Source: a virus
DNA: 28,594 bases
IMG/VR virus record: IMGVR_UViG_3300025086_000163
Location: 1-28,594 of that record
Direction: 5' to 3' (one strand)
Below the pieces are notes generated by a model, which saw nothing but the letters and a program-made list of their open reading frames with translations, did no database searches and was not told the DNA's origin. The position numbers and the translations under genes are program-made. This document shows positions 1 through 28,594 of the stretch, one piece after another; the stretch's first letter is position 1; every line of letters starts with the position of its first letter.

Positions 1-127
1 TAAATGGGTAACTAAGGAAGCACTATGCGAATGCGGTAAGTATATGGATAGCGAACCTACAGAGGGATTGCCTAACCTTAAAAGAACAGAACCTAGTTTA
101 AGTAAACAAAGAGATAAGCTATGGGCA
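1..127. repeat. Terminal direct repeat, copy 1 (circular contig overlap)
   Basis: These 127 bases are identical to the last 127 bases (28468-28594). The repeat reaches both window ends exactly and a gene reads through the junction in frame. A length of 127 is a common maximum k-mer for de Bruijn assemblers, so the best reading is a circular assembly whose ends overlap by k, not a biological terminal repeat. The real molecule may be circularly permuted by headful packaging or may have ends elsewhere. Confidence 0.95.
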
Positions 128-178
128 GGAGCAAAAGAAAAACTAATTGGCACAAGAGGAATAAACGAAGACTACTAA
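1..178 (+). CDS. Small zinc-ribbon-like protein, 3' part (gene starts at 28397)
   Basis: C-terminal part of the 82-aa protein beginning at 28397. Codons start at base 2 and the stop TAA is at 176-178. This piece holds the second cysteine pair (residues near LCECG) and a lysine-rich tail ending GINEDY. The next gene's ATG follows the stop without any spacer, which suggests coupled translation. The truncation is only an effect of where the circle was cut. Confidence 0.75.
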   Translation, partial: KWVTKEALCECGKYMDSEPTEGLPNLKRTEPSLSKQRDKLWAGAKEKLIGTRGINEDY

Positions 179-562
179 ATGAAGTTTGTAATAAAAGACA
201 ATAGAGACAAGCAAAGCCTATTTAGTTACTTAAAAGAATTAGAGAACGACTACATAGTAAGTGTAAAGAAACAAAGAAACACAAGAAGCAATATGCAGAA
301 CAGTTACTATTGGAAATGTATCGTACAGGGATTAGCAGAAGAACTTGGATATTTCCCTAATGAATTGCATGATGCTTTAAGGTGTAAGTTCTTATCAGAA
401 TACGAAATGATAAGTATTAATGATAATCAAATAGCAATAAATAAAATAGGAAGTACAACATCTTTAAACACTAAACAATTTGAGCAATACACAGAACAAA
501 TAAGAGTGTGGGCTTTAACTGAATTAGGCATAAGGCTTATGCTTCCAAATGAATACGAGTAA
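179..562 (+). CDS. NinB-like recombination protein
   Basis: 127 aa. The segment SNMQNSYYWKCIV near residue 37, followed by a helical stretch and a C-terminal part with WALTELGIRLMLPNEYE, resembles the phage NinB (lambda Orf) family and its Bacteroidota relatives. In that family an R/S-x-x-QN-x-x-YW core is conserved and the C-terminus carries a W-x-x-x-E-L-G segment before a proline. NinB/Orf is a recombination mediator that acts on single-stranded DNA with SSB. It is the last gene before the late terminase unit, and a NinG-like gene lies at 26080 in the same early region, the usual companion in lambdoid nin regions. The ATG directly abuts the previous stop. Family membership is judged by eye and is moderately secure. 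Confidence 0.6.
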   Translation: MKFVIKDNRDKQSLFSYLKELENDYIVSVKKQRNTRSNMQNSYYWKCIVQGLAEELGYFPNELHDALRCKFLSEYEMISINDNQIAINKIGSTTSLNTKQFEQYTEQIRVWALTELGIRLMLPNEYE

Positions 563-577
563 TTTCTATTATATATT
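562..577 (+). promoter_or_regulatory. Candidate phage late promoter motif, site A (before terminase small subunit)
   Basis: Reads ATTTCTATTATATATT and ends directly at the ATG of the terminase small subunit gene. The 13-base core TTTCTATTATATA recurs exactly at 2671 and 15120, with close variants at 11934 and 12665, always ahead of a late gene. It lacks the host TAnnTTTG box. If it acts like a -10 element, transcription would start at or near the ATG, giving a leaderless mRNA. A translation or RNA-processing element is the alternative. Confidence 0.5.
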
Positions 578-931
578 ATGGAAACAGAACAAAAGAGGAC
601 ACAGGAGGGTAAAAAGAAATTACTAGCTGCACTAGAAGTATCATTAGGAATAGTAACTGAAGCGTGTGAGAAAGCAGAAATAACAAGAAGCAGACACTAT
701 GCTTGGTATAATAGTGATGAAGATTACAAGAAAGCAGTTGATGAAATTGACAGTAAGTTTATTGACTTTGCTGAAACAAGTTTAAAGAAACAAATAAAAG
801 AAGGGAATACTACAGCCACTACATTCTTTTTAAGAACAAGAGGTCGTAAGCGTGGTTATAATGAGAAGCAAGAGATAGACCTAACTTCAGGAGATGAAAG
901 AATTAAAATAAATATAAATCTTGGAGATTAG
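578..931 (+). CDS. Terminase small subunit
   Basis: 117 aa. The N-terminal half is a helix-turn-helix of the phage phBC6A51/terminase-small type (LEVSLGIVTEACEKAEITRSRHYAWY, cut here at its helices), where a short helix, a turn and a helix ending in the W-Y pair match the family. The C-terminal part (AETSLKKQIKEG, then FFLRTRGRKRGY) is the common linker and basic tail. The small subunit recognises the packaging site on phage DNA and hands it to the large subunit. It directly precedes and overlaps the large-subunit gene by 11 nt. It begins the late block: a conserved AT-rich motif touches its ATG. Confidence 0.8.
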   Translation: METEQKRTQEGKKKLLAALEVSLGIVTEACEKAEITRSRHYAWYNSDEDYKKAVDEIDSKFIDFAETSLKKQIKEGNTTATTFFLRTRGRKRGYNEKQEIDLTSGDERIKININLGD

Positions 932-2231
932 TCCTGAATTTACACCGAAGCAAAAGGAGTGTTTGAAATATCTATTTGACAATAGTACTAAAGAAGTTCT
1001 ATTTGGAGGTGCAGCAGGTGGAGGTAAGTCTTGGGTTGGCGTAAGCTATTTAATCTTAATGTGCCTTCAATATCCTAAGACTAGGTATCTAATGGGGAGG
1101 TCTAAGTTAGATGCTTTAAAAAAGACTACACTAAATACTTTCTTTGAAGTTTGTACTGCTTGGAATTTAAAAGCCATAAAGGATTACACTTTTAATGGTT
1201 CAAGTAATGTGATTACCTTTTACAATGGTTCTGAGATAATATTAAAGGACTTATTCTTATACCCATCGGACAGAAACTTTGATAGTTTAGGTTCATTAGA
1301 AATTACAGGAGCTTTTATTGATGAAGCTAATCAGATAACTGAAAAAGCAAAGAATGTAGTGGCTTCAAGACTTAGATACAAACTTGATGAGAATAGTTTA
1401 ATACCTAAGTTACTGATGACTTGTAACCCTGCTAAGAATTGGGTGTACTCAGAGTATTACAGACCTGCACAGGAAAAGACAATCAAGCACTACAGAAAGT
1501 TTATCCAATCATTAGTTATAGATAACACTTACATATCTAAGCACTATGAAACACAACTATCACAATTAGATGAACTAAGCAAACAAAGACTTCTATTTGG
1601 AAATTGGGAGTATGACGCAACTACTGATAGTTTAATAGACTACAACTCAATAATGAGTATGTTTAATCAAAAAGGAATAGAGGGTGATAAATATATAACT
1701 TGTGATGTAGCACGATTTGGAAGCGATAAGACAGTCATAATGCTTTGGCAAGGGTTACACATTAGATATATAAGAACATTGCTTAAATCGTCTATAAATG
1801 AGGTTGTGGACGAAATTAAGAAACTACAACAAGAGAACGGTGTTAATCTTAGAAATATTATAGTAGATGAGGATGGAGTTGGGGGAGGTGTAAAAGATTA
1901 TTTAAGATGTCAGGGGTTTACCAATAACGCAAGAGCTTTAAAAGGTGAGAACTATCAGAACCTAAAGACTCAATGTTATTACAAATTAGCAGACCAAATA
2001 AACAAAGGGCAAATAGGAGTTAGTTGTTCAGATGTAAATATAAAGAATTACATAACGGAAGAATTGGAACAAGTAAGAACTAAGGACGCTGACAAAGATA
2101 ACAAGTTACAAATAATTCCAAAAGATACAGTTAAAGCAATTTTAGGGCGTTCTCCTGATTATGCTGATGCTTTAGCTATGAGAATGTATTATGAGATTGA
2201 CAGTAACTTTGGGAAGTATTACGTACAGTAA
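921..2231 (+). CDS. Terminase large subunit (packaging ATPase-nuclease)
   Basis: 436 aa. Pumps phage DNA into the prohead and cuts it. The Walker A motif GGAAGGGKS is at residues 29-37 and the Walker B-type motif GAFIDEAN at 130-137 (D134, E135). A C-terminal RNase H-like nuclease has DVARFGSDKT (D262), IIVDEDGVG (D316, D318) and SPDYADALA (D413, D416). The length is usual for the family. The start is TTG at 921, because the frame is closed by a stop at 915-917 and the first in-frame ATG lies beyond Walker A; this TTG overlaps the small-subunit gene by 11 nt. It is followed by a 456-bp gap without protein genes. The portal gene does not follow, as would be usual, but lies 14 kb downstream. 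Confidence 0.95.
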   Translation: MEISPEFTPKQKECLKYLFDNSTKEVLFGGAAGGGKSWVGVSYLILMCLQYPKTRYLMGRSKLDALKKTTLNTFFEVCTAWNLKAIKDYTFNGSSNVITFYNGSEIILKDLFLYPSDRNFDSLGSLEITGAFIDEANQITEKAKNVVASRLRYKLDENSLIPKLLMTCNPAKNWVYSEYYRPAQEKTIKHYRKFIQSLVIDNTYISKHYETQLSQLDELSKQRLLFGNWEYDATTDSLIDYNSIMSMFNQKGIEGDKYITCDVARFGSDKTVIMLWQGLHIRYIRTLLKSSINEVVDEIKKLQQENGVNLRNIIVDEDGVGGGVKDYLRCQGFTNNARALKGENYQNLKTQCYYKLADQINKGQIGVSCSDVNIKNYITEELEQVRTKDADKDNKLQIIPKDTVKAILGRSPDYADALAMRMYYEIDSNFGKYYVQ

Positions 2232-2245
2232 GTTTATTAGAATAA

Positions 2246-2574
2246 AATTGTTCTTAAAATAGTAGTGTCTGTCCAAAGTACTTCGTTTGCTAGCTCGTCC
2301 GCATACGGGATTACGATTTATTACCAACCTTTTGAGTGTTTACATCAAACCTTTATTTGATGTGATAATACCACTTGCTTCGCTTCAGTATATATGCCTT
2401 CACAGAGCCTAATCCCACCGTTTAATCAAGTTTAATACTTCGCCAAGTATTAAAATAATATTGCTATCATTTTATTTTATAAAGCGTCTAACTTTTTTAA
2501 CTCTCGTCGCTAGGGTGCGCGTCTAGTTTCCTATATATCAGATTTCGTTTTCTACTATTTCAATGAACAATTAT
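2246..2574 (-). ncRNA. Candidate structured non-coding RNA, about 329 nt, antisense to all genes
   Basis: The only sizeable gap between genes (2232-2687) holds no protein frame. On the - strand its two ends pair: 2552-2572 with 2246-2265 gives a 20-bp helix with one bulged base and one G-U pair. Nested inside are a 9-10-bp hairpin with a GGCG loop (2431-2454), a 7-bp long-range helix (2410-2416 with 2307-2313) and an 8-bp hairpin within it (2342-2363). An alternative 8-bp stem lies at 2451-2479. A Bacteroidota promoter (2579-2609) places the transcript start at about 2574, right at the closing helix. The end is inferred from the helix and a weak T-rich stretch. I do not recognise the family; GOLLD and ROOL phage RNAs are larger, and I see none of the RNase P or tmRNA signatures. 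Confidence 0.65.
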
Positions 2575-2578
2575 AGTG

Positions 2579-2609
2579 CAAAGATACACTTTTTTTTTAA
2601 TTGTAACAA
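2579..2609 (-). promoter_or_regulatory. Bacteroidota-type promoter driving the minus-strand RNA
   Basis: Read on the - strand: TTG at 2609-2607, exactly 20 nt spacing, then TATCTTTG at 2586-2579. This matches the TTG (-33) and TAnnTTTG (-7) consensus of Bacteroidota sigma-A promoters. The predicted start, a few bases past the box (about 2574), falls at the first base pairs of the structured RNA. No protein gene lies downstream on this strand. Confidence 0.75.
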
Positions 2610-2670
2610 TTATAAACAGAATTATTACCAAAGTTATTAACAATTGAGGTGTTAAACTAAAAACAACAAA

Positions 2671-2685
2671 TTTCTATTATATATA
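2671..2685 (+). promoter_or_regulatory. Candidate phage late promoter motif, site B (before tail chaperone)
   Basis: TTTCTATTATATATA, sharing 13 bases exactly with sites at 562 and 15120. The ATG of the chaperone gene follows after 2 nt. It would restart + strand transcription after the RNA-containing gap. Confidence 0.5.
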
Positions 2686-2687
2686 AG

Positions 2688-3287
2688 ATGAAAGTAAATA
2701 TTCAAAAAAAAGGTAAGGTAAGAAAGTTTAAACTTATTAGTAGTTGGGAAGAAGTAACTCTAGAGAAGTGGTTGAAACTTATTGATTTTGAAACAGGTAC
2801 TAAAACAGAAGAAGCAACAGAAACAATAGCAGCGTTATCTAATATTCCTAAGCAGTTAGTAAAGGAATTAGCTTTAAAAGATGTAGCAGTATTGATGAGT
2901 AAAATTGCAGAGCTACAACAAAAGCAAGATACAAAGTTAAAAAGGATTATTGAAATAGAAGGAGTTGAGTACGGTTTTCATCCTGATTTAGATAGTATTA
3001 CTTTAGGCGAATATGCGGATATTGAAACATTTATAAAGAACGGAATAGAAAAGCATTTAGCTGAATTGATGGCGGTATTGTATAGACCAATAAAAGAAAA
3101 GAAAAATGACATTTATATTATTGATGCTTATGATGGAAATATTCGGCTTAGGACGGAAGAAATGAAAAAGATGTCAGCAGAACAAGTGCAAAGTGCATTG
3201 GTTTTTTTTTACAATTTAGGCAGAGAATTGTCAGCGATTTTGCCATTATATTTGATGGAGCGGCTGACGGAAATGCAGACGCAATAG
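2688..3287 (+). CDS. Tail assembly chaperone, short form (lambda G-like)
   Basis: 199 aa, unframeshifted product. It is a helical protein with an N-terminal SSWEEVTLEKWLKL segment and a middle MAVLYRP motif. The W-x-x-V/T-L start followed by helices is common in tail chaperones of Bacteroidota phages. The role is to coat the tape measure protein before tail tube polymerisation. The frame contains a run of nine T (3202-3210) near its end, and a second, -1 frame continues past its stop to 3466. This arrangement is the hallmark of G/GT chaperone pairs. Its position before tail proteins and the tape measure gene fits. The family call rests on architecture and context more than on sequence similarity. 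Confidence 0.7.
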   Translation: MKVNIQKKGKVRKFKLISSWEEVTLEKWLKLIDFETGTKTEEATETIAALSNIPKQLVKELALKDVAVLMSKIAELQQKQDTKLKRIIEIEGVEYGFHPDLDSITLGEYADIETFIKNGIEKHLAELMAVLYRPIKEKKNDIYIIDAYDGNIRLRTEEMKKMSAEQVQSALVFFYNLGRELSAILPLYLMERLTEMQTQ

Positions 3288-3466
3288 CAACTGAAAGCTT
3301 TGCAGAGAAATGGGGTTGGTTTGGCGTGATGTATAGATTGACAAATGGCGAGATAGTAAACTTAGAAAGAATAACGAATTTAGGACTGTTAGAGTGCTTG
3401 ACTTGGTTAAGTTATGAAACAGATTTAAACTCACAAAATAAAGTTAAAAGAAATGGTGAACAATAA
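2688..3466 (+). CDS. Tail assembly chaperone, long form by -1 ribosomal frameshift (lambda GT-like)
   Basis: Predicted fusion of about 259 aa: 174 codons in the first frame, a -1 slip on T_TTT_TTT at 3203-3209, then 85 codons to the TAA at 3464-3466. The -1 frame has no start codon of its own that would make sense, yet it is clearly protein-like: IIFDGAADGNADAIATES, then EKWGWFGVMYRL, ITNLGLLECLTWLSYE. The K-W-G-W core followed by a helical L-x-x-x-L-x-Y-E segment is what the T domain of such chaperones looks like. It overlaps the next gene by 14 nt. An alternative is transcriptional slippage on the T run, which would yield the same fusion. Confidence 0.7.
3203..3209 (+). promoter_or_regulatory. 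Slippery heptamer for -1 programmed frameshift
   Basis: T_TTT_TTT in the zero frame, inside a run of nine T (3202-3210) following GG. Slipping back one base gives TTA at 3209 and opens the 85-codon T domain. The zero frame runs another 25 codons to a TAG at 3285-3287, so both products are possible. Confidence 0.65.
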
Positions 3467-3998
3467 AAGTTATAATAATGTCGTGAACACTTTGCTAAGA
3501 CTAGGCGAGTTTCACGAACAAATAAGCACAATTTCAGTTGGTGATATTTACGACCTCAACTTAGAAAAGATGGAGAAGTTCCCTTTAATGCATATTAACC
3601 CTACTTCAGTTGAAACAGGCGACAGTCAATTAACTTATAACTTCCAAGTGTTTATTATGGACATGGTAGGCGAAAAGTCAGATTGGCAAACTAAACAACA
3701 TTCAGAATTAACTAAGCTAGTAAATACAGAGAATAACGAGCAAGAAGTATTTAATCAAACTTTAGCTATTTGTACGGACTTAATAGGAATGTTAAGGCAT
3801 AGCTCAAGACAATCTTTAAACGGAGTAAATGATATAAACGAACCTATCTATTTTACACAAGACCAATTTACAATAGAGCCTTTTCAGGAAAGGTTCGATA
3901 ACTTATGTTGTGGCTATGTGTTTAATATAGGAGTATTAGTACAAAATGATTTTCAAACTTGTAATATTCCTGCAAATATTAGAGGTGCAGGTTACTAA
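3453..3998 (+). CDS. Probable tail completion / tail terminator-like structural protein
   Basis: 181 aa. Starts SYNNVVNTLLRLGEFHEQ, then GDIYDLN, a FPLMHINP strand and a FQVFIMDMVGEKSD segment, followed by a helix with ICTDLIGMLRHSS. This order (helix, G-D-I turn, P-L-x-x-I-x-P strand, I-x-D-x-V) is typical of small tail-terminator or neck proteins of Bacteroidota siphophages, but I cannot name a Pfam family with certainty. The ATG overlaps the frameshifted chaperone by 14 nt, and the stop shares one base with the next ATG (TAATG). Its role would be to cap the tail tube or join head and tail. Confidence is good that it is virion-related and low for the exact part. Confidence 0.5.
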   Translation: MVNNKSYNNVVNTLLRLGEFHEQISTISVGDIYDLNLEKMEKFPLMHINPTSVETGDSQLTYNFQVFIMDMVGEKSDWQTKQHSELTKLVNTENNEQEVFNQTLAICTDLIGMLRHSSRQSLNGVNDINEPIYFTQDQFTIEPFQERFDNLCCGYVFNIGVLVQNDFQTCNIPANIRGAGY

Positions 3999-4072
3999 TG
4001 ATAAAATTTAAGATAGGAAGATTAATAGTTCAAATAGGATGGAAGAAATTTAAAATAACAGTAAAGCTATGA
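3998..4072 (+). CDS. Possible 24-aa peptide coupled to both neighbours
   Basis: Short frame reading MIKFKIGRLIVQIGWKKFKI and a few more residues. It starts inside the previous stop (TAATG) and its own stop is in an ATGA overlap with the next gene, so it bridges an otherwise empty 70-nt gap. The pattern alternates basic and hydrophobic residues. It could be a real peptide or a translation-coupling bridge. No function is suggested. Confidence 0.4.
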   Translation: MIKFKIGRLIVQIGWKKFKITVKL

Positions 4073-4419
4073 ATTACGAAGACATATTAGAAAAGCTAGA
4101 AGCAATAAGCATAGAACTAGAAAGTTATAACGACTATCCACAAGCAGCTAGTAACAATGCTAAAAGAGCAAGAAAATATAAAGAAGAAAACGGAAGCAGT
4201 TGCGGTACTAGAGTAGGTTGGACACGTTCAGCACAATTAGCCGACAGAAAACCTATCAGCAGAGATACAATCGCAAGAATGGCATCATTTAAAAGACACC
4301 AACAACATAAAGACGTTCCTTACTCAGAAGGGTGCGGAGGTTTAATGTGGGATGCTTGGGGCGGTTCGTCTGGTGTAAATTGGGCAATAAATAAACTTAA
4401 ACAAATAGATAAAAAATAA
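4069..4419 (+). CDS. Conserved-type phage structural-module protein, unknown function
   Basis: 116 aa. The N-terminus is acidic and helical (about residues 1-25). The main domain holds ASNNAKRARKYKEENG, CGTRVGWTRSAQLADR, ISRDTIARMASFKRH and a C-terminal GGLMWDAWGGSSGVNWA. The C-G-T-x-V-G-W, R-M-x-S-F-x-R-H and W-D-x-W-G-G-x-x-G signatures recur in a domain that I associate with phage head and protease proteins, where it often appears fused to other virion proteins. Here it stands alone. The start is in an ATGA overlap with the 24-aa frame. Function unknown; it is unlikely to be spurious because of its dense glycine, tryptophan and cysteine motifs. Confidence 0.55.
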   Translation: MNYEDILEKLEAISIELESYNDYPQAASNNAKRARKYKEENGSSCGTRVGWTRSAQLADRKPISRDTIARMASFKRHQQHKDVPYSEGCGGLMWDAWGGSSGVNWAINKLKQIDKK

Positions 4420-4420
4420 A

Positions 4421-4870
4421 ATGGCAGATTTAACAACAACAATTACAGAAAATGTAGTCCTTAACGGCTCAGTCAGAGGTTCTACAAACACTTTAACAAC
4501 TACAGGCATAGTAGATGTATTTGAAAGAATATTAACTTGTACGCACTCGCAAACTACAACAGTTGCAGTATTTAATTCAACTCCGCATGGTGCTGATGGT
4601 GCTTTAGATGTAGAGAATTGTAAATACCTAAGAGTTACAAATTTAAGTGATGACCAAGATATGAAAGTAGCTTTTGTAACTTCAGCAACTAACTATCAAG
4701 TAACAGTTAGGGCAGGCGGCTCGCATATCTTATACCAAGCAGAAGAAGCATTAATTGGTGAAGAAGACGCAAGTCCTGCATTCCCTACATTACAAGATTT
4801 AGTTACAGTAGAAGTAAGACCTTCAGCAACAACTGATGTACAAGTAGAAGTCTTTGCAGCGTTAGTATAA
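4421..4870 (+). CDS. Small beta-rich virion protein, unknown
   Basis: 149 aa, rich in Thr and Val, with alternating hydrophobic residues typical of beta strands (TTTITENVVLNGSVRGS, then VTVEVRPSATTDVQVEVF). There are no transmembrane segments or catalytic motifs. It starts one base after the previous stop, and its stop shares a base with the next ATG. Position between neck-type genes suggests a tail or decoration protein. It could have an Ig-like or jelly-roll fold, but that cannot be decided by eye. Confidence 0.5.
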   Translation: MADLTTTITENVVLNGSVRGSTNTLTTTGIVDVFERILTCTHSQTTTVAVFNSTPHGADGALDVENCKYLRVTNLSDDQDMKVAFVTSATNYQVTVRAGGSHILYQAEEALIGEEDASPAFPTLQDLVTVEVRPSATTDVQVEVFAALV

Positions 4871-5397
4871 TGAATTTACCCTCACTTGAAAGGTATCTAA
4901 AGAGCTTTGGAAAACAAGTAGTTAAACAAGCTCAAGGAAACTTATCTAAAGCAGGTAAGAAGGGAGCTTTGTCTAATTCAATAGACTTCTTTGTTATAAG
5001 AAAAGGCGGTACATTAACAGTTAGATTTAAGATGGCTGCTTATGGTGTTTTTGTAGATAAAGGGGTATCAGGTAATAAAGTAAAAAGAAGCTATCTAGAT
5101 AGAGATGGTAAAACAAAATCTAGCCCTTTTAAATATACAACAAAAGCACCTCCTATTGATATAATTTCAAAGTGGATTAAGAAAAAAGGAATAAAAGGTC
5201 ATGGAGTAAAAAGAGGTAGGTCTAAAAATACAGGACAATATATTTCAGGCTTAGCTTACCTAATAAGTGCTAAAATAAAAAGTCAGGGAATACAGGGTAT
5301 TAGTTTTTTTCAAAAACCTATGATGTTAGGAATGAAAACTTTTAGCAAGAAGTTCGGTAAAGCAATTTCAGAAGACATATTAAATAACATAAAATAA
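4870..5397 (+). CDS. HK97 gp10-like tail completion / neck protein
   Basis: 175 aa, strongly basic. A helical N-terminus (SLERYLKSFGKQVVKQAQ) is followed by a strand pair and the motif AAYGVFVDKGVSGNK near residue 57, which matches the Y-G-x-F-x-D-x-G signature of the HK97 gp10 family. A lysine-rich loop and a C-terminal helix (FSKKFGKAISEDILNNI) follow. gp10-type proteins sit at the head-tail joint or help tail completion. It is joined to both neighbours by TAATG overlaps, so it is translated with the tail genes. Confidence 0.65.
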   Translation: MNLPSLERYLKSFGKQVVKQAQGNLSKAGKKGALSNSIDFFVIRKGGTLTVRFKMAAYGVFVDKGVSGNKVKRSYLDRDGKTKSSPFKYTTKAPPIDIISKWIKKKGIKGHGVKRGRSKNTGQYISGLAYLISAKIKSQGIQGISFFQKPMMLGMKTFSKKFGKAISEDILNNIK

Positions 5398-6791
5398 TGG
5401 CAACAATAATAGAACAGAAACCTTTATATACTCAAGTACCTGTTGGGCAAGAGGTAATTTTTGTAGTATCTAATAATACGATAGTATCAGGCTTTACTAA
5501 TGTTAGGTTTATAGCTGATGTGTACATAAGTAACACAACTCCCAGCTCAATTAGTACATCAACAATTCCTGTAGCTACATTTAAAACAACACCTAACAAT
5601 GCAGGAGTAGGAATATTTGATTTTAAACAAGTAGTAGAAAATTATGTTAGTGCTGATAATATGGCGGCAAATATAAGCTCGTATAAAGGTAACCCTACAA
5701 CAGATAACACACCGCACCCTTTACACTTAATAGATAAATATTCAAGAAACAAAAAGGCTGCTAGATGGTTGACTATTCAATTTAAAACGCAATATACAGA
5801 CGCAAATGGTGATATTCAAATAGTAGACCCTCAAAATTCAATTGACTACCTAATATTTAACGGCTACTTAAAATATTCTGATATTCTTACAATGGGTACA
5901 AGTACTACAGCTAACGACTTTGGATATGATTTAAGTAGGTTTAATTTGTCAGCACAAACGGACAATTTCTTAACTAATGCGCCAGTTACTCAGTATGCTA
6001 ATTTAGAAGATTACGGAACACTTGCTTTTTTATCGCCTAATGATAATTTAAGCTATATAAGGTTACAATATAACGACAGTTCAGGTAGTCAAATAGGTAC
6101 AGAAAATATTGACCGAAACTATGGTAATGGAGCTTATACAAACTTCACTACAAGCGCTGTAATTAGTTTTCTATACTTTGGCTGCTTTCCTGCAAACTTA
6201 CAAAATTGGAGTTCTACTTTTCAAGCATTAGTTTCAGCAGGAACAATACAGGGCGGCTCTATAGTTGCACAGGCTTTTGGAAGTAGCGGCAACAGAATAT
6301 CAACTCAATACACAATTAATATAAATTGTCCTAATTTAAAAGGTTACGAAAGTATCAGACTTTGTTGGCTTAATCAATGGGGTGCTTGGGATTATTATAC
6401 TTTTACTCAGAAGTCAATAAGAAACATATCAACTAAAGGTTCTACATACGAGCAACTAGCAGGAACTTGGAACGAAGCAGCTTACAGAGTAGATAGTTAT
6501 AAGGGCGGTAAGAAATCTTTTAGAGTAAACGCTACAGAGAAAATTACAATGAATTCAGACTTTGTAAGCGAAAGCGAAAATGATATGTTTGAAGAATTAA
6601 TAAACAGTCCTGAAGTTTATATTTTAGAAGGTTACCAAGATGACGCAACATCTTCAGCACTTAATCAATATGTAAAACCTGTAAGGCTTACAACTTCTAG
6701 CTTTACAAAAAAGACAGTAGCAAACGACAAACTTATTCAGTACACTTTTGAAGTAGAAAAGAGTAAAACACTAAGAACACAATCAGTATAA
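5397..6791 (+). CDS. Tail-associated structural protein, unknown part
   Basis: 464 aa. Opens with beta-rich sequence (PVGQEVIFVVSNN, then VRFIADVYIS), has a long Thr/Asn/Ser-rich middle, and near residue 320 a well-ordered stretch CPNLKGYESIRLCWLNQWG, then AWDYYTF. The W-L-N-x-x-G-x-W-D-Y-x-x-F pattern recurs in Bacteroidota phage tail proteins encoded next to the tip protein, as I recall. There is no enzyme motif. It is flanked by TAATG overlaps, directly upstream of the 903-aa tip protein, so a distal-tail or baseplate component is likely. Confidence 0.5.
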   Translation: MATIIEQKPLYTQVPVGQEVIFVVSNNTIVSGFTNVRFIADVYISNTTPSSISTSTIPVATFKTTPNNAGVGIFDFKQVVENYVSADNMAANISSYKGNPTTDNTPHPLHLIDKYSRNKKAARWLTIQFKTQYTDANGDIQIVDPQNSIDYLIFNGYLKYSDILTMGTSTTANDFGYDLSRFNLSAQTDNFLTNAPVTQYANLEDYGTLAFLSPNDNLSYIRLQYNDSSGSQIGTENIDRNYGNGAYTNFTTSAVISFLYFGCFPANLQNWSSTFQALVSAGTIQGGSIVAQAFGSSGNRISTQYTININCPNLKGYESIRLCWLNQWGAWDYYTFTQKSIRNISTKGSTYEQLAGTWNEAAYRVDSYKGGKKSFRVNATEKITMNSDFVSESENDMFEELINSPEVYILEGYQDDATSSALNQYVKPVRLTTSSFTKKTVANDKLIQYTFEVEKSKTLRTQSV

Positions 6792-9502
6792 TGTCAGTAC
6801 AACTAATAGTATTCCCACAAAGTTATGAAGGGCAATTTAATTCAACATCTACAATTGCAAATGAATTAGTAGTTGATGGTATTAACTTCAATACAATAAA
6901 TAATTCAAGTAGTTATGACGCACCTTCTTTATTACAAACTGCAATAGACAATCAACCGCCTAGTGTTGTTAATACTTGGTACCGTTACAGGACAACAGGA
7001 AGCGGAACACCAACTTTGCCAACTGAAGTATCAGGTAATTTAACTCTTTATTCAGTTTCTACTCAAAGTCTTTGTGGTGTTTATCAAAAGTTATCTAACT
7101 TAGTTGTAGGGAATGTTTATGAAATAGTAATTGATGTAAGCACAACAGGGGCAGGGTTTATAGTGCCAACTATTTATGATGGTTCTACTTTCGTAGCGGC
7201 AAATCTTTTTAGTGCAGGGTCAAGTCAGGTTACTTATAGTTTTACAGCTACAACAGTAAATCAAATTATAGTTATTAGTTATTCTAACACAACAGCAGAC
7301 AATATAGTTATAAGTAATATATCAGTATCGCAACAGGGTATTACTCCAACTACAATTTATACAGACCTGCAAGACGGTCAAGTTATTTGCGACCTTTACG
7401 AAGATGAAGACATCCCTTTAAGTCTTAGTGTAGATGACTTTAAAAATGTAGCTGAGAAAGTACAGTCATATTCTAAGGCTTTTAACTTACCAGCTACAAA
7501 AAGAAACAATCAAATCTTTGACAATATTTTTGAAATAACGAGAACAGATACAGGGCTTAATTTTAACCCTTATAAAAGAACTAAAGCAATTTTAAAACAA
7601 GATGGCTTTTTATTATTTGAAGGCTATTTAAGAATGCTTGATATTTCAGATAAGTCAGGCGAAACAAGCTACAATGTAAACTTATATTCAGAAGTAGTTG
7701 CGTTAGCTGATGTATTAGGAGACAAGACTTTTTCAGATTTAGACTTTACAGAATTAACTCACGATTACCAAAAGACTAATATCATTAATAGTTGGAATGA
7801 CGCACCAAGTGCAGGTATTACTTACACTAACGCTAGTACTTCAGGTTTTAGAGATGCTAACAGTACTGTTAAATATCCTTTTGTAGATTGGACACATCAA
7901 GCACTGGTAGGCGGTTCAACAGGAACAGGAGCTATAAGTGGAAACCCTGAATACACTTCTTTAGAGCAAATCTTTAGACCTTTTATAAATATAAAGTATT
8001 TAATTGACAGAATATTCCAAGCAGTACCTTTTACTTACGAAAGTGAATTTTTTAATACAGACGATTTTAAAAAATTGTATATGGACTTTAATTATGGAGA
8101 GAATGAGCTAACTATTGGAATGGGTAAGCAAAATAACTCTACTCTAGGTGACCCTATTACAACATCTACTGCTTTTCCAACTTTTACTAATTTAAGATTA
8201 TATGAACACTACCCAAACAATCCTCTTTCAGAGGTAGGTTATGATGTTACGACAGGAACGCTTACATCTTCAGCAGACGATAGCGCTTATTCAATAAATT
8301 ATTCGTTCTCGTTAAACAGAAGCATTTCATCAGCAGCATCATTTAGATGGGTGCATAAAGATGCTTTAGGAAATATTATAAATACAATAGATTTTATTCC
8401 ATCAGTTTCATATACTGCAGCTACATCTACCCCCCTTATTTATAGTGGCTACTTTACAATTTTATTACAAAATAATGAAACACTAGAACCACAATTTTTA
8501 ACACTCGTTGCAGGAGGACTAAAACAAAAAAACTTTTATTCTTATTGTACTTTTGGTTTAAACCCTAGTATTATAACATCAAATTCATTGCTTCAAACCC
8601 TAAGAGGTGAAATAGAGCAATGGGGTTTTGTAAAAGGTTTACTTACAATGTTTAATTTAGTTACTTTGCCTGATGAAGATAATCCTAGTAACATAAAGAT
8701 AGAACCTTATTCAGATGTATTTTTAAATAACCCTAATAGTGTTGAGTTAGATTGGACAGAAAAAATAGATGTTTCACAAATGAAGCTAATGCCTTTGACT
8801 GATTTAAACAAAAAAACTATTTTTAAGTTTGTAGAAGACGAAGACGACTTTGCTTTTATGAATTATAAAAAACAAGTAGGCGGTCACTTATACGGAAGTA
8901 AAAAGTATGACGCTTCAGAGTTTACAATTTTATCAGGAGAAGATGAAATAGTTGCAGAACCTTTTGCAGCTACAGTAGTTAAACCGTTAATGCAGCAATA
9001 TACTGATTTAATAACACCTGCCCTTTACGCTAAAGGTGATGACGATACTTGGGAAGGTTTTGACAATAGTCCTAGAATAATGTTTAACAATGGAATAAAA
9101 TCTACAATATACGATTATTTTATACCTGCACAAAATAATTTAGCTTCACAAAACTTAGATACTTATTTGCAATTTAGTCATTTGACAGATATACCTACTA
9201 TTCAAGCAACATCAACAATAGCAGGTTCTCGTGACTTTCACTTTGGACAATGTCAATTAATACCACCTGGAGTAAACTCAGTACCTGACAATTTATTTAA
9301 CTTGTATTGGCTACCTTATTACTCAGAGCTTTACAATCCTGATACTAGAATTATGACACTTAAAGTAAATTTAAGTCCTTCTGATATTAATACGTTTAAA
9401 TTTAACGATACAGTCTTTATCAAGAACAGAACATTCAGAGTTAATAAAATTGACTACAAACCTAACGACTTAGCAACAGTAGAATTTATACTAATACCGT
9501 AA
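6791..9502 (+). CDS. Large tail tip / baseplate protein with N-terminal carbohydrate-binding-like domain
   Basis: 903 aa, the largest gene. Residues about 50-185 look like a carbohydrate-binding beta-sandwich: YRYRTTGSG, a CGVYQKLSNLVVGNVYEIVI strand pair and IVISNISVSQQ, as in CBM-like domains. From about residue 195 comes the tail-tip core: LYEDEDIPLSLSVDDFKN, KVQSYSKAFNLPATKRN, then LNFNPYKRTKAIL and a GYLRMLDI segment. This S-K-x-F-x-L-P-x-T-x-x-N motif is frequent in Bacteroidota phage tip proteins. The C-terminus returns to ordered sequence (VFIKNRTFRVNKIDYKPND). The likely role is contact with the cell surface and organisation of the tail end. TAATG overlaps join it to both neighbours. 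Confidence 0.6.
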   Translation: MSVQLIVFPQSYEGQFNSTSTIANELVVDGINFNTINNSSSYDAPSLLQTAIDNQPPSVVNTWYRYRTTGSGTPTLPTEVSGNLTLYSVSTQSLCGVYQKLSNLVVGNVYEIVIDVSTTGAGFIVPTIYDGSTFVAANLFSAGSSQVTYSFTATTVNQIIVISYSNTTADNIVISNISVSQQGITPTTIYTDLQDGQVICDLYEDEDIPLSLSVDDFKNVAEKVQSYSKAFNLPATKRNNQIFDNIFEITRTDTGLNFNPYKRTKAILKQDGFLLFEGYLRMLDISDKSGETSYNVNLYSEVVALADVLGDKTFSDLDFTELTHDYQKTNIINSWNDAPSAGITYTNASTSGFRDANSTVKYPFVDWTHQALVGGSTGTGAISGNPEYTSLEQIFRPFINIKYLIDRIFQAVPFTYESEFFNTDDFKKLYMDFNYGENELTIGMGKQNNSTLGDPITTSTAFPTFTNLRLYEHYPNNPLSEVGYDVTTGTLTSSADDSAYSINYSFSLNRSISSAASFRWVHKDALGNIINTIDFIPSVSYTAATSTPLIYSGYFTILLQNNETLEPQFLTLVAGGLKQKNFYSYCTFGLNPSIITSNSLLQTLRGEIEQWGFVKGLLTMFNLVTLPDEDNPSNIKIEPYSDVFLNNPNSVELDWTEKIDVSQMKLMPLTDLNKKTIFKFVEDEDDFAFMNYKKQVGGHLYGSKKYDASEFTILSGEDEIVAEPFAATVVKPLMQQYTDLITPALYAKGDDDTWEGFDNSPRIMFNNGIKSTIYDYFIPAQNNLASQNLDTYLQFSHLTDIPTIQATSTIAGSRDFHFGQCQLIPPGVNSVPDNLFNLYWLPYYSELYNPDTRIMTLKVNLSPSDINTFKFNDTVFIKNRTFRVNKIDYKPNDLATVEFILIP

Positions 9503-10356
9503 TGAGCAAAATACCAACAATACCATATTTAACAGGCTTTGATGTAAAGCCTTTGGCGACTTCACCAATAGGAATAGTAACCTTTACTGATGGAACTAAC
9601 GAAATAGCACCTAATCAACTACAATGTGAAGCTTACGGATATACTTATAACAAAGCAACAGGAACGTGCTCAATATTTAGATACAATACAAGTATAGGCA
9701 GGAGCTTTAGCAATGAAAGTAATAAATTACAGGGAGCAGGAAATACAACTGAAACAGGTACAAACAATACTTATATAATAGGTGAAAACAATACAGTAAA
9801 AGGTTTATCAAGAAATAACATAGTAGTAGGAAATAATAACGAAATAGCAAACGGGGTAAACAATGCAAATGTCTATGGAACGAACGGAGAGGCTACTGCT
9901 GATAACTCTATAGTCTTAGGCGGTAACTTAGCTACAGACTTGTTAGGCGAAAGACAAAGCATTCAAGTAATATACGGAATACAAACCACTAATGGAACAA
10001 ATACTATAAGTTATCTTAACAATACAACTGATAAACTCTTAGCAGTACCTGAAAACGCTATAATGTATTTTCACGCAGACGTTATAGCAGTAAGGGTAGG
10101 CGGTTCAGGAACAGGAAATTTAGGAGATTATGCTAGTTGGGTAGAACGAGGAGTTATAATAAACGAAAGCGGTACGCTTAGTGTAAGTAGAGAACGTGAC
10201 GCAATAAAAAGCAACGGAACGGTATCTAATTGGCAACCTACAGGGATAGCGTCAGGAACTAACTTTGCTATGCGAGTAAGGGGAGCAACAAACGTAACAA
10301 TAGAATGGTGTAGCAATATAACATTCACACAAATTAAAACAGGGGTAGCACTTTAA
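9502..10356 (+). CDS. Adhesin-like tail fibre protein with YadA-head-type repeats
   Basis: 284 aa. Residues about 75-150 contain short Asn/Gly repeats of the YadA/Hia head type: NNTYIIGENNTVKG, NNIVVGNNNEIANG, VNNANVYGTNGEA, NSIVLGG, in which V-x-G-x-N-N-x-I turns stack into a left-handed beta roll. The N-terminus is probably the tail attachment part, with a cysteine pair in QCEAYGYTYNKATGTC. The C-terminal 100 residues are beta-rich, with no repeat. Such proteins act as receptor-binding fibres, usually as trimers. It lies between the tip protein and the tape measure gene. The repeats are clear; the receptor-binding role is inference. Confidence 0.65.
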   Translation: MSKIPTIPYLTGFDVKPLATSPIGIVTFTDGTNEIAPNQLQCEAYGYTYNKATGTCSIFRYNTSIGRSFSNESNKLQGAGNTTETGTNNTYIIGENNTVKGLSRNNIVVGNNNEIANGVNNANVYGTNGEATADNSIVLGGNLATDLLGERQSIQVIYGIQTTNGTNTISYLNNTTDKLLAVPENAIMYFHADVIAVRVGGSGTGNLGDYASWVERGVIINESGTLSVSRERDAIKSNGTVSNWQPTGIASGTNFAMRVRGATNVTIEWCSNITFTQIKTGVAL

Positions 10357-10367
10357 AAAATATAGTT

Positions 10368-11909
10368 ATGGCAAACATGAACGAAAATATAAATATAAAC
10401 GTCAACTCTAATGTTGGTGATGTAGCAAAAGACACAAAAAACGCAGCAGCTGAATTTAAAGTTATGGGCGTTTCTCTTAATGGAATAAAAAAAGGCTTTG
10501 CTTCAGCGGCAACAACTGCAAAGGGAATGTTTGGCTCAATCAAAGCTGGTATAATTTCTTCTGGAGTTGGCGCATTTGTAGTTTTAGTTGGTTCTTTAAT
10601 TGCATACTTTAAAAGTACTAAAGATGGTGCTGAAAAGTTAGAAAGAGCAATGGCAGGGTTTGGAGCAGTAATTAGCGTTATTACTGATAGACTATCTGAT
10701 TTCGGTAAAGTAATAGTAAGTGCTTTTGAAAACCCACAACAAGCAATAGCTGACTTATGGCAAGCTATAAAGACTAATTTACTTAATAGAGTTGAAGGAA
10801 TAGTTGATGCCTTTAGCTATTTAGGTAAAACTATAAAGTCTGCATTATCTTTAGATTTTGACGAAATGAAGGAAAACGCTGCAGGGTTTGGCGAAAGTAT
10901 AGTACAAGTAGCAACAGGAGTAGATGACTTAACGGGAAAAATGGCTGAAGGGTTTAAGTCTTTAGGTGAGGAAATAAACAATGACGTAACTGCTATAATG
11001 GCATTAAAGAAAAGGACGCAAGAGTTAAGGCAAACAGAAAATGATTTTGCAAAAGATAGAGCAAAGACAAGACAAGAAATACAAAAGGCTAGACTAGAAG
11101 CGTTAGATGAAAGTAAAACACAAGAAGAAAGACTTGCAGCTCTTCAAAAAGCAAACGACTTAGAACTAAAGACAACTGCTGCTGCTATAGAATTACAAAA
11201 AAAGAAGATAGCAATACAAGCGGAAACTATGGACTTGTCTAAAAATTTGCAAGAAGACGAAGACGCTTTAGTTGCACTAGAAGTTGAGTTAATAAATTTA
11301 AAAACTCAATCTTTTCAAACTCAGAAACGACTTGCTACTGAAATGGAAACTCTGACGAATGAAATGAGAGCAAATGAAAAAGCAGCAGAAAAAGAAAAAG
11401 CAGACGCAATAAAAAAAGCAGCAGATGAAGAAATAAAAGAAGCGGATAGAGTAAAAAAAGAAAAAGAAAGGCTAGAAAAAGAATTAGTTAAAATAAAATC
11501 AGATACAGTAGCTATGGGCTTTAAAGCAGGAAAAGCACTTGCTAAAGAAGGTTCTGTTGCGGCGAAAGGTATAGCAGTAGCTGAAACAATTTACAACACA
11601 CAAGCTGCAATAATGCAAGCAATGAAATTGCCACCACCTTTTAATACAATACAAGCGGTTGCAACAGGAATTATGGGAGCTACTTCTATACAAAAAATTC
11701 TTTCAACTAACCCTGAAGGAGGAGGAGGAGGAGGGGGTTCTGTTTCAGCACCTGCAACACCTGCAACACCAGCACCACAAATGATGTCAGGAGCTTTTGA
11801 TTTATCAGGCGGTTTAGCACCTGAGCCAATGAAAGCATTTGTAGTAACGGACGAAATGACTAACAGTCAAAACCAATTAGCCAATATTAGAAGAAGGGCT
11901 ACAATCTAA
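10368..11909 (+). CDS. Tail tape measure protein
   Basis: 513 aa. The N-terminal part is followed by a hydrophobic segment at about residues 60-82 (AGIISSGVGAFVVLVGSLIA), helical sequence, then a long charged coiled coil at about residues 205-370 (many E, K, A heptads such as KKRTQELRQTENDFAKDR and KEKERLEKELVKIKSD). A hydrophobic stretch follows (AKGIAVAETIYNTQAAIMQA), then a GGGGGGG and Pro/Ala linker. This is the usual tape measure layout of Bacteroidota siphophages. The protein sets tail length and is delivered at infection. With roughly 0.15 nm per residue the tail would be about 75 nm, a rule-of-thumb estimate. It is 12 nt past the fibre gene. Confidence 0.85.
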   Translation: MANMNENININVNSNVGDVAKDTKNAAAEFKVMGVSLNGIKKGFASAATTAKGMFGSIKAGIISSGVGAFVVLVGSLIAYFKSTKDGAEKLERAMAGFGAVISVITDRLSDFGKVIVSAFENPQQAIADLWQAIKTNLLNRVEGIVDAFSYLGKTIKSALSLDFDEMKENAAGFGESIVQVATGVDDLTGKMAEGFKSLGEEINNDVTAIMALKKRTQELRQTENDFAKDRAKTRQEIQKARLEALDESKTQEERLAALQKANDLELKTTAAAIELQKKKIAIQAETMDLSKNLQEDEDALVALEVELINLKTQSFQTQKRLATEMETLTNEMRANEKAAEKEKADAIKKAADEEIKEADRVKKEKERLEKELVKIKSDTVAMGFKAGKALAKEGSVAAKGIAVAETIYNTQAAIMQAMKLPPPFNTIQAVATGIMGATSIQKILSTNPEGGGGGGGSVSAPATPATPAPQMMSGAFDLSGGLAPEPMKAFVVTDEMTNSQNQLANIRRRATI

Positions 11910-11933
11910 AATCAAATAAAAATTAACTAAATA

Positions 11934-11942
11934 TATTATATA
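11934..11942 (+). promoter_or_regulatory. Candidate late promoter motif, site E (variant, before capsid protease)
   Basis: TATTATATA, the core of the late motif without the TTTC part, ending 2 nt before the protease ATG. That spacing equals site A. It starts the capsid module after a 35-nt gap. Confidence 0.35.
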
Positions 11943-11944
11943 CT

Positions 11945-12661
11945 ATGCCTTGCGAGAAATGTGAAAACGGAAAATACAAATGGGGTAAGACAGGAAGCTG
12001 TACTTACGACTCAGTTGCTGAATGTGAAGAAGCCAACAAAGACTATTATGAAAAGACTACATCTATAGTTGAGCTAGTAATTTCTGACGATTCAGAAGAA
12101 CTAGCTATTGACGCAATTAGTTTAGTAACATCACCTGCAATTGAACAAGACTTTGTTTACTTTGGAAAAGAAAAGAATAACTTAACATTTGCAAAAGTAG
12201 ATGAAGAAAAAAGAATGCTCGTTTCACCAGCTTTAATTCCTAACAAGCAAATTTTTAGACATAACCCAAACACAGATTCAGACTACTATGTTTACTTTAG
12301 CCCTGAAACAGTACGTAAAGCATCTGAACTCTATTTAAAACATAACAATCACCATAAAGCTACATATCAACATCAAGACAGAGTAAGCGGAGTTCTAACA
12401 GTTGAAAGCTGGATTATTGAAGATACTAAGTTAGATAAGTCTGCACTTTACGGATATTCACTTCCTGTAGGCACTTGGATGGTAAAACTAAAAATTTCTA
12501 ATGATGAAATTTGGTCTAAGATAAAAGAAGGCGAACTTAAAGGTTTATCAATTGAGGGTTACTTTACGGACAAAATGGAACAGATGTCACAAAAAGCACC
12601 AACTAATGAGGAAATTCTTTCAGCACTAAATGAAATAATTAAGCAAAATCAAACAAAGTAA
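11945..12661 (+). CDS. Capsid maturation protease, XkdF-like (S78_2 type)
   Basis: 238 aa. After a cysteine-rich N-terminus (CEKCENGKYKWG, then SCTY and ECEEAN, a possible zinc knot) comes the XkdF-like domain. It has MLVSPALIPNKQIFRH, DYYVYFSPETVRKA, a helix leading to ATYQHQDRVSGV, VESWIIEDTKLDKS, YGYSLPVGTWMVKLKI and GELKGLSIEGYF. The histidine in the H-Q-D region and the serine of GLSIEG fit the His/Ser catalytic arrangement of prohead proteases. It would trim scaffold and capsid proteins during prohead maturation, and it sits directly before the scaffold and capsid genes. The extra cysteine-rich head is the odd part. Confidence 0.85.
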   Translation: MPCEKCENGKYKWGKTGSCTYDSVAECEEANKDYYEKTTSIVELVISDDSEELAIDAISLVTSPAIEQDFVYFGKEKNNLTFAKVDEEKRMLVSPALIPNKQIFRHNPNTDSDYYVYFSPETVRKASELYLKHNNHHKATYQHQDRVSGVLTVESWIIEDTKLDKSALYGYSLPVGTWMVKLKISNDEIWSKIKEGELKGLSIEGYFTDKMEQMSQKAPTNEEILSALNEIIKQNQTK

Positions 12662-12664
12662 TAG

Positions 12665-12681
12665 TTTATCTATTATATATT
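12665..12681 (+). promoter_or_regulatory. Candidate late promoter motif, site D (before scaffold gene)
   Basis: TTTATCTATTATATATT contains the ten-base core CTATTATATA found at the other sites. The scaffold ATG is about 30 nt further on, so this site would give a short leader, unlike sites A, B and E. Confidence 0.45.
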
Positions 12682-12709
12682 ATAAACACTAATAAAACTA
12701 AAAAGAATT

Positions 12710-13420
12710 ATGGACATTAAAGAACAAATCTTAGTAGCACTTGGTTTAAACAAAACTGAAGAAGAAGTAGTTTTAGCTTACCAAGCAAAGTCAGAAGACG
12801 GAACAATCTTTGTTTCTTCAGCTGATGAATTAGAAGCAGGAGTAGACATTTCAGTTTTGACTGAAGACGGTACTACAATTTTATTGCCTGTTGGAACTTA
12901 CAAGACTGACACAGGAGTATCTTTTAGAGTTGAAGAAGAAGGTATTGTTTCAGAAGTTATTGAGTCAGAAACTGAGGAAGTAGATACAGTAGAAGAAGAA
13001 GACTTAGCTGAAGAAACAGTATTAGCAGAAGAAGATGAAGAAGATTATGAAGAAGAAGCTGATGTTGCAGATTGGAAGGGTATGGAAAAAAGAATTGAAA
13101 ACCTAGAAATCGCAGTAGCTAAACTTAAAGAAGAAAAAGTTGGCGGTGATGACGAAGTTGAGGAAATGTCGGAAGAAACAGAAGAACCATCTACAAACCC
13201 TAAGTCTATAAAAACTACAGAGGTAGTTGAGTTCTCAGCAGAAGACGAATTAACTAAGTTAAAAGAAGAAAACGAAAGATTAAAAACTGAGTTGGCTTCA
13301 CAACCTGCTTCAGCTCCTTTAGATGTAAATAAATTCAGTTCAGACAGAAAACCTGTATCAAGAGCAGAATACAATAAAATGACAAGAAGAGAAAAATTCT
13401 TACACGATTTAAATAAATAA
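12710..13420 (+). CDS. Probable capsid scaffolding protein
   Basis: 236 aa, very acidic in the middle (EEEDLAEETVLAEEDEEDYE), with two predicted coiled-coil segments (WKGMEKRIENLEIAVAKLKE and ELTKLKEENERLKTELAS) and a basic C-terminus (SRAEYNKMTRREKFLHDLNK). An acidic helical body plus a short basic helix-rich end is the normal build of scaffolding proteins, whose basic tail binds the capsid protein. Its place between protease and major capsid gene agrees. The N-terminal 80 residues look folded (DGTIFVSSADELEAG, then GTYKTDTGVSFRV), which is an addition to a plain scaffold. Confidence 0.75.
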   Translation: MDIKEQILVALGLNKTEEEVVLAYQAKSEDGTIFVSSADELEAGVDISVLTEDGTTILLPVGTYKTDTGVSFRVEEEGIVSEVIESETEEVDTVEEEDLAEETVLAEEDEEDYEEEADVADWKGMEKRIENLEIAVAKLKEEKVGGDDEVEEMSEETEEPSTNPKSIKTTEVVEFSAEDELTKLKEENERLKTELASQPASAPLDVNKFSSDRKPVSRAEYNKMTRREKFLHDLNK

Positions 13421-13437
13421 AAATTAATAAATAATAA

Positions 13438-13453
13438 GTAGAGATAACTCTAC
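13438..13453 (+). other. Small perfect hairpin before the major capsid gene
   Basis: GTAGAG, loop ATAA, CTCTAC: a 6-bp perfect stem in an otherwise unstructured AT-rich leader, 25 nt before the capsid ATG. There is no T run, so it is not a terminator. It may protect the 5' end of a processed capsid mRNA. Confidence 0.4.
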
Positions 13454-13478
13454 ATAACTAACTAAAAATCAACAAATT

Positions 13479-14393
13479 ATGGCTTTTACAACAACGAGCA
13501 ATTTCAGCGGGAAGGCGGCAGGATTCTATATTTCTGCAGCTTTAAAACAAGCAAATTCATTAGACTACTTAACTATGATAGAAAATATCAAGTATAAGTC
13601 TAACATTCAAAGAATGGCAGGTTCAGGACTAGTTGCAGATGCAACTTGTGACTTTAATGACGCAGGTACTTTAGCACTTACAGAAAAAGTATTAGAACCT
13701 AAAAATTTACAAATCAACTTAGACCTTTGCAAATCTACTTTACTAGATTCATGGGAAGCGTTACAAATGAGAGCAGGAGCAGGCGCACCACCTCCAGCAT
13801 CTTTTGACGACTATGTAATTTCTTACATGGGTGAAATCATAGCACAAGCAACTGAAGAAAGTATTTGGGAAGGAACTGCAGTAGCAGGGAAATTCAATGG
13901 TTTCTTAGGTGCAGCTACAGGTCTTTTATTACCAGGGGTTGACGCAACAGTTGTTCAATCTTCAGCATCAGCTGCTTATACTGCAGCTAACATTATCGCT
14001 AACTTACAAACTTTAACTTCTGACATGGCAACTAACATTTCAGCAGTATTGAGAAAAGAAGACTTACATATCTATATGTCACCTAAGACTTATGCTTTAT
14101 ATGTATCAGCAGTATCTACTTTAGGATATGTAAATGCTTATAATATGAACGGAGACTACCAACCTGTATTTGAAGGGTACAAAATCGCAGTTTGTAACGG
14201 AATGGCTGACAATCAAGTAGTAGCAGCAGAAAAGTCTAACTTATATTTTGGGACTGACCTCCTAAGTGACAGTACACGTATAACACTTTTAGACCTCGCA
14301 GACCTTAATGGGAGCGACAACATGAGATTAGTTGCTCGTTACTCAGCAGGTGTTCAAACAGGAGTTGGAGCTGATATCGTAAGACAATCATAA
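13479..14393 (+). CDS. Major capsid protein (HK97-like fold expected)
   Basis: 304 aa. It follows protease and scaffold genes, has the expected size, and is rich in Ala, Gly and Ser. The N-terminal arm is GKAAGFYISAALKQAN and NIQRMAGSG; a spine-like helix region (FDDYVISYMGEIIAQATEESIWEG) is followed by an A-domain with DLHIYMSPKTYALYVSAV, GYKIAVCNGMADNQVVA, then NLYFGTDL and a C-terminal RLVARYSAGVQTGVG. The E-x-x-I-W-x-G and P-x-x-Y-x-x-Y patterns are those of HK97-fold capsid proteins of Bacteroidota phages. Hairpins lie just before and after the gene. The leader has no Shine-Dalgarno sequence although expression must be high. Confidence 0.88.
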   Translation: MAFTTTSNFSGKAAGFYISAALKQANSLDYLTMIENIKYKSNIQRMAGSGLVADATCDFNDAGTLALTEKVLEPKNLQINLDLCKSTLLDSWEALQMRAGAGAPPPASFDDYVISYMGEIIAQATEESIWEGTAVAGKFNGFLGAATGLLLPGVDATVVQSSASAAYTAANIIANLQTLTSDMATNISAVLRKEDLHIYMSPKTYALYVSAVSTLGYVNAYNMNGDYQPVFEGYKIAVCNGMADNQVVAAEKSNLYFGTDLLSDSTRITLLDLADLNGSDNMRLVARYSAGVQTGVGADIVRQS

Positions 14394-14408
14394 TAAAATA
14401 AATAATAC

Positions 14409-14438
14409 GGAAGGAGGGGGTAAAACCCTTCCTCCCTT
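14409..14438 (+). terminator. GC-rich hairpin after the capsid gene (weak terminator or 3' stabiliser)
   Basis: GGAGG pairs with CCTCC and GGG with CCC around a TAAAA loop, with a two-base bulge, within a G-run/C-run block that stands out in this AT-rich genome. No T run follows, so full termination is doubtful. Partial termination or 3'-end protection of capsid mRNA is more likely. Confidence 0.55.
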
Positions 14439-14458
14439 AACCTAAAACATAAAATATC

Positions 14459-15043
14459 ATGGCTTGCATAGCACTTACGAAGGGGAGGGGACTCGACTGC
14501 TCAAGAATCAGCGGTGGGATAAAAAATATTTATTTCGGAGTTTACGACCAATTTACAGCACCACTTACAACAGTAGGAATAGTCCAAGCAAATGGAGAAA
14601 TTTCAGACATTGAAATGGCTTCATCAACAGGACTTTACAGATACACTACACCTCTAGGCGTAGCTAGTCTTTCAGAAACAATTACAGGAAGTAAGGAAAA
14701 CGGAACAATTTTCTACACACCAACTGTAACTGTAATTCTTAACAGACTAACAAAAGAAGACCAAAATCAAATTAAATTATTATCACAGACGAAACTTGTT
14801 ATTTTCTGTGAATTAAATGCAACTTTAGCAAACGGACATAATGTAATTGTAGGGCTAGGAGTAACTAACGGAATGGAACTTAATGCAGGTACTATTGATT
14901 CAGGAGCTGCTTTCGGAGACAGAAACGGATATACTCTTACATTTGACGGAATGGAGCCAATCCCATTCCCAATGGTCGCAGATTATACAACTAATCCTTT
15001 TGACAATGGAGCGTTTACAAATGTTTCAGTTACAACATCTTAA
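14459..15043 (+). CDS. Probable major tail tube protein
   Basis: 194 aa. Opens MACIALTKGRGLDCSRISGG, then IKNIYFGVYDQF. This C-x-x-x-x-G-R-x-x-x-C start followed by G-G-I-K and an aromatic strand is characteristic of tail tube proteins in Bacteroidota phages. The body is all beta, with GEISDIEM, GLYRYTTPLG, ENGTIFYTPTVTVIL, and ends NGYTLTFDGMEPIPFP, a typical tube-protein strand pair. It would polymerise around the tape measure protein. It follows the capsid gene across a hairpin and precedes a strong terminator, so capsid and tube form the highly expressed end of a transcript. Confidence 0.7.
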   Translation: MACIALTKGRGLDCSRISGGIKNIYFGVYDQFTAPLTTVGIVQANGEISDIEMASSTGLYRYTTPLGVASLSETITGSKENGTIFYTPTVTVILNRLTKEDQNQIKLLSQTKLVIFCELNATLANGHNVIVGLGVTNGMELNAGTIDSGAAFGDRNGYTLTFDGMEPIPFPMVADYTTNPFDNGAFTNVSVTTS

Positions 15044-15069
15044 TTAGTTTTCTTATATATTCTTGATTG

Positions 15070-15098
15070 AGGGGTGCTTTGGCACTCCTTTTTCTTTT
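15070..15098 (+). terminator. Rho-independent terminator after the tail tube gene
   Basis: Stem AGGGGTGC, loop TTTG, GCACTCCT (8 bp with one G-U pair), followed by TTTTCTTTT. This is the clearest intrinsic terminator in the window. It ends the capsid-tail tube transcript and precedes a new late motif at 15120. Confidence 0.9.
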
Positions 15099-15119
15099 AA
15101 AGCAAATAAATTCAAAGTA

Positions 15120-15133
15120 TTTCTATTATATAC
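15120..15133 (+). promoter_or_regulatory. Candidate phage late promoter motif, site C (just after a terminator)
   Basis: TTTCTATTATATAC, identical over 13 bases to sites at 562 and 2671. It lies between a strong terminator (15070-15098) and the next ATG (15148). Transcription has to restart here, which is the best single argument that this motif is a promoter. Confidence 0.6.
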
Positions 15134-15147
15134 TAGACAAACTAACT

Positions 15148-15627
15148 ATGATACAAGCAACAACAGAAACAGAAATTAAGATATATGTGCAAACTGAAGA
15201 CAATCGCATAAATACTTCTGTAGCTTCTACTCAAATAAGGCACTTAGTTAAATTTACTAATGACTTAGACAAGTCTGTTTATTATGCTTACGGAAATACA
15301 GAACTTATTAAGGATAGATATACTAATATAAATATAGGTTACTCTACACCTAATATCTATACAGGGCAATTAAAGTTATTCCCAGCTGGATATTATAAGT
15401 ACGAAATTTACGAAGTTAGTTGGGTAGGAACAGTAACTGTATCTTCAGGTAATGCACCTGCAAATGAGAATGACGTTTTAAGTCCTGCTGCTAACGATAA
15501 GGGAGTAGTACAAGGGTTAGTTACTAAGGGCAAAATGTATCTAGCAGAAAAAGACGGAACGGAGCAAGTACAATACGTGCAAAGAGAATCAGCGACAGAA
15601 ACGAATTATATATATTACGGACAATAA
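15148..15627 (+). CDS. Virion-module protein, unknown
   Basis: 159 aa from the ATG at 15148. The frame is open further upstream, but that stretch crosses the terminator and the late motif, so an earlier start is excluded. The sequence begins with a beta region (TEIKIYVQTEDNRINTS), has IRHLVKFTNDLDKSVYYAY, then FPAGYYKYEIYEVSW and a C-terminal KGKMYLAEKDGTEQVQYV. The W/Y-rich strand patterns suggest a beta-sandwich and a virion decoration, neck or tail role. I recognise no family with certainty. Confidence 0.6.
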   Translation: MIQATTETEIKIYVQTEDNRINTSVASTQIRHLVKFTNDLDKSVYYAYGNTELIKDRYTNINIGYSTPNIYTGQLKLFPAGYYKYEIYEVSWVGTVTVSSGNAPANENDVLSPAANDKGVVQGLVTKGKMYLAEKDGTEQVQYVQRESATETNYIYYGQ

Positions 15628-15638
15628 AATAAATAAAA

Positions 15639-15914
15639 ATGGCAATAGAAAACGTACAACAATTATTAACAGAGCAACTAGGTAAAAACGGTAGTACAGA
15701 AATATTTACAACCGCAGCACAAACTTCTAAAGATTGGTACTGTGTTTACTTCCCTGTAGAAAGCGTTGTAGCTTCAATAACTGTAGCGGACGCAACAGGT
15801 GAAGCTGCTTTACATACTACTTTACCAGCAGGAACAACTTTATTTATGAACGTAACTGCAATTACTTTGACTAGCGGCATAGGAATTGGTTACTACGAAG
15901 GAGTAACTACATAA
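15639..15914 (+). CDS. Small virion-module protein, unknown
   Basis: 91 aa, starting 11 nt after the previous gene. Contains SKDWYCVYFPVESVVASITV and GTTLFMNVTAITLTSGIGI, all beta-type alternation, with a C-terminal GYYEGVTT. It resembles the short capsid-decoration or trimer-type proteins seen next to LamG proteins in Bacteroidota phages, but the match is by character rather than sequence motif. Confidence 0.5.
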   Translation: MAIENVQQLLTEQLGKNGSTEIFTTAAQTSKDWYCVYFPVESVVASITVADATGEAALHTTLPAGTTLFMNVTAITLTSGIGIGYYEGVTT

Positions 15915-15917
15915 GAT

Positions 15918-16601
15918 ATGTTAGCACTTAAACAAGCATTAAGTTTAGTTACTATTAAAAAAGTTGGCGGAGCTTGGCAACCTTCTGACGAAACAGGTTT
16001 AGAAGCGTGGTATAAATATCAAACAGGAATTACTTTAAATGGTTCTGATGTTTCACGTTGGACTGATAGTTCTTCTAATAGTTTTGATATGTCACAAGCT
16101 ACTGCAAGCGAGCAGCCAGCTTACAATTCAGGGGCTATTGACTTTGACGCTTCAGCTACTCAAAATTTAGGTTCTGCAAGTGACATTACTTTAAGCGGTG
16201 CTTTTACAATAGGTATAAGGTTAAACCCTGCTTTAAATAATGTAGTTGTACTAGGTGATAATTCTTTAGGTGAAAACGAATTTATTAAAATAACAAATAG
16301 TACAAAGTTAAGAATGAAAATTGACAATACGTCAGCCGATATTACTGTTAATAGCGGAGACTTAGCTGCTGACAATTATTTAGTTATTACAAGAAACGCA
16401 TCTAACTTGCTTACGCTTCATATTAATGGCGTAGCACAAACTGATACAGAAACTTTAGGAGGAACTGCGAATATGGACGCAATTGGAGTAAGGGCAACAG
16501 ACGCTAATCCTTATGACGGAACTATTAGCGAAGTACAAATATATGATACAGAAAGCACGGAACTTACTGCTAATGTAAATACTTATTTATCAAACTTATA
16601 A
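15918..16601 (+). CDS. LamG / concanavalin A-like domain protein
   Basis: 227 aa. After a short N-terminus, residues 25-225 look like a laminin-G-like jelly roll: ETGLEAWYKYQTGIT, VSRWTDSSSNSFDMSQ, a P-A-Y-N-S-G-A-I-D-F-D strand, FTIGIRLNP, LRMKIDN, YLVITRNASNLLTLHINGV, and the final ISEVQIYDTE. The order W-x-D-x-S-x-N, F-x-x-x-x-x-L, H-I-N-G, I-x-E-V-x-I-Y is the LamG_3 signature. Such domains bind glycans. Here it lies between the tail tube and portal genes with other small virion proteins, so a surface-exposed capsid or tail decoration is the natural guess. There is no signal peptide. Confidence 0.7.
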   Translation: MLALKQALSLVTIKKVGGAWQPSDETGLEAWYKYQTGITLNGSDVSRWTDSSSNSFDMSQATASEQPAYNSGAIDFDASATQNLGSASDITLSGAFTIGIRLNPALNNVVVLGDNSLGENEFIKITNSTKLRMKIDNTSADITVNSGDLAADNYLVITRNASNLLTLHINGVAQTDTETLGGTANMDAIGVRATDANPYDGTISEVQIYDTESTELTANVNTYLSNL

Positions 16602-16602
16602 A

Positions 16603-18648
16603 ATGGACAAAATAATTTCAGTAGATTTAAGCACTTCAACAGCTCCTGTAGTACAGGAAGTAAGGGGGAAAGATTATATAGAATATGGAGATGCAAATGG
16701 GGAGTGGCGCAATTTATTCCCACAATTTTTAATTGACCTTTACTACTCTAGTTCTATAACAGCTGCTATTGTAAACGCTACAGCTGAAATGGTTAGCGGA
16801 GATGATTTGATAATTTCTGATGAAGATGATAGAGACATAGAAGCAAGAGTAAAGTTACAGAACTTTATTAATAATGCTAATGGTAATGAAACACTTCACG
16901 AGGTAATTAAAAAAGTAGCTTTTGATTTTAAACTTCAAGGGGCTTTTGCACTTAACATAATTTGGTCAAAAGACAGAACTCAAATTGCTGCTATTCATCA
17001 TATTCCTGTAGAAAAAATACGCTGTGAAAGACCTGATGAATTTGGAAAAACTAACGCTTATTATGTTTCAGGAGATTGGGCAAATACAAGAACAAACAAA
17101 CCTTATAGAGTGCCTGCTTTTAATGTAAATGATAGAACTTCACCTAACCAAATATTGTATTCAGGTCTATATAGTCCTAATATGAACTCGTACTATACGG
17201 CTGACTACATCTCTTGTAATAATTGGAGTCTTATTGATAGTAAGGTGTCGGAATACCACCTCCAAAACGTGAGTAATTCTTTCTCGGGGAGTTTCATGAT
17301 TTCCTTCGCAAATGGAATTCCTACACAAGAAGAAAGAAGACAAATAGAGCAAAGTATAACAGAGAAATTTACGGGTACTAATGCAGGTAAATTTATTTTA
17401 ACTTTTTCAGATGACAAAACAAGAGTGCCTGAAATTAATGCTATTAGCCCTTCAGATTTAGACAAGCAATATATAGCACTCCAAGAACTACTTACAAGTA
17501 ACATCTTAGCAGGTCATAGGGTAACTTCTAAGACACTTATGGGCTTAGATACAGCTAACGGGTTCTCAAGTAACGCAGATGAGCTTTTAAACGCTTCTAA
17601 TTTTTACTTAAATACTGTTGTTATGCCTTTTCAAAATCAAATAATAAAAGTATTACACAAGATATTCAAAGTAAACAATATGGATATGCCTGTAGAGTTT
17701 GTACAACTAAAACCTATAACTATTCAATTTGACTCTAAGACTATTAGAGAAGTTATGACGATTGACGAGATAAGGGCTGACTTAGGGCTTGAACCTTTAG
17801 GGGAAGAAGATACAGTAGAGCAAGACGTTAAACTTGCTAAGGTAGGAAGTATGATAACTGACGGTAAAGAACTACCTTTATTCGATACTATAGAAGAAGC
17901 AGAAGAAGAAGCAAAAAGGATTGGTTGTAGTGGTACGCATATACATACACAAGATGGTAAAGAGTATTATATGCCATGTGAAAACCACGAGCAAATAACA
18001 TCTTTAAAAAAATGTAACTGTAAAAAAACAGAAAATGACTTTACAGAGTTAGAAAGTTTTATTGAAGAATTTGGAGAAGATATACCAGAAGACTGGGAAT
18101 TGATAGATGAGGAAATTGTTGATGGAGAACATCAAGATTTTAATTATGAAGCTGAATTAAATAGTTACAACAAAACAGAATTAGCATCTACAGGAACGGC
18201 AAGACCAAACGCAAGAAGTGAACAAGACGGCACTAATAAATCAGATAATGATTTTTACAAAGTTAGGTATGTTTACACTAAAGATAATTTCTTAACTCAG
18301 GAAGGAAGTACAAGAGATTTTTGTAGTAAAATGATGGCTGCAAGAAAAGTTTACAGAAAAGAAGATATTATACAAATGGGTACAAGACCTGTCAATGCAG
18401 GTTGGGGCGCAAGAGGTGCTGCTACTTATTCTATATGGCTTTACAAAGGCGGAGGTAACTGTCATCATTTTTGGCTTAGACGAATCTATAAAACATCTTT
18501 AAGGGGTGCAAAGAGTAATATTAAACCTAGCGAAGCAATTTCTTATACTAAAGCATTATCTGAAGGGTTTACTGCTGAAAGAAACGACACACTTGTAGCT
18601 AGACCACCAAAAAGAATGAAAAATAACGGCTTTTTAAAACCAAGATAA
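16603..18648 (+). CDS. Portal protein with two C-terminal accessory domains
   Basis: 681 aa. Residues 1 to about 410 form the portal: DGxx-type N-terminus with RGKDYIEYG, LYYSSSITAAIVNATAEMV, KVAFDFKLQGAFALNIIWS, IHHIPVEKIRC, and a C-terminal FSSNADELLNASNFYLNTVV plus IDEIRADLGLEPL, the usual wing/stem signatures. Residues 427-465 hold a small Cys/His module (CSGTHIHTQ, then YYMPCENHEQ) that may bind zinc. Residues 545-630 hold another domain: FYKVRYVYTKDN, RDFCSKMMAA, GWGARGAATYSIWLYKGG, CHHFWLRRIY. Similar C-terminal domains occur on minor head proteins of Bacteroidota phages. The portal is the DNA gate and the terminase docking site. It lies 14 kb away from the terminase genes. Confidence 0.8.
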   Translation: MDKIISVDLSTSTAPVVQEVRGKDYIEYGDANGEWRNLFPQFLIDLYYSSSITAAIVNATAEMVSGDDLIISDEDDRDIEARVKLQNFINNANGNETLHEVIKKVAFDFKLQGAFALNIIWSKDRTQIAAIHHIPVEKIRCERPDEFGKTNAYYVSGDWANTRTNKPYRVPAFNVNDRTSPNQILYSGLYSPNMNSYYTADYISCNNWSLIDSKVSEYHLQNVSNSFSGSFMISFANGIPTQEERRQIEQSITEKFTGTNAGKFILTFSDDKTRVPEINAISPSDLDKQYIALQELLTSNILAGHRVTSKTLMGLDTANGFSSNADELLNASNFYLNTVVMPFQNQIIKVLHKIFKVNNMDMPVEFVQLKPITIQFDSKTIREVMTIDEIRADLGLEPLGEEDTVEQDVKLAKVGSMITDGKELPLFDTIEEAEEEAKRIGCSGTHIHTQDGKEYYMPCENHEQITSLKKCNCKKTENDFTELESFIEEFGEDIPEDWELIDEEIVDGEHQDFNYEAELNSYNKTELASTGTARPNARSEQDGTNKSDNDFYKVRYVYTKDNFLTQEGSTRDFCSKMMAARKVYRKEDIIQMGTRPVNAGWGARGAATYSIWLYKGGGNCHHFWLRRIYKTSLRGAKSNIKPSEAISYTKALSEGFTAERNDTLVARPPKRMKNNGFLKPR

Positions 18649-18651
18649 CCA

Positions 18652-19227
18652 ATGGCATACGTATTATTTATATCAGAAGCAAAGCTAAAAGATAGCACTG
18701 CAATTAACTTAAATGTAAGTACAGACTTACTATTGCCTTATGTATTACAGGCACAAAAATTGTATGTAGAACCTAAGCTCGGAACTACACTTTATAAAAA
18801 GCTAGAAAGTTTAATTACAGCAGGTACAATTGGTAATGTAGGGAACGAAGCGTACAAAACTTTAGTAGATGACTACATTGGAGACATGCTTCCTAACTGG
18901 GCATTTTATCACGCTATACCGTTTTTAAGATTTAAGATAGAAAACGGTAATATCTATTCTAAGACTTCAGAAACAGGAACGGCTTTAAGCACAGAAGAAG
19001 CTCAACACCTTAGAGAAGAAGTTAGAAATACAGCAGAATATTATACAGAACGTCTAATTGACTATGTTACTAATAACACTACTAGCTTTCCTGAATACAA
19101 TACGAATAGCGGTGCTGATATTTCAGCAGACCAAAACGCTTACTACAATGGTATGAATCTTGAAAGACCAATGCGACAAGGAACTAAACTTACTTTAAGA
19201 AACTTTTTAAACGCTTCTGATTACTAA
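18652..19227 (+). CDS. Head-tail adaptor-like protein (DUF6712-like)
   Basis: 191 aa. The pattern LFISEAKLKDSTAINLNVS, then LLPYVLQAQKLYVEPKLG, TTLYKKLESL, YKTLVDDYIGDMLPNWAFYH, FLRFKIENGNIY matches the all-helical DUF6712 family of Bacteroidota phages, which I take to be a gp6-type head completion or adaptor protein. It follows the portal gene by 3 nt, as adaptors do. The family assignment is from memory of its motifs; the position supports it. Its stop shares a base with the next ATG. Confidence 0.65.
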   Translation: MAYVLFISEAKLKDSTAINLNVSTDLLLPYVLQAQKLYVEPKLGTTLYKKLESLITAGTIGNVGNEAYKTLVDDYIGDMLPNWAFYHAIPFLRFKIENGNIYSKTSETGTALSTEEAQHLREEVRNTAEYYTERLIDYVTNNTTSFPEYNTNSGADISADQNAYYNGMNLERPMRQGTKLTLRNFLNASDY

Positions 19228-19346
19228 TGAAGAAACACTATAAACCTAAAACTAAGAACGTAACTAAGCTAAAGACTTACTTAGATAAAAAAACAAAACA
19301 AAATGACAGAAGTAAAAGACACTCTACAAGTAGGGTTAGCCAATAG
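19227..19346 (+). CDS. Possible 39-aa basic peptide
   Basis: Starts in a TAATG overlap with the adaptor gene. About a third of the residues are Lys or Arg (KHYKPKTKNVTKLKTYL, then KTKQNDRSKRHSTSR). It overlaps the next small frame by 44 nt in another phase. It may bind nucleic acid, or may serve only to carry ribosomes to the next gene. There is no recognised family. Confidence 0.4.
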   Translation: MKKHYKPKTKNVTKLKTYLDKKTKQNDRSKRHSTSRVSQ

Positions 19347-19461
19347 TTCAGCAATAGCATTCAGCGTAACAGACTGCAACGAAATATTAACTCTAGTTTC
19401 TTTGATTCTAGCAATAAGTTTTACTATATATAAATTCATTCAATTTGAAAAAAATAAATAA
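19303..19461 (+). CDS. 52-aa single-transmembrane protein, holin-like candidate
   Basis: Begins MTEVKDTLQVGLANSS and has one hydrophobic segment at residues 28-45 (ILTLVSLILAISFTIYKF) followed by a charged tail (FEKNK). The size, short polar N-terminus and single membrane span fit a small holin or lysis accessory protein. Next to it are a DUF5675 protein and a second membrane protein. The stop TAA is followed at once by the ATG of the 41-aa basic protein. Function is inferred from build and context only. Confidence 0.6.
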   Translation: MTEVKDTLQVGLANSSAIAFSVTDCNEILTLVSLILAISFTIYKFIQFEKNK

Positions 19462-19984
19462 ATGGCTCGTAAAGTTATTACAAGCGCTTTTAAAAGCATT
19501 AAAAGGAAACGAAAGGGTGTACACTCCAAAAACGCAAGTAAAGGACAGAGCGGCTACAAAAAAGCCTACAGAGGTCAGGGGCGTTAATCTTCTTTTAATT
19601 AGAGATACTTTTACAGAAAAATCAACTATTGGTCGTTTGTTTATCAATGGGGAAAGTTTTTGTGATACCTTAGAAAACCCTTATATTAATAACGAAAGAA
19701 ATATAAGTTGCATTCCAGAAGGGCAATACAAAGTTAGACTAAGGCTTCCTAGAGAATCAGCAACTAGGGATTATTTACATTTATTAGTTCAGGACGTTCC
19801 TAATAGAAGCTATATTTTATTTCATGTCGGAAATAAACCATCACACACTAAAGGCTGTATATTAGTTGGTAATGGTCGTAAACAAGACATTGTTCAAAAC
19901 TCACGTTTAGCTATGGACTTACTTATCAAAGAAATACTTAGTTTAGGCGGCGAAAATATTAATTTAATAATCAAAAATAAATAA
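19445..19984 (+). CDS. DUF5675 protein, probable lysis-module enzyme-like protein
   Basis: 179 aa if started at TTG 19445; the frame is closed upstream at 19415-19417, and the only later candidate before the domain is GTG at 19517. Residues 48-170 carry the DUF5675 signatures: VNLLLIRDTFTEKSTIGRLF, GESFCDTLENP, IPEGQYKVRL, SYILFHVGN, SHTKGCILVGN. The T-x-G-C-I-L-V-G core with conserved H and C recalls L,D-transpeptidase-like folds. A cell-wall role at lysis is plausible because the genes on each side encode small membrane proteins. The first 45 residues (amphipathic, then basic) overlap the 41-aa gene completely and may be untranslated; the true start is uncertain. Confidence 0.7.
   Translation: MKKINKWLVKLLQALLKALKGNERVYTPKTQVKDRAATKKPTEVRGVNLLLIRDTFTEKSTIGRLFINGESFCDTLENPYINNERNISCIPEGQYKVRLRLPRESATRDYLHLLVQDVPNRSYILFHVGNKPSHTKGCILVGNGRKQDIVQNSRLAMDLLIKEILSLGGENINLIIKNK
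19462..19587 (+). CDS. 41-aa basic protein nested in another gene's 5' end
   Basis: Frame ATG 19462 to TAA 19585-19587, directly abutting the stop of the membrane protein (TAAATG). The sequence is very basic and patterned: VITSAFKSIKRKRKGVHSKN, then GYKKAYRGQGR. The K-R-K-G-V-H-S-K and Y-K-K-x-Y-R-G-Q-G-R blocks are, as I recall, found in tiny proteins of other environmental phages, which would make it a conserved family of unknown function. It lies wholly inside the 5' part of the DUF5675 frame in another phase, and its ATG is a better start than the TTG of that frame. Confidence 0.7.
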   Translation: MARKVITSAFKSIKRKRKGVHSKNASKGQSGYKKAYRGQGR

Positions 19985-19986
19985 TC

Positions 19987-20181
19987 ATGAAAAATTTTTT
20001 ACAGAAGTACCTTATCGGACAGATGCTAAAGTCAAAGAAATTTTGGTATGCAATCAGTTCAGTAGTAGTACCAGCTTTAGTTACTTATTTAGGAGTTGAT
20101 GAAACAACTGCAAAAGATTTGTACTATGCAATCTTAACTTTAATTGTAGGTCAGGGAATTGCGGACGTTGCAAAGAAATAA
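19987..20181 (+). CDS. Small membrane protein, holin-like
   Basis: 64 aa. A basic N-terminus (LIGQMLKSKKFWYA) leads into two hydrophobic stretches, AISSVVVPALVTYLG (residues 22-36) and YYAILTLIVGQGIADVA (46-62), split by a short polar loop. The K-S-K-K-F-W-Y-A start and V-G-Q-G-I-A-D end recur in small membrane proteins next to phage lysis genes. Holin activity is possible but not proven. It lies 2 nt after the DUF5675 gene. Confidence 0.6.
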   Translation: MKNFLQKYLIGQMLKSKKFWYAISSVVVPALVTYLGVDETTAKDLYYAILTLIVGQGIADVAKK

Positions 20182-20890
20182 CAGATACAGGTTAAAGCCA
20201 CACGAAATTGTGGCACTAGAAAAGATGCGAGAAACCGAGACTAGAAATGTTCTAGTTATCGGTGACTTGCATGAGCCCTTTTGTCTTGAAGGCTACTTAG
20301 ACTTTTGCATAGAACAATACTATAACTATAATTGTACTGAAGTAGTCTTTATAGGTGACGTAATAGACAATCACTACTCTAGCTACCATGAAGCTAGTGC
20401 TGATGGTATGGGCGGCTTAGATGAGCTAGAATTAGCTATTAAGAAAATAGGGCGTTGGCGTGATGCCTTCCCTATGGCTACAGTTATTATAGGAAATCAT
20501 GACAGAATAATAATGCGTAAAGCCCAAACCTCTAGCATTCCTTCTAAATGGATTAAGTCTTTTAAAGAAGTATTAGAAACACCTGACTGGAACTTTGTTG
20601 AACGATACGAGCTAGACGGTGTACAATATATACATGGAGAAGGCGGAACTGCCAGGACTAAGTGTCGTGCTGATATGATGAATACAGTACAAGGACATTT
20701 ACATACCCAATGTTATACAGAGCATTATGTCGGTAAGAAGTTCAGAGTATTTGGAACACAAGTCGGCTGCGGTATTAATCACAAATCGTATGCTATGGCG
20801 TATGCAAAATATGGTAAAAGACCAGCAGTTTCTTGCGCAGTTGTGCTAAATAACGGTAAAACTCCACTCAATTTGTTAATGCCTTTGTAG
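20159..20890 (+). CDS. Calcineurin-like metallophosphoesterase
   Basis: Up to 243 aa. Metal-binding motifs of the family are complete: VIGDLHEPF (residues 33-41), FIGDVIDNH (64-72), IIGNHDR, and VQGHLHTQ, giving D-x-H, G-D-x-x-D, G-N-H-D and G-H-x-H. The length is right for a phage phosphoesterase. Substrate unknown; phosphodiesters or phosphoproteins are possible. The start is uncertain: TTG 20159 and TTG 20168 overlap the membrane-protein gene, and the first ATG is at 20225 (residue 23). I keep the long form because residues 9-22 (YRLKPHEIVALEK) look like part of the fold. It is the last gene before a terminator. Confidence 0.85.
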   Translation: MRTLQRNNRYRLKPHEIVALEKMRETETRNVLVIGDLHEPFCLEGYLDFCIEQYYNYNCTEVVFIGDVIDNHYSSYHEASADGMGGLDELELAIKKIGRWRDAFPMATVIIGNHDRIIMRKAQTSSIPSKWIKSFKEVLETPDWNFVERYELDGVQYIHGEGGTARTKCRADMMNTVQGHLHTQCYTEHYVGKKFRVFGTQVGCGINHKSYAMAYAKYGKRPAVSCAVVLNNGKTPLNLLMPL

Positions 20891-20907
20891 GTTTTTAACC
20901 TCTTTTT
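20889..20907 (+). terminator. Weak intrinsic terminator after the late block
   Basis: AGGTT, loop TTT, AACCT, then CTTTTT directly overlapping the stop of the phosphoesterase gene. Only 5 bp, but it lies where late transcription should stop before the early promoter at 21028. The rest of the 184-nt gap is AT-rich with several T tracts. Confidence 0.5.
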
Positions 20908-21027
20908 CAACCAATTTTAATCTTTTTTTAAATTTATTTTAGTATCATTTACTAGATAAGGGATAACTTTTTTTAATATTTTTAGTTAAAAAGTATGTTA
21001 AAAGTTAGGTTAGTAAGTTTTTTGTTA

Positions 21028-21035
21028 TATCTTTG
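21028..21035 (+). promoter_or_regulatory. Host-type early promoter (-7 box)
   Basis: TATCTTTG, a perfect TAnnTTTG box, followed by about 39 nt of leader to the ATG at 21075. At the -33 distance the sequence is GTTAGG, only a partial match to TTG. It opens the early region and needs no phage factor, so it is probably the first promoter used after infection. Confidence 0.7.
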
Positions 21036-21074
21036 TACCATCAAAATTAAATTAATTAAATAATAAACATAACT

Positions 21075-21254
21075 ATGGCTAAAGAAAGGAAAAACACGGA
21101 GGAAATAAAAAAAGATTTATTAAAGTATTTATATGATTTAGATGGTGTTTTATACTACTATAAATTTTTTAACTTTACTTATCAAGGTGAAGAAGTAAAA
21201 GAAATAAGAAAAGATATTGAAAATATAAAAAACAAAATAAACAAATTAAAATAA
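21075..21254 (+). CDS. 59-aa charged protein, first early gene
   Basis: Starts MAKERKNTEEIKKDLLKYLY and ends with a helical charged stretch (VKEIRKDIENIKNKIN), with an aromatic centre (GVLYYYKFFNFTYQG). It is the first gene behind the host-type promoter at 21028. No known family. First-position early genes of phages often act against host functions, but nothing here shows a target. Confidence 0.6.
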   Translation: MAKERKNTEEIKKDLLKYLYDLDGVLYYYKFFNFTYQGEEVKEIRKDIENIKNKINKLK

Positions 21255-21260
21255 TAAGAA

Positions 21261-21497
21261 ATGAACTACAAAATCGTAAACAAGAAAACAAACGCTACTT
21301 ATTTTTTAAATGAAAAAGAGTATCAAACATTCTTTAATGTAAACAGCCTTTATAAAGATGGTCAGTTTAAATATGAAGTCTATAATTTAACTAAAGCAAA
21401 AGCTAAAAGAAAAGCTAAGATATTAGATTTACTTGCACATTTATGTGTATTTGCAGCTTCAGTATTAGCTACTTTACTTTACATTCAAAACTATTAA
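21261..21497 (+). CDS. Small protein with C-terminal membrane anchor
   Basis: 78 aa. A soluble N-terminal part (YKIVNKKTNATYFLNEKEYQ) and a lysine/alanine helix (TKAKAKRKAK) precede a C-terminal hydrophobic segment at about residues 52-75 (LLAHLCVFAASVLATLLYI). It is probably a tail-anchored inner-membrane protein exposing its N-terminus to the cytoplasm. Second gene of the early operon. Function unknown. Confidence 0.6.
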   Translation: MNYKIVNKKTNATYFLNEKEYQTFFNVNSLYKDGQFKYEVYNLTKAKAKRKAKILDLLAHLCVFAASVLATLLYIQNY

Positions 21498-21498
21498 G

Positions 21499-21858
21499 AT
21501 GACTAGAAAAGACGCAGAATATTTAGAATACTCTACATACGTAGATTATAGCGAACCGAAAATATCTTTTATTACAGGCGAGCTAATAGACGACACTAAG
21601 GTGATAGCTGAAGAATGGCTTTTAAAACCTCAATACATTCCTACTAAGGTAACAAGTGCAAGCGGTAATGACTTAGCTTACAATAGTCGTTCAGTAGTAG
21701 TAGTAGGAACTGCTTTGCAATGTTATAGAAAGTTTAGTGAAATGCTTAAAACTTATGGTTGGCAACAGAAAGATAGTTGGAATGTAGAGCTAAAACCAAT
21801 CTATAAAACACACTATAAAAATAATGGCAATTTGCCTGTAATAATAAACCTTAAATAA
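21499..21858 (+). CDS. Hypothetical early protein
   Basis: 119 aa, starting one base after the previous stop. Mixed alpha/beta: YLEYSTYVDYSEPKISFITG, EEWLLKPQYIPTKVT, then SRSVVVVGTALQCYRKFSEM and a basic C-terminus ending VIINLK. There are no cysteine pairs, membrane spans or known catalytic motifs. No family recognised. Codon use and spacing are like its neighbours. Confidence 0.55.
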   Translation: MTRKDAEYLEYSTYVDYSEPKISFITGELIDDTKVIAEEWLLKPQYIPTKVTSASGNDLAYNSRSVVVVGTALQCYRKFSEMLKTYGWQQKDSWNVELKPIYKTHYKNNGNLPVIINLK

Positions 21859-21859
21859 A

Positions 21860-22129
21860 ATGACAGAATACAAAACTTGCAACAAATGTTCTTACGATAT
21901 TTTAGATAGTGAAGGAGAAGTAATGGAACACGAATGCTTAATAGACAAAAGACTGCACGAAATAAATACTTTTCAATGTGTAGATAACGAACTATATTTA
22001 AGAGGAAAAGATGAATACGGAGAAGACTTTCAAATATGTTTTGACGCTTTCAACTTCTTAGAATGGATAGACAAAGAACAAATAGAATATATAAAACAAA
22101 AAGTAATTGAGTATGTTGAAAACAAATAA
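21860..22129 (+). CDS. Hypothetical early protein with Cys motif
   Basis: 89 aa, acidic. The N-terminus has CNKCSYDILD and a further Cys in HECLIDKR, so a half zinc finger (C-x-x-C plus H/C) is possible. The remainder is LYLRGKDEYGEDFQICFDAF, then a helix with EYIKQKVIEYV. The strand-like middle and F-N-F-L-E-W helix suggest a small regulator or modifier, but no family is recognised. A 66-nt gap without a visible promoter follows. Confidence 0.55.
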   Translation: MTEYKTCNKCSYDILDSEGEVMEHECLIDKRLHEINTFQCVDNELYLRGKDEYGEDFQICFDAFNFLEWIDKEQIEYIKQKVIEYVENK

Positions 22130-22195
22130 TTATATTACTTTTACACCGAATTATTAACAGGCAAAAACCCTAGCCAATAAACATAGGTAGAATAT

Positions 22196-22588
22196 ATGAA
22201 AACAGAAGCATTAAAAGAAAAGTACATTAAGTACAATCTAACCAAAGATGACGTGTTCAAACATCAGCACTACATCATCTTGACAAGAAGCGGTATTGAT
22301 AAGATACAAGCTTTGGAAAATATTAACATAGATTATGAAGTAATTAAATGCGAAAAAGATTTTTGCGTAGTAAAAGCCTATGCAAGAAAAGAAGGCAAAG
22401 CAATTCAAACTTTTGGTTCAGCTTTAAAAGGAACAGGTTTTAAAGACGGAAACACTAATAGCTGGTACACTATGGAGATGGCAGAAAAGAGAGCTATGAG
22501 CCGAGCAGTACTCAAGCTAACAGGGTTCTATGAACTTGGAGTATTTGGAGAAGACGAAGCAGAAGACTTTAAAAAGAGTAATAACTAA
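22196..22588 (+). CDS. Probable recombination or ssDNA-annealing protein (Rad52/ERF-like character)
   Basis: 130 aa. Pattern: KYIKYNLTKDDVFKHQHYII, then RSGIDKIQALENINIDYEVI, a strand with FCVVKAYARKEGK, ALKGTGFKDGN and finally YTMEMAEKRAMSRAVLKLTG, GFYELGVFGEDEAEDF. The M-A-E-K-R-A-x-S-R-x-V-L-K helix is close in type to the A-x-x-R-A helix of ERF/Rad52-like annealing proteins. This gene is immediately upstream of an SSB-like gene, the typical partnership. I judge it a probable single-strand annealing or related recombination protein, not proven. Confidence 0.45.
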   Translation: MKTEALKEKYIKYNLTKDDVFKHQHYIILTRSGIDKIQALENINIDYEVIKCEKDFCVVKAYARKEGKAIQTFGSALKGTGFKDGNTNSWYTMEMAEKRAMSRAVLKLTGFYELGVFGEDEAEDFKKSNN

Positions 22589-22602
22589 ATAAATAAATTA
22601 AA

Positions 22603-22944
22603 ATGGAAGTAACAGGAAAACTAGTAAAGAAACTTGAGTTAGAAACAGGAACATCTAAGTCAGGTAAAGAATGGCAAAAGCAATCAATTGTAATTGATAC
22701 TGGAGACGAGTTTAACAACTTAATAGCAGTAAGTGCTTTTGGTGACAAATTAAAACAAATGAACAAGCTAGAAGTAGGAATGGAAGTATCAGTCCTTTGT
22801 AATGTTTATTCTAGAGAATACAACGGTAGATACTACCATAATATTGATGGCTACTTTTTTACTAATCAAAGCAACAAATCATCAGGAAATTTATTAGAAA
22901 ATAAAGATACTATGATGAATGGTGATGCTGATATGCCTTTTTAA
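22603..22944 (+). CDS. Single-stranded DNA-binding protein, DUF3127-like
   Basis: 113 aa. OB-fold pattern of the Bacteroidota DUF3127 family: LVKKLELETGTSKSGKEWQK, then SIVIDTGDEF, AVSAFGDKL, VLCNVYSREYNGRYYHNIDG. The G-T-S-K-S-G-K-x-W core and S-R-E-x-N-G-R-x-Y are diagnostic. After a short polar linker the protein ends DADMPF, closely like the D-D-D-I-P-F tip by which bacterial SSB recruits replication and repair partners. So it probably coats phage ssDNA and docks host proteins. It lies between an annealing-type protein and replication genes. Confidence 0.8.
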   Translation: MEVTGKLVKKLELETGTSKSGKEWQKQSIVIDTGDEFNNLIAVSAFGDKLKQMNKLEVGMEVSVLCNVYSREYNGRYYHNIDGYFFTNQSNKSSGNLLENKDTMMNGDADMPF

Positions 22945-22945
22945 G

Positions 22946-23455
22946 ATGAATACAGAAGACAATTTCAAAAACCTTTGCGACCTCACTACAAGTTTAGTGG
23001 GGTTGCCTAAAGGCTCTCTAGCTTTAAAAACTAGGAAGACAGAATACCAAGTACCTAGAATGGTTGCAGCTATGGTTGCAAGACTAGAAGATGAAACACA
23101 TAGAGAAGTAATAGCGAAAGTCTTGGATAGAAACAGAACAAGCGTTAATCATTATGAAAGATGTCACTCATCAAACTATGCTTCTTTTCCTTTATATCGT
23201 GATACCTTTAATAAAGTTTACAATGCTTATGCTGAAATAAAAGACGCTAAACTAACTTTTATTGACTTGTATAATTTACAGGAACACTTGAGAAAAAACG
23301 GAATACACGATAGCAGAACACATCAAACAACTATACGTATTTTATCTGGTAAATTTGGAACTGACATAAAAGTTTCTTACAGAGACTTTTACAATCAGTT
23401 AGAATTATGTAAGTTAGCCCTTCAAAATTACCAACACGAAATAGAAGTTATATGA
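22946..23455 (+). CDS. DnaA domain IV-like DNA-binding protein
   Basis: 169 aa from ATG 22946. The open frame begins earlier, inside the SSB gene, but 22946 is one base past the SSB stop. Residues 27-90 look like the C-terminal DNA-binding domain of DnaA: R-x-x-E-Y-Q-V-P-R-M-V-A-A-M-V-A, then HREVIAKVLDRNRTSVNHYE and a helix with YRDTFNKVY. This parallels the R-x-x-I and H-S-T-V-x-x-A helix-turn-helix of DnaA domain IV. The second half (IDLYNLQEHLRKNGIHDSRT) is unknown. No ATPase part is present. It lies directly before the initiator gene, with which it overlaps by 4 nt, so a role in origin recognition or control is likely. Confidence 0.55.
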   Translation: MNTEDNFKNLCDLTTSLVGLPKGSLALKTRKTEYQVPRMVAAMVARLEDETHREVIAKVLDRNRTSVNHYERCHSSNYASFPLYRDTFNKVYNAYAEIKDAKLTFIDLYNLQEHLRKNGIHDSRTHQTTIRILSGKFGTDIKVSYRDFYNQLELCKLALQNYQHEIEVI

Positions 23456-24120
23456 AAAATTTATTAAGCAGTTCAGCTTTTTTAATAGTGAACAAGCAAT
23501 TAGCAAAGCAGGTAGGGTTGAAAGGGGCAGTCCTACTTGCTGACCTAATTAGCAAAGAAGAATACTTTATTGCTAACGGAATGACTGACGGATGGTTTTT
23601 TAATACTGCTAAGAATATAGAAGAAGATACTTGCTTGACTTCACACCAACAAAGGAAGGCAATTAAAAGCTTAAAAGACTTAGGAATTATAGAAACTAAA
23701 GTAGTGGGCATTCCTGCAAAGCAGCACTTTAAAATAATTGAAAACAAGTTGTTAAGTTATTTCAATACTAGTTGTAAAGAAAGTGCAAAACTAGTTGTTA
23801 AAAAAACGCAAACTATTAATAAGAATAACAATAATAATAACAATAACAATAATATATCTAATAGGCGTGACAAATTTGTTTTTGAGGTTTTAACTTTTGA
23901 TTATGAAGAAAGCATTTTAAATAGCTTCATAGACTACTGGACTGAGCCTAACAAGTCTAATACCAAAATGAAATATGAATTAAATAAAACTTGGGAAACA
24001 AAAAGAAGACTAAAGACTTGGGCTAACAATCAAAAGAAATGGGATAAGCCTAAAACAAAAACAATGTCTAAAATAGATATGCAATTAAATGAATACTTAA
24101 AAGGAAAAGAATATTTATGA
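23452..24120 (+). CDS. Replication initiator protein (winged helix, Asn linker)
   Basis: 222 aa. Residues 1-105 are a winged-helix domain of the phage replisome-organiser type: VNKQLAKQVGLKGAVLLADL, DGWFFNTAKNIEEDTCLTSH, QQRKAIKSLKDLGIIETKVV, GIPAKQHFKI. An unstructured linker with ten consecutive Asn (residues 125-134) follows. The C-terminal domain has FIDYWTEPNKSNTKMKYELN and KTWETKRRLKTWANNQKKW, the W-rich helical signature common in such initiators. As with lambda O, the gene contains tandem repeats and an AT-rich tract between the two domains, likely its own origin. It starts in an ATGA overlap with the DnaA-like gene. Confidence 0.8.
   Translation: MKNLLSSSAFLIVNKQLAKQVGLKGAVLLADLISKEEYFIANGMTDGWFFNTAKNIEEDTCLTSHQQRKAIKSLKDLGIIETKVVGIPAKQHFKIIENKLLSYFNTSCKESAKLVVKKTQTINKNNNNNNNNNNISNRRDKFVFEVLTFDYEESILNSFIDYWTEPNKSNTKMKYELNKTWETKRRLKTWANNQKKWDKPKTKTMSKIDMQLNEYLKGKEYL
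23744..23812 (+). repeat. Three 23-nt tandem iteron-like repeats, candidate origin
   Basis: Copies start at 23744, 23767 and 23790. Their first parts read ACAAGTTGTTAAG, ACTAGTTGTAAAG and ACTAGTTGTTAAA; copies 2 and 3 agree at 19 of 23 positions and copy 1 matches copy 3 at 15 of 23. A 23-nt period is not a multiple of three, so each copy is read in a different frame and protein repetition cannot be the cause. The spacing is about two helical turns, as in iteron arrays. Confidence 0.6.
23813..23865 (+). other. AT-rich tract next to the iterons (possible DNA-unwinding element)
   Basis: About 50 bases of almost pure A, T and a few C, made of AAT/AAC repeats that encode the poly-Asn linker of the initiator. 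It follows the iteron-like array directly. Iterons followed by an AT-rich element inside the linker of the initiator gene is the layout of the lambda origin. The alternative is simple codon-slippage expansion. Confidence 0.45.
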
Positions 24121-24485
24121 AACCATTAAAACAAGAAAACTTAAAAGAACTGACTGAAAAAGTTTATGAGCTTATAGCCAAAACTTCAATAGAAATAGGT
24201 CATAAAACTGATGGAAAATCTATGGCAAGTCTTAGTAAAATATTTGCAGCAGACTTAATACAAGAAAAGCGTTTTGGTAATATGACCTTTAACCAAATAC
24301 AAGACGCATTTAGGCAGGGTGTAAGATTTGGCAAAGATGAGCCTTTTTTAAATATAAGAACTTTTTACAAATGGACTTATGCGCAAAAATTAGTAATCGA
24401 CAACGCTTACTATCAAGTGCATACTTTAGGGCAGCCAAAAGAAAAAGTACTATTTTATCAAGAACCTTTAAAACTATTAAAATGA
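24117..24485 (+). CDS. Hypothetical protein in the replication operon (possible loader-type role)
   Basis: 122 aa, helical. Contains LKELTEKVYELIAKTSIEIG, a middle KIFAADLIQEKRFGNMTFNQ, then IQDAFRQGVRFGKDEPFLNI and RTFYKWTYAQKLVID. No cysteine or NTPase motif. It overlaps the initiator gene by 4 nt (ATGA) and the methyltransferase by 4 nt. It occupies the place of a helicase loader such as lambda P, after the initiator, and the L-x-x-R-T-F-x-x-W pattern recurs after initiators in related phages as I recall. Function is not shown by the sequence. Confidence 0.5.
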   Translation: MKPLKQENLKELTEKVYELIAKTSIEIGHKTDGKSMASLSKIFAADLIQEKRFGNMTFNQIQDAFRQGVRFGKDEPFLNIRTFYKWTYAQKLVIDNAYYQVHTLGQPKEKVLFYQEPLKLLK

Positions 24486-25075
24486 AGATATTAAATTTAT
24501 ATACAGGAATAGGTGGTAATAGGAAGCTTTGGGGAAATGAACATAAAATTACAGCAGTTGAATTTAATAAAAAGATAGCTGATAAATATAGTCAATTATA
24601 TCCTAACGACAATGTAATAGTAGCTGACGCACACGAATATTTGTTAGACCATTATAAAGAATTTGATTTTATATGGACATCACCACCCTGTCAATCACAT
24701 AGCACAACAAATTATTTTACACAGCATATAAGAAAAAGACCTGTTTACCCTTCAATGAAGTTATATGAAGAAATAATATTTTTGGACAATTTTTACAAAG
24801 GAAAGTATTGTGTAGAAAATGTAGTTAGTTATTATGAACCATTAATAAAGCCAACTAAGATAGGAAGACATTACTTATGGTCTAACTTTAACATACCCTT
24901 AATTAAACAACCAAAGGCTGACATAGGCACAATGATTAAAGGACACCCAAATAGAGCAAATCTAAAACCTTTAGAAGAAAGAAACGCAGTAAATTCAGAA
25001 CTAGGACTACATGTACTGAACCAAGCGTTAGGTATTATAATAGAAAATAAAGTTGAACAAAACAAACTATTTTAA
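24482..25075 (+). CDS. DNA cytosine-C5 methyltransferase, short form 1
   Basis: 197 aa from ATG 24482, which overlaps the previous stop (ATGA); the longer open frame begins inside the previous gene and is not used. Motif I is ILNLYTGIGGNR (residues 3-14), an acidic residue E27 follows motif II, motif IV is SPPCQSHS with catalytic C70, and motif VI is VENVVSYYEP (E112). About half of the usual C5-MTase length: the target recognition region and motifs IX-X are reduced or absent. It would methylate cytosine in phage DNA, guarding against restriction, or a modified equivalent. A paralogue follows at once. Confidence 0.8.
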   Translation: MKILNLYTGIGGNRKLWGNEHKITAVEFNKKIADKYSQLYPNDNVIVADAHEYLLDHYKEFDFIWTSPPCQSHSTTNYFTQHIRKRPVYPSMKLYEEIIFLDNFYKGKYCVENVVSYYEPLIKPTKIGRHYLWSNFNIPLIKQPKADIGTMIKGHPNRANLKPLEERNAVNSELGLHVLNQALGIIIENKVEQNKLF

Positions 25076-25089
25076 AATGAAGATATTAA
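25065..25089 (+). repeat. Start-region repeat, copy before methyltransferase 2
   Basis: 25 nt identical to 25717-25741, covering the end of one gene, the ATG and the first codons MKIL. A 24-nt part including the ATG is also at 24479-24502. Confidence 0.8.
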
Positions 25090-25727
25090 ATTTATATGCT
25101 TGTCTTGGAGGTAACCGTTACAAGTGGAATGAAGTAAAAAAAGATATTGATGTAACCGCAGTAGAGCTTGACCCTGAATTAGCTAGATTATATCAAGAAA
25201 GATTTCCTGATGATACTGTAATTATAGCGGACGCACATCAATACTTGTTAGACCATTACAAAGAATTTGATTTTATATGGAGTTCTCCACCCTGTCCTAG
25301 TCATAGCAGAATAAATATAAGTCAATACACAAAAGAAAATTGGAAGCCTAAATACCCTAGTATGTCGCTTTATGAAGAAATTATATTTTTAAAACATTAT
25401 TATACAGGAAAGTATGTAGTGGAAAATGTAATTCCTTTTTATGAACCATTAATACCTGCACATAAAAGAGATAGACATTTGTATTGGACAAACTTTAATT
25501 TGCCTAATGATTTAAACGGAAGAAAAAACCCTGACTTAAGTAGAACAAAAGACTTAATTACTGTAATGTCAAAATATCACGATTACGATTTCTGTCAATA
25601 CAAAGGTAAACAACGAAAAGATAAAATAGCAAGAAACCTAGTAGATTATGAAGCTGGAAAAACAATATTTGAAACAATGCTTGGTATAGTAAGAAAAGAA
25701 GATATTAAACAAACAGAACTATTTTAA
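25077..25727 (+). CDS. DNA cytosine-C5 methyltransferase, short form 2 (paralogue)
   Basis: 216 aa from ATG 25077, one base after the first methyltransferase. Motif I is ILNLYACLGGNR, motif II E30, motif IV SPPCPSHS with C73, motif VI VENVIPFYEP. The two proteins share long blocks (YLLDHYKEFDFIW, the YPSM-LYEEIIF region), so they arose by tandem duplication, then diverged most in the C-terminal third, where a target-recognition difference would lie. Motif IV has PCP rather than PCQ; both are known variants. This copy carries a longer tail (FCQYKGKQRKDKIARNLV). Two different target sites, or a heterodimer, are both possible. Confidence 0.8.
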   Translation: MKILNLYACLGGNRYKWNEVKKDIDVTAVELDPELARLYQERFPDDTVIIADAHQYLLDHYKEFDFIWSSPPCPSHSRINISQYTKENWKPKYPSMSLYEEIIFLKHYYTGKYVVENVIPFYEPLIPAHKRDRHLYWTNFNLPNDLNGRKNPDLSRTKDLITVMSKYHDYDFCQYKGKQRKDKIARNLVDYEAGKTIFETMLGIVRKEDIKQTELF

Positions 25728-25741
25728 AATGAAGATATTAA
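25717..25741 (+). repeat. Start-region repeat, copy before the 31-aa peptide
   Basis: Exact 25-nt copy of 25065-25089. Here the repeated start leads into an unrelated membrane peptide instead of a methyltransferase, so it marks a duplication border. Confidence 0.8.
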
Positions 25742-25824
25742 CAATCGTATGGGGAATAATAATTCTACTTTGCATTATAGAGGCTTATTTCTGTACTAAA
25801 TTTGACAACAATGAAAACAATTAA
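25729..25824 (+). CDS. 31-aa single-span membrane peptide
   Basis: Begins MKIL like both methyltransferases, then VWGIIILLCIIEAYF forms one membrane helix, with a polar tail (KFDNNENN). It starts one base after methyltransferase 2 within a duplicated start region and overlaps the next gene by 14 nt. Either a true small membrane protein that took over a copied start, or an accidental frame; the clean hydrophobic profile favours real. Confidence 0.45.
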   Translation: MKILTIVWGIIILLCIIEAYFCTKFDNNENN

Positions 25825-26089
25825 AATTACAGAAAAAGAAGTAAAGAGCCAATCAGATGCAGTTCTCTGGCACTTAAAAACTTACGGAAGTATTACAAGC
25901 TATGAAGCTATAAAAGAATACGGAGCAACTAGGCTTTCAGCTATTATTTTTAATCATAGAAAAGAAGGTTATAATATAGACAGTATGCCTTTGACTAAAA
26001 AAACTAGATTTGGAAGAAATACAACTATTGCTAAGTATATCTATACTGCACCACCTCAAGAGCTGATTCAAGAAATGCTATGGCATTAA
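25811..26089 (+). CDS. Winged-helix DNA-binding protein
   Basis: 92 aa from ATG 25811 (a TTG at 25802 would add three residues). SQSDAVLWHLKTYGSITSYE then AIKEYGATRLSAIIFNHRKE and GYNI match the helix-turn-helix of small phage proteins of the form D-x-V-L-x-x-L-x-x-x-G-S-I-T-x-x-E-A, x-Y-G-x-T-R-L, followed by a wing with IAKYIY. It probably binds DNA as a regulator or replication accessory. It lies between the methyltransferases and NinG, overlapping NinG by 10 nt. Confidence 0.7.
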   Translation: MKTIKITEKEVKSQSDAVLWHLKTYGSITSYEAIKEYGATRLSAIIFNHRKEGYNIDSMPLTKKTRFGRNTTIAKYIYTAPPQELIQEMLWH

Positions 26090-26490
26090 AAACTATAAGC
26101 AAATTAAAAAAAGAACTAGACAAGTGGTTCAGTCTTTATATAAGGCTTAGAGATGCTAACGAGTACGGAATGGTGCAATGCTTCACTTCAGGAAGGGTTT
26201 ACCATTATAAAAAAATTCATGCAGGGCACTTTATGTCAAGAAGGCATCTATCAACTAGATGGTGCGAAACAAATGTACAACCGCAGTCTGCTGCTGATAA
26301 TTTATTCGGACAGGGTGAACAGTTTAAATTTGGTTTAAACTTAGATAGTAAATTTGGAGAGGGTACTGCTGAAGAATTACAGTATAAATCAAGAACAACT
26401 TTAAAAATTTCTAGGATAGAATATGAAGAAAAAATAAGTTATTACAAATCGCTTGTTGAAAAGTTAAAAAAAGAAAAAGGAATTGAGTAA
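26080..26490 (+). CDS. NinG-like recombination nuclease (Rap family)
   Basis: 136 aa. WFSLYIRLRDANEYGMVQCF, then TSGRVYHYKKIHAGHFMSRR, LSTRWCETNVQPQSAADNLF and GEGTAEELQYKSRTT match the lambda NinG/Rap family: S-x-Y-I-R-L-R-D, C-x-T-S-G, A-G-H-x-x-S-R and R-W-x-E-x-N-V-x-x-Q are its core. Rap resolves branched recombination intermediates. Shorter than lambda NinG, which has an additional N-terminal zinc-finger part. Together with the NinB-like gene at 179 it gives a nin-type recombination set. The start ATG 26080 overlaps the previous gene. Confidence 0.8.
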   Translation: MALKTISKLKKELDKWFSLYIRLRDANEYGMVQCFTSGRVYHYKKIHAGHFMSRRHLSTRWCETNVQPQSAADNLFGQGEQFKFGLNLDSKFGEGTAEELQYKSRTTLKISRIEYEEKISYYKSLVEKLKKEKGIE

Positions 26491-26499
26491 CAATTTTTA

Positions 26500-26507
26500 T
26501 ATCTTTG
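26500..26507 (+). promoter_or_regulatory. Host-type promoter, leaderless start before the sigma-factor operon
   Basis: TATCTTTG box 4 nt before the ATG at 26512, in a 21-nt gap. The expected start lies about 3-7 nt past the box, at or next to the ATG, so the mRNA would be leaderless. No good TTG is found at the right distance upstream. It would give a separate promoter for the sigma-like gene. Confidence 0.5.
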
Positions 26508-26511
26508 GCGT

Positions 26512-26868
26512 ATGATAAAGCCGATTTACGCAAGTGAAGAACACAAGCAAATAATTGAAACATATTTAACTATGTGTATAGAGTTTGCAAAAGACGTAAG
26601 CACAAAATCTAGATACAATAATTTTTTAGATGTGGTAGATGTAGTTTTAGAATATCACAATAACTATGGCAAAGGAGTAAAAGAAAATAACTGGTATGAT
26701 TGGCTTATGATAATTCCTATTAATATGTCAGTTGCTACAAATGGTTTTTTTGCAGGACTAGAAACTAAAACAAACGCTTCAGTAATTAGAGCTTATAAGG
26801 TTGTGCTTAGCGACATGGTTTTTGATGTAGTAAATAAGATAGAATCTTTAGAGCAAATAAATGACTGA
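26512..26868 (+). CDS. Hypothetical protein before the sigma-like factor
   Basis: 118 aa, mostly helical. YASEEHKQIIETYLTMCIEF, then SRYNNFLDVVDVVLEYHNNY, NWYDWLMIIPINMSVATNGF and IRAYKVVLSDMVFDVVNK. No cysteine pairs or membrane span, although the central WLMIIPINM is hydrophobic. It is the first gene after the TATCTTTG box and overlaps the sigma-like gene by 8 nt, so the two are translated together. An anti-sigma or co-regulator role is only a thought from position. Confidence 0.5.
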   Translation: MIKPIYASEEHKQIIETYLTMCIEFAKDVSTKSRYNNFLDVVDVVLEYHNNYGKGVKENNWYDWLMIIPINMSVATNGFFAGLETKTNASVIRAYKVVLSDMVFDVVNKIESLEQIND

Positions 26869-27397
26869 AATTTACGCAGAAATATCAAATCTTAGTTCTA
26901 AGTTTAAGGAAATGTGCTTTGGGCTTACGCAAGATGAAGAAGCAATTAATGACGCAGTACAGGAACTTATGCTTTATTTTCTACAGATGAACCCTGACAC
27001 TCTAAAAGGTATCTGGGAAAAAGACGGACAAGAAGGTTTAATAAGGTATGGTGCAGTAGTATTAAGAAGAAGTTTAACAAGCACAAGAAGTCCTTTTTAT
27101 TATAAGTATAATAAATACTACACGCATATAAGTAAATTTTACGAAACAAACGTTACAGACAATTTAAAGTCTATATACAATATGCCTGAAGTAATAGAAG
27201 AATACAAATGGACTAAGCTAGAAGAAATAGACAAAGTTTTAGATAAACAAAGTTGGTACGATAAAAAAGTATTTGAGCTTTACTACTCAGGTGAAACTTT
27301 AGACAGTCTAGCAAGTAAGACAGGGATAAGCAGAAACAGTTTATTTACTACAATAGATAAAGTAAGAGAAATACTTAAAAAAGAATTGAATGAATAA
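26861..27397 (+). CDS. Phage sigma-70-like factor (regions 2 and 4)
   Basis: 178 aa. Residues 20-80 are region-2-like: DEEAINDAVQELMLYFLQMN, with the D-A-V-Q-E helix. Residues 128-175 are region 4: KQSWYDKKVFELYYSGETLD, SLASKTGISRNSLFTTIDKV, REILKKEL, a helix-turn-helix as in ECF-type factors. Size fits a minimal two-domain sigma. It would redirect host RNA polymerase to phage promoters, and the genome has a repeated non-host promoter-like motif before late genes. No phage RNA polymerase gene is present. The resemblance of region 2 is weaker than that of region 4, so a transcription regulator with only region 4 activity cannot be excluded. Confidence 0.7.
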   Translation: MTEIYAEISNLSSKFKEMCFGLTQDEEAINDAVQELMLYFLQMNPDTLKGIWEKDGQEGLIRYGAVVLRRSLTSTRSPFYYKYNKYYTHISKFYETNVTDNLKSIYNMPEVIEEYKWTKLEEIDKVLDKQSWYDKKVFELYYSGETLDSLASKTGISRNSLFTTIDKVREILKKELNE

Positions 27398-27794
27398 GTT
27401 TTTTGTTCCTAACGAAATTTATGAAGATAGAATAACTATTTGTAAGAGTTGTGTTTATTATTTTAAACCTACAGGAACGTGCAAAGACTGTGGATGTTTT
27501 ATGAAGATAAAAGCTCGGCTTGCAACAATGGGTTGCAGTCAAAAGAAATGGCAAAAAACAACTGAAATAGAAAAACCTGAAAGTTTACCTCAAGAAATAG
27601 TAGATGAGATTTTAGATATGTGGAAAGACTTAAAAACAGGTAGGGCAAAAGACCAAGCAGCTAAAAAAAGAATGATTGAGACATATAATACAATATACAA
27701 TACTAAATACAATGTAAGAACAAATTGCGGTTCATGTATTTCAACTTGCTTTGATGGAATAAAAAAACTATATAATGAATATGCTAAGGGCTAA
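27390..27794 (+). CDS. Cysteine-rich zinc-binding protein
   Basis: 134 aa. N-terminal zinc module: DRITICKSCVYYFKPTGTCK, DCGCFMKIKARLATMGCSQK, W, with Cys at C-x-x-C, C-x-x-C-x-C and one more C, enough for a two-metal site. The C-terminal domain has YNTIYNTKYNVRTNCGSCIS, TCFDGIKKLY, with another C-x-x-C-x-x-x-C. A two-part Cys layout like this is seen in small Bacteroidota phage proteins next to sigma-like genes. It overlaps the sigma-like gene by 8 nt, which suggests joint expression. A DNA- or RNA-binding role is likely; exact function unknown. Confidence 0.7.
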   Translation: MNKFFVPNEIYEDRITICKSCVYYFKPTGTCKDCGCFMKIKARLATMGCSQKKWQKTTEIEKPESLPQEIVDEILDMWKDLKTGRAKDQAAKKRMIETYNTIYNTKYNVRTNCGSCISTCFDGIKKLYNEYAKG

Positions 27795-27803
27795 ACTTAA
27801 ATT

Positions 27804-27836
27804 AAATAACAAAGCAGTTATTTCTTTATTTTTTTT
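27804..27836 (+). terminator. Intrinsic terminator after the sigma / zinc-protein operon
   Basis: AAATAAC, loop AAAGCA, GTTATTT (7 bp), followed by CTTTATTTTTTTT. It lies in the 79-nt gap before the gene at 27874. An outer stem, 27781-27790 with 27841-27850 (10 positions, one wobble), encloses it, giving a two-layer structure. Confidence 0.75.
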
Positions 27837-27873
27837 CAAACCCTTAGCGTATTTTAAACTTAAATAAATAGAA

Positions 27874-28065
27874 ATGAAAAGAACTTACAAATCAATTAAA
27901 TGGGTGTTAAATAGCCACATTAAAAAGAATGTCAAAAGCCTTTGGACTTGGGAAAACGACAACTTTACTTGTATCTTTGAAAATTACTCAGGCGATAGCA
28001 GAATTTACACACCACACCAACTTTTAAAACTTTTAAATAATGACACAAAACGAAAAACTAATTAA
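27874..28065 (+). CDS. Hypothetical small protein
   Basis: 63 aa. KRTYKSIKWVLNSHIKKNVK, then SLWTWENDNFTCIFENYSGD and SRIYTPHQLLKLLNN. Basic N-terminus, aromatic-rich middle. It follows the terminator by 37 nt without a recognisable host-type promoter box, and overlaps the next gene by 26 nt. No family recognised. Confidence 0.5.
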   Translation: MKRTYKSIKWVLNSHIKKNVKSLWTWENDNFTCIFENYSGDSRIYTPHQLLKLLNNDTKRKTN

Positions 28066-28324
28066 AAACCTAGAGAATATGACAATTGAAGTAGATTATA
28101 AAACAACACCAGAACCAAGTTACTACTCAGGTAAAAAGTACGGTTACTCAGCAAGAAAAGTAGTAGAGGACTTTCAACCTGATAGCTACAACTTAGGAAC
28201 TGCAATAAGTTATCTTTTAAGAGCTGGTAAAAAAGAAGGAAACCCAGCTGAACAAGATATACAGAAAGCAATTAATCATTTACACTTTGAACTAGACAGA
28301 TTACATAATGAGTCCAAAAGCTAA
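28040..28324 (+). CDS. DUF3310-like protein (nucleotide-related, SaV-like)
   Basis: 94 aa. The core YSARKVVEDFQPDSYNLGTA, ISYLLRAGKKEGNPAEQDIQ, KAINHLHFELDRLHNE fits DUF3310: N/G-x-A-I-x-Y-L-x-R-A-G-x-K, then D-I-x-K-A-I-x-x-L. This family is widespread in phages; some members have been annotated as nucleotide kinase-like, without certainty. The N-terminal half is longer than usual. The start could also be ATG 28079. It overlaps the 63-aa gene by 26 nt and the 26-aa peptide by 17 nt. Confidence 0.7.
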   Translation: MTQNEKLIKNLENMTIEVDYKTTPEPSYYSGKKYGYSARKVVEDFQPDSYNLGTAISYLLRAGKKEGNPAEQDIQKAINHLHFELDRLHNESKS

Positions 28325-28388
28325 AATATTTTTATTTTACATATTTATTATTGTAATGATTTTAATTTTAGGTATTTATTATAACTAA
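28308..28388 (+). CDS. 26-aa single-span membrane peptide
   Basis: Starts MSPKAKIF, then a hydrophobic helix (LFYIFIIVMILILGIYY) and ends at once. It overlaps the end of the DUF3310-like gene by 17 nt, with the zinc-ribbon gene 8 nt downstream. Same build as the 31-aa peptide at 25729. Real but unassigned, or a chance hydrophobic frame in AT-rich DNA. Confidence 0.4.
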   Translation: MSPKAKIFLFYIFIIVMILILGIYYN

Positions 28389-28396
28389 AAAATATT

Positions 28397-28594
28397 ATGA
28401 CTTTATACACTTGCGAATGCGGAAACACAATGGAAATAGGGAAATCTACAATAGTTTTAATAGATGCTAAATGGGTAACTAAGGAAGCACTATGCGAATG
28501 CGGTAAGTATATGGATAGCGAACCTACAGAGGGATTGCCTAACCTTAAAAGAACAGAACCTAGTTTAAGTAAACAAAGAGATAAGCTATGGGCA
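28397..28594 (+). CDS. Small CxC/CxC zinc-ribbon-like protein, 5' part (gene continues at base 1)
   Basis: The ATG at 28397 starts an open frame that runs off the window and continues at bases 2-178, for 82 aa on the circle. Two cysteine pairs, TCECG near residue 6 and LCECG near residue 33, have the spacing of a small zinc ribbon. The rest is polar, with a basic C-terminal half. It follows a 26-aa membrane peptide by 8 nt and is followed directly by the NinB-like gene, so it belongs to the early operon. No family is recognised; a DNA- or RNA-binding role would fit a small zinc ribbon but is a guess. Confidence 0.75.
   Translation, partial: MTLYTCECGNTMEIGKSTIVLIDAKWVTKEALCECGKYMDSEPTEGLPNLKRTEPSLSKQRDKLWA
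28468..28594. repeat. Terminal direct repeat, copy 2 (circular contig overlap)
   Basis: Exact second copy of bases 1-127. Joining 28467 to base 1 gives a circle of 28,467 bp with no broken gene. Confidence 0.95.

Follow-up and report, generated by a model that had tools for sequence, protein, structure and literature searches.

A portable family of phage-encoded structured RNAs with a boxA-like sequence at the 5′ end

Introduction

What does a densely packed phage genome keep in a long stretch that codes for no protein? The window, by which we mean the whole analysed stretch of viral DNA (28,594 nt), contains an intergenic gap of 456 bp at positions 2232-2687, flanked by TerL (921-2231) and a gene that starts at 2688. 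A first-pass annotation, made from the letters alone, had pointed to this gap in a genome where all genes would lie on the plus strand and touch each other. That picture is broadly right, except for a second gap (20891-21260) with an early promoter and an ORF of 59 aa. The gap behind TerL is as described, with no minus-strand ORF of note; none found in it is credible (the ORFs inside have only 21-27 aa). The same annotation proposed that the minus strand encodes an undescribed structured RNA, comparable in idea to GOLLD or ROOL and possibly engaged in DNA packaging. Here we present comparative evidence that leaves little doubt that the window RNA is genuine and is one of a new family of structured non-coding RNAs that phages encode, and we discuss what such an RNA could do.

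Promoter and extent of the RNA gene

The minus strand of the gap carries the sequence of a Bacteroidota promoter, as had been proposed (TTG, 20 nt, TATCTTTG), and a promoter of the TTG/TAnnTTTG type is found upstream of most Bacteroidota-type members of the family too. Since the flavobacterial −7 box, with the consensus TAnnTTTG, sits at −12 to −5 (PMC9723704), the transcript is predicted to start at about 2574. This is two nucleotides ahead of position 2572, where the 20-bp closing helix begins. In members from unrelated contexts the edges of homology coincide with the closing helix.

2607..2609, minus strand: −33 element TTG (sequence of the RNA gene's promoter)
2579..2586, minus strand: −7 element TATCTTTG, 20-nt spacer from TTG (sequence and flavobacterial consensus)
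~2574 to ~2246 (2246..2574), minus strand: structured non-coding RNA, ~330 nt (edges of homology in members from unrelated contexts)
2577 to 2241, minus strand: window RNA sequence ACUAUAAUUGUUCAUUGAAAUAGUAGAAAACGAAAUCUGAUAUAUAGGAAACUAGACGCGCACCCUAGCGACGAGAGUUAAAAAAGUUAGACGCUUUAUAAAAUAAAAUGAUAGCAAUAUUAUUUUAAUACUUGGCGAAGUAUUAAACUUGAUUAAACGGUGGGAUUAGGCUCUGUGAAGGCAUAUAUACUGAAGCGAAGCAAGUGGUAUUAUCACAUCAAAUAAAGGUUUGAUGUAAACACUCAAAAGGUUGGUAAUAAAUCGUAAUCCCGUAUGCGGACGAGCUAGCAAACGAAGUACUUUGGACAGACACUACUAUUUUAAGAACAAUUUUAUU with the comparative pairs given below (comparative fold)
.....((((((((.((((((((((((................................((((.((((((.((.....((((..(((((.....................................((((((((....)))))))))))))..))))...)).)..)))))...))))...((((((........((((.........(((((((((((((((......))))))))................)))))))..))))......))))))...................................)))))))))))))))))))).....

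Folded as a single sequence, the window RNA is mildly unusual (z −1.9; 4 of 100 shuffled sequences fold as well), and thus comparison between members was needed to prove a structure. When only the window sequence is used, the minimum-energy fold (−70.6 kcal/mol) is not the comparative one (−60.0 kcal/mol when constrained), and it was set aside.

Members of the family

Scans with conserved motifs led to 15 distinct members in viral contigs, which range from near-identical to unalignable outside four short motifs. Copies were first found by exact scans with short pieces of the RNA, and later members by scans with the core motifs shared with L095; motif matches were kept only if the motif order was correct or if the covariance model R1 passed. 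Matches in L083, L087 and most of L097-L176 were rejected as chance, lying mostly within ORFs. Among them are the copies of L084 (94% identical to the window RNA, after a non-homologous TerL) and L086 (~94%, in a different genomic place), and those of L088 and L089/L091 (~80-82%). The copy of L095, in a 204-kb phage contig, is preceded by a sigma70-like promoter and shares the core motifs only. Core-motif scans added L126, L118, L127/L101/L103, L136, L131 (cut off), L170 and L175, and L152 came from GTDB. The order common to members is boxA, GGAAA...GACGCGCACCCnAGCG (M1), GGGAUUnGGCUCUGUGA (M2), ACCGAAGCGAGGCAAGUGG (M3), a variable helix, AAUCGUA (M4) and the closing strand. Model R1, searched over 92 sources, recovered all full-length members and also L111/L113/L117 (E 5e-15), none of which had gone into its construction; in the window it matches the RNA core at 2291-2422 (E 2.6e-28, the near-identical copy L085 being part of the model).

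The L152 contig (JAUWBM010000007.1) was binned in an archaeal (Thermoplasmatota) MAG. It encodes TerL together with the family RNA and is therefore viral, likely a misbinned bacteriophage. A sequence resembling the 3′ half of a tRNA (GGGGATTCGATTCCCC...) lies just upstream of boxA in this contig. L131:1-364 (minus strand) is a GC-rich (49%), truncated member with M1, M2 and the boxA UUAACAAUUGAAUAGU; its M3 is divergent, which suggests another subtype.

Outside these contigs the searches were negative. None of 395 Bacteroidia genomes gave an R1 match at E 1e-3 (with strict filters and few candidates scored in each), and an exact-pattern scan of GTDB returned L152 only, on its viral contig. Searching five members by blastn against INPHARED (50,697 phage records), and the window RNA against plasmids and E. 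coli, gave chance or promoter matches only.

The first-pass annotation had suggested an Rfam search of the minus strand. At the gathering score no Rfam 15 family matches the window, with GOLLD, ROOL, HEARO, 6S, RNase P and tmRNA among the models. Relaxed searches returned chance matches only at E up to 5 (window and L095) and none at E up to 0.5 (eight further loci). Novelty thus stands, and the idea of an undescribed structured RNA class with its own promoter is upheld, with the covarying closing helix as the boundary. A retron, a group I or II intron and an OMEGA RNA were also considered and rejected; the RNA has no Rfam match, and the subset of neighbouring proteins that was searched contained no reverse transcriptase or RNA-guided nuclease. 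We found no description of such a family in the open literature, which is weak evidence, since only open papers were covered and the candidate lists of PMC8040213 lay outside the comparison.

Comparative fold

The elements of the fold are listed below, with the evidence in brackets.

2552..2572, minus strand: closing helix P1, 5′ strand (covariation)
2246..2265, minus strand: closing helix P1, 3′ strand (covariation)
2506..2531, minus strand: motif M1 GGAAACUAGACGCGCACCCUAGCGAC, including the 5′ strand of helix P2 (2519-2506) (conserved in 14/15 members; covaries with M2)
2400..2419, minus strand: motif M2 GGUGGGAUUAGGCUCUGUGA, 3′ strand of P2 (covariation)
2490..2500, minus strand: helix P3, 5′ strand (covariation; Bacteroidota-type members only)
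2422..2432, minus strand: helix P3, 3′ strand (covariation; 2/11 pairs mismatched in the window copy)
2433..2452, minus strand: hairpin with GGCG loop (UA-CG and AU-GC pair changes between subtypes)
2392..2397, minus strand: helix P4, 5′ strand, GCAUAU (covariation)
2301..2306, minus strand: helix P4, 3′ strand, GUAUGC (covariation)
2371..2386, minus strand: motif M3 GAAGCGAAGCAAGUGG, nearly invariant core (13 aligned members and L111)
2312..2318, minus strand: motif M4 AAUCGUA (invariant in all full-length members)
2364..2370, minus strand: helix P6, 5′ strand (covariation)
2319..2325, minus strand: helix P6, 3′ strand (covariation)
2342..2363, minus strand: 8-bp hairpin ACAUCAAA/UUUGAUGU, subtype-specific insert within P6 (six nearest members only)

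Compensatory changes among relatives, which the first-pass annotation had proposed to look for, are abundant. In an alignment of the helix strands of 15 members, registered by hand and comprising 50 pairs in six helices, 95.8% of cells are paired and 34 of the 50 pairs show double changes; the covariation score is 0.364, compared with 0.148 for shuffled sequences and at most 0.078 for slid partners. Hand registration favours pairing, and therefore the stricter test is alignment A2, built by MAFFT from 13 core sequences without the use of structure and scored over the 16 pairs of P4, P5 and P6. It gave 94.7% paired cells, double changes in 10 of the 16 pairs and a score of 0.594 (0.248 shuffled, at most 0.133 with slid partners). 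Under a null that preserves the tree and the substitutions on its branches, 66% of cells were paired (maximum 81%) and 4 cells carried a double change (maximum 14, as against 41 observed). The structure as a whole lies far above this null; only one of the 16 pairs passes it alone, the per-pair test having little power at 13 sequences.

The closing helix P1 is the 20-bp helix with one bulge and one G-U pair that had been predicted (2572-2552/2265-2246); among its 12 inner pairs, 10 show double changes and 92% of cells are paired. It was also considered as the terminal inverted repeat of a transposon, and this was rejected, as no transposase was recognised and the helix, which lies within the predicted transcript, shows the covariation of an RNA. 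Inside P1 the fold departs from the earlier proposal at one place. A 7-bp long-range helix GGGAUUA/UAAUCCC had been suggested, and indeed GGGAUUAGG is conserved; the strand taken as its partner is not, and reads UACCUCC, UAUUCAG, UGUGGCU and others in other members. The partner of the M2 strand is instead ACGCGCACCCUAGCG, with GGGAUUAGG pairing to CCCUAGC of the 5′ motif M1; this helix, P2, has double changes in 8 of 12 pairs and 98.9% of cells paired. L111 has new letters on both sides (M1 GUGAAGCCCUGAAC, M2 GGUUACAGGAUAACUUUA) and pairing is kept. P3, with double changes in 7 of 11 pairs, holds in Bacteroidota-type members only. The GGCG hairpin proposed earlier is real, its pairing being kept as UAA/UUA becomes CGG/CCG in a second subtype, and the proposed 8-bp hairpin exists as well but is limited to the nearest subtype, with one compensatory change, in L136. 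Double changes occur in 5 of the 6 pairs of P4 and in 4 of 5 pairs of P6, which is 100% paired. Between them P5 is predicted from the pairing of M3 GCGA with M4 UCGU; these pairs mostly never vary, so that P5 is not proven by covariation. The M1-M2 helix and the conserved M3/M4 core, like the boxA discussed below, were absent from the first-pass account.

These data bear on the simplest alternative, that the structure arose by chance in a decayed or protein-coding spacer. The weak single-sequence fold score would fit it, as would the small ORFs that occupy the same slot in L015 and L025/L029. Yet compensatory change is strong, homology boundaries are sharp and no ORF is conserved; with covariation refuting it, the probability left to this explanation is negligible.

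An optional cassette in different slots

The genomic surroundings of the RNA were compared in 80 contigs with a TerL at least 86% identical to that of the window, which were taken as relatives.

2232..2655, no strand: cargo insert, missing from empty sites (in relatives ACTAAAAACAACAAATTTCTATTATATA alone separates TerL from the following gene)
20998..21260, plus strand: second slot, with early promoter and 59-aa ORF, where L086 carries the RNA (flanks closely similar, content different)

In most relatives the TerL-to-next-gene gap has 30-45 nt, compared with 456 nt in the window, and these short gaps end in the same ACTAAAAACAAC...TATTATATA as the window gap. No R1 copy was present in pieces from 79 relatives or in 35 of their whole contigs (one sub-threshold chance match), and in about 70 contigs with an 86-98% identical TerL the RNA is absent from the post-TerL site. 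In L015 and L025/L029 the minus-strand promoter region of the window is shared (82-93% identical) and a different small minus-strand ORF lies behind it. As relatives put different ORFs behind the same promoter region, the spot behind TerL is a cargo slot with a minus-strand promoter, which in turn supports transcription of that strand.

The small minus-strand ORFs of this cargo (moron) locus differ between L015:2587-2960 (77 aa) and L025/L029:6311-6673, and the 77-aa protein of L015 has no Pfam match. In L056:2764-3106 and L069:2192-2533 the minus-strand promoter of this slot precedes ~110 nt that do not code for protein, in which a GAUAACG/CGUUAU hairpin is possible and a bidirectional terminator (GGGUGCUAAG) is seen; this may be a further small RNA. 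An (A)TTTCTATTATATA leader that recurs, and is highly conserved in relatives, stands right before start codons at 562-577 and 2668-2687 of the window; it is possibly a late promoter or a translation signal.

The second slot of the window (20998-21254) consists of an early promoter (TATATCTTTG) and an unannotated 59-aa ORF (MAKERKNTEEIKKDL...) without a Pfam match. L086 and the window are closely similar across this promoter and again from the next gene (MNYKIVN...), and between these flanks L086 has the RNA and the window the ORF. Because the flanks match while the content differs, the RNA is exchanged as a cassette between slots. The same RNA in different slots, absent from most close relatives, shows that it is a portable, optional cassette. 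The early operon of the window has neither the family RNA nor any other boxA match.

Most members are followed, 64-106 nt past the core and on the same strand, by an operon of small ORFs, for the most part unnamed (the sequences of L136 and L131 stop before this can be scored), whereas the RNAs of the window and L084 stand alone after TerL, with no downstream gene on their strand, and run antisense into TerL. The L084 copy has changes at conserved sites (M3 AAGCG to AATCG and a 3-nt deletion), so that this standalone copy could be decaying. In L084:3390-4836 the TerS/TerL pair is swapped for a non-homologous one between conserved flanking genes and the conserved RNA, a terminase module swap.

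The position beside the terminase genes had raised the idea of a packaging RNA that works with terminase in the manner of phi29 pRNA. TerL is adjacent in the window lineage and in L084, where an RNA 94% identical to that of the window accompanies a non-homologous TerL. Elsewhere the RNA lies away from terminase, heading small-ORF operons, and the relatives with near-identical terminases lack it at the site. A packaging role is thus very improbable.

A boxA-like sequence at the 5′ end

A further clue comes from the start of the RNA.

2556..2568, minus strand: boxA-like sequence GTTCATTGAAATA, overlapping P1 (family pattern; sole match in the window)

All Bacteroidota-type members have GTTC(A/T)TTGA(A/G)ATA 10-30 nt after the −7 box. 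The RNA 5′ end reads GUUCAUUGAAAUA in the window, L084, L086, L088, L091, L136, L126 and L118, and GUUCUUUGARAUA in L127, L170, L175 and L111. As an independent check the 16S loci of Bacteroidia genomes were compared: GTTCTTTGA occurs ~75-140 nt before 16S in most genomes with a readable leader, often followed by AAATATTG. The boxA of Bacteroidota-type members matches this leader GTTCTTTGA, from which that of the window (GTTCATTGA) differs by one base. L095 has GUUCUUUAACAAUUGAAUAG, an E. coli-like form with UUCUUUAACAA, and the GUUUUUUGAAAAUUGA of L152 is similar to the boxA of Firmicutes. In L095 and L152 only, boxA lies upstream of the closing helix, the arrangement known from rRNA, and in Bacteroidota-type members it overlaps P1. 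The family pattern has a single match in the window, at the RNA, and 39 of 100 shuffled windows give at least one match at two or fewer mismatches; the evidence is therefore the position shared across the family and not rarity in the window.

rRNA synthesis depends on the leader-trailer helix, and NusB-S10 is brought in through boxA (PMC10250234). boxA is known upstream of rRNA (PMC10250234), and it has been reported ahead of CRISPR arrays and of long non-coding RNAs of other kinds (PMC7862264). Judging from its sequence and placement, boxA is probably functional in the family RNA. In Bacteroidota-type members it lies partly within P1, and folding might hide it.

One use of boxA would be as a decoy, the RNA sequestering NusB-S10 and lowering host rRNA transcription. 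It would be in line with boxA being the most uniformly placed 5′ feature and with its type differing with the phage. However, boxA alone would do for this purpose, which leaves the large conserved core unexplained, and boxA is partly paired in P1; we regard a decoy as improbable.

Possible modes of action

In the reading that we favour, the transcript would start from a probably strong, early promoter a few bases before a host-type boxA; the promoter type and the operons of small ORFs are our reasons for calling it early. As with rRNA, boxA would be bound by NusB-S10 and the rRNA antitermination complex of the host, and RNA polymerase would be carried through a long untranslated, folded RNA without Rho termination. 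The two RNA ends, whose pairing as a leader-trailer-like helix is shown by covariation, may let the ~330-nt RNA fold and be excised from the transcript at P1. Once released, the RNA would have its effect in trans, early in infection, and on a host component that is itself conserved, for which the ribosome, RNA polymerase or a Nus factor are candidates; very different phages keep the M1/M2 helix and the M3/M4 internal loop of the RNA.

In most members the RNA follows the promoter directly and heads a co-directional operon, like a cis element, and this counts against such a reading. So do the possible decay of the standalone L084 copy, the partial burial of boxA in P1 and the one base by which the boxA of the window departs from GTTCTTTGA. 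The placement at the head of an operon, together with boxA at the RNA 5′ end, argues for processive antitermination in cis, in which the nascent boxA and fold would bind RNA polymerase and Nus factors and allow read-through of early-operon terminators, as in lambda nut or HK022 put. The put RNAs, located downstream of the HK022 early promoters, need no phage protein (PMC9378689). However, the window and L084 copies have only antisense TerL downstream, the early operon of the window has neither the RNA nor another boxA, the contigs of near relatives lack the RNA, and 330 nt with six helices far exceeds put (~70 nt). Since most members do head an operon, antitermination in cis is the strongest competing explanation, though rather unlikely.

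A cis-regulatory leader or riboswitch would instead sense a ligand or protein and thereby control the small early ORF that comes first. The small ORFs 64-106 nt downstream of the core and the nearly invariant, binding-site-like M3/M4 internal loop would suit it, but the downstream gene is non-homologous between most members and some copies stand alone. Moreover, a closed helix forms the 3′ end, where neither a switching terminator nor sequestration of a ribosome site is obvious. Its probability is low.

We prefer action in trans to action in cis, since for two copies there is nothing that they could serve in cis, the early operon of the window has neither the RNA nor another boxA match, and relatives lack the RNA; we hold it to be somewhat probable. 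The best reading, to which we give slightly better than an even chance, is a portable phage RNA that is expressed early, acts in trans and is produced by means of an rRNA-like device (boxA and leader-trailer helix). For the wider proposal the balance is even: a new class of trans-acting RNA would borrow the host device for rRNA synthesis, act as a stable early RNA on a universally conserved host machine and move between phages and slots as an optional cassette.

Significance and comparison with known systems

Few large structured RNAs lack a known function, and the discovery of such classes has tended to bring new biology to light. The present family is supported by compensatory change across phages that apparently use different host types, and its boxA and rRNA-like closing helix give a concrete handle. 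One may ask: do phages use the rRNA antitermination machinery for a regulatory RNA? The boxA hypothesis is testable in Flavobacterium or Bacteroides systems, and the covariance core and motif set allow the family to be found in culturable isolates.

Like phi29 pRNA, which has 174 nt, the family RNA is encoded by phages, and it lies beside packaging genes only in the window lineage and L084. It differs from pRNA in size and gene context and is not linked to terminase. With HK022 put and lambda nut it has in common a structured RNA right after phage early promoters, and nut also uses boxA. Yet put is ~70 nt long, has two hairpins and acts in cis (PMC9378689), whereas the family RNA has ~330 nt, six covarying or conserved helices and a different fold; it also has standalone copies. 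A position between an early promoter and an operon is seen in most members, though not in the window and L084. The arrangement of a promoter, a boxA and a folded untranslated RNA closed by a long flank helix resembles the pre-rRNA leader (PMC10250234), and the Bacteroidota boxA GTTCTTTGA is common to both. In contrast to pre-rRNA, the RNA body is not rRNA (Rfam negative), and boxA overlaps the closing helix in Bacteroidota-type members, being upstream only in L095 and L152.

GOLLD and ROOL are large, intricately folded non-coding RNAs of unknown function encoded by phages and prophages (PMC12286853). The comparison made in the first-pass annotation holds insofar as the family RNA is also a large folded phage RNA with no assigned function; it is a member of neither class. 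It is shorter (~330 nt, as against ~660 and >800), begins with boxA and matches no Rfam model. GOLLD and ROOL often lie near phage tRNA islands, whereas the family loci are without adjacent tRNA genes (ARAGORN found none in 16 member loci or the window). GOLLD and ROOL assemble into a homo-oligomeric cage. As an RNA class the family is new; in concept, as a large RNA of phages with no assigned function, it belongs next to GOLLD and ROOL.
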